This document shows, piece after piece, positions 1-64,000 of a DNA stretch of 64,000 nucleotides (the first letter of the stretch is position 1; the number at the start of each line of letters is the position of its first letter). The notes beneath the pieces were generated by a model that worked only from the letters and a program-made list of their open reading frames with translations, did no database searches and was not told the origin of the DNA. Both the position numbers and the translations under genes were made by a program. This DNA comes from Sulfurovum sp. (GTDB lineage: Bacteria > Campylobacterota > Campylobacteria > Campylobacterales > Sulfurovaceae): contig NZ_WGDD01000002.1 of the NCBI RefSeq assembly GCF_015493435.1, positions 1-64,000 of the forward strand, in the 5' to 3' direction.

Positions 1-376
1 AATAATACAAGTAGTAGGGGTTCATCTTCTCTTGGTCTAATGTAACTTTTAATTGACTTTGAGAGACAACATAGCGTTTATATTTTGAGTTCTTTGGAAT
101 TAAACCAACTTGTCCTATAGTTCCTCGATGAGTAATAACTATATCTAAGGGGAAAGCATTAGAAGCTTTCAGTTCATCAGCTTTTTCTTCTGTTAAGAAA
201 TCGTATTTATCTTCATTGATAAAGTCACCATTAAGGTTTGTGCCTTTAATTATAGGAATACCAGCATTAGTAAAATTTTCAGCTTTAATTCTTGAGCCAA
301 AAGGTCCCATTGCAATAGCATTTTTCTTATCAGATTTTAAATTTTCAATTGAAAGTTCTTTCCACTCAGACCTCAT
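1..376 (-). CDS. hsdS: Type I restriction-modification specificity subunit HsdS (partial, N-terminal)
   Basis: The reading frame is open from an ATG at 376 to the window edge, so only about 125 N-terminal residues are seen. HsdS supplies sequence recognition to the HsdM/HsdR complex. The visible part matches the opening of a target recognition domain: a start like MRSEWKELSIEN, then MGPFGSRIKAENF, GIPIIKGTNL and ITHRGTIGQVGLIP, which are characteristic of type I S subunits. It lies downstream of hsdM in the same orientation, separated by the RhuM-Fic gene. Its start overlaps a relic of an hsdM C-terminus, so translation was probably once coupled to a different hsdM copy. Base composition is clearly more AT-rich than hsdM, as is common for exchanged specificity genes. 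The family call is firm; the target sequence cannot be read from this. Confidence 0.88.
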   Translation of the reverse strand, partial: MRSEWKELSIENLKSDKKNAIAMGPFGSRIKAENFTNAGIPIIKGTNLNGDFINEDKYDFLTEEKADELKASNAFPLDIVITHRGTIGQVGLIPKNSKYKRYVVSQSQLKVTLDQEKMNPYYLYY

Positions 377-416
377 ACCCAAGCCCCGCCAAGTTCTTCT
401 TAATCTCACACATCAT
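366..416 (-). pseudogene. Relic of an hsdM 3' end (last about 16 codons)
   Basis: Between the stop of the RhuM-Fic gene and the hsdS start, one frame reads MMCEIKKNLAGLGYEV and then a stop. The intact hsdM at 1392-2981 ends LEDEIRKNLSALGYEI and stop. The two tails align without gaps and most residues are identical or conservative, while the DNA has diverged. The hsdS ATG lies inside the GYE codons, a usual hsdM-hsdS overlap. The stretch is therefore best read as the leftover end of a former hsdM, not as a functional gene. It implies that the present hsdM plus RhuM-Fic replaced or was inserted into an older hsdM-hsdS junction. Confidence 0.7.
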
Positions 417-417
417 C

Positions 418-1395
418 CTAAACCCCTTCCACTAACATGTTCATAACCAAGCGAATAATGATCTCTTTTTGTTCCGGCATAGAGGTAGCCACAAGCAGGG
501 TTAGTGCTGCCAAGGCGTTATCGTTGATCTTGGCTTCACCGTTGGCTTTATGGAGGATGCCGTTTTTATGCAGAAAGAGTACGAATAGATACGCCCCTAT
601 ACGCTTATTACCGTCGTTGAACGGATGCCCTTTGACTACATAATAAAGTAAATTTGCCGCCTTTTGTTCAACAGATGGCAACAGGTCTTCTCCGCCAAAA
701 GACTGATATATGTTGAGTAGGTTGCCTTTGAACTCTCCGGCTTTTTCCTGACCAAAAAGCACCGTCGCTTCACCTTTGGACATGAGCGTCTCTTTGAGAG
801 CGGCTATTGCTTCTTTCGCTTCATCATACCCCAATGCAAACAGGATATCCTGTGTCTCAGTCACTTCCGGAAGTGTCTGTTCATCGTACCCCTGCAGCAG
901 TGCCCAACTTTTGGCATAATTCCCAATGATCTCTATAAACCCTTTGGCTTCATCCTCCGCCAATGCACGGCTCTCTACTGCCTGTTTGATCGTTTCAATC
1001 GTCCGCTCAAGTTCTGCAAATTTCTCTTTTTGGAGTCGCTCATGATCGAGAGCGTAGCCTTGGAGGAGGTATCTATTGAGTACATCTGTAGCCCATCTCC
1101 TAAAATAGGTCGCTTTTTTTGAATTAACCCTGTATCCTACAGATATAATCATGTCGAGATTGTAAAAGTTTTTCTTTCTTTTTTTACCATCTTTCGCAAC
1201 CTGTTCCAAAATGGAACAAGTTGATTTTTTCTCAAGCTCACCGCTTTTGTAAATATTTCCAATATGTTTTACAATCGCTGGACGATTCACATCAAAGATA
1301 GCGGCAATGTCATTAGCATCTAACCATACTGTCTTATTCTCAAATGATACCTCTAGACTAACATTCCCATCTTCATAAATAATCATTTCACTCAT
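418..1395 (-). CDS. RhuM-like N-terminal domain fused to a Fic/DOC domain
   Basis: A 325-aa protein of two parts. Residues about 1-118 resemble the RhuM (virulence protein RhuM) family, including the hallmark IISVGYRVNSKKATYFRRW near residues 84-102. The C-terminal half ends in a Fic/DOC core with HPFNDGNKRIGAYLF near residues 257-271, the motif that binds ATP phosphates and carries the catalytic His in AMP- or phospho-transferring enzymes. The start overlaps the hsdM stop by 4 nt (ATGA), so the two are translationally coupled. Such genes are known passengers in type I restriction loci, possibly acting as guard or toxin modules, but no target can be named. No separate antitoxin is visible next to it. 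A Fic inhibitory (S/T)xxxE(G/N) helix was not clearly identified. Confidence 0.85.
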   Translation of the reverse strand: MSEMIIYEDGNVSLEVSFENKTVWLDANDIAAIFDVNRPAIVKHIGNIYKSGELEKKSTCSILEQVAKDGKKRKKNFYNLDMIISVGYRVNSKKATYFRRWATDVLNRYLLQGYALDHERLQKEKFAELERTIETIKQAVESRALAEDEAKGFIEIIGNYAKSWALLQGYDEQTLPEVTETQDILFALGYDEAKEAIAALKETLMSKGEATVLFGQEKAGEFKGNLLNIYQSFGGEDLLPSVEQKAANLLYYVVKGHPFNDGNKRIGAYLFVLFLHKNGILHKANGEAKINDNALAALTLLVATSMPEQKEIIIRLVMNMLVEGV

Positions 1396-2981
1396 ATCTC
1401 ATACCCCAAAGCCGATAAATTTTTCCGTATCTCATCTTCAAGCTTACGAGACTCTGTAAATTGTTCATCAAGCATTGTAGTCAGTATCGCCATCTTCTCA
1501 GAAAACGGCACACCATCATCCTCTTCTTCCGCCACACCCACATATCGACCTGGAGTCAGAATGTACTCTTGTTTTGCTATCTCCTCCGTCGTCGCACTAT
1601 AAAACGCCCCAAGCTCATTGACATCTTCACCTCTCCTAAATGCATGGAAAGTATCGGCAATGCCTTTTGTGTCGGCATCATCAAAGGCTTTCTGCTTGCG
1701 GTCGATCATGTGCCCCACTTCTCTTGCATCGATGAACAGCGTCTTACCTTTTTGAGCCTTCTTCTTGTTAAGTATCCAAATACAGGCAGGTATCTGTGTG
1801 TTGGCAAAGAGCTGTGACGGCAGAGCGACAATGGCTTCGACCAAGTCCGCTTTGACGATGGCTTCCCGTATCTCCCTCTCTCCGCCTGACGTGGTACTGA
1901 GACTTCCATTGGCAAGCACAAGACCCACAACACCGTTGGGGCTGGTGTGGTAGAGCATGTGCTGCATCCATGCATAGTTCCCGTTACCCTTTGGCGGTGT
2001 ACCATACTTCCACCGTGCGTCACCCTCCAAAGAACCATCCCACCACTCGTCCTGATTGAAGGGAGGGTTGGCAAGCACATAGTCGGCTTTCAGGTCTGGG
2101 TGCTGGTCTTTGGTGAAGGTATCGCCGGGCTCTTTGCCGAAGTCGAAGTCAATGCCACGGATCGCCATATTCATCGCCGCCAGTCTCCATGTGGTCGGGT
2201 TGGACTCCTGACCGTAAACGGAGATGTCTTTGATCTTCCCGCTGTGCTCCTCTATGAACTTCTCCGAAGAGATGAAAAACCCGCCCGAACCCATAGCGGG
2301 GTCATAGACTCTGCCTTTGAACGGCTCTACCATCTCAACAATGAGATTGACAATGGACTTTGGCGTATAGAACTGCCCGCCTTTCTTGCCCTCGGCTGCT
2401 GCGAACTGTCCCAGAAAGTATTCGTACACATGACCAAGTATATCTTTGGCTTTGAGTGTTTCATGAGCAAAAGGGATCGTTGCTATGAGGTCTAGCAGAT
2501 CAGCAAGCTTGTTCTGCTCTATCTGTAGCTGTGCATAGTTCTTGTTGAGGATGCGTTTGAGCTTGGGGTTCTCTTTTTCTATCAGTTCCATCGTGTCATC
2601 GAGCATCTTCCCCGCACCTTTGAACTCACCACCAAGAGGAAGCGCAGAACCAAGTGAAAGACGGATGTTGTCCTGAAGGTACTGCCAACGAGCCGCAGCA
2701 GGTACCCAAAAGACATTCTTCTCCGTGTAGTAGTCCCTGTTCTCCAGCTCCTCTTCTATGAAATCATCAGAGTCTTCACCCAGATAGTAGTCATTCTCAG
2801 GGTTTCTAAACGCAGCCATCAACTCCTGCCGACGTGTTTCAAAGCTGTCGGAGACATACTTCAAAAAGACCATCCCCAGCACCACATGCTTATAGACTGC
2901 GGCATCAAGTGAAGGCAGCAGTTTGTTGGCTGATGTCCACAGCTTCTTTTCCAAGTCTTGTAAAAACTTTTGTTCTGTCAT
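1392..2981 (-). CDS. hsdM: Type I restriction-modification methyltransferase subunit HsdM
   Basis: A 529-aa N6-adenine methyltransferase subunit of a type I system. It combines with HsdS to methylate the target and with HsdR to cut unmodified DNA. The N-terminal HsdM helical domain (residues about 8-150) precedes GGQFYTP (201-207), the AdoMet-binding DPAMGSGGF (226-234) and the catalytic NPPF (305-308). Length is normal for the family. A purine-rich ribosome site (AAGGGACGAGA) precedes the ATG. The stop overlaps the start of the RhuM-Fic gene. hsdR is not in the window and may lie beyond the left edge. All motifs look intact, so the subunit is probably active. Confidence 0.96.
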   Translation of the reverse strand: MTEQKFLQDLEKKLWTSANKLLPSLDAAVYKHVVLGMVFLKYVSDSFETRRQELMAAFRNPENDYYLGEDSDDFIEEELENRDYYTEKNVFWVPAAARWQYLQDNIRLSLGSALPLGGEFKGAGKMLDDTMELIEKENPKLKRILNKNYAQLQIEQNKLADLLDLIATIPFAHETLKAKDILGHVYEYFLGQFAAAEGKKGGQFYTPKSIVNLIVEMVEPFKGRVYDPAMGSGGFFISSEKFIEEHSGKIKDISVYGQESNPTTWRLAAMNMAIRGIDFDFGKEPGDTFTKDQHPDLKADYVLANPPFNQDEWWDGSLEGDARWKYGTPPKGNGNYAWMQHMLYHTSPNGVVGLVLANGSLSTTSGGEREIREAIVKADLVEAIVALPSQLFANTQIPACIWILNKKKAQKGKTLFIDAREVGHMIDRKQKAFDDADTKGIADTFHAFRRGEDVNELGAFYSATTEEIAKQEYILTPGRYVGVAEEEDDGVPFSEKMAILTTMLDEQFTESRKLEDEIRKNLSALGYEI

Positions 2982-3248
2982 TCTCGTCCCTTATCAAGTT
3001 GATATATTTTAGCGTAAAAATATGTAGAGTTATTTATATTGACTTAAAGTGGTCTATTCATAGGTCAATAAAGACATGTCATACTCTGTCTCTCTGTCAA
3101 AGCCCTGAAGTGCACCCATAGGTTCATCGATGGTTATCCAAAATGCTGAATTTCTATTTTGGATTTGGGTTAACCCCAGATAAACTGAGGTCAAGCTATA
3201 ATAATATCAGAAACCGTTTTCTGTACTGAAAAAAAGGAGGTTATACCT
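2982..3248. promoter_or_regulatory. Divergent intergenic region between hsdM and the ABC importer operon, with an inverted repeat
   Basis: The region holds start signals for two divergent operons and no convincing gene. At 3136-3144 and 3156-3164 there is a perfect 9-bp inverted repeat, ATCCAAAAT / ATTTTGGAT, with an 11-nt gap. No T-tract follows it, so it looks more like a binding site than a terminator. A TATAAT hexamer at 3197-3202 is a plausible -10 for the importer operon, although no good -35 stands at the right distance, which is common in this phylum. No clear Fur box was found by eye. AAGGAGG at 3234-3240 is the importer gene's ribosome site. Confidence 0.4.
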
Positions 3249-4271
3249 GTGGTGACTGAGAAGAAATATCTTTTTTTGCTTTTGCTCGGAGTGCTATTGC
3301 TTGTTTCCTGCAGTACGGAACATGCTTCCCGAAATAGTGTGACAGTCTATGTCTCGGAAGATCAAGTCTTTTCAGAGCCGATCCTGAAAGATTTTGAAAG
3401 GGCAACAGGCATTCATGTCAATGCCGTCTACGATACGGAAGAATCCAAGGGAACCGGGGTGATGAACCGCCTGCTTGCAGAAAAGAACAATCCACAGGCA
3501 GATGTCTACTGGGCCAATGAACCCATCCGTGCGGAAGTACTGAAACACAAAGGGATACTCACCCCCTACGAAAGCCGAAATGCCCAGGGCATACCTGCAC
3601 TTTTTAAAGAAAAAGCGCATTACTGGACAGGGTTTTCGGCACGAATACGACTCTTTATCGTCAACAACAAAACAAAAGTAAAACCAACATCCATTCTCGA
3701 CTATGCCAACCCGAAATTCAAAGGCAAAGGGGTCATTGCCAACCCGCTTTTCGGTACGACCACCTCCCACATCGCCGCACTTTTTACCCTCTGGGGTGAT
3801 CCAAAAGCCAAACATTTTATGCAGGCACTCAAAGCCAACCGTATTGCTGTCTCTACCAGCAACGGGGAAAGTGCCGACCTTGTGGCAGGCGGGCAGTATG
3901 ACTTCTCCCTTGTGGACAGTGACGATGCGATGAGCCGCCTGAAACAGCACGCGCCGGTCTCGTTCGTCTATCCTGACCAGCAGGCAGGAGGTATAGGTGC
4001 ATTTGTTGTGCCGAATACGGTCATGCTTATCAAGGGGGCACCGCACCCAAAAGCAGCCAAACGGCTGATAGACTATCTGCTGAGCAAACAGAGTGAACAC
4101 AAGCTTGCGTTCGCCGACTGTGCCCAGATCCCCCTGCACAGGGGAGTGGCAATACCCAAAGACCTCAAGCCGATAGGGCAGATCAAAGTAATGCAGGTCG
4201 ATTACGGAAAGGTGGCGCAGAAGCTGATTGCCATCCAACCCTGGCTGAAACAGTGGCTGTCCGGAAGCTAA
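3249..4271 (+). CDS. ABC transporter periplasmic binding lipoprotein, iron(III)-type
   Basis: A 340-aa extracellular solute-binding protein of the family-1/FbpA-AfuA type, likely delivering ferric iron to the two genes downstream. A lipoprotein signal peptide ends in LLVSC with Cys21 as the lipidated residue. The mature protein shows SVTVYVSEDQVFSEPIL, then QADVYWANEPIRAEVL and a C-terminal lobe with KAAKRLIDYLLSKQ, typical of this group. The paired Tyr iron ligands of classical FbpA are not obvious, so the ligand could differ. The start is GTG at 3249, placed 8 nt after AAGGAGG. The permease begins 1 nt after its stop, so the three genes form one operon. Substrate assignment to iron is by family resemblance only. 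Confidence 0.85.
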   Translation: MVTEKKYLFLLLLGVLLLVSCSTEHASRNSVTVYVSEDQVFSEPILKDFERATGIHVNAVYDTEESKGTGVMNRLLAEKNNPQADVYWANEPIRAEVLKHKGILTPYESRNAQGIPALFKEKAHYWTGFSARIRLFIVNNKTKVKPTSILDYANPKFKGKGVIANPLFGTTTSHIAALFTLWGDPKAKHFMQALKANRIAVSTSNGESADLVAGGQYDFSLVDSDDAMSRLKQHAPVSFVYPDQQAGGIGAFVVPNTVMLIKGAPHPKAAKRLIDYLLSKQSEHKLAFADCAQIPLHRGVAIPKDLKPIGQIKVMQVDYGKVAQKLIAIQPWLKQWLSGS

Positions 4272-4272
4272 T

Positions 4273-5805
4273 ATGACGTGGCGGCTCCTGATTTTTCTGA
4301 CTGTCGCGTTTCTCTTCACCGCTACATTGCTGCCGGTACTCTCGATGGTGTTCCATACTTTCTTCAGCCATGGGAATTTTGACTTCTCCGCCTACAAAGT
4401 GCTCTTTCAGGACAGCAGCCTTACAAGTTTTCAAAACTCGCTGCTGCTCTCACTGCTTGTTGCAGCAGCCAGTACGTTTGCCGGCACAGTACTCGGTATT
4501 GTACTGGGTAAAACAAAACTGCCCGGGAGCTATGTTTTGGTCATGCTTCTGACACTGCCGCTGCTGATCCCTCCCTATATACTCGCCCTTGGATGGTACG
4601 AAGTCCTTGGCAGAGAAGGCTTCTGGGGAGAACTGCTCTTTGGTTTCTGGGGGACATCCTGGGTATTGTTCTGTACCTATCTGCCCATTCCCATGCTTTT
4701 ATCAATGCTTTTTTTAACACAGATCAACCCCCGGTTCGAGGAGGCTGCACGTCTGATGACGGGATGGCCCCAGGTACTGCGCTACATTACACTGCCGCTT
4801 CTTTTCCCTGCTGTCATACTCTCTTTTTTACTGGTGTTCATTCTCACTTTCGGAGAACAGAGCGTAGCAAATTTTCTGAGATTTGATGTATTCTCTCTGG
4901 AAAGTTTCACCTATTTCAGTGCCTTTTATGACTTTAAAACAGCTACCGTACTGGCTGTACCCATGGTCATTGTCGCACTGCTTGTACTTGCGGCAGAGCA
5001 GTTTGGACGGCATAAGCACCTCTGGCGTTTTGACACAGCCTACAGCATTGAAAAAATCAACCTGGAAAACACCCGGATACCCCTACTGATCATGATACTG
5101 CTTTTGATCAGTCTCACCGTACTGCTCCCTCTTGCGCATCTTTTTGCTGAAGCTACCGACATTCACCTGTGGGCAGAAGCCTTGACAAAAGCCTATCAGC
5201 CGATCTTGCGAAGCTATCTGTATGCAACACTCGGAGCGACGGCTCTGATGGTTTTCGGTTTTTTCAGCGGCTATCTACTGACCGAACGGATGTTCGCCCA
5301 CCGTTTTTATGATGCTGTGCTGATCTTTATGTTCTCCCTGCCTGCTACCGTGACCGGTATTGCCCTAATCCTTTTCTGGAATACCCCCTATACGAACTTC
5401 ATCTACGGCACCCCGCTGATCATACTGTTCGCCTACCTGGGAAAATACCTTGCACTGACTGCCAAAATCACCCAGAATCGCCTTGGACAGATACCGCATT
5501 CCCAGGTAGAAGCTGCACAGCTAGCAGGGGCGAACCCGTTTCAGGTCCTGCGTTTTATTCTTGCGCCGCTTTCAAAAAAAGCTTTGCTGATCGCCTGGGT
5601 GATCGGTTTCATCTTTTCGCTTCGCGAAACGACCATGACCATGCTGCTTTACCCTCCCGGTTACGACACACTTCCCATCTATATTTTAACACAGATGGCC
5701 AATGGCGAACCCGGGATGATCGCGGCGCTCAGCGTGATCATGATTTTGATGTCACTGCTGCCGCTTTTGGTACTGGGATATTTTACAAAGGATCCCCATG
5801 ATTGA
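4273..5805 (+). CDS. ABC transporter permease, iron(III)-type, fused double permease
   Basis: A 510-aa inner membrane protein with about 12 hydrophobic segments in two homologous halves. Each half carries a binding-protein-dependent permease EAA loop: FEEAARLMTGWPQVLRYITL in the first half and VEAAQLAGANPFQVLRFIL in the second. This is the FbpB/AfuB arrangement, in which one polypeptide supplies both membrane domains. It follows the binding protein by 1 nt and overlaps the ATPase gene by 8 nt, so coupled translation is expected. Together the three would move a periplasmic substrate, most likely Fe(III), into the cytoplasm. Family and topology are clear; the substrate is inferred. Confidence 0.9.
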   Translation: MTWRLLIFLTVAFLFTATLLPVLSMVFHTFFSHGNFDFSAYKVLFQDSSLTSFQNSLLLSLLVAAASTFAGTVLGIVLGKTKLPGSYVLVMLLTLPLLIPPYILALGWYEVLGREGFWGELLFGFWGTSWVLFCTYLPIPMLLSMLFLTQINPRFEEAARLMTGWPQVLRYITLPLLFPAVILSFLLVFILTFGEQSVANFLRFDVFSLESFTYFSAFYDFKTATVLAVPMVIVALLVLAAEQFGRHKHLWRFDTAYSIEKINLENTRIPLLIMILLLISLTVLLPLAHLFAEATDIHLWAEALTKAYQPILRSYLYATLGATALMVFGFFSGYLLTERMFAHRFYDAVLIFMFSLPATVTGIALILFWNTPYTNFIYGTPLIILFAYLGKYLALTAKITQNRLGQIPHSQVEAAQLAGANPFQVLRFILAPLSKKALLIAWVIGFIFSLRETTMTMLLYPPGYDTLPIYILTQMANGEPGMIAALSVIMILMSLLPLLVLGYFTKDPHD

Positions 5806-6490
5806 ATTTCAACATGTTTCCCTGACCTATGAGGACAAACCGGTCCTGAAGCCTTTTGACCTGACCATTGGGCGTAAAGAGCGGCTGGTCATCCTTGGTG
5901 CATCAGGCAGCGGCAAGACTTCATTGCTGCGGCTGATCGCCGGCCTGATCGTACCGACGACAGGAGAGATAAAGATAGACCGGAAGACCATAAGCCGTCC
6001 GGGCACGGCTGTCGTTGCCCCGAACAAAAGAGAAGTCGGCATGGTTTTTCAGGACTTGGCATTATGGCCGCATATGACGGTAGAAGAAAATATTTCTTTT
6101 GGATTAAAGCTGAAACACATAGACAAAAAAAAGCGTCATACACGCGTGGATGAACTATTGTCCCTCATGGGTCTTCCCGGGTACGGAGAAAGACACATCA
6201 ACCAGCTTTCAGGCGGTGAACAGCAGCGTGTCGCACTCGCCAGAGCACTCATTCTTTCCCCCAAAGTACTGCTGATGGATGAACCGCTTTCCTCCCTCGA
6301 CACAGCACTTAACCTTCGCCTGAGAAAAGAGATCGTCAGGCTGCAGGAAACATTTGGTTTTACCCTGGTTTATGTAACGCACAATGAAGAAGAGGCTAAA
6401 GAAATAGGCACAAGGATCCTTTTGATGGAAACACTGGATTATGCTATACTAAAAGATACCTCAAATAAAAAAAGGACCATACATGAATAA
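5798..6490 (+). CDS. ABC transporter ATP-binding protein, iron(III)-type
   Basis: A 230-aa ATPase powering the preceding permease. It shows Walker A GASGSGKTS (near residues 32-40), the signature LSGGEQQRVALARAL (near 136-150), and Walker B VLLMDEPLSSLD (near 156-167), followed by the H-loop TLVYVTHNEEEA. It is shorter than FbpC proteins (about 350 aa) and lacks a C-terminal regulatory TOBE-like domain, so feedback control by cytoplasmic iron through that domain is unlikely. It overlaps the permease by 8 nt at its start and the next small gene by 8 nt at its end. The ATPase function is secure. Confidence 0.93.
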   Translation: MIEFQHVSLTYEDKPVLKPFDLTIGRKERLVILGASGSGKTSLLRLIAGLIVPTTGEIKIDRKTISRPGTAVVAPNKREVGMVFQDLALWPHMTVEENISFGLKLKHIDKKKRHTRVDELLSLMGLPGYGERHINQLSGGEQQRVALARALILSPKVLLMDEPLSSLDTALNLRLRKEIVRLQETFGFTLVYVTHNEEEAKEIGTRILLMETLDYAILKDTSNKKRTIHE

Positions 6491-6713
6491 ATATATACTG
6501 TCCGGATGTATCATCTGTACTGTTTCTCTGTTGAACGGGTGCGATAGCAATCCTGCAGCAGGAGCAGATAAAAAAACATCCGTTGAAAACCCTGTGAACA
6601 CGTACATGGACAGCCGTGTCAATGCCCTGGAAAATGCAAAAGCCGCCGTGGCAAAAAGCAATGCGCAGACAAAAAAGCAGGATAATGCCGTAAAGGCACT
6701 GATAAAACAGTAG
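6483..6713 (+). CDS. Small predicted lipoprotein
   Basis: A 76-aa protein of unknown role. The N-terminus MNKYILSGCIICTVSLLNGC is a lipoprotein signal with the lipobox LLNGC, and the mature part is a short, charged, probably helical stretch rich in Ala, Lys and Asn. The gene overlaps the end of the ABC ATPase by 8 nt and is preceded by AAAGGA, so it is the last cistron of the importer operon or is coupled to it. No family was recognised. It may simply be a small envelope lipoprotein riding on the operon. Confidence 0.7.
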   Translation: MNKYILSGCIICTVSLLNGCDSNPAAGADKKTSVENPVNTYMDSRVNALENAKAAVAKSNAQTKKQDNAVKALIKQ

Positions 6714-6732
6714 GGACAGAAAGGATGTCATC

Positions 6733-7485
6733 ATGAATCAGATCAAAGGACTGCTTTTTGACATTGGCGGTGTACTCTATACCGGTACATCGGTCATAAA
6801 GGGTGCGCCTGCAACCATCGCTGCCCTCCAAAAACAATTTCCGGTCCGCTTTCTTACCAATACCACCAGACGTCTGCCCGAAGCCATGCTCAAAAAACTG
6901 ACCGGTTTTGGATTTGCGGTAAAAGAAGAAGAACTCTTCACCGCACTGAGCGCCACCAAAGCATTCTTAACAGAAAAGAATGCTGCCGCCCTTACCGTAA
7001 TGACCGATGAAGCAAGTTCTTATTTTGATGATTTCATATCGGAGACTCCTGAGTATGTTGTCGTAGGAGATGCGTTTACCAACTTCGACTATGCACACCT
7101 TAACAAAGCATTCAGGGCGCTCAACAGGGGTGCCGGTCTTGTTGCGGCAGCAAAGAACCGCTATTTTCAGGATGATGACGGAGCACTCTCTATGGATGCG
7201 GGAGGCTTTATCGCTGCTTTGGAGTTTGCCGGCGAAACGTCTGCAAAGATCATAGGGAAACCGAGTGAAACCTTTTTTCACCTTGCCGTTGCTTCCATGG
7301 GGCTGAAACCCGACGAAGTACTGATGATAGGCGATGACATTGAATCAGACATCAAAGGGGCGCAGGATGCGGGGCTTATGACGGCTCTCGTCAAAACCGG
7401 AAAGTTTCAGCAAAGAGACCTTGAAAGAAGCATAGTGCCAGACCTCCTGCTTGAAGATATCAATGCCCTGCTTTTGCATGTATGA
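6733..7485 (+). CDS. HAD-superfamily phosphatase, subclass IIA (NagD/LHPP-like)
   Basis: A 250-aa HAD hydrolase. Motif I is FDIGGVLYTG near residue 9, where the second Asp of the usual DxD is replaced by Gly, as also seen in LHPP-like members. Motif II is FLTNTT (near 35-40), and motifs III/IV are KIIGKPS and MIGDDIESDIKGAQDAGL (near 195-212). The cap insertion between motifs II and III is of the IIA type. Members dephosphorylate small phosphate esters; the substrate is unknown here. GAAAGGAT precedes the ATG. It sits 19 nt after the small lipoprotein gene and ends 19 nt from convergent radC without a clear terminator between them. Confidence 0.88.
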   Translation: MNQIKGLLFDIGGVLYTGTSVIKGAPATIAALQKQFPVRFLTNTTRRLPEAMLKKLTGFGFAVKEEELFTALSATKAFLTEKNAAALTVMTDEASSYFDDFISETPEYVVVGDAFTNFDYAHLNKAFRALNRGAGLVAAAKNRYFQDDDGALSMDAGGFIAALEFAGETSAKIIGKPSETFFHLAVASMGLKPDEVLMIGDDIESDIKGAQDAGLMTALVKTGKFQQRDLERSIVPDLLLEDINALLLHV

Positions 7486-7504
7486 AGCAGGCAGCAAGGA
7501 AACA

Positions 7505-8182
7505 TCACAGCAAGCCCTCGTCTGAAAAACTGTAATACCCTTGTTTCGACAAGATCACATGGTCAAGCAGTTCTATCCCTACCAGCTTTGCAACCTCTTT
7601 CAGTCTTTGCGTGACTTGAATATCGGCCCGGCTGGCTTCAAGCGTGCCGGACGGATGGTTATGGGCGACAATGATACCCGCCGCTCTGTCAGCGATGGCT
7701 TCTGAAAATATTTCCCGGGGATGCACCAGACTCTGGTTCAGGGTCCCAATGAATACCGTTCTGGTATTGATGAGCCGGGAAGCACCGTCAAGTGTGATGA
7801 GGAGAAAATACTCCTGCTGTTTTGCGGCAAAGGATTGCAATGCTTCATACACATCTCCGGCAGAGACAATACGCCGGCTGGTACGGATGAGATACCGTCT
7901 GCCCAGTTCTACCGAAGCAAGTATCTGTGATGCTTTTGCCGTACCGAGACCGTGGATACCGCACAGTTTGTCAAACGAGAGCCCCTCAACGCTCTCATCC
8001 ATCATCACAATGATCTCTTTTGCCAGTTTCCGGACGTCTTTACCTTGTACACCTGAACCAAGAAGCACGGCCATCAGCTCTTCGTTCTTCAGTACCTTTA
8101 CGCCTTTTTTCAGCAGTTTCTCTCTGGGTTTGTCATGGTTGTGTAATTCCGAAATCGTTTTCATAGGGAAAGTATAGGGCAA
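7505..8182 (-). CDS. radC: RadC-family JAB-domain protein
   Basis: A 225-aa RadC protein with an N-terminal helix-hairpin-helix-like part (GIHGLGTAKASQILASVELG, near residues 75-94) and a C-terminal JAMM/MPN metalloprotease-like domain with AHNHPSGTLEASRADI, carrying the expected His, His, Ser and Asp metal and active-site residues. The cellular role of RadC remains unsettled in the field despite its name. The longest frame opens with a TTG at 8182, but no ribosome site is spaced correctly. The ATG at 8164 (MKTISELHNHDKP) gives the more usual N-terminus and is also acceptable. It is the last of four co-oriented genes that begin with the transpeptidase at 11614. Confidence 0.92.
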   Translation of the reverse strand: MPYTFPMKTISELHNHDKPREKLLKKGVKVLKNEELMAVLLGSGVQGKDVRKLAKEIIVMMDESVEGLSFDKLCGIHGLGTAKASQILASVELGRRYLIRTSRRIVSAGDVYEALQSFAAKQQEYFLLITLDGASRLINTRTVFIGTLNQSLVHPREIFSEAIADRAAGIIVAHNHPSGTLEASRADIQVTQRLKEVAKLVGIELLDHVILSKQGYYSFSDEGLL

Positions 8183-8244
8183 CCTCAGAGGAGAACAGAA
8201 AAATATGTCATATTGTCATATTTTGGCAAAGCAGCCTGCTTTGC

Positions 8245-9033
8245 CTAGTCACGTCCGTCGGCAATATCGACAAGATAAAAGCCTCGCTTCCAATACTTTC
8301 GAATAGACTTTCTGAAATCTTCGATATCTTTATTGTTGGCAAAAAGCTCTTCCCTCGGATGGGGAGACTGGGCAAAGAGAAGGAACCACTCTCCGGCCGT
8401 ATATTCGATATTGACAATGCGGTAGCCTGCCTTCCAGCGTTTTTTGATCTGGGGGCTGACACCTTCCCACTCATCTACCATATCATATGCCTCGTCGGTA
8501 AAACCGGTGTTTTTGGCAAAGATACCGGTCCAGTAGCCCTCTGCTGCTTCGACATCAACCAGCATTGCACCTTCTTTCCATTTTTTGAGAATAAGCTTTT
8601 CAAAATTTTCAAAGTAGCGGGTATAGCCAAAAGAGACATTGGTATATTTACCGCCTTTTGCAAATACGCCAAGCCAGTCACCCGCGCCATATTCAATGTT
8701 TATCAGGGAAAACCCTTTTGCCTTGTAGGCTTCTACTCCCTGTTTGAAGCTTTTAAGGTCACGTCTGTGCATATAGGCCTGCTGCGTATAGCCTGTGCCT
8801 TTGGCATACAGGGCCATCCAGACATCATGGCCGTAAGAAACATCTATAAGGTCATACCCTCTCGCCCACTCATTGTCTATCTTTGTTTTCAGCCGTGCCA
8901 AAGTTTTGCTTGTCGTGTAGGACTGGTCTGTATAACCCGTGTTTTTGGCAAAAACGCCTACCCAGAAATCAGCTGCCATGCCCGTCAAAGGGAGCACGAG
9001 TACCGCAGCCGCCACCATTAAAATCTTTTTCAT
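8245..9033 (-). CDS. Secreted five-repeat protein (WxxxFAKxTGYT repeats, DUF7477-like)
   Basis: A 262-aa protein with a Sec signal peptide (MKKILMVAAAVLVLPLTGMA) followed by five tandem repeats of 47-48 residues that fill the whole mature chain. Each repeat opens with W-x3-FAK-x-TGYT-x-Q-x-Y, continues with a helical stretch, and closes with W-x2-GY-x-L-I-D-I-x-Y-G. The pattern resembles repeats catalogued as DUF7477, but this is from memory and unverified. The adjacent upstream gene encodes a paralog with the same layout. Both follow a periplasmic L,D-transpeptidase gene, suggesting an envelope role. AAGGAG lies just before the ATG. Function is unknown. Confidence 0.8.
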   Translation of the reverse strand: MKKILMVAAAVLVLPLTGMAADFWVGVFAKNTGYTDQSYTTSKTLARLKTKIDNEWARGYDLIDVSYGHDVWMALYAKGTGYTQQAYMHRRDLKSFKQGVEAYKAKGFSLINIEYGAGDWLGVFAKGGKYTNVSFGYTRYFENFEKLILKKWKEGAMLVDVEAAEGYWTGIFAKNTGFTDEAYDMVDEWEGVSPQIKKRWKAGYRIVNIEYTAGEWFLLFAQSPHPREELFANNKDIEDFRKSIRKYWKRGFYLVDIADGRD

Positions 9034-9096
9034 ACTACGCTCCTTCTCAGTCTAATACTGTTCTATAAGTTTTGGTAAATACCATTGTAGCATATT

Positions 9097-9885
9097 TCAC
9101 TTTCTGCCTTCCGAAAGATCTGTGATCCGGTAGCCTTTTTGCCAGTATTGGCGCACTGTCTTTCTGAAACGTTCATGGTTTTCTCTGCGGATATAGAGCT
9201 GGTCATGCAGCTTCTTCTCTTTGGCATAAAGACAAAACCACAGGTTGTCTCCGGATTCAAGGCTGACAATACGGTATCCCTTCTGCCAGAAGGCATCAAT
9301 GTTTTCGGCAAGGAGATTCCAGTTTTCCGACAGGATATAGCGTTGAGAAAGGTACCCTGTGCCCTTGGCGAAAAGGACAACCCAGTATCCCTCTTCCGCT
9401 TCCGTATCGATCATATCAAACCCCTGCTTTTTACGTTTGGCAATAATCTTTTTCATACTGTCCAGATCACGGCTGACCGCGATGTGTGTCTCTTTGAAGC
9501 GGCTGCCTTTTTCAAGTACTGCCACCCATTCGCCTACGCCGTTTTCCACATTGACCACGGCATATCCTTTGCAGAGCCAATGGCGGATCGCCGTTTCAAA
9601 ATCGGCCATGGACCGGCGGTGCAGATAAGTCTGCTTGCCTATACCGGTACCTTTGCTCAGTATCACGCTCCATCGGCGAGGCGAGTGAGAAATATCTGTG
9701 ATCCGGTAGCCTTCTTTCCAGGCATTCCTGATGGGTCTTTCCAGGTATCTCAGCTTGACTTTGGAGAGCATGATCTGTTCGGTATAGCCTGTATCTTTGT
9801 CCAGTACACCGACAAAAAAATATTCTGCCCACACTCCCATGGGCAACAGCAGCATCAGTCCTGCCGCATATCGCAATAATTTCAT
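9097..9885 (-). CDS. Secreted five-repeat protein, paralog of its neighbour
   Basis: A 262-aa protein if started at the ATG at 9885, which has AAGGAGAG correctly spaced and directly begins a signal peptide (MKLLRYAAGLMLLLPMGVWA). An upstream in-frame start at 9924 would add 13 residues ahead of the signal and is less likely. The mature chain holds five repeats of about 48 residues of the same W...KGTGY...GY.I.D.. type as the downstream gene. The two are diverged but match repeat by repeat, so the pair arose by whole-gene duplication, not by repeat shuffling. It begins 19 nt after the transpeptidase stop and is very likely in its operon. Function is unknown. Confidence 0.8.
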   Translation of the reverse strand: MKLLRYAAGLMLLLPMGVWAEYFFVGVLDKDTGYTEQIMLSKVKLRYLERPIRNAWKEGYRITDISHSPRRWSVILSKGTGIGKQTYLHRRSMADFETAIRHWLCKGYAVVNVENGVGEWVAVLEKGSRFKETHIAVSRDLDSMKKIIAKRKKQGFDMIDTEAEEGYWVVLFAKGTGYLSQRYILSENWNLLAENIDAFWQKGYRIVSLESGDNLWFCLYAKEKKLHDQLYIRRENHERFRKTVRQYWQKGYRITDLSEGRK

Positions 9886-9904
9886 TCTGCTCTCCTTGAT
9901 AATG

Positions 9905-11614
9905 TTAGTTGGACAATGGAACATCCTCTTTCTTTTTTATTCTTCCCATGCGTTTTTTTGGCATGGTAAAGGTTGCTTTCATGTGTCCTTCTGACGATTC
10001 TTCTATGATCTTGTCATAAAGATAAATATCATTTTTAAAGTAGGCAAGCCCGTCTTCTTCAAATACCGTAAAATAAAGGATATGCACAGGAATAGGCTGT
10101 TTCAGTCTGATGGTTTTAGGTTTGTTCGTAGCAATGATCGCATCGATATCTTCTTGGCTGTAGTGGCCTTTGGCATGCTCAAGCAGAAGGTCCATCAGCG
10201 CAAAAGGCTTGTCCACCCTCATACAGCCTGAACTGTAAATTTTATAACGTCTTGTAAGCAGAGACTTGTTGTCCGTGTCATGCAGATATACAGAATATTT
10301 GTTGGGGAACATGAACTTGACGCGCCCCAGTGCATTGTTGTCTCCCGGATACTGCACAAAACGGTACGGTACGTGTTTGCTGCTGTGTTCGTAGGGATCA
10401 AGCATTGCCTGTGTCACATTGATTTCCTTCCTGCCGGAAAAAACATGGATATTGTTCTCTACAAGATATGCGGGGTTTTCTCTTAGTACATGGATGAGAT
10501 CCCTTTTAATAAGATTGTCCGGGATGGTCCAGGTCGGGTTGAGCACCATGTATTCTATCTTGTCACTGAAAATGGGGGTAGGCCGGTCGATCCGTCCTAC
10601 GACAATACCTGTTTTCATCAGCATAACATAGTTCCTGTAATAGCGCAGGTTGAAGTCGGGGATGTTGACGGCGACATATTCCTTTTCAAAGCGTTTGGGA
10701 TAGAGTTTGGTCTTGTCCAGGTTGGTAATGATCGCCTGAATATTCTTTTTGACAGGCTGGTTGAGATAGTAGGTGACCCGTTTGTCCACCTGTCCGTTTA
10801 TTTTAAGCAGATACCGTTTCTGATAGGTTTTGACCGCACGCTCAAGTGTGCGGTCGAATTTCCAGTCGATCGGTGCATTTGCAGGATAGTCACCGGAGAT
10901 CTGAAGCCGTCTTTTTATCTCTTTGACACGGAAAGACCTGTCTCCGAGTTTCAAAGGTTTATTGCTGTATTTGATCTGGGGGAATTTGTCCATGATCCGG
11001 TAGTTTCTCAGCATTTTGACCAGACGTCTGTAACGCTTCTCCATCGGCAGCAGGGAATCGAGATAGCTCCGTACCGTACCGTTTGCAACAGCCTGTGCCA
11101 ATGCCTCTTCATCGGGAAAAGGTTTGGGTAACATTTCCCAGTCCGCACGTATGTCATCACTCTGTTTCAGTGCTTTGAGTTTTTGCTGCACCAGGTTCCA
11201 GTCGACATCCCCCTGCACGACAAAACGTACCAGATACACGAATGCACTGCTCAATGCAATATCCAATCTGGAGTAGACCGCGGCTTTTTTTGAAGCACTG
11301 AACTGATTGTTGTCAAGCATATAGGTCAGTGTTCTGATGGTTTTTTGGTTAAACGCTTTGTTCTTGTAGTTGTAAAGCGGCTCATTCAGTGCCTGTATCA
11401 GCTGACTCATTTTCTCTTTGTTGGCTGCTCCTACCCATAAAGGCTTGTTCCCTGTCCTGGCATAGAGATTCCGCACGATCGTTTTGTTCTTTCCGCTGAG
11501 TTTGGTCTGAAGGTCATGCTGAATATGGGCAGAGATGGTTTCGACCGAAAGTGCCTGTGCCAAAAGTGCCTGGTTAAAAAAGAGCAGGAAACCCAAAAAT
11601 AATATAAATCGCAA
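9905..11614 (-). CDS. YcbB-like L,D-transpeptidase
   Basis: A 569-aa secreted enzyme that would make 3-3 cross-links in peptidoglycan or attach proteins to it. A signal peptide (MRFILFLGFLLFFNQALLA) is followed by an N-terminal scaffold domain, a peptidoglycan-binding-like helical domain (near residues 235-290: LKLGDRSFRVKEIKRRLQ) and the YkuD catalytic domain. The active site is YSSGCMRVDKPFALMD near residue 465, with SSGC in place of the common SHGC, as also found in E. coli YcbB. A second member of the same architecture lies at 53538-55214. The gene leads a minus-strand run with two repeat proteins and radC. Divergent batA starts 244 bp away. Confidence 0.92.
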   Translation of the reverse strand: MRFILFLGFLLFFNQALLAQALSVETISAHIQHDLQTKLSGKNKTIVRNLYARTGNKPLWVGAANKEKMSQLIQALNEPLYNYKNKAFNQKTIRTLTYMLDNNQFSASKKAAVYSRLDIALSSAFVYLVRFVVQGDVDWNLVQQKLKALKQSDDIRADWEMLPKPFPDEEALAQAVANGTVRSYLDSLLPMEKRYRRLVKMLRNYRIMDKFPQIKYSNKPLKLGDRSFRVKEIKRRLQISGDYPANAPIDWKFDRTLERAVKTYQKRYLLKINGQVDKRVTYYLNQPVKKNIQAIITNLDKTKLYPKRFEKEYVAVNIPDFNLRYYRNYVMLMKTGIVVGRIDRPTPIFSDKIEYMVLNPTWTIPDNLIKRDLIHVLRENPAYLVENNIHVFSGRKEINVTQAMLDPYEHSSKHVPYRFVQYPGDNNALGRVKFMFPNKYSVYLHDTDNKSLLTRRYKIYSSGCMRVDKPFALMDLLLEHAKGHYSQEDIDAIIATNKPKTIRLKQPIPVHILYFTVFEEDGLAYFKNDIYLYDKIIEESSEGHMKATFTMPKKRMGRIKKKEDVPLSN

Positions 11615-11858
11615 GAAATACTCCCGTAAAAGTCTGTATGAAGAGTATTATAGTCAAATAGATTAAAGAAAAGGCGAAAACCCTATGCATCAGTATACAT
11701 TGAGTACCATGCTTTCTTCTGTCAAAGTTCAATGTATTTTATTATGATAATAAAATAGATAGTTATTTATCGGCCTACTGACCATCTATTACTCTGTGTA
11801 ATATGTTTCGGAAGTGTTTTTCAGCCCCGCATCAATAGAGAGCTGATAGAATCATTCT
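11615..11858. promoter_or_regulatory. Divergent promoter region; batA -10 directly before its ATG
   Basis: No gene is visible in this AT-rich spacer between the transpeptidase gene and batA. TAGAAT at 11847-11852 lies 6 nt before the batA ATG at 11859, so transcription from it would start at or next to the initiation codon. No Shine-Dalgarno sequence stands at the proper distance. The 13-mer TGATAGAATCATT containing this hexamer recurs upstream of the SNF symporter gene (46641-46653), where a ribosome site is present. The assignment of the -10 is by eye, with no good -35. Confidence 0.4.
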
Positions 11859-12782
11859 ATGCATTTTACATTCGGCGCGCCCTATTTTCTTTTACTGTTG
11901 TTGCTCCTCCCCTGTTTTCTGTGGTGTAGGGAGTACAATAAAAACTACTATTTCCCCAAACTTGCCTGGGCAGGAAAAGAAAGTGCGCTGCTGAGTCGGG
12001 AGGCCTGGCTGAAAATGCTTATTTATACGCTGCTTGTAACGGCACTCGCAAAACCGTTTGTCTATGATGAGGCAGGCAATCATCAGAAAAAAGGCCGTGA
12101 CCTCATTCTTGTACTCGATGCCAGCGGGTCAATGGCACAAAGCGGATATAGTGAAAAAGACCGTTTTAAAAGCAAGTATGAAGCCGCACTGGACCTCTCT
12201 TCAGATTTTATCAAACACCGTTTTGATGACAACATGGGCGTGGTGATCTTCGGGACATTCGCCTATACCGCTTCCCCTTTAACCTATGACCTGTCTGCAC
12301 TTGACAGTATGCTGAAAATGACTGCGGTCGGTATCGCAGGGGAGAGTACAGCGATCGGTGATGCCCTGATGCAGGCGATACGCACACTTTCCTACGGGAA
12401 GGCACGAAGCAAAGCGATCATCCTGCTGACGGACGGATATCACAATGCCGGGAAAAATTCTCCCAAAACCGCGGTGGCCCTGGCCAAAAAGAAAGGCATA
12501 AAAATTTATACCATCGGTATAGGAAAACGCTCGGACTACGATGGGGCACTTCTGGAAACCATCGCCAAAGAGAGCGGGGGAAAAAGTTATGCAGCGGCTA
12601 CTGCCGAACAGCTCAAGAAGGTATACAAGGAGATTGACACACTTGAACCCAGTCCTGTCAGAGGAGAGAATTACCTCAACGAAAGGCTGCTTATATTTTT
12701 CCCTCTCACAACCGCATTCCTGCTGATCCTGGGATGGGTGCTCTACCCTAAAAGAGCTCTCCTGTACGGAGGTTCTCAATGA
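11859..12782 (+). CDS. batA: BatA: membrane-anchored von Willebrand factor A protein
   Basis: A 307-aa inner membrane protein with two N-terminal membrane segments (BatA N-terminal domain), a VWA domain facing the periplasm, and a C-terminal membrane segment. The MIDAS metal site begins with VLDASGSMAQSG near residue 85, with the later Thr and Asp elements GESTAIGDAL and LLTDGYHNAG. Bat proteins work with a MoxR ATPase, probably as a chaperone complex in the periplasm; aerotolerance in Bacteroides gave the name. It overlaps the next gene by 4 nt. It may be translated from a leaderless message, as noted for the upstream region. Confidence 0.9.
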   Translation: MHFTFGAPYFLLLLLLLPCFLWCREYNKNYYFPKLAWAGKESALLSREAWLKMLIYTLLVTALAKPFVYDEAGNHQKKGRDLILVLDASGSMAQSGYSEKDRFKSKYEAALDLSSDFIKHRFDDNMGVVIFGTFAYTASPLTYDLSALDSMLKMTAVGIAGESTAIGDALMQAIRTLSYGKARSKAIILLTDGYHNAGKNSPKTAVALAKKKGIKIYTIGIGKRSDYDGALLETIAKESGGKSYAAATAEQLKKVYKEIDTLEPSPVRGENYLNERLLIFFPLTTAFLLILGWVLYPKRALLYGGSQ

Positions 12783-14317
12783 GTATCCTCTATCCCGGTT
12801 TTCTCTGGCTGCTCCTGCCTCTGGCCATTCTTTTCCGGTACCGCAGAAAAAAGATCGTCGAAACGGTTCATCTGATTATTCTTGCCTGTCTTGTTCTGGC
12901 ACTCAGCCGCCCTGTGCTCATGCAGGGTATTGCCCAAAGTCCTATCGAGGCACAGGAATATACCATAGCCCTGGATGTCTCCTATTCGATGCGTGCCAAA
13001 GACATCAACCCCGACCGTTATACCTTTGCAAAAGAGACGATCTCTGCACTGCTGAAACAGAATCCCGCAGACAATATCATGCTGATCGCTTTTACCAGCA
13101 ACCCCCTGCTTCTCTCCCCTCCCACGACAGACCATCAGCTGATAGAGGTGGCACTCAAAAGTTTAAACCTGAACTATATTTTGACCAAAGGTACCTCCCT
13201 GGAAAAACTTTTCACTACAATAGCTTCAATGAAAAGCCGGGAGAAGACCCTTGTACTCATCACGGACGGGGGAGAAGAGAATGCACTGGCAAAACTGGAA
13301 AAGATCGTCGAAAAAGGCAATATCCATCTGCACATACTGGCACTGGGGACCGTTGCAGGGAGCACTGTTGAAAATGCCGACGGTTCCCTGCTCAAAGATG
13401 CAGAAGGACATCTCATCGTTTCACGTATCAACCCGATACTGGAACCGCTTGCCGAAGAGACCGGCGGCACGTACATGACCGCAGCGTCTACACCGGAAGC
13501 TACGGCTGAGACACTCTACCGTACGCTCAGGGCGGAAAGCAAAACCCAGCACTTCATCACCAAAAAACAGCACCGATATACAGAACTCTACGGCATACCG
13601 CTCTTCATTGCTATCCTGCTTTTTATCCTGCTGCATACACGTGCTGCACGTTTTCTGCTGACAGCTCTGCTGTTTTTCGGCATTACAGCTGAAGCCTCCA
13701 TACTTGACAGCTATCGGGTGGAACAGGCTTACCGCGCTTACCGTACCCATGACCTGAACGCCTCAAAAAGCTATCTGAAAAAAGTTGAAACTCCTTCGCT
13801 TCAAAGCCGATTTGCCCTGGGCAGCATCTACTACAAAGAGGGAGATTATGCTCAGGCATTGAAGTATTTTGCTTCCATACGAACCACTTCCCCGGCCGTC
13901 AAACAGAAACTTTATTACAATATCGCCAATTGTTATGCCAAACAGAAGTCGTATGAAAAAGCCAAAATATACTATACTAAGGCATTGCAGCTCGGCAAAG
14001 ACAAAGATGCCGAAGCGAACCTCGCACTCGTTGCACTGCTTGCAGACAAAAAGGCGGCAGGGCTGGGTATCGCCCATCCAAAATCACAAAGCAGTGCTGC
14101 TTCCAAAAGCCAGGAACAGACAGAGAACAAAAAGAAAAGCCGCAATGAAGACCAGCCGAGTTCAGGCAGCGGAAGCGGTGGTGAAAATACAAAAAGCAGG
14201 AAAGAACAGCAGAAACGCAAACTGCTGCTTGATCCCAATACCCAAAAGCAGCCTTTGAGTTCAAAGGTGTATGACCTGATCAATAAAGGATACATTCGTG
14301 AAACAAAACCTTGGTAA
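12779..14317 (+). CDS. batB: BatB-BatC fusion: VWA domain plus TPR domain
   Basis: A 512-aa protein that joins two usually separate Bat functions. Residues about 1-280 form a BatB-like part: N-terminal membrane segments, then a VWA domain with the MIDAS motif ALDVSYSMRAKD and VLITDGGEENALAKL. A membrane stretch (near 277-310) is followed by tetratricopeptide repeats (near 320-430, including KLYYNIANCYAKQKSYEKA) as in BatC, and then a long Lys/Gln/Ser-rich low-complexity tail. The ATGA overlap with batA and the 20-nt overlap with batD show tight coupling. The TPR part probably binds partner proteins. The reading frame is clean across the junction, so the fusion is not a sequencing artefact by appearance. 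Confidence 0.88.
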   Translation: MSILYPGFLWLLLPLAILFRYRRKKIVETVHLIILACLVLALSRPVLMQGIAQSPIEAQEYTIALDVSYSMRAKDINPDRYTFAKETISALLKQNPADNIMLIAFTSNPLLLSPPTTDHQLIEVALKSLNLNYILTKGTSLEKLFTTIASMKSREKTLVLITDGGEENALAKLEKIVEKGNIHLHILALGTVAGSTVENADGSLLKDAEGHLIVSRINPILEPLAEETGGTYMTAASTPEATAETLYRTLRAESKTQHFITKKQHRYTELYGIPLFIAILLFILLHTRAARFLLTALLFFGITAEASILDSYRVEQAYRAYRTHDLNASKSYLKKVETPSLQSRFALGSIYYKEGDYAQALKYFASIRTTSPAVKQKLYYNIANCYAKQKSYEKAKIYYTKALQLGKDKDAEANLALVALLADKKAAGLGIAHPKSQSSAASKSQEQTENKKKSRNEDQPSSGSGSGGENTKSRKEQQKRKLLLDPNTQKQPLSSKVYDLINKGYIRETKPW

Positions 14318-15434
14318 ATTTCTGCTGCTGCTCATACTGCTGATACCGCTGTATGCCGAAGATTTCACCTATCATATTCAGGTGAACCGTTCAACCCCCT
14401 ATCTGAAAGAGCCCATACTGCTCTCGGTGGACCTGAACCAGACAAATCCCAACACGGTACTGCTCTTCCAGTTCGCTGTCAACCCCAGTAAAGACTACAA
14501 AGTAAAGCAAATTAATGCACGCATAGACAATACCCTGCACCATGCGTCACATCACTATCTTTACGAGCTCAATCCCCTGACAACCGGAGATGTCAACATT
14601 ACGTTCTCCCTTACCAAACGGGTAACCACGGACGAGAAGATACACTATTTCGCTTCCGGAGACCGGGACGACTTCAAAAAACTCGATACAAAAGACTACC
14701 CCGTACACATTCGACCGCTTACGCTTCATGTCAGGCCTTTGCCCAAGGGAGTGAAGTTCATCGGGAACTTTACCCTCGACTACCAGATCAAGACCCATAC
14801 GTCAGAGGCATACAAGCCGATCCCTCTCAAAATTACCATCAAAGGCAGAGGCTACCCGCCTGTCATACGGGATATATTGCCCAAGAACACACATTTTACC
14901 CACTTCAGCGATACACCTTCCGTCAGGAAAGTCCCGACTGAAAAAGGAACGATCATTACGGCGACCTACACCGCCGCACTCTCTGCGGCCAGGAGCTTTA
15001 CACTGCCTGCTATCAGGCTCAAAGCGTTCGATCCGGAAAAACACAGGGAGTATTTTCTTGAAATGCCCGCACAGCACTTCAAGATAAATGCCGTTGACAA
15101 AACAAGCCTTGTTGACAAAACGGACAACCCGGAACCACTGCATACCGATTTTTCCTGGTTCACTTCTCTTTTGGGGTATATTGTCGTCTTTTTTGCCGGC
15201 TATATGACTGCCCTTTCTTTGAAATGGAAACGCAGGGTCACAGGAGAGAAGCAGGACCCGCTGATAGAAAAAATAGAGCGATGCAAAGATGCAAAAACAT
15301 TGCTTCAGCTCCTGATGTCAACGGACAGCATACAATTTGAAACCGCTATAGAAAAGCTTGAGAAAGGCTTGTACAGCGAGGAAAAGATCAATTTAAAACA
15401 GATCAAACAAGAAGTATTGGAGCGTATGAAATGA
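14298..15434 (+). CDS. batD: BatD-like protein
   Basis: A 378-aa protein with a cleavable signal peptide (MKQNLGKFLLLLILLIPLYA), an extended beta-rich periplasmic region, one C-terminal membrane segment (near residues 290-310, LLGYIVVFFAGYMTALSLKW) and a short cytoplasmic tail. This topology and its place between batB and moxR fit BatD, although sequence signatures of BatD are weak. It overlaps batB by 20 nt and moxR by 4 nt. It is shorter than many BatD proteins (500-600 aa), suggesting fewer repeat domains. The role is inferred mostly from context. Confidence 0.75.
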   Translation: MKQNLGKFLLLLILLIPLYAEDFTYHIQVNRSTPYLKEPILLSVDLNQTNPNTVLLFQFAVNPSKDYKVKQINARIDNTLHHASHHYLYELNPLTTGDVNITFSLTKRVTTDEKIHYFASGDRDDFKKLDTKDYPVHIRPLTLHVRPLPKGVKFIGNFTLDYQIKTHTSEAYKPIPLKITIKGRGYPPVIRDILPKNTHFTHFSDTPSVRKVPTEKGTIITATYTAALSAARSFTLPAIRLKAFDPEKHREYFLEMPAQHFKINAVDKTSLVDKTDNPEPLHTDFSWFTSLLGYIVVFFAGYMTALSLKWKRRVTGEKQDPLIEKIERCKDAKTLLQLLMSTDSIQFETAIEKLEKGLYSEEKINLKQIKQEVLERMK

Positions 15435-16378
15435 ACAAAAAAATAGCACTACTCAAAACAGAACTCGGCAAAGCGGTCATTGGACAGGAAATGATGATAG
15501 AAGGATTGCTTGTCGGCCTGCTTTGCGACGGGCATATTCTTGTAGAGGGGGTACCGGGTCTGGCAAAGACCACTACGATCAATGCCCTGTCAAAAGCGAT
15601 AGGACTGGACTTCAAACGTATCCAGTTCACCCCCGACCTCCTGCCTTCGGATATTATAGGGGCACAGATATATAACCCGCAGGACCACTCTTTCAGCATA
15701 AAAAAAGGGCCGCTTTTCACCAATCTTCTGCTTGCGGATGAAATCAACCGGGCTCCGGCCAAAGTACAATCTGCCCTGCTCGAAGTAATGCAGGAACGGC
15801 AGGTGACCATTGCGGAAGAAACTTTCAGACTCGACTCCCCCTTTCTGGTCATGGCAACACAAAACCCCATTGAGCAGGAAGGGGTTTATGCCCTTCCGGA
15901 AGCACAGCTTGACCGTTTTATGATGAAGATCGTCGTACACCACAATTCCGAAGAGGAGGAACTGGAGATCATGCGCAGAGGAGCAGACAGAAGCTTTGGC
16001 GAAGTGACACAGGTACTGGAAAAAGAGGAAATCTCTGCATTGCAGCAAGCGGTGCACGATATCCATATCGATAAAGAACTGGAACAGTATATTGTCCGGC
16101 TTGTCACAGCGACGAGAAACCCTGAAAAATTCGGCCTTGACCGCATTGCATCGGATATTATGTACGGTGTCAGTCCCAGAGCTTCCATCGACCTATACAA
16201 AGCAGCCAAAGCCAAAGCTTTCCTGAGAGGGAACGATTTTGTTTCACCTGCGGATATCGGATATATGGTACACAATATCCTGCGCCACCGCATCGTACTT
16301 TCATACGAAGCAAGAGCCAAAGGAATGGGTACAGATGAAGTCATCAGCGCGATCGTAGAGACGCTGCCGATACCCTGA
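15431..16378 (+). CDS. MoxR-family AAA+ ATPase
   Basis: A 315-aa AAA+ ATPase of the MoxR family. Walker A is GVPGLAKTT (near residues 39-47), Walker B LLADEINRAP (near 99-108), and sensor 1 is VMATQNPIEQEG (near 139-150). The C-terminal lid includes GVSPRASIDLYKAAKA. These ATPases remodel or activate partner proteins together with VWA proteins, here BatA and BatB, and with the DUF58 protein encoded next. The gene overlaps batD by 4 nt. Its TGA stop is the first base group of a dispersed stem-loop repeat that fills the following gap. Confidence 0.95.
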   Translation: MNKKIALLKTELGKAVIGQEMMIEGLLVGLLCDGHILVEGVPGLAKTTTINALSKAIGLDFKRIQFTPDLLPSDIIGAQIYNPQDHSFSIKKGPLFTNLLLADEINRAPAKVQSALLEVMQERQVTIAEETFRLDSPFLVMATQNPIEQEGVYALPEAQLDRFMMKIVVHHNSEEEELEIMRRGADRSFGEVTQVLEKEEISALQQAVHDIHIDKELEQYIVRLVTATRNPEKFGLDRIASDIMYGVSPRASIDLYKAAKAKAFLRGNDFVSPADIGYMVHNILRHRIVLSYEARAKGMGTDEVISAIVETLPIP

Positions 16379-16426
16379 GAAGCGTTAAGCAAACGTGAAC
16401 TGCTTCACGTTTGCAGCTTCGGAACC
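16376..16426 (+). repeat. Dispersed stem-loop repeat, copy at the 3' end of moxR
   Basis: Directly from the moxR stop the DNA reads TGAGAAGCGTTAAGC, then a perfect 9-bp stem GCAAACGTG (16389-16397), the loop AACTGCTT (16398-16405) and CACGTTTGC (16406-16414), then AGCTTCGGAACC. The same frame of sequence occurs at 53401-53537 in the opposite orientation and, more diverged, at 22400-22549. It has no T-tract, so an intrinsic terminator is not the simplest reading. An mRNA 3'-end stabiliser, a REP-like element or a mobile relic are all possible. Confidence 0.75.
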
Positions 16427-16475
16427 ATGAGAGCTGTGGGAGGAAGAGAATTTGAGAAATAAAGGTATAAAGCAT

Positions 16476-16535
16476 ATGAGCATTATTTTATCAATGATAA
16501 ATACTTCACTCTTTACTAAAGAGGTTTCCGCATGA
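16476..16535 (+). CDS. Possible 19-aa leader peptide coupled to the DUF58 gene
   Basis: A short frame MSIILSMINTSLFTKEVSA ends in a TGA that overlaps the ATG of the next gene (ATGA). An AAAGG stands 10 nt upstream. The overlap style is the same as between the real genes of this operon, which favours translation, but the peptide is too short for sequence evidence. It could couple translation across the repeat-bearing gap after moxR. Chance is a real alternative. Confidence 0.3.
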   Translation: MSIILSMINTSLFTKEVSA

Positions 16536-17359
16536 ATCCTTCACTAAAAGCCCTCCAGCTCAAGGCCCGCCACCAGGTATATACACTCCTCAGCGGGAAC
16601 AATCTTTCCAAACTGCATGGAGAAGGCTATGATTTCTCGGAGCTTCGGGAATATCAGATGGGTGATGATATACGCAAGATCAACTGGACCATTACAGCCA
16701 AACTGGGGAAACCCTATATCAAAGAACTGCATGCGAACCGTGAACTCTCTGTAGTGGTAGCTGCTTTGATGGATGGTTCTCTCTATTTTGCACAGGACAA
16801 TGCTAAACAGAAGAAACTCACTGAAGTGGCAACCCTGCTTTCTTATGCGGCACAATATAACGGAGATATCTTTACAGGTCTGGGATATACCCAGAAGGAA
16901 ACCCTGCTGGCCCCTCCCACAAAACAACTGTTTCATATTGAGCATTTTTCCGAAAGACTCTATGAATATCCTCTGCTGGGGACCGCACTGGATGTACAGA
17001 ATGCACTGAAAGATCTTTTTGCCCGTTTGCACAAAGCTTCTTTACTGTTCATAGTGGGGGATTTCCTCGAAGAGACCGACTTGTCTCTGCTGGCACAGAA
17101 ACATGAAGTGATCGCAGTGATCATTCGGCACAGAGAGGAGGAGTTCCCCCGGAAACAGGGAGAGATCACCCTGGAAGATCCCCGACACAACAACCGTATC
17201 GATACCTATTTCGGCAGAAAAAGCATACTTCGCTATCGTGCAAGGCTCGAAGAGAACGATACCAGACTGGCGGCACATTTTGCACGCTACGATATACGTT
17301 CCGTGAAGATCCTTACAGATGAGGATCCTGTAGCCAAGTTATTGAACCTGTTTCGTTAA
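16532..17359 (+). CDS. DUF58-domain protein
   Basis: A 275-aa soluble protein with the DUF58 hallmark YQMGDDIRKINWTITAKLGKPY (trimmed: GDDIRKINW near residues 43-51), normally encoded beside MoxR ATPases. The C-terminal part is VWA-like, with SLLFIVGDFLEETDLSLL. No membrane segment is evident. It is likely a partner or client adaptor of the MoxR ATPase in the same operon, separated from it by 153 bp carrying a stem-loop repeat and a possible leader peptide. AAGAGG precedes the ATG. Biochemical function of DUF58 is not established. Confidence 0.9.
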   Translation: MNPSLKALQLKARHQVYTLLSGNNLSKLHGEGYDFSELREYQMGDDIRKINWTITAKLGKPYIKELHANRELSVVVAALMDGSLYFAQDNAKQKKLTEVATLLSYAAQYNGDIFTGLGYTQKETLLAPPTKQLFHIEHFSERLYEYPLLGTALDVQNALKDLFARLHKASLLFIVGDFLEETDLSLLAQKHEVIAVIIRHREEEFPRKQGEITLEDPRHNNRIDTYFGRKSILRYRARLEENDTRLAAHFARYDIRSVKILTDEDPVAKLLNLFR

Positions 17360-17377
17360 TAAGGTGAATATTTTTGT

Positions 17378-17465
17378 GTCATCGAGCACCGGGTGCACAG
17401 ATGCGAAAGCGTGCATATTGCGAAGCAACACGCTGAAAGCATCGTCCGTGCACTTGCGAGATGAC
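17378..17465. repeat. 88-nt near-palindrome between convergent genes
   Basis: The arms pair in blocks: GTCATC with GATGAC at the ends, GTGCAC with GTGCAC, ATGC with GCAT, and AAGCGTG with CACGCT, leaving short internal bulges and a terminal loop around TTGCGAAG. T-runs flank it on both sides. It may serve as a bidirectional terminator between the DUF58 gene and the antiporter gene, but it is much longer than needed and looks like a mobile or dispersed palindromic element. Only one copy was seen here. Confidence 0.65.
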
Positions 17466-17523
17466 GATTTTTGTCTACTTTTTCTAAAAAAGCAGGGAAA
17501 GAAGTCTGTTTTAAACTATCGTT

Positions 17524-18609
17524 TTATACAAACAGTAAAAATACAAACACGACAAACAGTATGAAATGAAGAAATCCTTCCAATACATTGGTCTCCCCGT
17601 CATTGAAGTTGACCATGCTCACCAGCAGAGTCAGGGCGATCATCATAGTTTGGACAGGCGTAAGCGAAAGATTAAGTTCCAGTCCGAGACAATAAGAGAC
17701 AACGATCACTGCGGGAATGGTCAGAAGAACCGTGGCAAGCGATGCTCCCAGTGCAATATTGATCACTGTCTGCATCCGGTTGTCAATGGCGGCTCTCACG
17801 GCGGTAATAAGTTCCGGTGCAGCCGATATGACAGCGACACCTACAGCCCCGATGGCCATAGGAAGACCGAAAATATCGAGTGTATTTTCCATAAACACCG
17901 AGAGCATTTCTGCAAGAACACCGATGACAATGATGGAAATGATCAGATTGGCAGAGTGGTACCAGGCATTTATTTCGGAATGTTCGGCACACATTTCTCC
18001 CTCTTCGCAGGTTGGCTCTTCCCTGTATTCAAAGAAATATTTGTGTGACTTCAGCTGTACACGGGTAAAAATGATATAAAGAAGGATAAAAACCACTACA
18101 TTGAACAGCATGAACTTCATATGGTAGGCAGGATCGATAAATGCGGGAAGAACCATCGCGACCCCGATGGCAGTAAGCAGCATGGAAAGATAGGAATTGG
18201 ACGAATCAACATTGTAGGGTTGTTCTCCGTATTTGATACCCCCTATGATGGCAGCAATACCCAAAAGCCCGTTGATATCAAGCATAATTGCAGAATAAAT
18301 AGTGTCACGTGCCAGTTCCGGATTGTGGGCATGTATCATCATAATGACGATAATAACGATCTCAACGATCACCGCAGACATGGTCAAAATAAGCGTACCG
18401 TAGGGTTCTCCGAACTTTTCTGCCAGCATCTCGGCATGGTGCGCAACAGACATGGCCGCATAGATAATGACCACAAAAAGCATACTGAAGCCGATGAGGT
18501 TGCCTGCCGTACTTTGTACCAGTGTAGGTTCAAAATAGCTGATGCCTATGAATGTGAGTATCGCCAGGAAAAGGCTGTATTCTCTGGAAAACTGTTTGAG
18601 AAGCTGCAT
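17524..18609 (-). CDS. Calcium/proton antiporter, ChaA/CAX family
   Basis: A 361-aa inner membrane protein with about 11 hydrophobic segments in two homologous halves, as in cation/Ca2+ exchangers. The two alpha-repeat motifs are GEPYGTLILTMSAVIVEIVI (near residues 67-86) and GVAVISAAPELITAVRAA (near 250-267), each carrying the conserved acidic residue that handles the ion. A short acidic cytoplasmic loop (EEPTCEEGEMCAEH) separates the halves. It likely exports Ca2+, or Na+ and K+, in exchange for protons. It overlaps the upstream HTH gene by 1 nt, so the two are probably cotranscribed. Confidence 0.88.
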   Translation of the reverse strand: MQLLKQFSREYSLFLAILTFIGISYFEPTLVQSTAGNLIGFSMLFVVIIYAAMSVAHHAEMLAEKFGEPYGTLILTMSAVIVEIVIIVIMMIHAHNPELARDTIYSAIMLDINGLLGIAAIIGGIKYGEQPYNVDSSNSYLSMLLTAIGVAMVLPAFIDPAYHMKFMLFNVVVFILLYIIFTRVQLKSHKYFFEYREEPTCEEGEMCAEHSEINAWYHSANLIISIIVIGVLAEMLSVFMENTLDIFGLPMAIGAVGVAVISAAPELITAVRAAIDNRMQTVINIALGASLATVLLTIPAVIVVSYCLGLELNLSLTPVQTMMIALTLLVSMVNFNDGETNVLEGFLHFILFVVFVFLLFV

Positions 18610-19244
18610 TATTTAAGCAAATCCCTATAGTCCGCAGAGGGGTTGAGCTTTATTTTCCCTTCTTCTTTCACAAGGCGTGAATCACCTTTTTTATAGGCTT
18701 TTTTCAATACTTTCATCATCTTTTCCTGCTGTTTTTTCTTGGTGATATTCAACTGTTTAAAGAACTTTTTAAGACTGATCCAGGCTTCCTCCGTTACGGA
18801 TTCTTCATGTTCTGTACCGATATCGATGGCATCATCTTTCTCTATGTGCTCCAACTGATGCATATAGAGTGTTCTCATTTCATGAAATGCTTCTTTAAGC
18901 AAGTCTACTTCCCCTCTAAGCGTAGTAGAGATCTGTTTGTTGCTCTCTTTGAGATCTTTTACCGTGTCTTTGAGCACGGCAATCGTTTCATCTTTGGCTT
19001 CCAGAAGGGATTTGTAGTCCTGAAGGTTTTCGGTGTCAGGTGCAGCCGATTTTGCCGGTACCGGTTTTTTCAGGTCCTCGGAGGATGATACTTTCGGGGG
19101 TACAGCTTCTTTGTCAACTACGATGTAAAGTTTGCCGTCAACATTTCTGGCTGTCAATATACCCCGCTTGATCTTTGCGTACACTGCCTGTCTTGAAATA
19201 CCGAGTTCTTTGGCATACTCGGCAGGTTTCATCAACTTTTCCAT
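18609..19244 (-). CDS. Helix-turn-helix DNA-binding protein with coiled coil
   Basis: A 211-aa protein. The first 45 residues form an excisionase or MerR-like winged helix (KPAEYAKELGISRQAVYAKI, near 6-25). A low-complexity linker leads to a long predicted coiled coil (near 85-150, LEAKDETIAVLKDTVKDLKE) and a Lys-rich C-terminus. Similar proteins with an N-terminal HTH and a coiled coil are common in Campylobacterota without assigned roles. The 1-nt overlap with the antiporter gene suggests coregulation, but nothing shows that it regulates that gene. A plausible ribosome site was not strong, and the ATG at 19232 could also serve. Confidence 0.72.
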   Translation of the reverse strand: MEKLMKPAEYAKELGISRQAVYAKIKRGILTARNVDGKLYIVVDKEAVPPKVSSSEDLKKPVPAKSAAPDTENLQDYKSLLEAKDETIAVLKDTVKDLKESNKQISTTLRGEVDLLKEAFHEMRTLYMHQLEHIEKDDAIDIGTEHEESVTEEAWISLKKFFKQLNITKKKQQEKMMKVLKKAYKKGDSRLVKEEGKIKLNPSADYRDLLK

Positions 19245-19342
19245 ATACTTCCCTGTTTACAATTTTGTAAATCATAACATAAGTTTTATGAAAGGTTGAC
19301 ATTTCTGTTTGAAGAGGGAGGGAAAGAAAGGAAAGGGTGTGT

Positions 19343-19996
19343 TTACTTCCGGGTACCGTCAAGCACGGGAACAAAAAGGCAGGGCTCGATGGTCTCGGAA
19401 GTGATACGTCCGTTCTTCTTGTAGAATCGGGTAATAATATGATAGTCAGGGCTTTGTTCAACAGGCGCGATGAGAATGCCGCCCTCTGCGAGCTGTTCAA
19501 AAAGAACTTCAGGGATCTCTTTTGCTGTAGCCGAAAAGAGGATCCTCTCAAACGGGGCATACTGTTTCCACCCCCGCTGACCGTCATCAAAACGTGCAAA
19601 GATATTGTGCATTTCGAGCTGTGAAAATCTGGCTTTGGCTTCTTTCAGAAGCTCATCAATACGTTCAATGGTAAAAACACGGCGGCAGATCTTGCTGAGT
19701 ATGGCAGCCTGGTATCCGCTTCCGCATCCGATCTCAAGTACCGAATCCACCCCTTTGAGTTCAAGGTGCTGTGTCATTTTCGCTACAGTCAGAGGAGAAG
19801 ATATCCATTGGCTTGCCGCCAGAGGGAGCGCATCGAGATTGTAAGAAAGATGCCTGAATTCACTGGGAACGAAGGCTTCTCTGTCCACCTGCAGAAACGC
19901 CTCCTTGACATGTGCGTCAAGTTTGAAATGTGTATCGATTTGTTCTACAAGATGCTGTCTGTTCCGTGCCTTGATCATCTCTTTCCTGTCCCTCAT
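19343..19996 (-). CDS. pcm: Protein-L-isoaspartate O-methyltransferase
   Basis: A 217-aa AdoMet-dependent enzyme that methylates isoaspartyl residues in aged proteins so that they revert to aspartate. Motif I is VLEIGCGSGYQAAILS (near residues 80-95), and the substrate-recognition region QWISSPLTVAKMTQHL (near 59-74) is intact. Length and motifs match the Pcm family. It is the third gene of the minus-strand run nrdB - nitrilase - pcm, an order found in this phylum. The start MRDRKEMIKARNRQH is the longest ATG frame, and the inner ATG (MIKARNRQHLVEQ) is an alternative. Confidence 0.93.
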   Translation of the reverse strand: MRDRKEMIKARNRQHLVEQIDTHFKLDAHVKEAFLQVDREAFVPSEFRHLSYNLDALPLAASQWISSPLTVAKMTQHLELKGVDSVLEIGCGSGYQAAILSKICRRVFTIERIDELLKEAKARFSQLEMHNIFARFDDGQRGWKQYAPFERILFSATAKEIPEVLFEQLAEGGILIAPVEQSPDYHIITRFYKKNGRITSETIEPCLFVPVLDGTRK

Positions 19997-20042
19997 GCCT
20001 TATCTTGCGAGAATTCTATCCAAAATGTAATTAAGGGTACCT

Positions 20043-20777
20043 CTAATCCATCACAATATAGCGGCGCATCTTTTTGATTTCTCTAAAATCCACTGTTCCC
20101 GCTATGGCTTCCCGGCTGTCATCCGTGACAGCATCTCCGTTGGGGGCGATAATGGCCGATGATCTTGCCATATCGGAGTCGGCACTGTTGGAAAGCAGCA
20201 GATAGCACTGGTTCATCACTGCAAGTGCCCGGGAGAGGATCTCAAGATGCTGTTTGCGCAGCTTTCCCCATCTGGCAGGGACAATAACAATATCGGCCCC
20301 TTCCACACGTTTCCACAACTCTTTGAAGCGCAATTCAAAACAGATCAGCAATGCATACTTTACCCCGTCGATCTCAAAAGGTTTTATTTTTTTCTCCCTG
20401 CCTGCCTGAAAATAGAGGTCTTCGTCTCCCAGTTTGAAGAGCTTGACCTTGTTTTGCCGGTGGACCACCCTGTGCCTGTGTATGACCACTGCCTGATTGA
20501 CAAATTCTTCTCCCTCTTTGAGTATCAGTGTCAAAACAAGGATTTGTTCATTGATCTCTTTTTTGAGGGTTTTAAGTGCGTTGACAGAGAACATTGCCGC
20601 TGTTTCCAAATGCTCATAGTCATATGCCGTCAGGCAGACTTCCGAGGCAACAATGATCTGCTTGTCATGGTGTATCCCGATCAACTCGATCAGTTTATCG
20701 AGATTTTCCTGATAGCGTATATGGGTAGGGAACTGGAGGACAGCTGCCTCCATGGTTTTGGGTGTTCTGCTCAACAT
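20043..20777 (-). CDS. Carbon-nitrogen hydrolase (nitrilase superfamily)
   Basis: A 244-aa nitrilase-superfamily amidase. The Glu-Lys-Cys triad is visible: Glu in VASEVCLTAY (near residue 44), Lys in RQNKVKLFKL (near 110), and Cys in ALLICFELRF (near 146). It may be an omega-amidase or a similar small-molecule amide hydrolase, but the substrate cannot be read from sequence. It starts 9 nt after the nrdB stop, indicating one transcript, and is followed by pcm. The catalytic residues look intact. Confidence 0.9.
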   Translation of the reverse strand: MLSRTPKTMEAAVLQFPTHIRYQENLDKLIELIGIHHDKQIIVASEVCLTAYDYEHLETAAMFSVNALKTLKKEINEQILVLTLILKEGEEFVNQAVVIHRHRVVHRQNKVKLFKLGDEDLYFQAGREKKIKPFEIDGVKYALLICFELRFKELWKRVEGADIVIVPARWGKLRKQHLEILSRALAVMNQCYLLLSNSADSDMARSSAIIAPNGDAVTDDSREAIAGTVDFREIKKMRRYIVMD

Positions 20778-20786
20778 CGTTTCCTC

Positions 20787-21806
20787 CTAAAAGTCATCCA
20801 GGTCAAGACTTCCCTTGGAATAGTTGGTCACATTCCCTTCAAAGAAGTTGGTTTTCTGGTCATTGAACTGGGAGAAGTTGTCTACCCACTTGATGGGGTG
20901 TTCTGCGTTGTACAGTTTTTTAAGTCCTACCGCATGCAGGCGCTTGTCTGCAAGATACTTGATATACTGTTCTATGATCTCGTCTGTCAACCCGAGTATC
21001 TGTCCCTGTGTAATATAAGCGCCCCATTCACACTCAAGTTTGACGGCATCCCTGAACATTTGGTACACCTCATCAAGAAGCTCTTTGGTAAAAAGTTCCG
21101 GACGTTCTTTTTTTGTCGTATTGATCATATTCTGAAAGAGCAGCAGGTGTGTCACTTCATCTCTCTGTATAAACCGGATCATTTGTGCACTTCCAAGCAT
21201 TTTGTCCGAACGTGCCAGCGTGTAAAGGTAGGTGAACCCGCTGTAAAAGTAAATGCCTTCAAGAATCTGGTTGGCGAACATTACTTTGACAATATTTTCA
21301 TCTGTCGGGTTTTTGGAAAGTGCTTCATACACACCTGCTATAGCATCGTTCTTTGACTTGAGCTTCATGTCCCGTCGCCAGAGTTCGTAAATCTCCTGGG
21401 AATTGGTAGAAATACTGTCAACCATCACCGCATAACTCTGGGAATGCAGCGCCTCTTCAAACGCCTGTCTTACCAGAATGAGATTGACTTCGGGAGCAGT
21501 GATAAAGGGGTTGAGGTTGTCAATGATATTGTTGGTTTGAAGCGAGTCCATGAAGATCAGCTGGGCGAGGACCTTGTCGTATGCCTGTTTCTCCGCATCT
21601 GTCAAGTGTTTGTAGTCATTGACATCTCTTGTCATATCGACCTCTTTGGGGAACCAGGTATTGTTAAGCATCATTTCCCAAAGATTGTAGGCCCACTGAT
21701 ATTTGATATCGTTAAGTTCAAAAATACCGGTCGGATCACCGCCGAATATCTTCCGGTCACTAGTTTTTTCCTGTGACTCAGGGTTATATATCTTTTTACG
21801 TAACAT
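20787..21806 (-). CDS. nrdB: Ribonucleoside-diphosphate reductase, class Ia beta subunit
   Basis: A 339-aa R2 subunit that holds the diiron-tyrosyl radical cofactor and works with NrdA (30567-32936) to make deoxynucleotides. Ferritin-like helices carry the metal ligands, for example [13 protein letters not shown] and ERPELF-flanking helices with VTHLLLFQ. The C-terminal tail ends in DLDDF, as needed to bind the alpha subunit. Length is usual for the family. It heads the nrdB-nitrilase-pcm run. It is about 9 kb from nrdA, so the two subunits are not in one operon. A divergent gene begins 72 bp upstream. Confidence 0.96.
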
Positions 21807-21877
21807 TCATAGAATCCTTGATGCGTTTTTTGAAAACATTATACACATTTAGACTGATTTTTAGCTACACTGCCACT

Positions 21878-22402
21878 ATGAAAAAAATAGAGAAAACCAA
21901 ACTGGAACAACTGCTGCAGATCATCCCTGATCACCCGATGATCCGCATTGCACATTTTGCCGACAGCGGAGAGGAAATGACAGAGGTACTGAGTAATTTC
22001 TGTCAAGAAAAAGGGTATGAGTACCAGATCAACTGTACCGATGCTGCTTTTTATGAAAAAGTGTCCGAAAAATACCGGGACCCGGACAGTGTCAAAGTCC
22101 TGAAGTTTACACTTGAAAGACCGCGCTATATGATACAGGGGAAAACATATGATTTTGTTTTTGTCACGGCGAAGATCGAAGAGACCCTGCTTGACGATTT
22201 TGTAAAACGGTGCCATCCCATTATCAAAAATGCAGGAAATATCCTTATTTTTCTTCCCAAAAAAAACCATGCGGAACGCTATGAATGGATAAGGCTGCTT
22301 GAAGAGCACTATTATGTCGCAAGCAATACCATAGACGATATGTTCGAATACTACGATGTACTCATCTCCAAAAAAATGCACGGATGGGGTGATCTCCGTT
22401 AA
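21878..22402 (+). CDS. Conserved hypothetical protein
   Basis: A 174-aa protein when started at the ATG at 21878 (MKKIEKTKLEQLLQ). The frame stays open upstream to 21773, but that stretch overlaps nrdB and reads poorly. The middle part (RYMIQGKTYDFVFVTAKIEE) and the C-terminal part (NAGNILIFLPKKNHAERYEW) have a Rossmann-like beta-alpha rhythm reminiscent of methyltransferases, but no glycine-rich motif I is visible. No known family was recognised. It lies divergently from nrdB, and its stop codon is embedded in the first copy of a tandem stem-loop repeat. Confidence 0.75.
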   Translation: MKKIEKTKLEQLLQIIPDHPMIRIAHFADSGEEMTEVLSNFCQEKGYEYQINCTDAAFYEKVSEKYRDPDSVKVLKFTLERPRYMIQGKTYDFVFVTAKIEETLLDDFVKRCHPIIKNAGNILIFLPKKNHAERYEWIRLLEEHYYVASNTIDDMFEYYDVLISKKMHGWGDLR

Positions 22403-22549
22403 GTAAACGTAAACTGCTTCACGTTTATAGGAGAGGAACCGGAATGGTCGGAGCGGAGCGTAGCCATGCAGGCCGAAACCATATGTGAACTGCTTCACCT
22501 TCACAGGAGAGGAACCGGAATGGTCGGAGCGCAGCGTAGCCATACAGGC
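22400..22549 (+). repeat. Tandem copies of the dispersed stem-loop repeat
   Basis: Two 65-bp direct repeats (22409-22473 and 22485-22549) lie at a period of 76 bp and differ at 6 positions. Each begins with GTRAACTGCTTCAC and continues with GAGAGGAACCGGAATGGTCG and GAGCGNAGCGTAGCC. The first copy extends into the preceding gene: CGTTAAGTAAACG overlaps its TAA stop and pairs with CGTTTA across the same AACTGCTT loop. The second copy keeps only a 5-bp stem. The AACCGGA..GGT..GAGC.GAGCG portion matches the copies at 53401-53537. Confidence 0.8.
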
Positions 22550-22647
22550 AAAACAAAAATTGACAGGGAAGTGCAGGGTGATCTTTTCAGGAGTTGAACA
22601 AAAGTACCAAGGAGGATGTACATATAAAGGGAAGATCACCCGACTTT

Positions 22648-22724
22648 AGAAGGTTAAAACCCCGTTTTTCAGGGGTGAGTGCTTAAAAGGGAGAAGGGGG
22701 AGGAGGCACTCTTTTTAACCTTCT
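22648..22724. repeat. Three-way-junction palindrome
   Basis: A 77-nt segment folds with almost no unpaired bases at its centre. P1 is AGAAGGTTAAAA (22648-22659) with TTTTAACCTTCT (22713-22724), 12 perfect pairs. P2 is CCCC (22660-22663) with GGGG (22672-22675). P3 is GAGTGC (22677-22682) with GCACTC (22706-22711). Only single T residues join P2 to P3 and P3 to P1. The P3 loop is a 23-nt purine-rich stretch. It lies between convergent genes, so strand and transcription are unknown. It could be a structured RNA, a terminator or a small palindromic mobile element. Confidence 0.65.
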
Positions 22725-22774
22725 TATCCGCAGTATACCTTGTTTGTGTGTAGCAAGTGTGAAACGGCTGACGT

Positions 22775-23086
22775 TTACAGGTAAGAACAGCAATAGTCCG
22801 TAACTGTTTTGACCTTTACCTGAAATTTGCTGTCCGCAGGCACAGCAAAGGACTCTCCGCCTTTGATGCTGATCCATTCGCTGCTGCCCGGCAGTTTGAC
22901 ATCGAGTTCACCCGAAGTGATCTCCATATGTTCTGCGGCCGCTGTACCGAACACATACTCTCCGGGGAGCATGAAGCCGAGTGTTTTTCTGCTGCCGTCG
23001 GGAAAATTGACTGTACGGCTTGTCACGGCTCCGTCAAAATAGCTGTTGCCTTCAAGTTCCACATTTACATTTTCGAATTGTTTCAT
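22775..23086 (-). CDS. ppnP: Pyrimidine/purine nucleoside phosphorylase PpnP
   Basis: A 103-aa single-domain cupin of the PpnP (formerly DUF1255/YaiE) family, which splits nucleosides with phosphate. The full-length family signature is present: MKQFENVNVE, then SYFDGAVTSRTVNFPDGSRK, GFMLPGEYVFGT and the C-terminal FQVKVKTVTDYCCSYL. Length is exactly as expected. The downstream side holds repeat-rich DNA with a short hairpin starting at its stop. Nothing in the neighbourhood suggests a particular pathway beyond nucleotide salvage. Confidence 0.92.
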   Translation of the reverse strand: MKQFENVNVELEGNSYFDGAVTSRTVNFPDGSRKTLGFMLPGEYVFGTAAAEHMEITSGELDVKLPGSSEWISIKGGESFAVPADSKFQVKVKTVTDYCCSYL

Positions 23087-23205
23087 TGTTTGTCCTTTTT
23101 TGGCGTATTATATCGGGATTTGGTCAATTACACACAGATTCTACAAAATAGAAATATGATAGTATGCAGATAGAAAACCAAGCTGAAGCAAGAAAGGAGC
23201 CTGTC

Positions 23206-24489
23206 ATGAAAAAACCTACGGTCACGCTTACGGATAACCGCAGCGGTAAAAGTTACGAGTATGCCATTTTGGAGGGAACACGGGGGCCTTCCGCAGTGGA
23301 CATCAGAACCTTCTTTGCCGATACGGGAATGTTCACTTATGATCCAGGATACACCTCTACCGCAAGCTGTACTTCGAAGATCACGTTCATAGACGGTGCA
23401 AAAGGGGAGCTTCGCTACCGTGGTATTCCCATCGAAACACTGGCAACACAGCACAGTTACCTCGAAACCTGCTACCTGCTTTTGAACGAGCATCTTCCCA
23501 ACTCCCGCGAATTGCAGAACTTTGATCTAGAGATACGCCACCGGGCCTATATTCACGAAAGTCTGCGCCTTCTTTTCGATGCTTTTCCCAATAATGCACA
23601 CCCTATGGCAACCCTCTCGGCAGCCGTCACGGCACTGGCATCCTTCCACAAGGAGCATTTGACACTCGATGATGCTGCCGACTATCATACTATGGCCAGC
23701 CGTCTCCTTGCCAAAATACCGACCATCGCTGCTTTTGCCTACCGTCACTCACTGGGAATTCCTCTCATTCAGCCGGATATCGATCTGAGTTTTACCAAGA
23801 ATTTTCTGACGATGATGCGCGCCTACCCCGGCGGGAAAATGCATCTGGGCTCCAACGGCCATGAAGAGATCAGAGAGGTGGAGGTCAGAGCGCTTGATAC
23901 CATCTTCACACTGCATGCCGACCATGAGCAGAATGCATCAACCACAGTCGTACGCGGGGTTGCATCGACAGGCGCACACCCTTATGTCGCCATTGCCGCG
24001 GGCATTTCCGCATTGTGGGGACGCGCACACGGAGGGGCAAACGAATCGGTCATTGCACAGCTCGAAATGATTGGTTCTGCCGACAGGGTCGAAACATTCA
24101 TTGCCAGAGCCAAAGACCCTGACGACGACTTCCGCCTGATGGGCTTCGGCCACCGTGTCTACAAAAATTTTGATCCGCGCGCGAAGATCCTTAAACGCTT
24201 GCAGGACGAACTCAAAGAAGAACTCGGTCTTAACTCCAGACTCATGGAGATCGCAGGAAGGATTGAAGAGATCGCACTGAGTGACGAGTATTTCGTTTCA
24301 AGAAATCTTTACCCCAATATCGACTTTTATACCGGTATCATTCTGACAGCCTTGCAAATCCCTAAAAATATGTTCACCCCGATTTTCGTGATCGGAAGGA
24401 CAGTGGGGTGGATCACGCAGTGGATCGAGTTCAAGAAAGACCCGACCTCGAAGATCGCCAGGCCGAGACAGCTTTATACCGGAGCATAA
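23206..24489 (+). CDS. gltA: Citrate synthase
   Basis: A 427-aa type II citrate synthase that condenses acetyl-CoA and oxaloacetate. The catalytic region reads LHADHEQNASTTVVRGVAST (near residues 250-269), followed by WGRAHGGANESV and GFGHRVYKNFDPRAKIL. The ATG at 23206 is chosen because AAAGGAG stands at the correct distance and the resulting length matches GltA. An in-frame start at 23164 would add 14 residues without a ribosome site. In chemolithoautotrophic Campylobacterota the enzyme may serve an incomplete or reverse cycle, which cannot be decided here. Confidence 0.95.
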   Translation: MKKPTVTLTDNRSGKSYEYAILEGTRGPSAVDIRTFFADTGMFTYDPGYTSTASCTSKITFIDGAKGELRYRGIPIETLATQHSYLETCYLLLNEHLPNSRELQNFDLEIRHRAYIHESLRLLFDAFPNNAHPMATLSAAVTALASFHKEHLTLDDAADYHTMASRLLAKIPTIAAFAYRHSLGIPLIQPDIDLSFTKNFLTMMRAYPGGKMHLGSNGHEEIREVEVRALDTIFTLHADHEQNASTTVVRGVASTGAHPYVAIAAGISALWGRAHGGANESVIAQLEMIGSADRVETFIARAKDPDDDFRLMGFGHRVYKNFDPRAKILKRLQDELKEELGLNSRLMEIAGRIEEIALSDEYFVSRNLYPNIDFYTGIILTALQIPKNMFTPIFVIGRTVGWITQWIEFKKDPTSKIARPRQLYTGA

Positions 24490-24508
24490 AGTACTACACC
24501 CTTTCGGT

Positions 24509-24739
24509 TCAGCGTACAGAAAAGTTCTGTAACGCTTTGAGTTTCTCCCCATACAGTTTACTTTTTTCCCTATTGCCTGTCTGTTTGTAATAATAGCTCA
24601 GGGCTGAAACGATCTGCCGGTCTCCGCTGTGTCTTTTATGGGCCTTTTCAAGCACTTCAATAGCTTTCTGCGGCTCTTTTTCACCCAATGCAACCGCATA
24701 CACATAGGTAAAACGCGGATCATCAGGGTCAAGTTCTAC
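24509..24739 (-). pseudogene. C-terminal remnant of a TPR protein
   Basis: About 77 codons read ELDPDDPRFTYVYAVALGEK, then a second tetratricopeptide unit with AIEVLEKAHKRHSGDRQIVS and LSYYYKQTGNREKSKLYGEK, ending in a stop. This is the typical final TPR block of larger proteins, including TPR-bearing multihaem cytochromes. The frame is closed by a TAA at 24740-24742, immediately before the match begins, and no start codon with a ribosome site is present. It is therefore a 3' fragment whose 5' part was lost. Its break is adjacent to a short palindrome (24744-24761). The parent family is inferred. Confidence 0.65.
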
Positions 24740-24743
24740 TTAC

Positions 24744-24900
24744 TACTCTATTTATAGAGTAAATCGAATAATCATCAGCCTTGTCTATACATTTTCCGAC
24801 ACTATTTGACGTTATGCCGGGAAACGTATAGACAAAAGACGATAATACCAATATAATTCAGAATCAATTACCCCCGTCCGGGGGTACGGGAGGAAACAAT
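24744..24900 (+). promoter_or_regulatory. cls promoter with overlapping inverted-repeat operator and leader hairpin
   Basis: A promoter is well formed: -35 TAGACA at 24829-24834, a 17-bp spacer, and -10 TATAAT at 24852-24857. An imperfect 21-bp inverted repeat (24781-24801 and 24815-24835, 18 of 21 positions matching, inner gap 13 bp) covers the -35, as a repressor site would. In minus-strand RNA the three mismatches become G-U pairs. A 7-bp palindrome TACTCTA/TAGAGTA lies at 24744-24761. In the leader, TACCCCC (24869-24875) and GGGGGTA (24880-24886) form a tight hairpin just ahead of the ribosome site GGGAGG (24888-24893). Confidence 0.6.
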
Positions 24901-26349
24901 ATGAGTTTTTGGATCATAACAGGAGCAGTCATACACCTGTCAATACTTCTTCTGGTCATTGTACGCATCCTGACCCGGCCCCATCGTCAGCCTGCTTCCA
25001 GGATCGCATGGATCGTTGTAGTGATCGCTCTGCCCATTCTGGGGATCCTGGCCTACCTTGGTTTTGGAGAAGTCAATATAGGCCGTAAGCGTGTACAGAA
25101 ACTGAAAAATATCATTGAAAAAATGCATCATGATCTGCCGGAGGTCAACGGTTCAGGAATGCATCTTGCCACTGATATTCCCAAACGTTTCGTTCCGGTC
25201 TTTGCGGTCGGCAGGTCTATCAATGGGTTTCCGCCCGTCGAAGGGAACAGTGCACAACTGCCAGAAGACTCCAATGCTGCCATTGACGCAATGGTTTGCG
25301 ATATCGATGCAGCAAAGGATCATGTACATTTGAGTTTTTACATCTGGCTCTCGGACAACAATGGCCTCAAGATTGTCGAAGCACTCAAGCGGGCTGCCCG
25401 CAGGGGTATCACATGCAGAGCCATGGCAGACGATATCGGTTCCAGAGATATGGTGCGTTCCCCCTACTGGAAAGAGATGAAAAAAGCCGGCGTCAGACTG
25501 GAAGTCCTCCTCCCGATAGGTACGCTCCTGCTTCGGCCGCTTAAAGGACGAGTCGACCTGAGGAATCACCGAAAAATAGTGATTATTGACGGTACCATCA
25601 CGTACTGCGGAAGCCAAAACTGTGCCGATCCTGAATTTCGGGTCAAGCCGAAATTTGCTCCCTGGGTAGACATTATGATGCGTTTTGAAGGCGCCGTAGC
25701 CATGCAGAACCAGTATGTTTTTGCCAGTGACTGGATGCTTCATACAGATGAAAGTCTTTACGACCTGCTGCTCCACCGCCACACACCCGTGCCGGGAGAA
25801 GGCTTCCCTGCACAGGTGATCGCTACGGGACCGACGGAACGCCCAACCGCTATTCCCGAAATGTTCGAATCCCTCCTTTTTACCGCCCAGGAAAAAGTCA
25901 TTATCACCACACCGTACTTCATCCCGGACGAGTCCCTGCAGAATGCCCTCTGCACGACTGCATACCGCGGTGTCGAGACAATCATGATATTCCCTCGAAG
26001 AAATGATTCCTGGATCGTTGCGGCAGCCAGCCGAAGCTACTATGAAGATTTGCTCAGGGCAGGGGTGAAGATCTTTGAATACGAAGGCGGACTGCTGCAT
26101 ACCAAATCTATTACGGTAGACGGTGAAGTGGCACTGATCGGCTCGGCCAATATGGACAGGCGCAGTTTCGAACTCAATTATGAGAACAATATACTCTACT
26201 ATGACCCTGAAATGACAGCAGTGATGCAGAAGCGTCAGGACCACTACCTGTCCAGCGCAGTACAGGTCACTCTGAATGAAGTGATAGCTTGGCCCTTCTC
26301 GCACCGCCTCTGGAACAATAGTATTGCGATCCTCGGCCCGCTTTTATAA
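24901..26349 (+). CDS. cls: Cardiolipin synthase-like phospholipase D protein
   Basis: A 482-aa membrane-bound enzyme that would join two phosphatidylglycerols into cardiolipin. Two N-terminal membrane segments (near residues 3-25 and 36-58) precede two PLD domains with HKD motifs: NHRKIVIIDGTITYCGSQN (near 221-239) and HTKSITVDGEVALIGSANMD (near 399-418). Architecture and length fit bacterial ClsA. The last residues of the protein are typical. The upstream region carries a strong promoter overlapped by an inverted repeat and a leader hairpin, so expression is probably regulated. Activity as cardiolipin synthase rather than another PLD enzyme is by family. Confidence 0.92.
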   Translation: MSFWIITGAVIHLSILLLVIVRILTRPHRQPASRIAWIVVVIALPILGILAYLGFGEVNIGRKRVQKLKNIIEKMHHDLPEVNGSGMHLATDIPKRFVPVFAVGRSINGFPPVEGNSAQLPEDSNAAIDAMVCDIDAAKDHVHLSFYIWLSDNNGLKIVEALKRAARRGITCRAMADDIGSRDMVRSPYWKEMKKAGVRLEVLLPIGTLLLRPLKGRVDLRNHRKIVIIDGTITYCGSQNCADPEFRVKPKFAPWVDIMMRFEGAVAMQNQYVFASDWMLHTDESLYDLLLHRHTPVPGEGFPAQVIATGPTERPTAIPEMFESLLFTAQEKVIITTPYFIPDESLQNALCTTAYRGVETIMIFPRRNDSWIVAAASRSYYEDLLRAGVKIFEYEGGLLHTKSITVDGEVALIGSANMDRRSFELNYENNILYYDPEMTAVMQKRQDHYLSSAVQVTLNEVIAWPFSHRLWNNSIAILGPLL

Positions 26350-26371
26350 TACGGCAACCCCAAACAAGGAC

Positions 26372-26405
26372 GGCAAACACTATTTAAAACGATATGCTGT
26401 TTGCC
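26372..26405. terminator. Hairpin after cls
   Basis: GGCAAACA (26372-26379) pairs perfectly with TGTTTGCC (26398-26405) across an 18-nt loop, beginning 22 nt after the cls stop. It is followed by mixed sequence, not a clean T-run. It may end cls transcription on the plus strand, or both this gene and the convergent phosphatase gene. Nothing else is visible between the two genes. Confidence 0.45.
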
Positions 26406-26492
26406 TTCATTGGTGATACTCATGCCATCTATTTTCAGTTACAGCAGTTAGATCGATTCAAAAGGGATCATCACTTTTCCTTCAAGTCTATT

Positions 26493-27464
26493 TTAGTGTT
26501 TCAGCTCGAAAGGATAGATCACTTTCCACTCTTTTTTCATATCAACCACTGTCCAATTATGGTCACGGGCATAATCCAGACCTTTGTCGAGTTTGCCTAT
26601 AGGTGATTTTCTGTCATAAGCCCACTCCCTTTTGGCATCGGTATGGTGTACATAAAGCTGCAGGGTCTTGTAGTGCCTGTTCGCTTCGGTGTACTTCATC
26701 ATGTCCAGGTCTCCGTCAGAATTCCCGAATGCGGCCACAGGTCTTTTTCCTATGTGATAGTGTATTCCTACAGGTTTTCCCTCTTTGTCGTCGATAAACC
26801 GTGTTTTGGGTATTCTGATAATCTTTCTGTCCCGGTACTTCACTTCGATCTCCGATCCGATGATCCGGTTTGAAGGTATACCATACACTTCGGTAGCCCA
26901 GGGGCGCATGAAGTCTATGCCGCCGCCGGAAACGATGAACGTCTTGAAATCGTTTGCACGCAGATACCTCAAAAGTTCCAGCATTGGCTGAAAAACAAGT
27001 TCCGTAAAACGTACTTTTTTTGTCGGATGCTTTGCCGTCTTGATCCACGTTGCCACAATATCATCAAACTCTTCGTCGCTCATACCCGTATGGCTGACCA
27101 TGATCAGTTTCAGAAGCCCTTCTTTACCGCTTGCCATGACTTTTTTAATGTCGCCCTCAAGTACGGCTTTGAAGGGCTGCACCAGTTTCCACTCCGGGTG
27201 CTGTGGCGCCAGTGCTTTGACCCTGTCCATGGCAAAGAAGACTTGAAAGTAGACAGGCTGTTCGGACCACAGGGTACCATCATTGTCAAAAACCGCAATA
27301 CGATCTTTTTGGGGAATAAAATCTTTGCTCCCCTCCTTGGTGACAGTATCGACATAATGAATAATGGCGTGCTTGGAAGGCCCATCATTCCAGGATGGAA
27401 GCGGCTCCGCCGCCGCAGCGGCAAGCGCAAAACCAAGGAAGAGCAAGGTGATCACTGTTTTCAT
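26493..27464 (-). CDS. Periplasmic HAD-family acid phosphatase-like protein
   Basis: A 323-aa protein with a signal peptide (MKTVITLLFLGFALAAAAAE) and a complete HAD fold. Motif I is VFDNDGTLWSE (near residues 47-57), motif II TFIVSGGGIDF (near 176-186), and motif IV AFGNSDGDLDMMKY (near 253-266). The Asp-rich motif I is intact, so a phosphatase activity in the periplasm is likely; the substrate is unknown. AAAGGAAAAAA precedes the ATG. Upstream is a strong bidirectional terminator and decayed coding sequence, so the gene is probably transcribed alone. Confidence 0.87.
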   Translation of the reverse strand: MKTVITLLFLGFALAAAAAEPLPSWNDGPSKHAIIHYVDTVTKEGSKDFIPQKDRIAVFDNDGTLWSEQPVYFQVFFAMDRVKALAPQHPEWKLVQPFKAVLEGDIKKVMASGKEGLLKLIMVSHTGMSDEEFDDIVATWIKTAKHPTKKVRFTELVFQPMLELLRYLRANDFKTFIVSGGGIDFMRPWATEVYGIPSNRIIGSEIEVKYRDRKIIRIPKTRFIDDKEGKPVGIHYHIGKRPVAAFGNSDGDLDMMKYTEANRHYKTLQLYVHHTDAKREWAYDRKSPIGKLDKGLDYARDHNWTVVDMKKEWKVIYPFELKH

Positions 27465-27500
27465 TTTTTTCCTTTTGCTTTTTTATCTATATCATAGCAA

Positions 27501-27538
27501 AATTTTACTCAGCCCCGTTGTTGAGGCTGAGTAAAATT
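27501..27538. terminator. Bidirectional intrinsic terminator
   Basis: A perfect 14-bp stem, AATTTTACTCAGCC (27501-27514) and GGCTGAGTAAAATT (27525-27538), encloses a 10-nt loop. The A-rich and T-rich stem ends give a T-tract in either direction. It lies just 2 nt beyond the stop of a decayed minus-strand frame (27540-27697), whose terminator it probably was. Confidence 0.85.
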
Positions 27539-27539
27539 A

Positions 27540-27697
27540 TCAGTTTTTGACACTGTGTGTGATCTCGGTAAGCTGTTTCAATCCCTTTTGTGCTTTGATC
27601 GTACTGTAACCGATATTTGATGCGGTCAGGGAACTATCTACTGAAATAGATATCCAAGGATCGAAGCGAAGAATTTTTGGACAAAATTTTGAGGATG
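27540..27697 (-). pseudogene. Possible decayed gene 3' end
   Basis: The minus strand reads KILRFDPWISISVDSSLTAS, then GYSTIKAQKGLKQLTEITHS and VKN, followed by a stop 2 nt before a strong intrinsic terminator. It looks like the last part of a real protein. No start codon or ribosome site is present, and a stop closes the frame upstream near 27698. A plus-strand fragment overlaps it. No family was recognised. The gap from 27465 to 27865 otherwise holds only the terminator and the promoter of the next gene. Confidence 0.4.
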
Positions 27698-27787
27698 GTC
27701 GAGGAAATCACCGACCATATCGTCAGCATAAATACTGATCTCTCAATGCAGAAAAAACCCGTAACAAAAATGTTTTGCAAACTTTAG
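27650..27787 (+). pseudogene. Possible coding fragment on the plus strand
   Basis: Forty-five codons between two TAG stops read RSEEFLDKILRMVEEITDHI, then VSINTDLSMQKKPVTKMFCKL. The composition is protein-like, with an amphipathic helical pattern. There is no properly placed ribosome site before the internal ATG. It overlaps the minus-strand fragment for about 48 bp, so at most one of the two is likely to descend from a real gene at each position. It was not recognised and is reported because it fills an otherwise empty 400-bp gap. Confidence 0.25.
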
Positions 27788-27812
27788 GGGACCTCTATAT
27801 TACATTTTTGGA

Positions 27813-27818
27813 TATAAT
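27813..27818 (+). promoter_or_regulatory. -10 element for the DUF2092 operon
   Basis: TATAAT stands 48 bp before the ATG of the DUF2092 gene, preceded by a T-rich stretch (ACATTTTTGGA), as is common for vegetative promoters in Campylobacterota, which often lack a good -35. The match to consensus is perfect, but the assignment is by eye. Confidence 0.45.
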
Positions 27819-27865
27819 AACCCAAGAAATATTAATAGGATTTCAGATATCAGCAAGGATGAAAA

Positions 27866-28579
27866 ATGAAACTACATAAACAACTTCTTCTTTTGGCGGG
27901 AGCGGGACTTCTCCTGAGCGGTACGGCACTGATAGCCGCGGAAAAATCAGCCAGGTCTGTTCTGGACAATGCCTATAAGTATATTGGACAGATGGACAAG
28001 TATGCTTTTGATGCTGTGGTCTCGGGCAAAGATGTCAAAGACGGAAAAACCTACAGACAAACGGTATCCGTCAAAGTGGACCGGCCTGACAGACTGCGTG
28101 TTGATACCAGGGGAAATATGAAAGACAGGAGTGTCTATATTGACGATGGTCTTTTTACGCTTATGGATCACAGATTCAACTATTACGGCCAACTCAAAGT
28201 ACCCAAAACGATAGACGGGGCACTGGACTACATCTTTAACCGATACGGCATCACTGCACCTCTTGCTTCACTGATCTACAGCGATATGCAAAAACGTGCG
28301 AAATTCACTCGAGGCAAGTATTTCGGTACGGTCAATGTCGCCGGAGTGGAATGTGACTATATTGCCTTCCGAAACAAAGGCGGAGAAGTACACATTTGGA
28401 TCGCAACAGGGGACAAACCTCTGGTGAAAGCCTACAGCATTATCGATACCCATACAGCAGGAAAACCAAGAAAGAATACCTCCATTAAATGGCATACCCA
28501 CCCCAACATTTCAAGTAGTAATTTCATCTTCAGTGCGCCTAAAGGTGCTTCCAGAATTTCAATAGAGCCTGCAAGTTAG
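27866..28579 (+). CDS. DUF2092-family periplasmic protein
   Basis: A 237-aa secreted protein with a signal peptide (MKLHKQLLLLAGAGLLLSGT, cleaved after ALIAAE or nearby). The mature chain has a LolA/LppX-like beta-sheet rhythm, with DAVVSGKDVKDGKTYRQTVS and RPDRLRVDTRGNMKDRSVYI, then WIATGDKPLVKAYSIIDTHT near the end, which fits DUF2092. Such proteins may carry or sense lipids, but that is unproven. CAAGGATGAAAA precedes the ATG. It is followed after 13 bp by an RG-rich protein gene, a pairing seen for this family elsewhere. Confidence 0.8.
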   Translation: MKLHKQLLLLAGAGLLLSGTALIAAEKSARSVLDNAYKYIGQMDKYAFDAVVSGKDVKDGKTYRQTVSVKVDRPDRLRVDTRGNMKDRSVYIDDGLFTLMDHRFNYYGQLKVPKTIDGALDYIFNRYGITAPLASLIYSDMQKRAKFTRGKYFGTVNVAGVECDYIAFRNKGGEVHIWIATGDKPLVKAYSIIDTHTAGKPRKNTSIKWHTHPNISSSNFIFSAPKGASRISIEPAS

Positions 28580-28592
28580 GGAGGGAAAGATC

Positions 28593-29255
28593 ATGAAACA
28601 TAGAAATAAATTTTTAATCAAATTCGCGGTCGTGGCTGCAGCCATAGGTATTTTTTCTCCTTCGGTCAGTATCAGACCCGATATGCAGACAGACCATAAC
28701 GGCTACAGTACATTCCCTGTTTCTCTAGATGTCACACTCTTCAGTATGGCTGAGGCAAGACGAGGCGGCGGGCGTGGCGGTGCGCGCAGAGCTGGCGGCG
28801 GTGTAAGGAGAAGTGCAGCCCACAGGGGAGGAGGCACGAGAAGAAGTACGGCCAAACGGGCCGGAAACCGTGTACAGGCACGCAACAGACCAGCCAATCG
28901 AGCCAAGATGAAGCACAAGAACATCCACAGGAATAAAAACATTAACAGAAATGTCAATAGAAACGTGAATCGCAATGTAAACCGTAATGTGAATGTCAAT
29001 CACCGTTATTACGGAGGCGGAGGTCATTATCATGGGCATCATCATGGCCATTACGGTTACTACCGCGGCGCACCGATACTCGCCTTTGCGACCGGTATGG
29101 CCATCGGTTCCGTTATTGCCGCTTCTACGATGCCTTCCACCTGTACGAATGTATCGGTAGGCGGTGTCACTTACAGAAGATGCGGCAGTTCATACTATCA
29201 GCCGTTCTATGAGGGCGATACACTGGTATACAGGGTTGTTCCTTCTCCCTATTGA
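28593..29255 (+). CDS. Arg/Gly- and Asn/Arg-rich secreted protein, DUF2092 neighbour
   Basis: A 220-aa protein with an N-terminal hydrophobic segment (LIKFAVVAAAIGIFSPSVS), then an RG/GG-rich stretch (near residues 55-110), a run of NRNV repeats (near 112-135), and a His/Gly/Tyr-rich block (YYGGGGHYHGHHHGHYGYY). A hydrophobic segment (APILAFATGMAIGSVIAAST) and a conserved tail with GGVTYRRCGSSYYQPFYEGD end the chain. Two Cys near the end could form a disulfide. The pattern suggests an exported, possibly surface or nucleic acid/metal-binding protein, but no function is established. It is in one operon with the DUF2092 gene. Confidence 0.72.
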   Translation: MKHRNKFLIKFAVVAAAIGIFSPSVSIRPDMQTDHNGYSTFPVSLDVTLFSMAEARRGGGRGGARRAGGGVRRSAAHRGGGTRRSTAKRAGNRVQARNRPANRAKMKHKNIHRNKNINRNVNRNVNRNVNRNVNVNHRYYGGGGHYHGHHHGHYGYYRGAPILAFATGMAIGSVIAASTMPSTCTNVSVGGVTYRRCGSSYYQPFYEGDTLVYRVVPSPY

Positions 29256-29275
29256 GCACCCGCAGAGGAAGCAGA

Positions 29276-29356
29276 CTACTTTCCTTTGCTCCCTTTAGCC
29301 TGTTGCGGCGGACCTTTCACAAAAGACTTCAGCAGCAGGTTCCATCCTGTTTTCAT
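29276..29356 (-). CDS. Possible 26-aa basic peptide after the lipid kinase gene
   Basis: Fourteen nt after the lipid kinase stop, an ATG with AGGAAAAGGAA in front opens a frame reading MKTGWNLLLKSFVKGPPQQA and then KGSKGK and stop. It is basic and amphipathic. Spacing and ribosome site favour translation with the kinase gene. It is too short for family evidence, and chance remains possible. It fills most of the 115-bp gap to the RG-rich gene. Confidence 0.4.
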   Translation of the reverse strand: MKTGWNLLLKSFVKGPPQQAKGSKGK

Positions 29357-29370
29357 TTCCTTTTCCTGCT

Positions 29371-30264
29371 TCACATCAGGCAAGGCGCATCTTTGGGTAT
29401 GACAAGGTCAATAGCCCCCGGCATGACTTCAAAACATATGGTACTCGAATGGTAGGGTTCACCATCCAGATTGACCGGTATTTCATCGTGGGCATGGCAT
29501 TCCAGCCACGGCACCTGAAGGTACTTGATAAATTGGCCGTTCGCAGAAGGATTCTGTATTTCCCAGAGTACTTTCGGTATATCGACCAGTTTAAACTGTA
29601 TGATACTGACAATATCGAGCAAGCCGTCATTGATCATGGCACGGGGAGCAAGTACCTGTCCTCCGCCGGCCTGTCTGCCATTCGCTATTGCCCCGGCAAT
29701 GATCCCGTGAAGATCCAATTCATGCTGCGGCGTCACGATCTTGCTCTTATAGGGAGCGAAATCGAGTGCTTTAAGGACACCTGTCAGTGTATAGGCCCCT
29801 CCCCCCAGAAAATTTTTCAACTCAACAGGGGTTTGGGCAGTTACCTGTGCACCGAAACCCACTGTTGCCATATTGACAAAATGTCTTTCATTGGCTTTGA
29901 CGATATCGATCGCAGCAATATTTCCATGTACCGCAAAATGCAAAGCTTCCAGGCACTCCAAAGGAATCGTACAGGCCCTGGCAAAATCATTCGCTGTCCC
30001 CAGTGGCATAAGGGCCAATACGGGACGCTCCGCTCTCGGCAGCTGTGCCAAAGCATTCACCGCTTCATTCACCGAACCGTCACCACCGCCGATGATAAAA
30101 CGTTCCACACCATTCGCAAGGGCTTCATCGAGAAAACGCACCACATCACCATACTCATAGGTCACACGTATCTGCACATCTTCCGTTTTGCGAAACGCTG
30201 CTATAGCTGACCGTACTTCCGGCAACTGTGCTTTTTTCCCGTTTAAAACAATTGTTATTTTCAT
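29371..30264 (-). CDS. YegS/DagK-type lipid kinase
   Basis: A 297-aa lipid kinase of the diacylglycerol kinase catalytic family. The nucleotide-binding motif GGGDGSVNEAVNAL (near residues 59-72) and LMPLGTANDFARA (near 83-95) are typical, as is the C-terminal IPVNLDGEPY (near 262-271). It would phosphorylate a lipid such as diacylglycerol or phosphatidylglycerol. It is soluble or peripheral, with no membrane segments. It lies convergent to the RG-rich protein gene. The upstream side to nrdA is a 245-bp gap with a 30-nt hairpin and otherwise nothing recognised. Confidence 0.9.
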   Translation of the reverse strand: MKITIVLNGKKAQLPEVRSAIAAFRKTEDVQIRVTYEYGDVVRFLDEALANGVERFIIGGGDGSVNEAVNALAQLPRAERPVLALMPLGTANDFARACTIPLECLEALHFAVHGNIAAIDIVKANERHFVNMATVGFGAQVTAQTPVELKNFLGGGAYTLTGVLKALDFAPYKSKIVTPQHELDLHGIIAGAIANGRQAGGGQVLAPRAMINDGLLDIVSIIQFKLVDIPKVLWEIQNPSANGQFIKYLQVPWLECHAHDEIPVNLDGEPYHSSTICFEVMPGAIDLVIPKDAPCLM

Positions 30265-30510
30265 ACTTCTCTTACATTTTCTTCAATTCAATATTTCGTA
30301 TCTTCTACCGCTCAGAGCATTTTCAACAAGTTTGATTATATCACAAAAGAAGAAAAAGCGTTCAGCAAAGCACTAAAAAAATAGCGGCAAAATAAGCCTC
30401 TTTTTTATTTTTTTAATACCAGAGGTCAAAAAAGGGTTTAAAATGCGTTATTTTGTGAGTTAGATGGGTTCTTTTGGATTTTAGAAGATTTTCATTGGTT
30501 TATATATTCC

Positions 30511-30540
30511 GCAAGGTACTGTCCACTGACAGCACCCTGC
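30511..30540 (-). repeat. Hairpin downstream of nrdA, related to one upstream of it
   Basis: GCAAGGTACTGTC and GACAGCACCCTGC form a 13-bp stem (two wobble pairs) around a 4-nt loop, 26 nt beyond the nrdA stop. No T-run follows on the minus strand. The segment CTGTCnnnnGACAG...CACCCTGC recurs at 33240-33266 beyond the purB stop in the same orientation. It may be a processing or terminator hairpin shared by neighbouring genes. Confidence 0.6.
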
Positions 30541-30566
30541 AATTTTCAGGAATGCCTAAAACAAGA

Positions 30567-32936
30567 CTATTGGCACCCTACACATTCCTGGCTTCGGTCT
30601 TCCACATCATTGGAACTTTCCGGTGACTGTGATCTCAGGTAATAGGTGGACTTCAGGCCGAACTTCCATGCGTTCATGTAAATTTCATTGAGGTATTTGC
30701 CGCTGGCCTTGTCGAGCGTAATGAAAATGTTCAGGCTCTGTCCCTGATCGATCCATTTCTGCCTGATCGCTCCGGCTTTGATGAGGACGTTCTGGTCAAG
30801 ATCGTAGCTTGGCGTGTAGTACTGCCAGGTATCTGCAGAGAGGTTCGGTGCCACAACCGGAATAAGGCCGGAAAGGTTCTCTTCGAACCACTTTCTTTTG
30901 TAGACCGGCTCGATCGCCTGTGTGGTACCCGTCAGAATGGAAATGGACGAGGTAGGTGCCACTGCCATGAGATAGCCGTTTCGCATACCGTCTGTTTTGA
31001 CCTTCTCTTTCAGTACTGCCCAGTCGTGGCTGTAACCGAAGAGACCGCCTCTGTCAACGAGTTTACAGGCATTCTCGTTCGCTTTGTCAATAGGGAAAAT
31101 ACCCTTGGACCAGTCCGAACCGTCAAAAGTAGGGTACTTCCCTTTTTCAAGCGCAAGATTGCTGGATGACTCGATCGCATAGTAGGAGACTGATTCCATC
31201 ACTTCATCGATCTTTGTGAAATGTTCATAGCTTCCCCATTCGATCTGGTTCTCTGCGAGCATTTGTGCTTCACCCATCACACCCAGACCGATCGATCTGG
31301 ATTTTTCATTGGTCCTTTTTACTTTGGCCAGTGGGTAGAAATTCAGGTCGATAACATTGTCAAGCATACGTACGGCTGTCGGTACCACGCGTGCAATATC
31401 TTCTGAGGTATGTATCTTGGAGAGGTTGATGGAGGCGAGGTTGCATACCGCTGTATCTCCGTCTATCTTCTCTTTGTCAACGATCCAGATCTGCTTGCCC
31501 CCCAGACTGTCAAGTGCGGTAACTTTCTTGGCCGGCTTGGTGGTACCGTTGTCAACTGTCAACATTTCGTTCTCTTCATAGGATGCTATGCTTCCGTCGG
31601 TGAAGGTGAAACGTGTCTTGTATCGGTTGGGTGCCGTGTTCTGGAATATCTCTGTACAGAGGTTGGAAGACCTGATGATCCCCACATGCTTGTTCGGGTT
31701 GGCTTTGTTGGCGGCATCTTTGAAGGTAAGGAAAGGGTTCCCTGTCTCAAAGTAGGACCTGAGGATCTCTTTCCAGAGCCCTTTGGCAGAGATGACTTCC
31801 CGGGTAATGTCATCATCGGAATGTTCAAGCTCCACATATCTTTTTTCAAACGCTTCTCCGTAAAGTTCCGTCAACTCTGTTACTTCAAACGGATCAAAAA
31901 GCGTCCATGTCGTATCTTCTTCTACCCGTTTCATAAAAAGGTCGTTCAGCCAGAGTGCAGGGAAAAGGTCGTGCGCTCTTCTCCGCTCTTCTCCGGAGTT
32001 CTTTTTGAGGTCGAGAAAATCTCTTACATCCACATGCCAAGGTTCAAGATAAACGGCAATAGCGCCTTTACGTGTTCCCAGCTGATCTACTGCGATGGCA
32101 ACATCATTGGCGATTTTGAGGAAAGGTACGATACCGCCTGCGGCATGTTTGTGCCCGTCGATGTAGGAGCCCATCCCCCGAACCAGTGACCAGTCCCAGC
32201 CGATACCGCCGCCAAATTTGGAAAGCAGTGCCATCTCTTTGTACCCGTCGAAAATACCCTCAATGTTGTCAGGGGTCGAACCGATGTAGCATGAGCTGAG
32301 CTGGTGCCTCGGCGTTCTTGCATTGGAGAGTGTCGGTGTTGCGGCCATCACTTCAAATTTGCTCAGGATGTCGTAAAATTTCTTTGCCCAGGTCTGGCAG
32401 TCGAATTCGTTCTGTGCAAGGAACATGGCCACACCCATGAAAAGCTGCTGCGGCAGTTCAATGGGTACACCGTTCCTGTTTTTGAGCAGATAACGGTCAT
32501 ACAGTGTACGAAGCCCCAGATAGTTGAACTGCAGGTCTCGTTCGGGCTTGATGTAGTCATTGAGCTCATCGAGGTCATACTTGTCTTTGAGACCAAGCAC
32601 AATACGCCCTTCTTTCTCACCGCGTTCAAAGTATTCGCGCAAATGGTTGTATCCTGTAAAGCCTGTTGCCTTGTGGTAAATATCATACAGGAAAAGTCTT
32701 GCAGCGACAAAGGTCCAGTTGGGTCTGTCAATATCGATCTTGTCAACCGCTGTCTTGATGAGGGTTGTCTGTATCTCCTCGGAAGTGATCATGTCGCGAA
32801 ACTGCAGTTTGGCATCGACTTCCAGTTCGCTTTGACTTACACCTTCAAGCCCTTCAACCGCTGCTGCTGTATATTTCTGGATCTTGGATACGTCCAGTGT
32901 CTCTACTCTTCCGTTACGCTTTTGAACTCTGATCAT
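30567..32936 (-). CDS. nrdA: Ribonucleoside-diphosphate reductase, class Ia alpha subunit
   Basis: A 789-aa catalytic subunit when started at the ATG at 32936, which has GGGGAG at the right distance; a start at 32957 would add 7 residues without one. An N-terminal ATP-cone (IRVQKRNGRVETLDVSKIQK) is present, followed by the alpha barrel with SNLCTEIFQNT and AVCNLASINL (active-site Cys), and the C-terminal redox pair ECVGCQ. It reduces ribonucleotides with NrdB (20787-21806). The 340-bp upstream region carries a foldable element and no visible gene. Control by NrdR could not be shown by eye. Confidence 0.96.
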   Translation of the reverse strand: MIRVQKRNGRVETLDVSKIQKYTAAAVEGLEGVSQSELEVDAKLQFRDMITSEEIQTTLIKTAVDKIDIDRPNWTFVAARLFLYDIYHKATGFTGYNHLREYFERGEKEGRIVLGLKDKYDLDELNDYIKPERDLQFNYLGLRTLYDRYLLKNRNGVPIELPQQLFMGVAMFLAQNEFDCQTWAKKFYDILSKFEVMAATPTLSNARTPRHQLSSCYIGSTPDNIEGIFDGYKEMALLSKFGGGIGWDWSLVRGMGSYIDGHKHAAGGIVPFLKIANDVAIAVDQLGTRKGAIAVYLEPWHVDVRDFLDLKKNSGEERRRAHDLFPALWLNDLFMKRVEEDTTWTLFDPFEVTELTELYGEAFEKRYVELEHSDDDITREVISAKGLWKEILRSYFETGNPFLTFKDAANKANPNKHVGIIRSSNLCTEIFQNTAPNRYKTRFTFTDGSIASYEENEMLTVDNGTTKPAKKVTALDSLGGKQIWIVDKEKIDGDTAVCNLASINLSKIHTSEDIARVVPTAVRMLDNVIDLNFYPLAKVKRTNEKSRSIGLGVMGEAQMLAENQIEWGSYEHFTKIDEVMESVSYYAIESSSNLALEKGKYPTFDGSDWSKGIFPIDKANENACKLVDRGGLFGYSHDWAVLKEKVKTDGMRNGYLMAVAPTSSISILTGTTQAIEPVYKRKWFEENLSGLIPVVAPNLSADTWQYYTPSYDLDQNVLIKAGAIRQKWIDQGQSLNIFITLDKASGKYLNEIYMNAWKFGLKSTYYLRSQSPESSNDVEDRSQECVGCQ

Positions 32937-33277
32937 CTGTTCTCCCCGGTTCTTCATAAAAATACGCTCATTTTGGAGCGAAAAACATGAAATGATTTTA
33001 CAGAAAATATACTTGCAGATTTGTTAATTTGTGTATCATTTTTAGGCAATATTTTTATAAGAAAATGTGATGCTTTCGGAAAGCTTGTCTGAGTGGGCAC
33101 TTGTGAAAATATAAGAAAATTTATTGTTGAAATATTAGCGGCTGAAAGGTGGGTTTTCCTGTAGTTTCAGTCTGGGCAGACAGTGTCGCGCGGGGTGCTG
33201 TGCCTTCACGGCACCTCATAGGCAAACTGTAAACCGATTGGTGCTGTCGGGAGACAGTCACCCTGCGCAAAGAGGCA
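32937..33277 (-). promoter_or_regulatory. nrdA upstream region with a foldable 81-nt element
   Basis: No gene is seen. The half nearest nrdA is AT-rich and probably holds the promoter. At 33188-33268 the DNA is GC-rich and folds as a closed multi-branch structure: GCGCGGGGTG (33188-33197) with CACCCTGCGC (33259-33268), enclosing GTGCC/GGCAC (33200-33204/33210-33214) and CTGTC/GACAG (33244-33248/33253-33257). The last hairpin resembles the one beyond the nrdA stop. The element begins 10 nt after the purB stop, so it could be a purB 3'-end structure, an nrdA leader, or both. Confidence 0.5.
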
Positions 33278-34609
33278 TTATTGGTTGAATACTCTGTCAA
33301 AGATCCTGTCAACGTTTTTGGTGTAATAGTCATAGTTGAAACACTCTCTGATCTGTTCCTCGCTGAGCGACTTTCTCAACTCATCGTCCGCAAGCAGATA
33401 CTGAAGATAGAGGGACTCCCCTTTTTCATTGACAGTCGGTTTGCCCTGCTGGATCTCTTCCCATACTTTCATCGCGTTGCGCTGAACGATCCGGTAGGCA
33501 TCTTCACGGCTTACACCGGCTTTAGGCAGTTCGAGCAGTACACGCTGGGAGAAAACAAGCCCCCCTGTAAGGTTTAGATTTCTCATCATATTTTCAGGCA
33601 TCACATTCATGTTGGCAATAACTCCGTTCATACGGTGAAGCATGAAATCTGATGTAATGAACGAATCAGGCAACCAGAAACGCTCTGTGGACGAATGGGA
33701 AATATCTCTTTCATGCCAGAGTGCGACATTTTCCATCGCAGGGGTAACATAAGCTCTGATGATACGTGCAAGTCCGGTGATATTCTCTGTGAGGATCGGG
33801 TTTCTTTTGTGCGGCATGGCAGAAGAGCCTTTCTGTCCTTTGGCAAAGAACTCTTCTACTTCATAAACTTCTGTACGCTGCCAGTGTCGTACCTGTACCG
33901 CGAACTTTTCTATGGAAGACGCAAGCAGTGCCAGGGCAGAGGCCAGTCTTGCATAACGGTCTCTCTGGATCACCTGGTTGGAAACCGGCGCCGGCTTGAG
34001 CCCAAGCTCTTCCATAGCATACTCTTCAAGCTCAAGAGGTGCATGTGCGAAGTTCCCCATAGCGCCGGAGATCTGCCCCACGCTGATCACGTCCATGGTC
34101 TGTTCAAGATTTTCAAGATGCCGTCTCATTTCATCATACCAGACAGCGAGCACAAGACCGAGCGTAATGGGCTCTCCGTGGATACCGTGGCTTCTTCCTA
34201 CCATCAGTGTCATTTTGTGTTCTATCGCCCGCTTCTTGATGGATTCCATTATCATCCTAACATCTTCTATGATAATGTTGAGAGAACGTACCATTTGCAG
34301 TGCTACCGCCGTATCAACCGTGTCGGAAGAAGTCATTCCGTAGTGGAACCATCTGCTTTCTTCTCCCAGTGTTTCAGAGACTGATGTTGTAAAGGCGATC
34401 AGGTCATGTCTTGTAACCGCTTCTATCTCATCGATACGCTCTACCGAGAACCCTGCATTGTCCACGATCTTTTTTGCATCGTCATCGGGGATCAGTCCTA
34501 TTTTGTTCCAGGCTTTGACGACGGCAAGCTCCACATCCAGCCATGCCTGATACTTAGCCTGCATTGTCCAATTGTCTGCCATCTCTTTACGCGAATATCT
34601 TTCTACCAT
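33278..34609 (-). CDS. purB: Adenylosuccinate lyase
   Basis: A 443-aa enzyme that removes fumarate from SAICAR and adenylosuccinate in purine synthesis. The superfamily signature GSSAMPHKRNP (near residues 262-272) is intact, as are the catalytic His regions TSSDTVDTA (near 93-101) and GRSHGIHGEPIT (near 139-150). Length is normal. The ATG at 34609 follows AAAGGTATG, a weak ribosome site. It is upstream of nrdA in the same orientation, with a structured spacer between. Confidence 0.96.
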   Translation of the reverse strand: MVERYSRKEMADNWTMQAKYQAWLDVELAVVKAWNKIGLIPDDDAKKIVDNAGFSVERIDEIEAVTRHDLIAFTTSVSETLGEESRWFHYGMTSSDTVDTAVALQMVRSLNIIIEDVRMIMESIKKRAIEHKMTLMVGRSHGIHGEPITLGLVLAVWYDEMRRHLENLEQTMDVISVGQISGAMGNFAHAPLELEEYAMEELGLKPAPVSNQVIQRDRYARLASALALLASSIEKFAVQVRHWQRTEVYEVEEFFAKGQKGSSAMPHKRNPILTENITGLARIIRAYVTPAMENVALWHERDISHSSTERFWLPDSFITSDFMLHRMNGVIANMNVMPENMMRNLNLTGGLVFSQRVLLELPKAGVSREDAYRIVQRNAMKVWEEIQQGKPTVNEKGESLYLQYLLADDELRKSLSEEQIRECFNYDYYTKNVDRIFDRVFNQ

Positions 34610-34702
34610 ACCATACCTTTGTAACTGAAAAATTTTGGTATTATTCTACCAAAATAGCTGTTAATCGGTAATGAAAAAACGGTCAGCCATAGAGGAGCAT
34701 TC

Positions 34703-35692
34703 TTGCCTTTTGTCAAAGAAAAATTCACTGTTTCGGAAAAGATACCCGCGTTTCTTTTCATTATGCGTACCTTCGGGTTTACCCAGGCACAGGCACAGCG
34801 TCTTGTCGGTAAAGGACGCCTGCTTATCGCGGGCGTATCCATTTACAACTCAGGAACAAAACTCGAACCTGGAGAAGTAGAAATCGTCTATTTCAAGGCA
34901 GCTTCACGGGGAGAGAAACCGCTCTTTGCCAACAAGGACTTTATGGTTTTTGAAAAGCCCTCCGGTGTGCTTGTCCACCCGAACACTATGTCTACCCCCT
35001 ATTCCATGCTTGACGAAATACGCCACATCGGCGGGGACAATGCCAATGCGGTTCACCGCATCGATATGGAAACTTCAGGTCTGCTGCTTGCAAGCAAACA
35101 CAAGCAATCGGAGCACTATCTCAAAAACGCATTTGAAATTAAAAAGATCAGAAAAAGCTACCTTGCCTGGGCAGACGGGGAACTCACAGCACCTTTCTCT
35201 GTGGCACTGCCCGTTAAAACAAACCATGACTACTCCGAATGCAAACACAAAGTCTTTCTTCATGAAGACGGCAAATATGCCCATACGGACTTCATACCGA
35301 TCCACTACGATAAAACACTTGATACCACACTGGTGGCCTGTTATCCTTTGACAGGACGTACCCATCAGATACGGGTCCATTTGTTTCACGTGAAACATCC
35401 TATTTTAGGAGACCCGCTTTACGGTACGACCTTTGAAACAGCCAATGCTTATCTCGAAGACACATTGACACAGGAAGAGCGGTTTGTACATACCGGGGCA
35501 CAAAGGCTTATGCTTCATGCACAGACACTGACTTTTCCCTATGGAGCAAAATATCAGATAGAAAGCAAAGTGAATTTTGGGGAGATGAAAGCGTTGATAT
35601 GTCCGCAGGCGGAACGTCTGTTCAATACCGGCAATATACAGAAACAGCCTCCAGGGGCTGCCCAAATATTACCGCATGAGATGGATCACTGA
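34703..35692 (+). CDS. RluA/RluD-family 23S rRNA pseudouridine synthase
   Basis: A 329-aa pseudouridine synthase with an N-terminal S4-like RNA-binding part (TQAQAQRLVGKGRLLIAGVS, near residues 32-51) and a catalytic domain with the active-site Asp in VHRIDMETSGLLLASKH (near 118-134) and GRTHQIRVHLFHVKHPILGD (near 219-238). The start is TTG at 34703, chosen for GAGGAG placed 6 nt ahead. A perfect parS site (35382-35397) is written into the codons for FHVKH. Which uridine is modified cannot be determined. The C-terminal tail is longer than usual. Confidence 0.9.
   Translation: MPFVKEKFTVSEKIPAFLFIMRTFGFTQAQAQRLVGKGRLLIAGVSIYNSGTKLEPGEVEIVYFKAASRGEKPLFANKDFMVFEKPSGVLVHPNTMSTPYSMLDEIRHIGGDNANAVHRIDMETSGLLLASKHKQSEHYLKNAFEIKKIRKSYLAWADGELTAPFSVALPVKTNHDYSECKHKVFLHEDGKYAHTDFIPIHYDKTLDTTLVACYPLTGRTHQIRVHLFHVKHPILGDPLYGTTFETANAYLEDTLTQEERFVHTGAQRLMLHAQTLTFPYGAKYQIESKVNFGEMKALICPQAERLFNTGNIQKQPPGAAQILPHEMDH
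35382..35397. promoter_or_regulatory. parS: parS site 1 (within the RluA-family gene)
   Basis: TGTTTCACGTGAAACA is the perfect 16-bp parS palindrome bound by chromosomal ParB/Spo0J. It lies inside the coding sequence, where it spells part of LFHVKH. Two further perfect copies lie within 2 kb. The consensus is established knowledge; binding here is inferred from the exact match. Confidence 0.93.
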
Positions 35693-35721
35693 GTCTATTG
35701 TTTTACACACTTCTCATTGTG

Positions 35722-35737
35722 TGTTTCACGTGAAACA
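35722..35737. promoter_or_regulatory. parS: parS site 2 (intergenic)
   Basis: A second perfect TGTTTCACGTGAAACA, in the gap between the RluA-family gene and the small membrane protein gene that follows rlmN. It is 340 bp from site 1. The exact match to the ParB-binding consensus makes a chance occurrence very unlikely. Confidence 0.93.
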
Positions 35738-35744
35738 ATTTCTG

Positions 35745-35837
35745 CTATTCCCGGTTGGCTTCATAAATAAACCAGCCGCCGCCGACACCCACAACCAAAA
35801 CAATAAAAACCACCAAACCTATTTGTACATCAGGCAT
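35745..35837 (-). CDS. Small 30-aa single-pass membrane protein after rlmN
   Basis: The ATG at 35837 directly follows the rlmN stop (TAGATG), with GGAGAAAT inside the last rlmN codons as its ribosome site. The peptide begins MPDVQIGLVVFIVLVVGVGG, continues GWFIYEANRE and stops. It is one hydrophobic helix with a short charged tail that would face the cytoplasm or periplasm. The strong ribosome site, exact junction and clear membrane segment support a real gene. No function is known. It could act on a membrane partner or be a small regulator. Confidence 0.7.
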   Translation of the reverse strand: MPDVQIGLVVFIVLVVGVGGGWFIYEANRE

Positions 35838-36908
35838 CTATATTTCTCCTTCAAGTTCTTGTTCCCGCAATTGTCCGCAGGCTGCCGAAATGTCAAGTCC
35901 TTTGGATTCACGGATGGTGCAATGTAGTCCTCTTTTGGTTAAATACTCCTGAAATGCTTTCATGTCGTCTTCTGTCGGACGTTTAAATTCCGTACCTCCG
36001 TACGGATTGAAATAGATCAGGTTGACTTTCGCTTTGATACCATCCAGCAAAGACAGCAGTTTCTTTGCTGCCGAAATATCGTCATTGACATCCTTGATGA
36101 CAAGGTACTCGAACATCACCCGCTTCCTGTCGTTGACAGGGAAGTTTTTGACCGCGGTGATAATCGACTCTATATTGTATGCTTTGTTAATAGGCATGAG
36201 CTGTTGTCGCAGTTCATCATCAACAGCATGCAGTGAAATGGCAAGGTTGACCCCCAGTTCCATTTTTCCCAGCTTTTCTATTTTCGAACTTAAGCCGGAA
36301 GTGGAAATGGTCTGCCGGTGCGGAGCGATGGCCATACCTTCTTCTTCCGCAAATATTTTGACAGACCTGGCAACAGCTTCAAGGTTGTCAAGCGGCTCGC
36401 CCATACCCATGAAAACAATGTTGACACGCCGGTTGGCGGCAATATCATTATCTTTTTTGATCATGCGCAGCTGTTCGACGATCTCTCCTGCCGTCAGATT
36501 TCGCATAAACCCGCCCTTTGCGGTCAAACAGAAGGCGCACCCTACCTTGCACCCTACCTGGGAGGAGATACACACTGTATAGCGCTCCTGGTGCTTTACA
36601 GAGCCATCTTCATGATACTCTCTGTTCCTCATCAACAACAGAACAGCTTCAACGGTATGTCCGTCATGCAGCTCGAAGAGGTATTTGCGGCTTCCGTCCA
36701 TGCTGTCCTGAACCGTGACCGTTTTGAGCGGTGCAAGTGTATAGGCCGCATCAAGCTCTTCCCGCATTGCTTTGGGGAGGTTCTTCATCTCTTCAAAAGA
36801 AACAGCATATTTGTGGTAGATCCAGTCATAGATCTGTTTGGCACGAAACGCCGGTTTGATCTTTGCTGCCAATTCTTCTTTCGTAAGGTCCTGTATGATT
36901 TGTTTCAT
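35838..36908 (-). CDS. rlmN: 23S rRNA / tRNA A2503-A37 methyltransferase RlmN
   Basis: A 356-aa radical SAM enzyme that makes 2-methyladenosine in 23S rRNA and some tRNAs. The cluster motif [14 protein letters not shown] (near residues 116-129 from the chosen start) and the C-terminal catalytic Cys in [12 protein letters not shown] are present. The ATG at 36908 ([16 protein letters not shown]) is preferred because the 25 residues encoded upstream look non-homologous and lack a ribosome site. The GGAGAAAT at its 3' end serves the small membrane protein gene that abuts it. Confidence 0.95.
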
Positions 36909-36957
36909 TATCGTTTCTTTTCTTATATATTTGGTCCGGGCTTGTCTATCCGGGTTG

Positions 36958-36984
36958 AATGGGTACCCACAAAGAGTACCCATT
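36958..36984. terminator. Hairpin between the nucleosidase and rlmN
   Basis: AATGGGTA (36958-36965) pairs perfectly with TACCCATT (36977-36984) across 11 nt. It lies between the nucleosidase stop and the rlmN start. It is a plausible terminator or attenuator, although the minus-strand T-run is poor. Confidence 0.4.
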
Positions 36985-37045
36985 GTTTTGTTGCCGTAAG
37001 GAATAGGTGCTGCGGTACACAGGGAAAATGTCTGTGCTTCTTTTT

Positions 37046-37576
37046 CTATTTCTTTGCCCGCTTTTTCACATAAGCATCCAGACGCTTCATCGCCTCTTTC
37101 CGGTTCTTTTCAAAATCCTCATGTGCATTTTCATCACAGTAATTCGTAACCACAAAGATTCCTCCAGCACTGATGCCGTAAAACTGTGCCACTTTCATCA
37201 CAGCAAAAAATTCCATATTCTCAAGCTGGACATTCTGTGCCGTATAATATTTTCCGATCTCCTTGTCCGTAGTAATATAGTTTGAAGAATTCACCAGTGT
37301 TTCACGTGAAACATCCTTAAGGCTCGTCACCACGTTATCGACAGGAGAATAGGAACCGCCTGTAAAAAAACTGTTTTCTATATTTGCAGCCGTTTTGGAT
37401 TCGACAATATCAAAAATCTTTTTTTCTCCATAAGAGCCGGCGGTACCCACAAACAAAATATACTCCGGCTTCTTTGCTTCACACAAGCGCGTGAGGTTGA
37501 TCGCAACCTCCATCATACCGACCCCGACGGGCATCGCAAAGTCAAACTGTTCGCTTCTTCCTGCACAAATGATCAT
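37046..37576 (-). CDS. Purine nucleoside phosphorylase / MTA-SAH nucleosidase-like protein
   Basis: A 176-aa protein of the nucleoside phosphorylase fold, shorter than typical 230-aa MTAN. Recognisable parts are [10 protein letters not shown] (near residues 40-49), [20 protein letters not shown] (near 113-132, with the NME-F substrate motif) and [17 protein letters not shown] (near 136-152). It may release a base from a nucleoside such as methylthioadenosine; the substrate is uncertain. It begins 1 nt after hisF and probably shares its transcript. A perfect parS site (37298-37313) is embedded in its codons for VSRETL. Confidence 0.8.
37298..37313. promoter_or_regulatory. parS: parS site 3 (within the nucleosidase gene)
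   Basis: A third perfect TGTTTCACGTGAAACA, 1.56 kb from site 2, coding for part of DVSRETL on the minus strand. The three sites together form a parS cluster of the kind that loads ParB and condensin near the chromosome origin. Confidence 0.93.
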
Positions 37577-37577
37577 G

Positions 37578-38342
37578 TTAGAGCCTTACCGGAATATGGT
37601 TTTTTTTCAAATAGTGTTTTAATTCCATAATGTCTATCTCTTTAAAATGAAAGATCGAAGCGGCGAGTGCAGCATCGGCATGCCCAAGCGTAAATGCCTC
37701 TTCAATATGTTTCATTGTCCCTGCACCGCCGCTCGCAATGACAGGAATATTGACCAGTGCGCCGATCTGTTTGTTGAGTTCATTGTCAAAGCCGGCTTTG
37801 GTTCCGTCTGCATCCATAGAGGTGACCAGCAGTTCGCCCGCACCCCGGTCATAAGCTTCTTTGGCCCATTCAAGGGCATCGATGCCGGTATCGTTCCTGC
37901 CGCCGTGGGTAAAGATATGCCACTTGTTTTCCGCCACTTGCTTTGCGTCAATCGCAACAACGATACACTGCGAACCAAAACGCTTGGCCCCCTCTTCTAT
38001 GAATGCGGGACGGTTGATGGCAGCCGAATTAATACTGACTTTGTCACATCCGACATTGAGCAGATTGTAAATATCGGGAAGTTCGCGGATCCCTCCGCCG
38101 ACAGTCAGGGGAATGAAGACTTCCTGTGCTACTTTCTTTACGACATCGACAATGGTGTCCCGTCCTTCATGGCTCGCACCTATGTCCAGAAAAGTGATCT
38201 CGTCAGCCCCCTCTTCATTGTAGCGTTTAGCCACCTCCACAGGATCTCCTGCATCACGCAGCCCTACAAAATTGACCCCTTTTACCACCCTGCCTTCATT
38301 GACATCCAGACAAGGTATTATCCGTTTCGCAAAATAATCCAT
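37578..38342 (-). CDS. hisF: Imidazole glycerol phosphate synthase, cyclase subunit HisF
   Basis: A 254-aa TIM-barrel enzyme that, with HisH, makes imidazole glycerol phosphate and AICAR in histidine synthesis. The N-terminal catalytic Asp is in [20 protein letters not shown] (near residues 7-26, Asp13), and the second is in [12 protein letters not shown] (near 175-186). Phosphate-binding VGGGIREL and ASGGAGTM are intact. It is not beside other his genes, as is usual in this phylum. It is followed after 1 nt by the nucleosidase gene and diverges from ksgA. Confidence 0.96.
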
Positions 38343-38434
38343 TTATTACCCATATTCGTGTATTTTTATGGTAAGATTATACAAAAATTATCCCAAATAG
38401 GGGATTAGCATCAGGTATAAAGGTAGATTATAGT

Positions 38435-39292
38435 ATGATTATTGAGAATTTAGCCGAATTTGCAAGTAAGAAATTTGGCCAGAATTTTCTGAAATCAGAT
38501 TATTATCTTCAGAAAATCATCCAAGCGATGCCCAACGACGGCCTCAGGGTCGCGGAGATTGGGCCTGGCTTAGGTGATTTAACCAAAGAACTTGTAAAAG
38601 TTCGAAATGTCACAGCATTTGAGGTTGATAAAAGATTATGCGAGCATCTGAACAGTGAATTTGAAACGCCCATCCGTCAAGGGCGCCTTGAACTGAACTG
38701 CGGAGATGTGCTTGAGCGTTGGGAGTCGGGAAGCCTGCTGGATGAGCCTTATCATCTCGTAGCCAACCTGCCCTATTATATCGCGACCAATATCATCTTA
38801 AAAGCATTTAAAGATGAACACTGCCGGTCTGTACTGGTCATGGTTCAAAAAGAGGTTGCCGTGAAATTTGCGGCGGCTGCAGGACAGAAGGCGTTTTCCG
38901 CCCTCTCCGTTCTTGCAGCGACATCAGGGAGAGCGACACTCTGCTTCGAAGTTGAGCGCGAAGCATTCGTTCCTCCTCCCAATGTCACGTCTGCCGTGCT
39001 TTTAATAGAGAAAGATATATCCTTCGATGACGAGAAGTTCGAAGCGTTCCTGAAGATCGCTTTTGCGCAGCCGCGTAAAAAACTTTCCAAAAATCTTTTG
39101 AGTGTCTTTCCCTCCGAATTGGTAGAAGCAACTTTCGCAAAACTGGAACTTCCTTCCAATATGCGGCCTCATGAAGCTGAGACATCTATTTATCATCACT
39201 TATACAATGAACTAAAGGATAATTTAGATGGAAAACAACAAACCAAACAGCGGAAACGCTCAAAATCAAGAATCAAAAACGCAGGAAAATAA
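38435..39292 (+). CDS. rsmA: 16S rRNA dimethyladenosine transferase KsgA
   Basis: A 285-aa enzyme that dimethylates two adenines near the 3' end of 16S rRNA. The AdoMet motif is VAEIGPGLGDLTKEL (near residues 34-48), the catalytic NLPYYIATNI lies near 107-116, and FVPPPNVTSAVLLIEK is present near 176-191. It ends in a basic tail (KQQTKQRKRSKSRIKNAGK) longer than usual. That tail is read from DNA that also encodes the first 21 residues of the next gene in another frame, a 65-nt overlap. The start ATG follows a moderate site, TATAGT-flanked. Confidence 0.95.
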   Translation: MIIENLAEFASKKFGQNFLKSDYYLQKIIQAMPNDGLRVAEIGPGLGDLTKELVKVRNVTAFEVDKRLCEHLNSEFETPIRQGRLELNCGDVLERWESGSLLDEPYHLVANLPYYIATNIILKAFKDEHCRSVLVMVQKEVAVKFAAAAGQKAFSALSVLAATSGRATLCFEVEREAFVPPPNVTSAVLLIEKDISFDDEKFEAFLKIAFAQPRKKLSKNLLSVFPSELVEATFAKLELPSNMRPHEAETSIYHHLYNELKDNLDGKQQTKQRKRSKSRIKNAGK

Positions 39293-41330
39293 ACCACAGC
39301 GCAACAGAAGACCGAACCCCCACAGACAGAACAAGCCAAACAATGCCACTGCCCAGGGGGAGCATAAAGCAAGCGGCACTACTCCAGGCAAAAAACCCAA
39401 CCGGAAACCGAATCCTAACAGACAGGAAGGTCAGGGAAACAGCCAAAATCAGGGCCGAAAACCGAACCCGAACCAGAAAAATGCACAAAACAGCAGAAAC
39501 AGAAAGCCGAACAACAACCAAAACAGAAATAATAACAATAATCAGAACAAGAACAGGAACAAACGCAAGAATGTCACTACAGTCAATGACACCATGCGGG
39601 CTTCCATAGAAGAGAACAGACGTGTACAGGAAGCCAGAATGGCCCCATGGAAGCAACTGGACCTCAACTCCAAGGGCAAAATACGTTTTACCCCGCTTGG
39701 CGGCCTTGGCGAGATCGGCGGCAACATGGCTGTGCTTGAAACAGAAAGTACCGCTATCGTCATCGATGTGGGCATGAGTTTCCCTGATGAAACCATGCAC
39801 GGAGTAGACATACTTGTCCCCGATTTTTCCTACCTGCATACGATCAAAGACAAGATCAAAGCCATTGTGATCACACACGGACACGAAGACCACATCGGGG
39901 CGATGCCTTACCTCTTTAAAGAGTTGAAATTCCCTGTGTACGGTACACCGCTGGCACTGGCAATGATCGAGAACAAATTCAACGAACACGGGCTTAAAGC
40001 CGATGCCAAGTATTTTAACTTCATTACGAAGAGAAAACAGTATCAGATCGGCGACATGAAAATAGAGTGGATGCACAATACCCACTCCATCATCGATGCC
40101 TGTTCCCTCGCGGTTGAAACACCTGCGGGGACCATTGTCCATACGGCTGACTTCAAAGTCGACCATACCCCCGTTGACGGATATACCATGGACCTGCAGC
40201 GCTATGCCTATTATGGTGCCAAGGGTGTACTCTGCCTCTTCTCCGACTCTACCAATTCGCATAACCCCGGTTTCACCAAGAGTGAAATGGTTGTCGGGAA
40301 AACATTTGATACGCTTTTTGAACTTGCAAAAGGACGCGTCATCATGTCTACCTTCTCCTCCAACGTGCACCGTATCTACCAGGCGATGGAACGCGGTGTC
40401 AAACATGGCAGAAAGGTTTGTGTCATAGGACGTTCCATGGAACGGAATGTCGAAACGAACAGAGCACTGGGCTATGTCGATATTGATGACAGCGATTTTA
40501 TCGAAGTACATGAAGTACCCAAATATGCCGACAATGAAATACTCATCGTCACTACCGGTTCACAGGGTGAGACCATGGCAGCACTGAACCGTATGGCAAC
40601 CGATGAACACAGACATATCAAACTCAAGCCGTCTGATACGGTCATCATTTCCGCTTCTGCGATCCCGGGGAATGAAGCGTCTGTATCGAAGCTGATGAAC
40701 CTGCTCATTAAAGCCGGTGTCACAGTCCGCTACAAAGAATTCACTGACATTCACGTTTCGGGCCACGCGGCACAGGAGGAACAGAAACTCATTCTCCGAC
40801 TGGTACAGCCGAAGTTCTTCCTGCCGGTACACGGCGAATACAACCACATCGCAAAACATGCACAAACCGCAGTGAGCTGCGGTGTAGACGAAAGAAATAT
40901 TCTTCTCATGAGCGATGGGGATCAGGTTGAGATCACACCAAAATATCTCAAAAAGGTCAAAACAGTCAAAACAGGCAAAACATACATCGACAACCAGAAC
41001 AATATGACCATTGAGAATGATGTAGTGCTTGACAGACAGAAACTTGCCGAAGACGGTATCATCAATATCGTGGCACAGATCTCCCAAGCAAACCAGAAAG
41101 TCGTTGGGAAACCTGTGGTCACTACCCATGGCCTTGTTCCGGACAAAGAGGACAAAAAATTTGCCAAAGAGATCGAAGGACTGCTTGAAACGATGCTGCT
41201 CCATATGAAACCTGAAGCACTTGGAGAACACCAGAATGTGGAAAACGAAATACGAAACACAGTCAGGAAGCATGTCATCCGTACCAAAAAGAGATATCCA
41301 CTTATTATTCCTACGATCTTCATCGTATAA
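39228..41330 (+). CDS. rnj: Ribonuclease J with Asn-rich N-terminal extension
   Basis: A 700-aa metallo-beta-lactamase/beta-CASP ribonuclease that processes and degrades mRNA and rRNA. Residues about 1-135 are a low-complexity Asn/Gln/Lys/Arg-rich extension, as in Helicobacter RNase J. The catalytic core follows: THGHEDHIGAMPY (near residues 218-230), TADFKVDHT, and beta-CASP SFSSNVHRI-like and ASAIPGNE parts, with the last His motif SGHAAQEEQ (near 507-515). The ATG at 39228 lies inside ksgA, and AAGGATAA precedes it. It is likely the major mRNA-decay enzyme in this organism. Confidence 0.95.
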   Translation: MENNKPNSGNAQNQESKTQENKPQRNRRPNPHRQNKPNNATAQGEHKASGTTPGKKPNRKPNPNRQEGQGNSQNQGRKPNPNQKNAQNSRNRKPNNNQNRNNNNNQNKNRNKRKNVTTVNDTMRASIEENRRVQEARMAPWKQLDLNSKGKIRFTPLGGLGEIGGNMAVLETESTAIVIDVGMSFPDETMHGVDILVPDFSYLHTIKDKIKAIVITHGHEDHIGAMPYLFKELKFPVYGTPLALAMIENKFNEHGLKADAKYFNFITKRKQYQIGDMKIEWMHNTHSIIDACSLAVETPAGTIVHTADFKVDHTPVDGYTMDLQRYAYYGAKGVLCLFSDSTNSHNPGFTKSEMVVGKTFDTLFELAKGRVIMSTFSSNVHRIYQAMERGVKHGRKVCVIGRSMERNVETNRALGYVDIDDSDFIEVHEVPKYADNEILIVTTGSQGETMAALNRMATDEHRHIKLKPSDTVIISASAIPGNEASVSKLMNLLIKAGVTVRYKEFTDIHVSGHAAQEEQKLILRLVQPKFFLPVHGEYNHIAKHAQTAVSCGVDERNILLMSDGDQVEITPKYLKKVKTVKTGKTYIDNQNNMTIENDVVLDRQKLAEDGIINIVAQISQANQKVVGKPVVTTHGLVPDKEDKKFAKEIEGLLETMLLHMKPEALGEHQNVENEIRNTVRKHVIRTKKRYPLIIPTIFIV

Positions 41331-41340
41331 TTCTTATTGT

Positions 41341-41362
41341 GTCGGGGTAAGCCTGCCCCGAC
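41341..41362. terminator. GTCGGGG hairpin after rnj
   Basis: GTCGGGG (41341-41347) and CCCCGAC (41356-41362) form a perfect 7-bp GC-rich stem with an 8-nt loop, 10 nt after the rnj stop and 46 nt before kdsD. A sister hairpin sharing TGTCGGGGTAA and CCCCGRCCT lies at 56161-56182. It is likely a terminator or an mRNA 3'-end structure, although no T-run follows. Confidence 0.55.
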
Positions 41363-41408
41363 CTGCATCTATGCTATAATTCTCTCAAATACCAATAAAG
41401 TGAAACCA

Positions 41409-42377
41409 ATGGATCTCATTCAAATCGCACAGGAAACCTTCCGGACAGAAGCAGAAGCACTGCTGGCTATGGCACAGCGTCTTGACCACCATTTTTTGGA
41501 TGCGATAGCACTGATCCATGCGACCAAAGGCAAACTCATCATTACCGGTGTAGGGAAATCCGGGCTTGTCGGTGCAAAGATGGCAGCCACTTTTGCCTCT
41601 ACCGGGACATCCAGTTTTTTTCTGCACCCTACGGAAGCCCTGCATGGCGACCTGGGCATGATAGGGAAAGAAGATACTGTGTTGGCCATCAGCAGCAGCG
41701 GAGAAAGTGAAGAACTCACCAAAATACTGCCGCACATCAAACGCTTCAACATACCGCTGATCGGACTGACCGGCCATGGGGATTCATCTCTGGCACACTA
41801 TGCAGATGTATGGCTCGATATTTCGGTAGAAAAAGAAGCCTGTCCCCTCAATGTGGCACCCACAACCTCTACCACCCTGACGATGGCCCTGGGAGATGCA
41901 CTTGCGGTAGCCTTGATGAAACAGCGGGGCTTCAAAAAAGAAGATTTCGCCTCTTTTCATCCCGGAGGCAGTTTAGGCAAAAAACTTTTCGTAAAGGTCA
42001 AAGACCTGATGCGCACAGAGTCCCTGCCTGTCATCAAGCATGACACACCGCTCAAAGAAGCCGTGGTAGCGATGAGCGAAGGAAAACTTGGCACCGTACT
42101 TATCGTAGATGAGAATGAGCGGTTTACAGCATTGCTCAGTGACGGCGACCTGAGACGGGCATTGATGCAGAAAGACTTCAGTATGGACCGGCCGGCCCTG
42201 GTATATGCCACACAGCATCCCAAAAGCTACAGCAACACCGAACTCCTTGCAAGCGAAGCACTGGAGATCATAGAAAATGAACGCATACAGCTTCTTCCCA
42301 TTACCGATAAAGAGGGGAAGATCATAGGTACCCTGCACATACATGACCTTGTCAATGCAGGCATCAAAAGCAGATAA
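41409..42377 (+). CDS. kdsD: D-arabinose 5-phosphate isomerase, KdsD/KpsF/GutQ family
   Basis: A 322-aa enzyme converting ribulose 5-phosphate to arabinose 5-phosphate, the first step to the Kdo of lipopolysaccharide. A SIS domain (GKLIITGVGKSGLVGAKMA, near residues 43-61, and AISSSGESEEL, near 96-106) is followed by two CBS domains (near 205-320). The start at 41409 (MDLIQIAQETFRTEAEALL) fits the family. A longer frame from a TTG at 41337 runs through a terminator-like hairpin and is rejected. rnj lies upstream and rluB 18 nt downstream. Confidence 0.93.
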   Translation: MDLIQIAQETFRTEAEALLAMAQRLDHHFLDAIALIHATKGKLIITGVGKSGLVGAKMAATFASTGTSSFFLHPTEALHGDLGMIGKEDTVLAISSSGESEELTKILPHIKRFNIPLIGLTGHGDSSLAHYADVWLDISVEKEACPLNVAPTTSTTLTMALGDALAVALMKQRGFKKEDFASFHPGGSLGKKLFVKVKDLMRTESLPVIKHDTPLKEAVVAMSEGKLGTVLIVDENERFTALLSDGDLRRALMQKDFSMDRPALVYATQHPKSYSNTELLASEALEIIENERIQLLPITDKEGKIIGTLHIHDLVNAGIKSR

Positions 42378-42395
42378 AAAACAGGATCAAACACC

Positions 42396-43241
42396 ATGAG
42401 ATTGAACAAATATATATCACATCATACCAAATACTCCAGACGGGATGCCGACAGGCTCATCGAAGAGGGAGAAGTGACACTGAACAGGAAAGTCTTTAAA
42501 GACTTCGCCTATGACGTACAGGAAGGAGACCATATCGCCGTCAAGGGCAGACCGGTCAAACCAAGTACAGAACTGACGGTGATCGTTTACAACAAACCCA
42601 AGGGAGTACTTGTTACCAAAAAAGACGACCGGGGGCGTGCTACCATTTACCATAAGCTGCCGGGCAAATTCAGGCATTTTGTTCCTGTAGGCAGGCTCGA
42701 CTATGCTTCAGAGGGACTTTTGATCCTTACGGACTCCGTAGAAGTCGCTACCGCGCTTATGGAAAGCGATCTCGAACGTACCTACAACATCAAGATCGAC
42801 AAACCCCTTACACAGGAAATGGCCACCGCTATGAAAGAGGGCCTGGTACTCGACGATGCGAGAGCAGGCGGTCATGAGAAAAGCAAAATATACAGTATGT
42901 CGTTTGCACCGTTTTCCCATTTCGAGATCAGAGCCGAAGGGAAAAGCTTTACCAAACTGCGTGTTACCATTACGGAGGGGAAAAACAGAGAACTGCGGCG
43001 TTTTTTCGGATATTTTGATGCCAAAGTGCTTGACCTCAAACGCGTGGCTTACGGAGGGATAGAACTCAACAACCTACCCACGAACAAAACACGCTTTTTT
43101 ACCCGCAGAGAATATGATGACCTGCACAAGTTCATCAAACAGCTCAAAGCGGAAAAAAAGGCGGAAGCGAAGAACCGGGCCAATGCTTTGAAGCAGGAAG
43201 AGGCGGCCCACAAAGAAAAAAAGTACAAGAAAAAAGATTAG
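42396..43241 (+). CDS. rluB: RsuA/RluB-family pseudouridine synthase
   Basis: A 281-aa rRNA pseudouridine synthase. An S4 domain at the N-terminus (MRLNKYISHHTKYSRRDADR) binds RNA, and the catalytic Asp is in VGRLDYASEGLLILTD (near residues 92-107). The final 40 residues are a Lys/Glu-rich tail. It likely modifies 23S rRNA, as RluB or RluE would. It sits 18 nt after kdsD and 3 nt before rarA, so the three probably form an operon. Exact target assignment within the family is uncertain. Confidence 0.9.
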   Translation: MRLNKYISHHTKYSRRDADRLIEEGEVTLNRKVFKDFAYDVQEGDHIAVKGRPVKPSTELTVIVYNKPKGVLVTKKDDRGRATIYHKLPGKFRHFVPVGRLDYASEGLLILTDSVEVATALMESDLERTYNIKIDKPLTQEMATAMKEGLVLDDARAGGHEKSKIYSMSFAPFSHFEIRAEGKSFTKLRVTITEGKNRELRRFFGYFDAKVLDLKRVAYGGIELNNLPTNKTRFFTRREYDDLHKFIKQLKAEKKAEAKNRANALKQEEAAHKEKKYKKKD

Positions 43242-43244
43242 ACA

Positions 43245-44429
43245 GTGGTCAGCCTTGCGTTAAAATATCGTCCCAAAACACTTGATGCAATTGTCGGGCA
43301 GAAACACCTTCTCGGTGCCAAAGCACCGCTTAGACGGCTGATAGAGTCCAATGCCCTACCCCACAGCTTCTTTTACGGACCTCCGGGATGCGGCAAAACC
43401 ACCCTCGCCCGTATCATTGCCGCACAGCTTGACAAACCCTTCTACGAGATGAATGCCACTACCCTCAAGATCGATGATCTGCGCAAAATCTTCAAAGAGT
43501 ATGCCAATGCCCTTCAGAAACCGCTGATCTTCATCGATGAAGTACACAGGCTGAGCAAGAACCAGCAGGAGGTTCTGCTTCCCTACATGGAGAACAATGC
43601 AGCCTTGGTCATAGGAGCATCAACGGAGAATCCCTACTATGCTCTGACGGCTGCGATGCGTTCACGTTCACACCTCTTTGAACTCGAAGCCATTTTGCCC
43701 GAAGAAATGTCCGCTTATCTGCAGCAGATCGTTTCCCTTGAGTCAATTTCCGTACAGGAAGATGCCATGGAGTACCTTGTCTTTTCAAGCGGAGGAGATG
43801 TACGGGCCATGCTGAATCTCCTGGAGAGCGCCCATGCAGTGGCAACACCCGTGACCCGGGAACTGCTCAAACAGATACGTCCCCATACTATGCAGGCCGG
43901 TTCCGCAGAGAATGAAAGCCACTATGAACTCGCTTCTGCCATGATCAAAAGTATCAGAGGTTCCGATATTGATGCTGCGCTCTACTACCTTGCAAGGCTC
44001 ATAGAGGGAGGAGAACCTGCCGAATTCATTGCAAGACGACTGGCTATCCTTGCCAGTGAAGATATCGGAAATGCCAATCCCCCTGCTCTCAATCTCGCTG
44101 CATCAACCCTGACGATCGTAAAGCATATCGGTTATCCTGAAGCACGTATTTCTTTGTCTCAGCTGGTCATCTACCTGGCCTCTTCACCCAAATCAAACAG
44201 TGCCTACAAAGCCATCAATGCTGCCCAGAAAGCCATTCAAAGCGGGGAAATTTATCCTGTCCCGGATCACATCAAGACCCATGCAAAAGCGTACATCTAT
44301 CCGCATAATTTCGGCGGCTGGGTAGCGCAAAAATATCTTTCGGCCCCTCTGCGATTTTATGAAACACAACAGATCGGCTTTGAAAAAACACTTTATGCGT
44401 GGCACGAAAAGATTGTTTCGGGAACATAA
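43245..44429 (+). CDS. rarA: Replication-associated recombination protein RarA (MgsA)
   Basis: A 394-aa AAA+ ATPase related to clamp loaders and to eukaryotic WRNIP1, acting at stalled forks. It shows RPKTLDAIVGQKHLLG (near residues 9-24), Walker A GPPGCGKTT (near 45-53), Walker B LIFIDEVHRLS (near 94-104), sensor VIGASTENPYYAL (near 121-133), and the C-terminal tetramerisation domain with GYPEARISLSQLVIYLA. The start is GTG at 43245, 3 nt after the rluB stop. Length is slightly below the average 440 aa, but all core motifs are present. Confidence 0.95.
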   Translation: MVSLALKYRPKTLDAIVGQKHLLGAKAPLRRLIESNALPHSFFYGPPGCGKTTLARIIAAQLDKPFYEMNATTLKIDDLRKIFKEYANALQKPLIFIDEVHRLSKNQQEVLLPYMENNAALVIGASTENPYYALTAAMRSRSHLFELEAILPEEMSAYLQQIVSLESISVQEDAMEYLVFSSGGDVRAMLNLLESAHAVATPVTRELLKQIRPHTMQAGSAENESHYELASAMIKSIRGSDIDAALYYLARLIEGGEPAEFIARRLAILASEDIGNANPPALNLAASTLTIVKHIGYPEARISLSQLVIYLASSPKSNSAYKAINAAQKAIQSGEIYPVPDHIKTHAKAYIYPHNFGGWVAQKYLSAPLRFYETQQIGFEKTLYAWHEKIVSGT

Positions 44430-44433
44430 ACCG

Positions 44434-44847
44434 CTATTTGAGCGATTTTAAGGCGGATTTGGCTTCTTCAGGAGTCATGGCACCGGAAAAGAATTTGTTT
44501 TCCACATCATCGACCTGCTTTAAAAGTTTTGTCTTGAGCGGTTCACCGTTGACTCTGTTCCTGATAAAGTCTTTCAGCAGTGAAAAGTCAGGATAAAGTT
44601 CCAAAAACTCCCCTTTCAGTGTCCCATCATTCCATGCAGCGATCTGGGTTTTGGCATCAACCCCATCAACATTCAGTACTTCCCTGCCGACACTGTCCAC
44701 ACCTTTATAGGCATCATATTTATGTTTCTGCTCATACGCATTGTTTCTGTAGGGTTCATCTTCTTCCTGAATCCCCGATATAAATGTGGTAACAAAGTAG
44801 AGAAAGGCCAGTCCTACCGCAAGAAATATCAAAAAGCTTTTATCCAT
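44434..44847 (-). CDS. Membrane-anchored hypothetical protein
   Basis: A 137-aa protein with an N-terminal membrane anchor (SFLIFLAVGLAFLYFVTTFI, near residues 4-23) and a soluble acidic domain including KYDAYKGVDSVGREVLNVDG and a C-terminal helix EEAKSALKSLK. It ends 4 bp from convergent rarA. It was not recognised as a named family, but proteins of this shape are widespread in Campylobacterota. No partner gene is adjacent. The gap from 44848 to 45020 shows nothing else. Confidence 0.75.
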   Translation of the reverse strand: MDKSFLIFLAVGLAFLYFVTTFISGIQEEDEPYRNNAYEQKHKYDAYKGVDSVGREVLNVDGVDAKTQIAAWNDGTLKGEFLELYPDFSLLKDFIRNRVNGEPLKTKLLKQVDDVENKFFSGAMTPEEAKSALKSLK

Positions 44848-45020
44848 AATATTGTCCTATAAAAAATTATTTTGACTATTATACAATGATTTTTGGAAAA
44901 TAAGACGATATGTTTGTGTGGTATAACTGAAGTTAAAGCGAAAAAACGAGCTGCTATTTTCTTCTGTTTTCAAGAAAACAAGTGATCAGTTTTCTCTTCA
45001 TTTCAATCAATATAGCCTTT

Positions 45021-45488
45021 TTATCTTTTATCTTTTTTTAGTGCTTCAAGCTTTTTAAGTTCCAATACATCATATTTATCTTTAAGTCTATCTGTAGCTG
45101 CTTTATTCTTAATGAGATCATGGAGACTTATAAAGTTAATCTCTTCACCAAATAGGCTGTTGTTTGTTTTATTGTTCCATGCTTCAGAAAATGCAACACC
45201 ATCGATATCGGTCAATATATCAATTCTCATAGGCTCTATACCTATTTGCAATACAAAGTTTTCTGTATTCAATTCATCTATTGTAATCTCATGAGGTACA
45301 GGAAAATCATCAAAAGCTTTTTGTATTTTCTGTGCATTCTCTATAGATTTTTCAACCCACAGATCTATATCCAATGTATGCCTGCTGTAGCCATAATTTC
45401 CCATTGCATAGGCACCAATAACAAGGTATTTCACATCATATTTGTTAAAGAGCAGCAGCATGTCTTTATAGTCTTCAAAGTACTCCAC
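45021..45488 (-). CDS. Nucleotidyltransferase, possible toxin of a two-gene module
   Basis: A 155-aa protein with a minimal nucleotidyltransferase fold. The active-site region is YLVIGAYAMGNYGYSRHTLD followed by IDLWVEK, giving the GxxA...hDhD pattern near residues 22-45, and a third acidic residue in MRIDILTDID (near 93-102). It resembles the DUF6036/AbiEii-like group, members of which are toxins that add nucleotides to tRNA or proteins, while others are simple modifying enzymes. It follows a 65-aa gene by 2 nt. The pair is AT-rich and sits beside a tRNA cluster, which suggests acquisition. Confidence 0.8.
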   Translation of the reverse strand: MEYFEDYKDMLLLFNKYDVKYLVIGAYAMGNYGYSRHTLDIDLWVEKSIENAQKIQKAFDDFPVPHEITIDELNTENFVLQIGIEPMRIDILTDIDGVAFSEAWNNKTNNSLFGEEINFISLHDLIKNKAATDRLKDKYDVLELKKLEALKKDKR

Positions 45489-45490
45489 TG

Positions 45491-45688
45491 CTAAGCCTTT
45501 ACGTTTCTAATTGTAATCTTTGTTTTATCCAATCGTGGCGGATACCTGCCGTGTATTTCAAAGTAACGCTGTGCCGCCATCGATGTCATCATCTTGAATA
45601 GTTCATCGCCGGTTAATCCAAATACAAAACTGTGATGGGATTCATCATGAAGTGACATTTTATTGATTGTGACTACTCTTTTTTTCAT
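45491..45688 (-). CDS. Small protein, possible antitoxin partner
   Basis: A 65-aa basic protein (MKKRVVTINKMSLHDESHHS onward) with no recognised domain. It ends 2 nt before the nucleotidyltransferase gene, so the two are cotranscribed with the small gene first, the usual antitoxin-toxin order. FGLTGDELFKMMTSMAAQRY could form a helix for binding the partner. It has no clear DNA-binding motif. Role is inferred only from arrangement. The 237 bp upstream are AT-rich and hold no other gene. Confidence 0.6.
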   Translation of the reverse strand: MKKRVVTINKMSLHDESHHSFVFGLTGDELFKMMTSMAAQRYFEIHGRYPPRLDKTKITIRNVKA

Positions 45689-45925
45689 ACATTTACCTTT
45701 GGATTATTATAGCATATTTGCTCATCTAACCTATCTGATAAACGGTACTGACTCTAATAAAGGTTAGAAAGTGATACATTTTCAAGTTGAAATTCATAAT
45801 CGAAGAATCCCAAGGAAGTCTGCTTTGTGAAGGTTTTTAGAATTGGCGGGAATAAAATATATATTCTGATTGTTTTTCAAAAAGATTTAAAAGTTTGATT
45901 TTTTTAGAAAGCCCTGTTTTAGGGA

Positions 45926-46010
45926 TGGTACGGATGAGAAGACTCGAACTTCCACGCCGTGAGGCACCAGATCCTAAGTCTGGCGTGTATACCAATTTCA
46001 CCACATCCGC
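45926..46010 (-). tRNA. tRNA-Leu (anticodon TAG)
   Basis: The minus strand folds to a tRNA with acceptor GCGGATG/CATCCGT, a long variable arm, anticodon loop CTTAGGA and encoded CCA. The TAG anticodon reads CTA-type leucine codons. It is the last of five tRNAs in a minus-strand cluster. Confidence 0.95.
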
Positions 46011-46036
46011 ATCAATTAAATTAACAATAGTTAAAG

Positions 46037-46113
46037 TGGTACACCCGTCAGGATTCGAACCTGAGACCGCCCGCTTAGAAGGCGGGTGCTCTATCCAGCT
46101 GAGCTACGAGTGC
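46037..46113 (-). tRNA. tRNA-Arg (anticodon TCT)
   Basis: Cloverleaf with acceptor GCACTCG, anticodon stem CCCGC/GCGGG around CTTCTAA, T loop GGTTCGAATCC and encoded CCA. It lies 26 nt from the leucine tRNA. Confidence 0.96.
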
Positions 46114-46175
46114 ATTTATAAATCCATAGTAAATAAAATCAATTATATGAGCCAACTGCTGAAGTCGTCAATAGA

Positions 46176-46252
46176 TGGTACGCCAGAGAGGACTCGAACC
46201 CCTAACCCTCAGATCCGAAGTCTGATGCTCTATCCAATTGAGCCACTAGCGC
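46176..46252 (-). tRNA. tRNA-Arg (anticodon TCG)
   Basis: Cloverleaf with acceptor GCGCTAG, anticodon stem TCAGA/TCTGA around CTTCGGA, T loop GGTTCGAGTCC and encoded CCA. A second arginine tRNA in the same cluster, reading CGN codons. Confidence 0.95.
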
Positions 46253-46286
46253 TTCTTCTGTAGTAAGGTTCAATCATGTGATTAAA

Positions 46287-46363
46287 TGGGGTGGACGACG
46301 GGGCTCGAACCCGCGACAACCTGTGCCACAAACAGGTGCTCTACCAGCTGAACTACGTCCACC
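46287..46363 (-). tRNA. tRNA-His (anticodon GTG)
   Basis: Cloverleaf with anticodon stem CCTGT/ACAGG around TTGTGGC. The extra 5' G (base 46363) opposes C73 next to the encoded CCA, the identity feature of histidine tRNA. Confidence 0.95.
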
Positions 46364-46403
46364 ATCAATTGTTATATTATACTGTCGATTTTAAATATCT
46401 GAA

Positions 46404-46480
46404 TGGTCGGAGTGAAAGGACTCGAACCTTCGACCCCCTGGTCCCAAACCAGGTGCGCTACCAGACTGCGCTACACTCCG
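46404..46480 (-). tRNA. tRNA-Pro (anticodon TGG)
   Basis: Cloverleaf with acceptor CGGAGTG/CACTCCG, anticodon stem CCTGG/CCAGG around TTTGGGA, and encoded CCA. It is the first gene of the minus-strand tRNA cluster. The starting C is typical of bacterial proline tRNA. Confidence 0.96.
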
Positions 46481-46642
46481 TTGACTTCAAATCCGAAGAT
46501 CAGATTTAAAAAGGACTGCAATTATAGTCAAAAGGTTTTGATTTGTCAATAGTTATTATGAAATTTGTGTATTTTTTTGCTTTTTTACACAAATTACTCT
46601 TTTTAAAGAATGATTTCCTGCAAATATTTTCCGAACTCATGA

Positions 46643-46648
46643 TAGAAT
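46643..46648 (+). promoter_or_regulatory. -10 element for the SNF symporter gene
   Basis: TAGAAT, inside the 13-mer TGATAGAATCATT that also precedes batA. It stands 26 nt before the ATG, with AAGGAG between. Assignment is by eye, with no clear -35. Confidence 0.4.
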
Positions 46649-46674
46649 CATTACTATCTATCTAAGGAGTGAGT

Positions 46675-48027
46675 ATGGCAAAAGCACGGTTTAGCCGGGT
46701 CGGATTTATTCTTGCTGCTGCAGGTGCAGCAGTAGGACTTGGGAATATATGGAAATTCCCCTATATTACAGGGTTGTACGGAGGCGGTGCCTTTGTTTTT
46801 GTTTACCTCATTACCGTGATGCTTATCGGGTTCTCTATTCTTGCTGCTGAAATGTTCATTGGATATAAAGGAGGGAAAGATGCTGTTACAAGTTTCGAAC
46901 TGGTAGCCCCCGAAGGGAAAAAAAGCTGGAAATTTGCCGGGTTCATGTTCATAAGCGGTATGATCATCATGACCTTCTATTCCGTCGTGATCGGATGGAT
47001 TTTTCACTATATCTACCTCTCTGCCAGCGGTGGCCTGCCGACCAGCATGGATGAGGCAAAAACCACTTTTGACACACTTGTAGGTCTCTCTCCGCTTACT
47101 GCAACACTCTGGCATCTGCTTGCCACCGTTTTTGTTGCTGCTGTACTGATGGGCGGCATCAAAGCCGGTATTGAGAAAGCGAACCTTATTTTAATGCCTA
47201 TGCTGATGGCCATCCTTCTCGGGCTGCTTATTTATGCGATGAACTTTGACGGATTTGGCAAAGCACTGGCTTTCATGTTTGAACCGGACTGGAGCAAACT
47301 CAATTCAGAAGCGATCGTGAGAGCGGTCGGGCATGCTTTTTTCACACTTTCTATCGGTCTGGGAACCATGATCACCTATGCCGCCTCCATGAGCCATAAA
47401 CAGTCTGTGTTCAAAGCCGCCTTCTGGGTCACCATGCTCGATACGTTGATCGCTTTGATCGCCGGGGTAATGCTGTACAGTTTCATTTTTCAATTCCATG
47501 CCGAACCGGGGCAGGGTCCCGGACTTGTATTCAAAACACTTCCGGTTATTCTTACCCAGCTTGGAACAACCGGTACCGTACTGGCAGCCATATTTTTTAT
47601 TGCCCTGGCATTTGCAGGTCTTACTTCCGCCATTTCACTGACAGAACCCGCTGTCGAATATTTCATTCAGCGTTTTCACTGGAGCCGCCCCAAAGCAGTC
47701 ATTGTCAATACAACACTCTACTTTATCATCGGTATCAGTGCCATTCTCAGCTACACTAAAACATATGGTGCAGCTTTCAGCATTGGGGGCACCCCGCTTT
47801 TTGACGCTTTTGAGTTCTCTACCGACTCTATTCTTTTGCCGCTCGGCGGTTTACTCATCGCCATTTTTGTAGGATATGTCCTTCCTGAACACACCCGTGA
47901 AGAGATGAGGAAACACCACCGTGTTCCCCTGCGCTTTTACAAAATATGGCGCTTTAGCCTGCGATACATCGCCCCTGCCGCGATCATCTTTATGATGCTC
48001 AACAACTTTGGTATCATCAAGATATAA
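46675..48027 (+). CDS. Sodium-dependent transporter, SNF (neurotransmitter symporter) family
   Basis: A 450-aa, LeuT-fold inner membrane protein with about 11-12 hydrophobic segments. The first helix holds the sodium/substrate site AAAGAAVGLGNIWKFPYITG (near residues 13-32), and helix 6 has SIGLGTMITYASM-like sequence (near 222-234). It likely imports an amino acid or similar solute with Na+. The ATG at 46675 with AAGGAG is preferred to a GTG 6 nt upstream. It is monocistronic by appearance. The 207-bp gap downstream has only a short hairpin. Confidence 0.93.
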   Translation: MAKARFSRVGFILAAAGAAVGLGNIWKFPYITGLYGGGAFVFVYLITVMLIGFSILAAEMFIGYKGGKDAVTSFELVAPEGKKSWKFAGFMFISGMIIMTFYSVVIGWIFHYIYLSASGGLPTSMDEAKTTFDTLVGLSPLTATLWHLLATVFVAAVLMGGIKAGIEKANLILMPMLMAILLGLLIYAMNFDGFGKALAFMFEPDWSKLNSEAIVRAVGHAFFTLSIGLGTMITYAASMSHKQSVFKAAFWVTMLDTLIALIAGVMLYSFIFQFHAEPGQGPGLVFKTLPVILTQLGTTGTVLAAIFFIALAFAGLTSAISLTEPAVEYFIQRFHWSRPKAVIVNTTLYFIIGISAILSYTKTYGAAFSIGGTPLFDAFEFSTDSILLPLGGLLIAIFVGYVLPEHTREEMRKHHRVPLRFYKIWRFSLRYIAPAAIIFMMLNNFGIIKI

Positions 48028-48234
48028 CTATATTCAGCGGCTGATTTGGAAGAAGAAAAATAACGGGGAAACCATTTGAAAGCAGGGTACGCTTCCTGAC
48101 GGAACCTTGGATCCGGAAGAGTGATAAAGCGTAGATCCTCACTGAGGAAGATAGATGCATTTATAAACAAAATTTTAGTGATGGTCTTTTACGCTGTTTT
48201 GATATCATAGGGCACGGTGCCGCCCTACGCGTAG
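48028..48234. terminator. Spacer between convergent symporter and purM genes, with a short hairpin
   Basis: TAGGGC (48208-48213) and GCCCTA (48222-48227) enclose 8 nt and stand just beyond the purM stop, a possible terminator. The rest of the spacer has broken inverted repeats around 48086-48140 (GGTACGCTTCC, GGAAGAG, AAAGCGTAGA) but no frame that reads like a gene. Confidence 0.35.
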
Positions 48235-49230
48235 TTAAACGAGATCTACGCCTTTTTCACCGTGAACCAGTGAACCAATGACATATCCGTCTGTATTGGC
48301 AAGTACAGCATTTACATCTTCAGGTTCAACGACCCATACCATGCCTACGCCCATATTGAAGGCTCTGAACATTTCTTCTTCATCCACATACTGGCCCATG
48401 AATTTGAAGATCGGAAGCACACGGATATCATCCTTTTTTACAATGGCTCGCATACCATCGGGAAGTACTCTGGGGAGATTCTCGACAATTCCGCCTCCCG
48501 TAATGTGTGCGAGTGCTTTAATGTGTGCCTTGTTTGCCTTGTACTCTTTTACATAGATGCGTGTGGGTTCCAACAGCGTATCGCGCAGAGGTTTTCCTTC
48601 AAACTCTGTTTCAAGATTCATTCCGAGCTTCTCAAAAAAGAGTTTTCGTACCAGGGAATAGCCGTTGGAATGCACTCCCGAACTTGGCATAGCGATGAGT
48701 ACCTGCCCCTCTTTGACATTGGCGACCGTATCCATCTCGGAACGCTCAGCGATCCCTACAGCGAAACCAGCAAGATCAAAATCGTTCTCCGAGTACATTC
48801 CCGGCATTTCAGCTGTTTCCCCGCCTACCAATGCACATTCCGAACGCCTGCATCCTTCAGCGATCCCGGCGACAACATCTTTGGCATTCTCCGGCAGCAG
48901 CTTTCCTGTCGCATAGTAGTCCAGAAAGAACATCGGGACACCGTTGTTGCAAATAAGATCATTGACGCACATTGCTACCAGATCGATGCCTACAGTATCG
49001 AGTCTGCCGCTCTCAATAGCGATTTTAAGTTTTGTTCCCACTCCGTCCGTTGCCGAGAGGATAACGGGCTCTTTGTAGCCGGAAGGCAGGGCATAGGCAC
49101 CGGCGAACGATCCTATACCGCCGATTACATTGCTGTCAAATGTTGATTTGACATCTGCCTTGATCGCTTCTACAAACTCATTCCCCGCATCAATATCGAC
49201 ACCGGCATCTTTATATGAAATATTTGACAT
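48235..49230 (-). CDS. purM: Phosphoribosylformylglycinamidine cyclo-ligase
   Basis: A 331-aa AIR synthetase of purine biosynthesis. The ATP-binding N-terminal half has SYKDAGVDIDAGNEFVEAIK (near residues 5-24), followed by VILSATDGVGTKLKIA (near 56-71) and VGGETAEMPGMY (near 136-147); the C-terminal half has ITGGGIVENLPRVLPDG (near 243-259). Length and motifs are typical. It probably begins a transcript alone or after the DUF2892 gene, which starts 219 nt upstream and ends 3 nt before it. Confidence 0.96.
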   Translation of the reverse strand: MSNISYKDAGVDIDAGNEFVEAIKADVKSTFDSNVIGGIGSFAGAYALPSGYKEPVILSATDGVGTKLKIAIESGRLDTVGIDLVAMCVNDLICNNGVPMFFLDYYATGKLLPENAKDVVAGIAEGCRRSECALVGGETAEMPGMYSENDFDLAGFAVGIAERSEMDTVANVKEGQVLIAMPSSGVHSNGYSLVRKLFFEKLGMNLETEFEGKPLRDTLLEPTRIYVKEYKANKAHIKALAHITGGGIVENLPRVLPDGMRAIVKKDDIRVLPIFKFMGQYVDEEEMFRAFNMGVGMVWVVEPEDVNAVLANTDGYVIGSLVHGEKGVDLV

Positions 49231-49233
49231 ACT

Positions 49234-49449
49234 CTATTCCTTCGTTTCTTGGCATTTACAAGGCGGGAATATGCTTTTCAAAATGAGCAGTCCAGGACAA
49301 AAACCTGTCAATCCCGCAATCATCAGCATCACCATCATTGCCAGCATTACAATAAATGCAGCCGCAAACATTTTGGAGCCGGCCAGCCCCATAATCAGCC
49401 CAAGTATAATTGCCTGGACGATCCTCTGCATTCTTTCAGCGCATAACAT
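49234..49449 (-). CDS. DUF2892-like small membrane protein
   Basis: A 71-aa protein with two hydrophobic helices (AIILGLIMGLAGSKMFAAAF and MLAMMVMLMIAGLTGF) followed by CPGLLILKSIFPPCKCQ, where Cys-rich sequence follows the second helix. This fits the DUF2892/YgaP-type membrane domain, whose role is unclear. AAGGAT is well placed before the ATG. It ends 3 nt before purM, suggesting cotranscription. Confidence 0.72.
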   Translation of the reverse strand: MLCAERMQRIVQAIILGLIMGLAGSKMFAAAFIVMLAMMVMLMIAGLTGFCPGLLILKSIFPPCKCQETKE

Positions 49450-49488
49450 TTAAAATCCTTGTAAAATTTTGGTGCATTATAGCAAAAA

Positions 49489-49803
49489 CTAACTTCTAAG
49501 CTTCCGCCCCAGTTTTGCTTCAACGGAACCGACTTTTTTGTTCAGACGTCCCACCGGCCCCTCCCTCCAGTCGATCTTTATGGAACTGTAAATACGCCCG
49601 CAGTCTTTCTGAAGCTCCGTATAGGCAGCAGAGATCACCGCCATAACCTCATCAACTGTTTCCCCTTCAATAATCGTACCCATGGGTGTAAGCTGATATT
49701 CCAGACCGCTTCTGTCTACAATATCCAATACTCTTGCGACAAAAGCGCTTTTACTTTGTGTCTGTTCCGTAGGGAACATCGAAAACTCTACTAACGCTGA
49801 CAT
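49489..49803 (-). CDS. MTH1187/YkoF-family thiamine-binding protein
   Basis: A 104-aa ferredoxin-like protein of the MTH1187 family, with SALVEFSMFPTEQTQSKSAF at the N-terminus, LTPMGTIIEGETVDEVMAVI (near residues 39-58) and IKIDWREGPVGRLNKKVGSV near the end. Family members bind thiamine or related pyrimidines and may act in its transport or sensing. No thiamine gene lies nearby, and no TPP riboswitch was seen. It is divergent from the flavoprotein gene with 36 bp between. Confidence 0.87.
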   Translation of the reverse strand: MSALVEFSMFPTEQTQSKSAFVARVLDIVDRSGLEYQLTPMGTIIEGETVDEVMAVISAAYTELQKDCGRIYSSIKIDWREGPVGRLNKKVGSVEAKLGRKLRS

Positions 49804-49839
49804 ATAACTCCTTTTATTATCAAAAAGCTATAATATCTT

Positions 49840-51063
49840 ATGAATAATAAACCTATGATAATTATCGGTGCCGGAGCAAGTGGACTTATTGCCGCTGTTA
49901 CCTCTGCAAGAGCAGGGCAGAGGGTACTCCTACTTGAACAAAACAGCAAAATAGGCAAAAAGATACTCGTCTCCGGAAACGGACAATGCAACATAGACAA
50001 CAGGGACATCAGTACAAACCGTTTTCATTCCCAAAACCCCGACTTCATTAAAGCAGTGTTCAAAGACTACGGATTTGACACAGTAAAAAAGTTTTTCACA
50101 TCCATTGGACTTGAACTCACAGAAGGGAAGGACGGCAAAATGTTTCCTATGTCCTTACAGGCAGGCAGTGTTGTGGAACTTCTTGAATATGAAGCAAAGC
50201 GGGTAGGGGTGGAGATCGTTTGTGACTGTACTGTAACCTCCATACGCAAAGACGCAGATATTTTTGTACTGGAAACTTCACAGGGTACAAAAATGTGCAG
50301 GAAACTGCTGCTGGCTTCCGGTTCGGCGGCAGCACCGCAACTTGGCGGCTCCAGTTCCGGTTATGCATTTGCTGCAAGACTGGGACATACCCTCATACCG
50401 CACCATCCTTCTCTTGTACAGCTGTGCTCAGAAGATACCTGGGTCAAAGCCTGCGCAGGGGTAAAAGTAGCCGGGTTGGCACAACTCTATGCCAATGGCG
50501 AGTATATCATCGAAAAAAAAGGTGATCTGCTTTTTACAAACTACGGCATAAGCGGACTTGCCATTCTTGACCTCAGCCGGGAAGCAAGTACCAGGCTGTC
50601 CCACTTTGACTACTGTGAACTCAGCCTTGACCTCATCCCAAACCTGAGTAAAGAAAAATTGACCAGCCTGCTGCTTGGAAGAATCCGGAAAGAGAGTGAA
50701 AAACCTCTTGCCCTCTGGCTACAAGGCATTCTCAATAAAAAACTTGTTCCGGTAATCATCGAACAATCCAAATGCCGGGCGAAAACTGAACAAGAACTCG
50801 GCAGAAAAGATATCAACAAACTTGTTCACTCCATCAAAAAACTCAAACTGAACATTAGCGATACCAGAGGTTTCAGGGGGGCCGAAGTTTCTACAGGCGG
50901 TATAGATACAAGTGAAGTAAATCCACATACCATGGAGTCAAAACTGACATCCGGCCTTTTCTTTGCAGGGGAAATACTCGATGTAGACGGTGACAGGGGA
51001 GGGTTCAATTTCCATTTTGCCTGGGTTACAGGAATGCGTGCGGGAAAATTAGGTAGAAAATGA
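49840..51063 (+). CDS. HI0933-family NAD(P)/FAD-dependent oxidoreductase
   Basis: A 407-aa flavoprotein of the HI0933/YhiN family. The dinucleotide motif IIGAGASGLIAAVTSARAG (near residues 8-26) opens the protein, followed by KKILVSGNGQCNIDN (near 45-59) and LLLASGSAAAPQLGGSSSGY (near 154-173). The C-terminal FAD contact is AGEILDVDGDRGGFNFHFAW (near 373-392). The physiological substrate of the family is not settled. It is followed by a tRNA-Val gene on the other strand. Confidence 0.92.
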   Translation: MNNKPMIIIGAGASGLIAAVTSARAGQRVLLLEQNSKIGKKILVSGNGQCNIDNRDISTNRFHSQNPDFIKAVFKDYGFDTVKKFFTSIGLELTEGKDGKMFPMSLQAGSVVELLEYEAKRVGVEIVCDCTVTSIRKDADIFVLETSQGTKMCRKLLLASGSAAAPQLGGSSSGYAFAARLGHTLIPHHPSLVQLCSEDTWVKACAGVKVAGLAQLYANGEYIIEKKGDLLFTNYGISGLAILDLSREASTRLSHFDYCELSLDLIPNLSKEKLTSLLLGRIRKESEKPLALWLQGILNKKLVPVIIEQSKCRAKTEQELGRKDINKLVHSIKKLKLNISDTRGFRGAEVSTGGIDTSEVNPHTMESKLTSGLFFAGEILDVDGDRGGFNFHFAWVTGMRAGKLGRK

Positions 51064-51175
51064 AACAGGTACAGTTCAATTAAACGTACATTTCGACTTA
51101 CATTGGATGACAAGTCTGGTAATACTAAGTAGCTGTGAAATCTAAGGAAAGTCCCTATATAGAGTACTTTATGAG

Positions 51176-51251
51176 TGGTGATCACGATTGGACTTGAACC
51201 AACGACCACTACCATGTCAAGGTAGTGCTCTACCAACTGAGCTACGCGATC
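51176..51251 (-). tRNA. tRNA-Val (anticodon GAC)
   Basis: Acceptor GATCGCG pairs with CGTGATC (one wobble), anticodon stem CTACC/GGTAG surrounds TTGACAT, and CCA is encoded. The 76-nt boundaries were set from acceptor pairing. It stands alone, away from the five-gene cluster. Confidence 0.95.
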
Positions 51252-51299
51252 ACATTTTGTAGGATGGCATTATAGCCAAGAGATACTTAAAAATATCTC

Positions 51300-51944
51300 T
51301 TAATTGTTTTGACAGGCCCAACTGTTCTCTTTGCAAAGCCGATCCAGATAGGGTGAAGCTTCCGTTCGGCCCTGTAAAAGTGCCGCTTTCAGGTTTTTAT
51401 AGGCTTTGATCTTGTTGCTGGGGATTCCTTTCCCCCAGGCATACATCAAGGCAACATTGATCTGTGCCGCACTGTCACCCATTTTTGCAGCTTTTTTAAA
51501 AAGTTCAAATGCTTTGATCTTGTTTTTCTCGACTCCCCTGCCGGTCAGATAAAGCAAAGCAAGATTATTGACAGCTTCTTTCTGTCCTCCTGCTGCGGCC
51601 TTTTCATACCAGTATTTCACCCGTTTCATTGCACGGGGATCCTCTTTGTCCGGTCTCTGGGAAATAAGTTTTGCCAGGTTGTACTGGGCTTCTGCATTAT
51701 TTTGTTCTGCAGCTTTTTTGTACCATGCCATTGCCTGGTACATATCTTTCTTGACACCTTTGCCATTGGCATAGATCAGACCGACATTGAACTGTGCCTT
51801 GGGATGTCCCTCTTTAGCCAACACATAAAAAGCATCAAGTGCTTTGATATAGTTTCCCTGTTCATAATCTGCCACTGCACTTTCGAATTCTCCTGCCCAA
51901 AGTCCTGTAGCAAGCAGGATAACCCATAAAAATTTCATCTTCAT
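51300..51944 (-). CDS. Sel1-repeat secreted protein
   Basis: A 214-aa protein with a signal peptide (MKMKFLWVILLATGLWAGEF) and about five Sel1-like repeats of about 36 residues, for example AQFNVGLIYANGKGVKKDMY, AEAQYNLAKLISQRPDKED and AAQINVALMYAWGKGIPSN. It ends in a Cys pair (LCKENSWAC) that may be disulfide linked. Such periplasmic repeats act as protein-binding scaffolds and in Helicobacter include the Hcp proteins. It begins 4 nt after dapF and is probably in its operon. Confidence 0.9.
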   Translation of the reverse strand: MKMKFLWVILLATGLWAGEFESAVADYEQGNYIKALDAFYVLAKEGHPKAQFNVGLIYANGKGVKKDMYQAMAWYKKAAEQNNAEAQYNLAKLISQRPDKEDPRAMKRVKYWYEKAAAGGQKEAVNNLALLYLTGRGVEKNKIKAFELFKKAAKMGDSAAQINVALMYAWGKGIPSNKIKAYKNLKAALLQGRTEASPYLDRLCKENSWACQNN

Positions 51945-51948
51945 TCCT

Positions 51949-52695
51949 TTAAATCAGCGTTTCAGCCAGAAAAGTTTTTGTCACCTTCCCGCCAAAGCGG
52001 TAAAGCCCGTTTTCATAACTTACATAAAGCTCATCACCGCTTTTGGGGTAAACCCGCACCTGTTCACCCACTTTACCTTCTCGATGCAGACGGATGAAAC
52101 AGGCTACCATACCCGTTCCGCATGCCAGGGTTTCATCCTCCACCCCTCGCTCATACGTCCGAACATACATTGTCCCGTCTTCAAAACGGCAAATATTGAC
52201 ATTGGCATTGTATTTTTCCCTGAGCCTGCGTGCCTCGGCAAGATCAAAAGTATCAATATTTTCCCTGACGGCAATAAGATGCGGTACACCGGAATCTATC
52301 AGCCACCACCTTTCACCTTCTTCATCAATATCATCCCGCAGGATTTTTGGTTCAACCATATCACTGACAACATAGAGTCCGTTGATCGTGGCACGGATCA
52401 CACCTGCTCCGGTCAGGAATTCTGCTTGACCTTCTTTGCAAATACCTTTTTCATGGGCAAAGTGCGCCACAGCCCGGCTGGCATTCCCGCACATAGCTGC
52501 CCTGGAACCGTCAGAGTTGTAAAACTCCCATTCAAAATCATACTGTCTGTGCGGGAGTACCACTACCATACCGTCCGCACCTACACCATTCTGCCGATGA
52601 CACAGTTTTTGGGCCAATTCCGACCTGTCTGCATGTTCCTGTGCAATGAAAATAACAAAATCATTGCCATTGGCTGAATATTTGGTTACTGTCAT
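51949..52695 (-). CDS. dapF: Diaminopimelate epimerase
   Basis: A 248-aa enzyme that interconverts LL- and meso-diaminopimelate for lysine and peptidoglycan. Both catalytic Cys are present, in RAAMCGNASRAVAHFA (near residues 69-84) and ETLACGTGMVACF (near 195-207), and the N-terminal KYSANGNDFVIF is typical. It overlaps coaE by 4 nt. The next gene downstream is the Sel1 protein. Confidence 0.95.
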   Translation of the reverse strand: MTVTKYSANGNDFVIFIAQEHADRSELAQKLCHRQNGVGADGMVVVLPHRQYDFEWEFYNSDGSRAAMCGNASRAVAHFAHEKGICKEGQAEFLTGAGVIRATINGLYVVSDMVEPKILRDDIDEEGERWWLIDSGVPHLIAVRENIDTFDLAEARRLREKYNANVNICRFEDGTMYVRTYERGVEDETLACGTGMVACFIRLHREGKVGEQVRVYPKSGDELYVSYENGLYRFGGKVTKTFLAETLI

Positions 52696-53300
52696 GAAAA
52701 ATCCTTTTTTATGTGCTGAATCACAGAGATCACTTCTTTATTCAACTGCTGTTCATCTCCGCTATTGTCTATCAGATAATCCGCCTGATTGCGTTTCTGT
52801 TCCATATCCATTTGTGCCTCAATGCGGCGCAGGACTGCCTCTTTGGAAACGCTATCCCGCTGCATAGCTCTTTCTATCTGTTGCTGCTGTGAGGCATAGA
52901 CAACGATTACTCTGCCAATATTATAGCGGCCTGTTTCAAAAAAAAGAGGTATATCGACCAGATACGGTTTCTTCTTCTGATCTTCAATATCTGAAAGACG
53001 CAGGATTTCATCGAAAATCAGGGGATGCAGCAGTGCTTCCAGTACTTTACGCTTTTGTGTTTGGGCAAAAATAATCCTGCCCAGTATGGCTCTGTTCACT
53101 TTGCCGTTTTGAAGTACTTCATCACCAAAAAGCCGTGCGACTTCGAACGATACATCATCAAGTATCTGATGTGCGATCCTATCAGCATCAATGACAACAA
53201 AGCCTGCCGAAACAAACTGTGCTGCTACGGTACTTTTTCCTGTTGCTATGCCTCCGGTAAGGGCAACGGCATATTTGAAAGGTTGTTGCTGGTCCTGCAC
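52692..53300 (-). CDS. coaE: Dephospho-CoA kinase
   Basis: A 202-aa kinase for the last step of coenzyme A synthesis. The P-loop ALTGGIATGKSTV is near residues 12-24, and the family motifs VIDADRIAHQIL and HPLIFDEI follow. The longest frame starts at 53363 and adds 21 residues with no ribosome site, running towards a repeat. The GTG at 53300 has ACGGAG 6 nt upstream and gives the normal length, so it is preferred. It overlaps dapF by 4 nt. Confidence 0.9.
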   Translation of the reverse strand: MQDQQQPFKYAVALTGGIATGKSTVAAQFVSAGFVVIDADRIAHQILDDVSFEVARLFGDEVLQNGKVNRAILGRIIFAQTQKRKVLEALLHPLIFDEILRLSDIEDQKKKPYLVDIPLFFETGRYNIGRVIVVYASQQQQIERAMQRDSVSKEAVLRRIEAQMDMEQKRNQADYLIDNSGDEQQLNKEVISVIQHIKKDFS

Positions 53301-53400
53301 TTCATCTCCGTTTATCAGTTGTTTGTTTCCTGCCCCATTGATTGCCTGTACGGCTTCATTCACTGCGTTACGCAGGGGGTACTTCCTTCCTTTCGTCTAG

Positions 53401-53537
53401 GGGCGTACCGCTCCGGTTTCGAAGCTGCAAATGACAAGCAGTTGTCATTATTGTTCTGGCCTCCGCGGGTCGCTCTGCTCCACCGCTCCGGTTTCGAAGC
53501 TACAAATGACAAGCAGTTGTCATTTGCTTAACGCTTC
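53401..53537 (-). repeat. Tandem dispersed stem-loop repeat at the 3' end of the second transpeptidase gene
   Basis: Two 43-bp copies (53407-53449 and 53482-53524), differing at one base, lie at a 75-bp period. On the minus strand each contains AATGACAACTGCTTGTCATT, a perfect hairpin with the loop AACTGCTT, then AGCTTCGAAACCGGAGCGGT. The element begins at the transpeptidase stop with TGAGAAGCGTTAAGCAAA, the same junction as after moxR at 16376. The stem sequence differs from the moxR copy but still pairs. Confidence 0.8.
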
Positions 53538-55214
53538 TCACCATTTTCTTAGGGAGGCTGTCATTAGGGTATCGTACTTATAGATATCATCCCGGAATTG
53601 CAGCTGTCCGTCATTGCCGACCCAGGCGGTAAGATAGATCACATCCACAGGAATCGTATTTTCCAGTGAAATATAGGTATTCTTCTTGGTTTTGAGTATC
53701 TTTGCAGCTTTATCCAGTTTGATATTCGGGTTGAAGGCAGCCACTGTTTTAAGCATCTCCCTCGGATTTTCCAGGCGGATACAGCCGTGGCTGTAGGCTC
53801 TTTTATGTCTTTTAAACAGGTATTTGGTCGGTGTATCGTGCATATAGACATGAAACTGGTTCGGAAAAAGGAACTTGATGCGGCCCAGTGCATTTTTGTT
53901 TCCCGGTCTCTGGGCAAAACGGTACGGTACTGTTTTGCTGTACCGGTACTGTCCCCAGTTCACCGATCCTGCGCTGACTTTTTGTGCATCACTCCCCCAG
54001 CCGGTATAGATATCGATCCCCTGTCGTGCCATTGATTGGGGATTTCTCAGCAGTTTGGGGATCATCTCTTTCTGAATGATACTTTTCGGTACATTCCAGT
54101 AAGGATTAAGTACTACACTTTTTACGCGGTTGGAGAAGATAGGAGTAGGGTGGTTGCGTTTCCCTACAATGACCTTCATGGTCATTTTTACTTTCCCGTT
54201 CACCAGATAGTAAAGCCGGAAAGCCGGGATATTGATGATAATATGCCGGCTGTCCGGTCTCTTATGCAGCCATTTGATACGATCCAGGTTGATCTTGATC
54301 GTATTGATACGGTCGTCTATGGTCCGGTTGAGGGAGCGAAGGGTATTTTTCCCTATGATACCGTTGGGTACAAGGCCGTTTCGTTTTTGAAAACGGATCA
54401 CTGCTTTTTTCAGACAGTTGTCATACAGTGTACTCTCTTCGCTTTCATCACAGGGCTTATAGTCACCGGTGATCAGAAGGTGTTCCCGAATAAGGGGTAC
54501 AGAGGGATGGCTTCTTCCCGGCTTGAGTGTTCCTTTCAGGGAAATATAGGGCCATCCTCCATTTTCTTTTATGTCAATATACCGGTCCAGTGCCTTTCGC
54601 AATGCCCTGTAATGATATTTTTTTGGTTCTGCTTCCTGAAATGCTTTTTTCAGATTTCCGAGAATCACAGCATTTTCCATGACATCCAAAGGACTGTTAT
54701 CAGGTTTGTATGTGATCCAGCCTGCAGTAATCGCAGAAACCCGAAGATTGGCGAGACGCGCCTGAAATGCACCCCAGTTAATACTGCCGTAAATGACATA
54801 ATTGGCATATTCTTCATAGAGCTGGCTCATTTTGAATTCCCAATTGATCTTCTGCACGATACTGCTTGGGTAGTCATAGAGTTGATGCATCTCTGCTTCG
54901 AGAGAAAGGGTATTCCGATAGAGATTGGTCGTTCTCTCCAAAGATTTATCAGATTTGATGATATCAAAGAGTTCCTGACTTAGCCTCGAGGGCTTGTCTT
55001 TTTTGATCCAGACGGGAATGTAGAACAGCTCTGTATAGAGCTTTTTGAGAAAACTTTTGCCAGACTCCGGTTTCAGTGCTGTGATCATCATGTCTGACAC
55101 GGTTTCGCTGAAAGTAATATTGGAGGATTTTGCGACCGCAGCAGATGAACATAGCAAAAGTGAGATCAGCACAGCACCGATGATAAAACGAAGCAAGCTT
55201 CCTGTCTGTTTCAT
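53538..55214 (-). CDS. YcbB-like L,D-transpeptidase (second copy)
   Basis: A 558-aa secreted transpeptidase from the ATG at 55214, which begins a signal peptide (MKQTGSLLRFIIGAVLISLL). A start 12 nt upstream is also possible. Order is scaffold domain, peptidoglycan-binding-like domain (near residues 225-295), then the YkuD domain with AYSHGCIRLENPREML (near 455-470). It has the usual SHGC core, unlike the SSGC of the copy at 9905-11614. Having two diverged members suggests different substrates or conditions. Confidence 0.93.
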   Translation of the reverse strand: MKQTGSLLRFIIGAVLISLLLCSSAAVAKSSNITFSETVSDMMITALKPESGKSFLKKLYTELFYIPVWIKKDKPSRLSQELFDIIKSDKSLERTTNLYRNTLSLEAEMHQLYDYPSSIVQKINWEFKMSQLYEEYANYVIYGSINWGAFQARLANLRVSAITAGWITYKPDNSPLDVMENAVILGNLKKAFQEAEPKKYHYRALRKALDRYIDIKENGGWPYISLKGTLKPGRSHPSVPLIREHLLITGDYKPCDESEESTLYDNCLKKAVIRFQKRNGLVPNGIIGKNTLRSLNRTIDDRINTIKINLDRIKWLHKRPDSRHIIINIPAFRLYYLVNGKVKMTMKVIVGKRNHPTPIFSNRVKSVVLNPYWNVPKSIIQKEMIPKLLRNPQSMARQGIDIYTGWGSDAQKVSAGSVNWGQYRYSKTVPYRFAQRPGNKNALGRIKFLFPNQFHVYMHDTPTKYLFKRHKRAYSHGCIRLENPREMLKTVAAFNPNIKLDKAAKILKTKKNTYISLENTIPVDVIYLTAWVGNDGQLQFRDDIYKYDTLMTASLRKW

Positions 55215-55458
55215 AAAAAACCCCATTAAAAATAAAAAATACTGAAGCAGAGTATAGCAAAACTTTACAAAAAGCTTATTTTTATACAGTAAAGGGACGA
55301 CCTGCTAAAAATAGAAATTCAACGAATGCTGAAAAATATTGTTTTAATTTTTAACATTTGCATACACCGGTACAAAATCATGCATTAATCTTATATTAAT
55401 CTCTTACGATTATACTTCCACTACATTCAGTAATTTTTAAATAAAAAAGGATACTAAA

Positions 55459-56145
55459 ATGGCTTTATATGATAGAAACTATGCGTCGGGAAAAGCCGGC
55501 TATGCACAGGAAAGCGCTTCGGTAAGCTTTATGAAAAAAACGTATCAGCTACTCGCTGCAAGTATGATCGCTGCGGCAGCCGGTGCCTACGCAACCATGC
55601 CTTATGTCGAGACTGTCTTGCAGTATAAATGGTTTATTTTCGGTGCGGAACTGCTTGTACTCTTTTTCGGTCTGGGTATGACACGAAGCAAACCGGGGCT
55701 TAACCTGGCCATGCTGTTCCTCTTTACTTTCCTGACGGGGGTCTCTCTGGTACCGCTTCTAGCTTCGCTCATCGGTATGGGTAACGGTGCGGTCATCGGA
55801 AATGCCTTTTTGATGACTTCAGTACTCTTTGGTGCACTCAGCCTCTTTGCGATCAACAGCAAATCAGACTACTCAAGCTGGGGAAAACCGCTGTTCATTA
55901 CACTGATCGTTGTGATCATTGCTTCACTCGTGAACTACTTCCTGCTGCACAGTCCAATGATGCATATCATCATTACGGCAGGCATACTGCTTCTGTTCTC
56001 GATCTTTACGATCTATGATACACAGAATATTGCGAACGGTGCCTATGATTCACCGGTTGATGCAGCTGTATCACTCTATATTGACTTTCTCAATATGTTC
56101 ACCGCTCTGTTGCAGCTGCTTGGCATTTTCGGCAACGATGACTAA
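55459..56145 (+). CDS. Bax inhibitor-1/YccA family membrane protein
   Basis: A 228-aa protein with seven membrane helices and the family features: an N-terminal cytoplasmic stretch, KTYQLLAASMIAAAAGAYA, and near the end IFTIYDTQNIANGAYDSPVD followed by AAVSLYIDFLNMFTALLQLL, which carry the conserved acidic residues of the pH-sensitive channel. Relatives leak Ca2+ or modulate membrane proteases. AAAAAGGATAC precedes the ATG, with TATACT (near 55413-55418) as a possible -10. Confidence 0.92.
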   Translation: MALYDRNYASGKAGYAQESASVSFMKKTYQLLAASMIAAAAGAYATMPYVETVLQYKWFIFGAELLVLFFGLGMTRSKPGLNLAMLFLFTFLTGVSLVPLLASLIGMGNGAVIGNAFLMTSVLFGALSLFAINSKSDYSSWGKPLFITLIVVIIASLVNYFLLHSPMMHIIITAGILLLFSIFTIYDTQNIANGAYDSPVDAAVSLYIDFLNMFTALLQLLGIFGNDD

Positions 56146-56160
56146 AATATAAATACTACT

Positions 56161-56182
56161 GTCGGGGTAAAGATACCCCGGC
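56161..56182. terminator. GTCGGGG hairpin between convergent genes
   Basis: GTCGGGGTA (56161-56169) pairs with TACCCCGGC (56174-56182), one wobble, around a 4-nt loop. It begins 15 nt after the BI-1 gene stop and ends next to the bioC stop. It shares its left arm and following CCT with the hairpin after rnj. Confidence 0.6.
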
Positions 56183-56911
56183 CTACCTTCTTTTCCCTTC
56201 TGCGAACAAAACTTCAAACTCGAGATAGTCCAGCGGATATTTTTCCATCAATACTTTTGTTTCCTTGTATCCCAGCTTTTTTTCACCGCCGCTGACACCG
56301 CTCTTTTTGATATAGCGGAACATGTCATATACAGCATCAAAATGCAATTTGTATTGACGTACTTCATAGCTGGCATGATAATGCTTTTCTATAGCAGATT
56401 TTAGCCGATCGGTACTGTATATGGGAGAGTGGATACCTGCGTTTTGGTGGAGCGTTTTAAAGGTATTGGAGGTAAAAATGGCGAAATAGGCCCTGGGAGC
56501 CAGTTGGGAGAGCCTGAGGAAAGTAGCTTCGGGGTCTGTACTCCACTGCAGCGCAGAAGAAGAAAGCAGAAGGGTATCTTCCGTTTGTTCCAGCGTATCA
56601 AACGCCCCAGTACCATTAAAATCTAAACAGACTTTTTTGACACCCTTTGCATCAGGATGAATCTCCAGCATTTCCAAAGAGGAGTCCAGTGCGATAAAAT
56701 GTTCAAAAGCAATATTTTGGGACAGCAGGTTTTGGTAGACCCTTCCGCTCCCCGCACCGATATCAATGATTGTGTTATAACTGTTTTCAGGTAGTTTTGA
56801 AACAAGGGTTTTAGCCACTTCGGACTGTATGATATTATACTGGTCATACGCTTTGGCAAAGCGTGAGAATTCTTTGCTTGCATTTGATGTTTTTTTCTCT
56901 CTGTTTCCCAC
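56183..56911 (-). CDS. bioC: BioC-like malonyl-ACP O-methyltransferase
   Basis: A 242-aa AdoMet methyltransferase. The N-terminus KEFSRFAKAYDQYNIIQSEV (near residues 13-32) and motif I IIDIGAGSGRVYQNLL (near 48-63), with SSSALQWSTDPEATF (near 118-132), match BioC, which methylates malonyl-ACP to start pimelate synthesis for biotin. No other bio gene is next to it. General methyltransferase function is firm; the exact substrate is by family. Confidence 0.82.
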   Translation of the reverse strand: MGNREKKTSNASKEFSRFAKAYDQYNIIQSEVAKTLVSKLPENSYNTIIDIGAGSGRVYQNLLSQNIAFEHFIALDSSLEMLEIHPDAKGVKKVCLDFNGTGAFDTLEQTEDTLLLSSSALQWSTDPEATFLRLSQLAPRAYFAIFTSNTFKTLHQNAGIHSPIYSTDRLKSAIEKHYHASYEVRQYKLHFDAVYDMFRYIKKSGVSGGEKKLGYKETKVLMEKYPLDYLEFEVLFAEGKRR

Positions 56912-57023
56912 ACTTACTCCGTCAGTTTCATACTATTTACCGCTATTTCAATATTGTTTGGGTATAATCGCCGAAATTATACCCAAATTTGATTTGGGCT
57001 ACTCATACAGCAAAGAGGAATTT

Positions 57024-57368
57024 ATGACATCAACACTTTTAATTGTGCAAATTATACTGGCTATCGCAATCACTATTGCGGTACTGCTTCAAAAAAGTTC
57101 AAGCATCGGACTGGGTGCATACAGTGGCAGTAACGAATCTGTATTCGGAGCAAAAGGCCCTACCGGTTTTCTTGCAAAACTTACTTTTACCCTCGCATTT
57201 CTTTTCATTGTCAATACACTGGCTCTCGGTTATCTCTATACGGCACAGAACGGCTCATCTGTCGTGGATGAGATCGTACCCAAGAACAATGCTGCTATAC
57301 CGGCTGTACCTGCTGCTGCTCCGACGGCAGCACCTGCTTCATCTGCACCCGCAGCACCCGCAAAATAA
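57024..57368 (+). CDS. secG: Protein-export membrane protein SecG
   Basis: A 114-aa translocase subunit with two membrane helices (LLIVQIILAIAITIAVLL and LTFTLAFLFIVNTLALGYLY) separated by the family motif SSSIGLGAYSGSNESVFG. A C-terminal Ala/Pro-rich tail is typical for the phylum. The ATG at 57024 with AGAGGAA is chosen. The longer upstream frame overlaps bioC and is not homologous. It is followed by frr and pyrE, likely as one transcript or a close series. Confidence 0.92.
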   Translation: MTSTLLIVQIILAIAITIAVLLQKSSSIGLGAYSGSNESVFGAKGPTGFLAKLTFTLAFLFIVNTLALGYLYTAQNGSSVVDEIVPKNNAAIPAVPAAAPTAAPASSAPAAPAK

Positions 57369-57505
57369 GTCTACACACTTCGGAATCTGTTTTCCGGAGT
57401 ATTATCCTTCCAGCATCCTTCTTAACTTTCCAGCAAACACTTACTTACCTGCCTTCAAAGGAAAAAAAGGTAAAATCTGCCTATTAAAACCTCATGGAGA
57501 AAATT

Positions 57506-58063
57506 ATGGTCAATGAAATTTTTGAACAGACAGCTGAAAAAATGGACAAAAGCATCGAAGCCCTCAAGAGGGACTTTGCAACACTCAGAACCGGTAAAGT
57601 AACGACAGGCATTGTTGACAATATCAAAGTTGACTACTATGGAACAATGACTGCATTGAACCAGGTGGGAAGTGTGATCGCTACCGATGCGACAACCATC
57701 AGTATTACCCCCTGGGAAAAGAACCTTTTAGGAGATATTGAAAGAGCCATACAGGAAGCAAATATCGGTGTAAACCCCAATAATGACGGAGATTTTATCA
57801 AACTTTTTTTCCCGCCAATGACAAGCGAACAGAGACAGGAAATTGTCAAACAGGCAAAAGCAATGGTCGAAACGGCAAAGATCGCTATCAGGAATATCAG
57901 AAAAGAAGGTAATGACCAGATCAAAAAGCTTGAAAAAGAAAAAGAAATCTCTGAAGATGAGTCTAAAAGAGCACATGACCAGATCCAGAAAATCACCGAT
58001 GACCATATCGCCAAAGTCGAAGAGGCATTCAAAGCCAAAGAAGCTGATATCCTAAAGGTATGA
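57506..58063 (+). CDS. frr: Ribosome recycling factor
   Basis: A 185-aa factor that splits post-termination ribosomes with EF-G. Start is ATG at 57506 ([20 protein letters not shown]), with GGAG exactly placed. The family features [20 protein letters not shown] (near residues 25-44) and the C-terminal helix KSKRA-like [20 protein letters not shown] (near 153-172) are present. Length is standard. It overlaps pyrE by 4 nt. Confidence 0.96.
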
Positions 58064-58671
58064 TCATGGATATTGAACAGATATATAAAGATGCAGATGC
58101 CCTGCTTGAAGGACATTTCCTTTTAGCAAGCGGCAATCATTCCAACCGCTATCTTCAAAGTGCGAAAGTACTGGAGTACCCACAGAAAGCATCATTGCTT
58201 ACAGATGCACTTGCCAAGATGATCAGAGAGAACGGCATTGAAGTCGACACCGTGTGTGCTCCTGCGCTGGGCGGTGTAGTTGCAGGCTACGAGCTGGCAA
58301 GGTCTCTGGGGGTACGTTCGATCTTTGTTGAGAAGAAGGAAGGAGGGATGGAACTTCGCCGCGGTTTCACAGTCTCACCAGGAGAAAAGATCATTATCTG
58401 TGAAGACATCATTACAACAGGCGGTTCTGCGCTTAAAGCGGCAGAAGCCATTGAAGCACTTGGTGCAAAAGTCGTTGCCTTCGCTTCACTTGCAAACCGC
58501 GGTTTCTGCCAACGTGTCGGAGGAATCAATCTCCCCAAACCGGAGTGTAAACTTCCCGAGAGCATACCGCTGTTTGCACTCGAAGATTTTACCTTTGAAA
58601 TGTATACCCCGGATACATGCCCGATGTGCAAAGAGGGAAGTACTGCTGTCAAGCCGGGCAGTAAAGGCTAA
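58060..58671 (+). CDS. pyrE: Orotate phosphoribosyltransferase
   Basis: A 203-aa enzyme that makes orotidine monophosphate in pyrimidine synthesis. The PRPP-binding motif [17 protein letters not shown] (near residues 110-126) is intact, with [20 protein letters not shown] (near 20-39) before it. The start ATG at 58060 overlaps the frr stop (ATGA), and a second ATG 6 nt later is possible. C-terminal Cys-containing [11 protein letters not shown] could be a small metal-binding appendage, common in this phylum. Confidence 0.95.
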
Positions 58672-58695
58672 AAGAGGGGCCAGGACATCTTCTTT

Positions 58696-59205
58696 TTAGA
58701 AGGCGCATGCTCCTTCTCCCAGATAGACTTCCCCGCAAAATTGCCCTCTTACCGTCTCTTCCCCCGAAGCCCTCATCATATCATATTCTTTTTTCACTTC
58801 ATCAAGTTTGGAGCCGTCCATCTCTCTTCGTGTTGCCATATACCCGACAATCTTCCCCATCTCGTTGACTTTGGGCTGAATCAGAAGTTCTGTCCAATAG
58901 GAAATACCTTCCTTATTCACGTTCTGGACCAGCCCGCTCCATGTTTTCCCCTCATCTGTCATGCGGCAGGCATCTTTGAAAATACCGGCCGGCATATCCG
59001 GATGCAGGTGCATGCAATGCGGTGAACCAATGACTTCTTCTTTCGTATAGCCGCTGGCTTCTACAAACCGCTTGTTCGCATAGGTAATGACTCTTTGGGC
59101 ATCGGTTTCCACAATAAGGGGTTTCCCCGTATAAAGAGATTCCATATCTCGCGGTTCATCACGTTCTATGGGCTTACCGGTATTGCTGTTGATATAGGTT
59201 GACAT
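58696..59205 (-). CDS. PAS-domain sensory protein
   Basis: A 169-aa single-domain PAS protein of the aerotaxis-receptor type. The core runs from about residue 30 to 135: VITYANKRFVEASGYTKEEV, IGSPHCMHLHPDMPAGIFKD, and WTELLIQPKVNEMGKIVGYM. It may bind flavin or haem. It lacks any output domain, so it presumably signals to a partner such as a chemoreceptor or CheA. It ends 24 bp from convergent pyrE, with only short sequence between. The C-terminal tail after residue 140 is Cys-containing. Confidence 0.88.
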   Translation of the reverse strand: MSTYINSNTGKPIERDEPRDMESLYTGKPLIVETDAQRVITYANKRFVEASGYTKEEVIGSPHCMHLHPDMPAGIFKDACRMTDEGKTWSGLVQNVNKEGISYWTELLIQPKVNEMGKIVGYMATRREMDGSKLDEVKKEYDMMRASGEETVRGQFCGEVYLGEGACAF

Positions 59206-59265
59206 GCCGTATTCCTTGTATAGTTTTATGTGTTTTAATTAGAATCAATTATATTATAAATTTAT

Positions 59266-61605
59266 TTAATTTTCACTTTTCCAGACAATGGCACAGCAGT
59301 CCACCTCAATATCTGTTCTTCTCGGTTTGATTTTGAACGTCTCAACTTCGCATTCTTCTATATTGTATTTCTCATTCAAGTCATCGACTTTTTCTTCCAA
59401 TTCATCATTTAGCGTATCAATATCATCCTGAACCTTGGCAACTCTCTCTTCCGCTCTGCTCATATCCCCCCGTTCTTTGAGAATGCGTCCTCCCTTGCTT
59501 ATGGTACGGCCTATTTTAGTTGGGCTTGTTTTTCCGAAAAGTGCTCCCAGTACAGAAATACCCATCTCTATCATTGACGAAGTCGAGTCCGAAGATTCTT
59601 TTTTCACTCTCTCCTGTGCCCGCATCAATCTATCCTGAAGTATATTTTCTTTGGACGTGTAGCGTGACTTGAGTTTCTCTATTGCATCCTCTTTTTTCTG
59701 CTGCAGCATATCCTGTATCCTGACAATAAATTCGGAACGTGATTCATGGACTTTTGATTCAAGCTTTGGAGAACGGCACCGGTAGAGTTCCAGGTTCTCT
59801 TCCTGATAGAGGTAAGCTTTCAATGCCCGTATGGCCCGCTTCAGGCCCTTGTCATCCGCTATAACCTTTGGCAGATCGTAATAATGTGCATTTTGGGGAG
59901 CCGTATGCGGCAGGTGGGTAAAATCGACTGTTTCGCTTTGTGCCTCATCCCAGGAAATCTGCTGTAAAGAGGCATCCGCTTCCAGGGAAAGCAGCAAGTC
60001 CTTTTCCTCATCTATTCCTCTGCTCTGGTTAAAAAAATGTACCGTTGCTTTTGCTCCCAGGGTCGGATAAAATGTATTCTGTCCGGAGGGGTCCGGTTCA
60101 TAATACTGGGGAATGGACCCGTCTACATTTTGAAAACTTCCCAGTGCCTCCGCTTTGCGTACCGTTATGGCACTCTTTTGTTTCTTGTTTTCCTGATGCT
60201 GCCGTTTCTGCCCTTCCATCAGTACCGCTATTTCATCTCTCTTGAGCGGACCTTTAAGATAGCTCAAAACCCATCTTGTAGTAAAAAGCCGTATATCATC
60301 AAGGTGTGCGCTTTTCAGGAAGAACGTTCTTTTTTTGAGGTTTGCCAACAGTGTTTTGATCTCATTTTTGTTGAAATCCGATCCAACCTTTCCACCAAGA
60401 CCGTCTATAACACGCTCAATATCCTGTGTTGTCTGCAATCGGCCTATGAACCAGGTTCCAATGTTGGAAAGTCCTTTATAGTCAAGATCCACCGGATTTT
60501 GGGTACTCAGCACAATACCGACACCAAAAGCACGTGCCTGCTTCAAAAGAAGCATCATCGGCTCTTTGCTCGGAGGATTTTTTGTGGGAGGGAAATAACC
60601 AAAGATCTCATCCATGTAAAGCAGGGTTTTGAGTGCCGATGTACCACTCTGGCGGCGCATCCATGCGATATATTTGTTCAGTAGCAGCGTCACAAAGAAC
60701 ATACGCTCATCATCATTCAAATGGGCAATGGAAAAGATGGCTATTCTGGCTTTTCCGTTCTCATCGTACAGCAGCTTTTGTATGTCAAGACTGTCACCCT
60801 GGAGCCAGAGAGAAAAACTGGGACTTGCCAGCAGAGCATTGAACCTGGTTGCCAGCTTGAAACGTGCATCCTGTGAATAAAAATCATCCAGAGGAAGAAC
60901 ACCTATCTTGCTGAACGGAGGATGAATGATCTTTCCTATCATCATTTCGATACTCAGGTCTTCTTCTGCAAGCCAAGCCCTGGTAATGATCTGTGCAAGC
61001 AGGATATACTCCTTGGAATCAAGCGGATCTGCTGTGATACCGACAAGAGAGAGCAGGGAAGTTGCTGTACTTTTAAGGTAAGCATTGAACGTATCACTTT
61101 CTTCCATGATCTCCGCGGGAGGTCTGTCGAGCGAAGACATGATATTAATGCTTACACCGGCTGAAGACCCGGGAGTATAAATGGTCTTTGGAACATTGTG
61201 AAATTTTTCAACACGTGAAGCATCCTGACCGAAACTTTCAATCCCTTCTTCCCACATTGTAGCGATCTTTTGCGCATACTCTGCAGGATCAGCATCTTTG
61301 GAAAGTGCTTCATCTCTGACCCAGGGCTCAAATGTTTTTCCCGAGAAAGAGGGGTCGCTCAGACAAAGGTCCCCCATGTCCCCTTTGGGGTCAATCACTA
61401 TTGACGGAATATTGTCAATAGCTGCTTCCTCAATAATACCTACACCCAATCCGGTTTTCCCCGAACCCGTCATACCGATGATCGCAGCATGTGTCGTGAA
61501 ATTTTTATTTTTAAGGAGAGTCAGTGCCTCCAGCGGTTTCATTGTCCTTCTGTCAACATCCTTGCCCAAATAGAACAGCCCGAGTTTCTCATAAATTTCT
61601 TTCAT
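59266..61605 (-). CDS. HerA/DUF853-like ATPase with coiled coil
   Basis: A 779-aa ATPase of the FtsK-HerA clan. Walker A is IGMTGSGKTGLGVGIIE (near residues 42-58), with IPSIVIDPKGDMGDL following, and Walker B is LLYMDEIFGYFPP (near 327-339). The C-terminal third is a long charged coiled coil with a Gly-rich segment (VLGALFGKTSPTKIG, near 690-704). Related proteins move DNA or protein, but no nuclease partner (NurA-like) is adjacent. AAGGATGCAGT precedes the ATG. The target is unknown. Confidence 0.85.
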   Translation of the reverse strand: MKEIYEKLGLFYLGKDVDRRTMKPLEALTLLKNKNFTTHAAIIGMTGSGKTGLGVGIIEEAAIDNIPSIVIDPKGDMGDLCLSDPSFSGKTFEPWVRDEALSKDADPAEYAQKIATMWEEGIESFGQDASRVEKFHNVPKTIYTPGSSAGVSINIMSSLDRPPAEIMEESDTFNAYLKSTATSLLSLVGITADPLDSKEYILLAQIITRAWLAEEDLSIEMMIGKIIHPPFSKIGVLPLDDFYSQDARFKLATRFNALLASPSFSLWLQGDSLDIQKLLYDENGKARIAIFSIAHLNDDERMFFVTLLLNKYIAWMRRQSGTSALKTLLYMDEIFGYFPPTKNPPSKEPMMLLLKQARAFGVGIVLSTQNPVDLDYKGLSNIGTWFIGRLQTTQDIERVIDGLGGKVGSDFNKNEIKTLLANLKKRTFFLKSAHLDDIRLFTTRWVLSYLKGPLKRDEIAVLMEGQKRQHQENKKQKSAITVRKAEALGSFQNVDGSIPQYYEPDPSGQNTFYPTLGAKATVHFFNQSRGIDEEKDLLLSLEADASLQQISWDEAQSETVDFTHLPHTAPQNAHYYDLPKVIADDKGLKRAIRALKAYLYQEENLELYRCRSPKLESKVHESRSEFIVRIQDMLQQKKEDAIEKLKSRYTSKENILQDRLMRAQERVKKESSDSTSSMIEMGISVLGALFGKTSPTKIGRTISKGGRILKERGDMSRAEERVAKVQDDIDTLNDELEEKVDDLNEKYNIEECEVETFKIKPRRTDIEVDCCAIVWKSEN

Positions 61606-61669
61606 ACTGCATCCTTATGTCAAATAAGAATTATTGTAACAAATTTAACTAAAGAAACCGGCCTTTGTA

Positions 61670-62314
61670 TCAGCGAACGTTTGATTCATTCTGTCTGCTT
61701 GACGGTTTTGTTCTGTTGTGTTCAGGAGACTTTGTTGTATTGTTTTCTCCGGATTTTGAAGTCTTTCTTGCTTTTTTACGTTTTTTCTTTTTACGCTTTT
61801 TCTTTTTCTTCCCCGGTTTGTCAATACCCTGAACCATAAAAGAGATCGGCTTTTTTTTCGCCTGCTGCATAAGGACCAGTACCTTGTCCTTACTGCGGTA
61901 AACATCAAAAAGCTCAAGATCTTTCATGACAATATTTGCTTCTACCCGGTCATCCTCACCAAGAGGAAGCGTATATCCGTTTCCTTCTACCCTGAGAAGC
62001 ACATGGTCTTTTTTCAATACCACCCAGCAGACTTTTGCACTGGGAAGTGCATAAAGTGAGTTTTTGGTCTGTTCTATGCAAAGTCTTGTAAAATCATCTT
62101 TTGCAAGAGTAAGATTGCCGTCTGAACTCAAAATATCCAGATAAAGTGTTTTCGTGACCTTTGTGACCTTTTTGGATTTTTCTACATATTTGAAAAGTTG
62201 TCTGTTTGAATCCCTGAGCATATCAACACTCTGGTAAAGTGCAGGAAGAATAATGCCCAGAAGTGCTATAGAGATGAGCACTTCAAGCAGAGTAAAAGCC
62301 TTGCGTCTATCCAT
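61670..62314 (-). CDS. Type II secretion/type IV pilus pseudopilin
   Basis: A 214-aa protein from the ATG at 62314 (MDRRKAFTLLEVLISIALLG), whose start is a class III prepilin signal cut before the Phe with the +5 Glu present. The rest of the N-terminal helix anchors it. The C-terminal tail is a run of Lys and Arg (near residues 165-185), then an Asn/Ser/Thr-rich end. It overlaps gspE by 8 nt. It is probably a minor pseudopilin of a secretion or pilus machine. The Lys/Arg tail is unusual. Confidence 0.85.
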   Translation of the reverse strand: MDRRKAFTLLEVLISIALLGIILPALYQSVDMLRDSNRQLFKYVEKSKKVTKVTKTLYLDILSSDGNLTLAKDDFTRLCIEQTKNSLYALPSAKVCWVVLKKDHVLLRVEGNGYTLPLGEDDRVEANIVMKDLELFDVYRSKDKVLVLMQQAKKKPISFMVQGIDKPGKKKKKRKKKKRKKARKTSKSGENNTTKSPEHNRTKPSSRQNESNVR

Positions 62315-63818
62315 CCATGAGTCCGACACGGATAGCCTCTTCATAACTTGTTTCGCCTGCAAGCAGCATTTCTTTAAGCTTGTCAGCAATCGTACGCATG
62401 CCATTCTTTTTCATGACTTCCCTGACCTGGTGATCATTGAAACCGTCTTTCATCATTTCTTTGACCCTGTCATCGATCACAAAAAGTTCACCTATGGCCT
62501 GCCGTCCTTTGTAACCGGTAAAATCACAGGCTTTGCAGCCCACGGCTTTAAAATAGAGTTTATCAGAGGGTACACCGATCTCTTCGGCTACGGCATGGGG
62601 CAGCAGTGCTTCTTCTTTGCAGTGTACACAGAGCCTTCTGGTCAAACGCTGTGCCAAGACCCCCAACAGTGTTGCCGAAATCAAAAAGTTTTCAATGCCC
62701 ATATCCATCAGACGGCTTAAAGAGGAGGTGGAATCATTGGTGTGCAGTGTTGAAAGAAGCAGGTGCCCGGTCAGTGCGGAACGCAGGGCAATATCCGCAG
62801 TTTCCGAATCACGGATCTCCCCTACCATGATAATATCAGGGTCCTGCCTGAGAATAGACCGCAGTCCCGCTGCAAAAGTGAGACCTACCTTGGTATTCAC
62901 TTGTATCTGGCTGATATTATCCGCATTGTATTCTACCGGGTCTTCTACCGTAATAATGTTCTTATCCGGTGTAGCAATATGCTGCAGGCAGGCGTGCAGA
63001 GTGGTGGATTTTCCTGAACCGGTCGGGCCTGTTACCAAAATCATCCCGTGGGCATGGTTCAGCAGTCTATAGAGATTTTTAGTGACTTCTTCCTGAAAAC
63101 CAAGAGATTCCAGCGTAGGGATGTGTTCGCTTTGAGCCAGAATTCTCATCACGATACGTTCTCCGTAATAGGTCGGCAGAACAGAAACCCTGACATCGAG
63201 TGTCTTTCCCGAAATACTGATCTGTGTACGTCCATCCTGCGGGACACGTTTTTCAGAGATATCCAGGCTGGAAATAACCTTGATACGGTTAATGACCAGC
63301 CCAATGATACTTTTATCAAGGTCAAGGTGTTTTTTCAATGCACCGTCGATACGCAGACGGACATCTCCTTTCCTTTCTCCGCTTTCGATGTGAATATCAC
63401 TGGCTCCTTTTTGAATCGCCTGAAAGAAAAGTGAGTTCACCAGTTTGATAATAGGGGCTGATTCTTCGCTTGAGAGAAGATCCTGCGAATTCCGTATGAA
63501 TTCAAGAAGATCGGATTCCACTTCAATGAGCTCTTCGGAAGCGGTGGACATCTCTTCAAAATCGGACCCGGTCTGAATTTCCAGAAACTTGTTCTTTAAA
63601 CGGGTAAAACTTTCGCTATCAACCATAATGACAGGATAGTCGAGGGAAAGTTTCGCCAGATAGTTCAGGGCATCTGCCAGTGTTTCCTCTTGTACAATGC
63701 AGCTTTTTACACCTTCTACTGTACTGAAAAGCAAAGCATGTTTAATGGCAACCTTGTGATTGATAGCATCTTCCCACAACGGTTCAAGATTGACATCCTG
63801 CAGTGTTGGAAATTGCAT
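62307..63818 (-). CDS. gspE: Type II secretion / pilus assembly ATPase GspE/PulE
   Basis: A 503-aa hexameric ATPase that drives pseudopilus assembly. Walker A GPTGSGKSTTLHA (near residues 261-273), Asp box TVEDPVEYN (near 290-298), Walker B MVGEIRDSETADIALRSALT (near 326-345) and the His box STLHTNDS are present, as is the CxxC zinc site CVHC..CKAC (near 395-428). An N-terminal MshEN-like part is short. It begins at a TAATG junction with the preceding gene and leads into the pseudopilin. Confidence 0.94.
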   Translation of the reverse strand: MQFPTLQDVNLEPLWEDAINHKVAIKHALLFSTVEGVKSCIVQEETLADALNYLAKLSLDYPVIMVDSESFTRLKNKFLEIQTGSDFEEMSTASEELIEVESDLLEFIRNSQDLLSSEESAPIIKLVNSLFFQAIQKGASDIHIESGERKGDVRLRIDGALKKHLDLDKSIIGLVINRIKVISSLDISEKRVPQDGRTQISISGKTLDVRVSVLPTYYGERIVMRILAQSEHIPTLESLGFQEEVTKNLYRLLNHAHGMILVTGPTGSGKSTTLHACLQHIATPDKNIITVEDPVEYNADNISQIQVNTKVGLTFAAGLRSILRQDPDIIMVGEIRDSETADIALRSALTGHLLLSTLHTNDSTSSLSRLMDMGIENFLISATLLGVLAQRLTRRLCVHCKEEALLPHAVAEEIGVPSDKLYFKAVGCKACDFTGYKGRQAIGELFVIDDRVKEMMKDGFNDHQVREVMKKNGMRTIADKLKEMLLAGETSYEEAIRVGLMDG

Positions 63819-64000
63819 TAAAACTCCTCTTCTGCCTGATTGATAAGCAGACCAAGGTTGCGGGTATGCCCGCTCTTCGAAGAAGCCGATACCGGCTTTT
63901 CAGAATTTGCTTGGGGTGCATGCATTTCTATTCTGTTTTTTTTCCCTTTATTTTTCTCTAAAGCATGTTCTACGAGTGTGTTATAGCGTATTTGTACCTC
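63818..64000 (-). CDS. C-terminal end of an unidentified gene upstream of gspE (partial)
   Basis: The last 60 codons are visible, entering from the right edge: EVQIRYNTLVEHALEKNKGK, then a Ser/Gly/Ala-rich linker and LGLLINQAEEEF and stop. The stop shares a base with the gspE ATG (TAATG), so it is the preceding cistron of the secretion operon. It is too short to name and could be a pilus biogenesis or TPR protein of the operon. The frame is continuous, so it is not broken. Confidence 0.6.
   Translation of the reverse strand, partial: EVQIRYNTLVEHALEKNKGKKNRIEMHAPQANSEKPVSASSKSGHTRNLGLLINQAEEEF

Follow-up and report, generated by a model that had tools for sequence, protein, structure and literature searches.

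A RhuM-Fic passenger gene between hsdM and hsdS of a type I restriction operon and the probable displaced hsdM 3' end behind it

A RhuM-Fic passenger gene is likely to have entered the hsdM-hsdS junction of a type I restriction-modification locus with an hsdM 3' end of its own and, as judged from sequence comparisons, to have displaced the resident 3' end to the hsdS side. The locus lies in the window, the whole 64,000-nt stretch of DNA that was analysed, from a Sulfurovum-like genome, where hsdM, the RhuM-Fic gene, a short frame and hsdS are all found on the minus strand at the contig end. The hsdM gene (1392..2981) encodes a type I DNA methylase subunit of 529 aa with HsdM_N (E 2.4e-20) and N6_Mtase (E 2.7e-110) Pfam domains, and overlaps the passenger gene (418..1395) by 4 nt, ATGA. 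The latter encodes a protein of 325 aa that includes the Fic motif HPFNDGNKR and matches the Pfam families Virulence_RhuM, Bro-N and Fic, with scores above the cut-offs (85 bits vs 33.7 for RhuM and 40.5 vs 24 for Fic). Directly behind the fic stop is a frame of 16 codons (366..416, ATGATG..TGA, MMCEIKKNLAGLGYEV), the last 13 of which are a copy of an hsdM 3' end. The hsdS ATG (376-374) lies inside this copy; hsdS and the 16-codon frame overlap by 11 nt, with the TGA of the frame 8 nt past the ATG. The hsdS gene (2..376), in the same operon as hsdM, is represented by a 5' part of 125 codons that includes a Methylase_S domain (Pfam), and is cut because the contig (G000:C2) starts at base 1 of the window. 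Neither the hsdR of the operon nor the remainder of hsdS, after codon 125, is present in the draft assembly. The insert consists of the RhuM-Fic gene only, with no integrase gene inside, and inspection by eye recognised no integrase or transposase beside the locus. The RhuM/BRO-N N-terminal quarter of the passenger has a GC content of 0.33 vs 0.43-0.49 in the rest, as if the halves were of different origin.

The assembly contains a single HSDR_N domain, which lies at the C14 contig end and is part of a second type I system that is itself cut by contig ends, with hsdS and hsdM on C51 (L258:6304-8399, G000:C51 end) and hsdR on C14 (L259:5374-8253, G000:C14 end). The HsdM of this system has the tail VKKQMQSYLEELGL, and its hsdR is 85% identical (aa) to the best relative, in G057. 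Joining C14 and C51 to the window locus was rejected, as both belong to the second system. Relatives carry RhuM-Fic also behind the hsdM of this second system (L003).

The orthologues of the window HsdM in related genomes are 83-93% identical to it, plus one at 61%, and two types of hsdM tail were distinguished. A direct-junction (D-type) tail, ..GGGGCTTGGGTATG.., is found where hsdM runs directly into hsdS, i.e. in L144, L008, L145, L146, L147 and L148 (the junctions also listed as the pairs L113/L144, L115/L008, L118/L145, L119/L146, L120/L147 and L125/L148), with the hsdS ATG inside the tail and an hsdM-hsdS overlap of 11 nt. A passenger-type (P-type) tail, ..TTGGGGTATGAGATATGA, is found where a passenger follows hsdM, i.e. 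in the window, L002 and L030 (fic), L142 (ORF6N) and L143 (AlbA_2), and the next gene then mostly starts at ATGA. The 3' end of the present window hsdM, comprising 14 codons and the stop (1392..1436, DEIRKNLSALGYEI), clusters with the tails of L002, L030, L142 and L143, all of which precede passenger genes, with a support of 100/100. The present HsdM ends in EIRKNLSALGYEI, and the putative relic, comprising 13 codons plus stop (366..407, 42 nt), reads EIKKNLAGLGYEV. Per 45 nt, the relic shows 5-10 mismatches to the six D-type tails, 15 to its own hsdM tail and 15-20 to the P-type tails. A tree built on the last 14 codons separated the five P-type tails from the D-type tails and three relics with a support of 100/100, and grouping of the window relic with its own hsdM tail was rejected (p 2e-4). 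The split persisted (88/91 to 92/93) without the last four codons, which are constrained by the overlap.

At the level of sequence, these comparisons confirmed the relic as the tail of a passenger-free (D-type) HsdM. The earlier note had taken it for a diverged copy of the current HsdM end, which does not agree with the mismatch counts or with the rejected grouping; the check that it proposed, whether the relic is nearer to another HsdM lineage, was borne out, the relic being closer to the direct-junction relatives L144, L008 and L145 than to the present HsdM. The counter-case named there, passenger-free loci in which this short peptide is encoded by a gene of its own, was looked for and not found; such loci encode it only as the C-terminal end of full-length HsdM. 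This bears also on the idea, which appears improbable, that the 16-codon frame would be no remnant but a genuine leader gene of hsdS. The frame does have a good upstream SD-like site (GGAAGGGG, duplex -7.4 kcal/mol), an ATGATG just after fic and an end that overlaps hsdS, and it is open in both the window and L002 and fused to the passenger frame in L142. However, the DNA of the frame is hsdM-tail DNA, its peptide has no existence apart from HsdM in passenger-free loci, and a role as leader can be secondary.

To place the match against background, 117 distinct hsdM loci were collected by searching genome contigs for fic and by searching viral contigs and the whole genomes of relatives, a sample that is enriched for fic loci through the way of drawing. 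Every stop-ended peptide up to 4.5 kb downstream of hsdM was compared (BLOSUM62) with 114 hsdM tails, with the reverse strand as the control. A displaced-tail match with a score of at least 58 was found in 6 of the 117 loci, namely L073 (97), L070 (89), the window (64), L002 (62), L224 (61) and L142 (58), where window/L002 and L070/L073 are non-independent pairs. The best score on the reverse strand of the 117 loci was 45, and none reached the relic scores, which bears out the original reading of the short frame before hsdS as an hsdM 3' end. A Methylase_S protein is encoded next to hsdM in 59 of the 113 loci with a complete next gene, and in all six relic loci a passenger is next. The window is the contig end of a draft genome, which leaves some room for a chance similarity or an assembly artefact, but given the control, the identical joint in the independent metagenome-assembled genome (MAG) L002 and the like joints in four more loci, such an explanation is close to negligible. 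In particular, an assembly error at the relic-hsdS joint is unlikely because L002 has the same joint. Two further candidates were discarded: a seventh forward match in L158 (score 56) was the C-terminus of an hsdS-like protein matching an odd 'tail' in the set, and that in L156 (score 43) lay inside a small ORF that runs on past the match and has no tail-like end.

The putative displaced-tail footprint recurs in several unrelated operons. In L142, an ORF6N gene follows hsdM, and a D-type tail (EIQKNLAGVGYEV) is fused in frame to the ORF6N C-terminus directly before hsdS. The gene order in L073 (Mariprofundus) is hsdM, fic, a tail copy of ~25 codons, ORF6N and hsdS, and that in L070 (Mariprofundaceae) is hsdM, fic, ORF6N, a tail copy with an inserted stretch and hsdS. 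In L224, a GC-rich viral contig, hsdM is followed by RhuM, a 13-codon tail copy that holds the ATG of a second passenger, and then hsdS.

Several observations were made on related loci. In L073 (6990-7030), a palindrome-like stretch, CCCCTAAATCCCCTGAAGGGGACTTT, precedes the tail copy at the joint behind fic. In L154 and L157, frames of 72-76 aa in the 200 nt after hsdM, between hsdM and hsdS, resemble RhuM-Fic pieces and may be internally deleted passengers with both joints kept. In L008 (1356-3950), a RhuM-Fic gene (72% identical) lies directly upstream of an hsdM orthologue (89%) that is joined directly to hsdS, i.e. on the other side of hsdM. The RhuM-Fic gene of L030 (6001-6955) is broken, its reading frame breaking off after 269 aa, and the 5 kb that follow showed no hsdS-like ORF, as might be expected of a decaying type I locus.

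The structure in the window is a direct repeat flanking the passenger, and such a repeat could also arise in situ if insertion of the passenger copied the hsdM 3' end, in the manner of a target-site duplication, and the upstream copy then diverged under the need for an ATGA passenger start. In Mariprofundaceae, the two tail copies still share about 92% identity over 60-75 nt, as in a fresh duplication, and an old duplication in a common ancestor with later exchange among loci would give a pattern similar to that observed. Nevertheless, the two copies in the window belong to different clades, which are shared across loci with differing hsdM bodies and passengers, and this division does not depend on the overlap-constrained codons (88/91, 92/93). 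In situ duplication is hence regarded as rather unlikely, and entry of the passenger with an hsdM 3' end from elsewhere is preferred.

The extent of the incoming hsdM piece was judged from trees of three parts of the gene. For codons 6-420, the window was sister to the passenger-free L144 (100/98), and a single clade of the passenger loci was rejected (p 4e-5). From codon 440 to codon -14, the window still grouped with L144 (91/92) and a clade of the P-type loci was rejected (p 0.005), whereas for the last 55 codons the latter clade was recovered (95/95) and grouping of the window with L144 was rejected (p 0.02). The foreign piece of hsdM therefore has a minimum length of 14 codons and a maximum of about 50, counted from the 3' end; because the tail is short (42 nt), the left breakpoint could not be placed within codons 480-515 (p 0.16-0.26). 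Given a native hsdM body with a P-type end, it was therefore the RhuM-Fic gene and a short hsdM 3' end that came in, and not a whole hsdM. No donor locus closely matching the P-type tail of the window was found. A complete hsdM-fic pair that replaced all of the old hsdM except the last 13 codons would also account for a present tail and a relic from different lineages, but it is highly improbable in view of the position of the hsdM body beside L144, with 87-94% DNA identity over codons 1-420, and of the failure of the passenger loci to form a clade in that body. Of the splice into an older hsdM-hsdS junction that the earlier note proposed, the part that an insertion left the old tail behind is supported, but entry of the whole present hsdM is not. 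The higher AT content of hsdS, which had been counted with the splice, is indeed seen as a step in GC content (0.32 vs 0.49 in hsdM); however, the same step is found in direct-junction relatives (0.25-0.41 vs 0.39-0.57) and marks no splice, because it is the rule in the lineage, being present in every relative examined, with or without a passenger.

Comparison with L002 indicates that fic and the relic behave as one unit. The passengers of the window and L002 share 94% aa identity, and the DNA identity between the two loci is 0.60-0.91 in bins of hsdM and 0.87-0.97 over the stretch that begins with fic and ends with the relic, and disappears abruptly in hsdS, which is unrelated. L002 therefore carries the same fic and relic insertion with a different hsdS. 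The L002 relic differs from that of the window at two positions, at both of which it agrees with L148, and the best relative of the L002 hsdS is the hsdS of L148 (41% aa). This agreement, which rests on two bases, fits a swap of hsdS through the relic.

Under the preferred reading, the RhuM-Fic passenger would have brought an hsdM 3' end of its own, 14 to about 50 codons long, into the hsdM-hsdS junction; this end would complete the reading frame of the resident hsdM, and the last 13 codons of the resident (407-366) would have been pushed to the far side, against hsdS. The route was probably homologous recombination of DNA from a passenger-bearing type I locus, this being the simplest route between type I loci; no integrase is present here. 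The left crossover would lie in the hsdM 3' region and the right crossover in the tail before hsdS; the latter would have been illegitimate in the founding event and homologous afterwards, because the relic of a donor and the tail of a recipient match. A bolder proposal is that RhuM, RhuM-Fic and ORF6N genes of type I loci are single-gene mobile cassettes that repeatedly target the last hsdM codons, each with an attachment-site-like replacement tail, and move by a dedicated route, with an integrase acting in trans or through the RhuM/ORF6N/BRO-N protein's own activity, and not by ordinary homologous recombination; this seems unlikely.

Retention of the relic may be explained by translation. 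The relic includes GGCGGGG (384..390), an SD-like site of hsdS (anti-SD duplex -5.5 kcal/mol) with like sites in L144, L008, L002 and L142, and may have been kept because it holds this site and the hsdS start codon. It may also have been kept because the little frame would pass ribosomes on from fic to hsdS, a role that hsdM had earlier: having left fic, a ribosome could reinitiate immediately, translate the relic and finish at the start of hsdS. Such a hand-over would explain why the frame is open and why the inserts in the window and L142 end about 30 nt short of the hsdS ATG. In addition, the relic would leave a homology block through which hsdS alleles could still be exchanged.

Toxin-like and defence-like passengers are common inside type I restriction operons, and their entry without breaking the methylase-specificity pair is seldom visible. 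As the passenger here would bring a methylase end and leave the old end before hsdS, neither neighbour is broken. This footprint, a repeat of the hsdM tail behind a passenger, can be searched for in any genome and orients insertions, and it predicts that passengers lacking a mobility gene of their own can spread and stack (as in L073 and L224), with hsdS exchange still possible.

The passenger is of the same kind as the RhuM and RhuM-DOC genes that occur in restriction-modification loci (PMC3710099). Other intervening genes in type I loci are the rlo and mlo genes of C. jejuni, mlo lying between hsdS and hsdM (Miller et al. 2005, as cited in PMC5183652), and likewise prrC in EcoPrrI. The passages of the rlo/mlo, PrrC and RhuM-DOC accounts that were covered describe no target-gene remnant or passenger-linked hsdM tail, and no description of tail relics was found in the literature on RhuM with hsdM or on genes between hsdM and hsdS, in a search that most subscription papers lay outside. 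In EcoKI, hsdM and hsdS overlap and are translationally coupled, with hsdS starting inside the hsdM 3' end (PMC3510504); the overlap is 1 nt there vs 11 nt in the direct-junction loci, and coupling in the window would, unlike in EcoKI, run through fic, relic and hsdS. As in H. pylori, where hsdS target domains move by recombination (PMC3077401), specificity could be changed by recombination within the type I locus, but here the block of homology is located at the end of hsdM, and on its far side hsdS differs as a whole (window vs L002). The closest parallel in structure is with genomic islands integrated at gene 3' ends, such as the integrase-driven McRImecD-1 in rpsI (PMC5341023), where the target gene receives a new 3' end from the insert. 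The window insert likewise completes its target gene and would have displaced the original 3' end as a repeat; unlike McRImecD-1, it consists of a single passenger gene (~1 kb) with no integrase gene, and its target is part of an operon in which the next gene starts within the displaced end. A displaced gene end is thus known for integrase islands, and is found here, recurrently, for single-gene passengers of type I operons.
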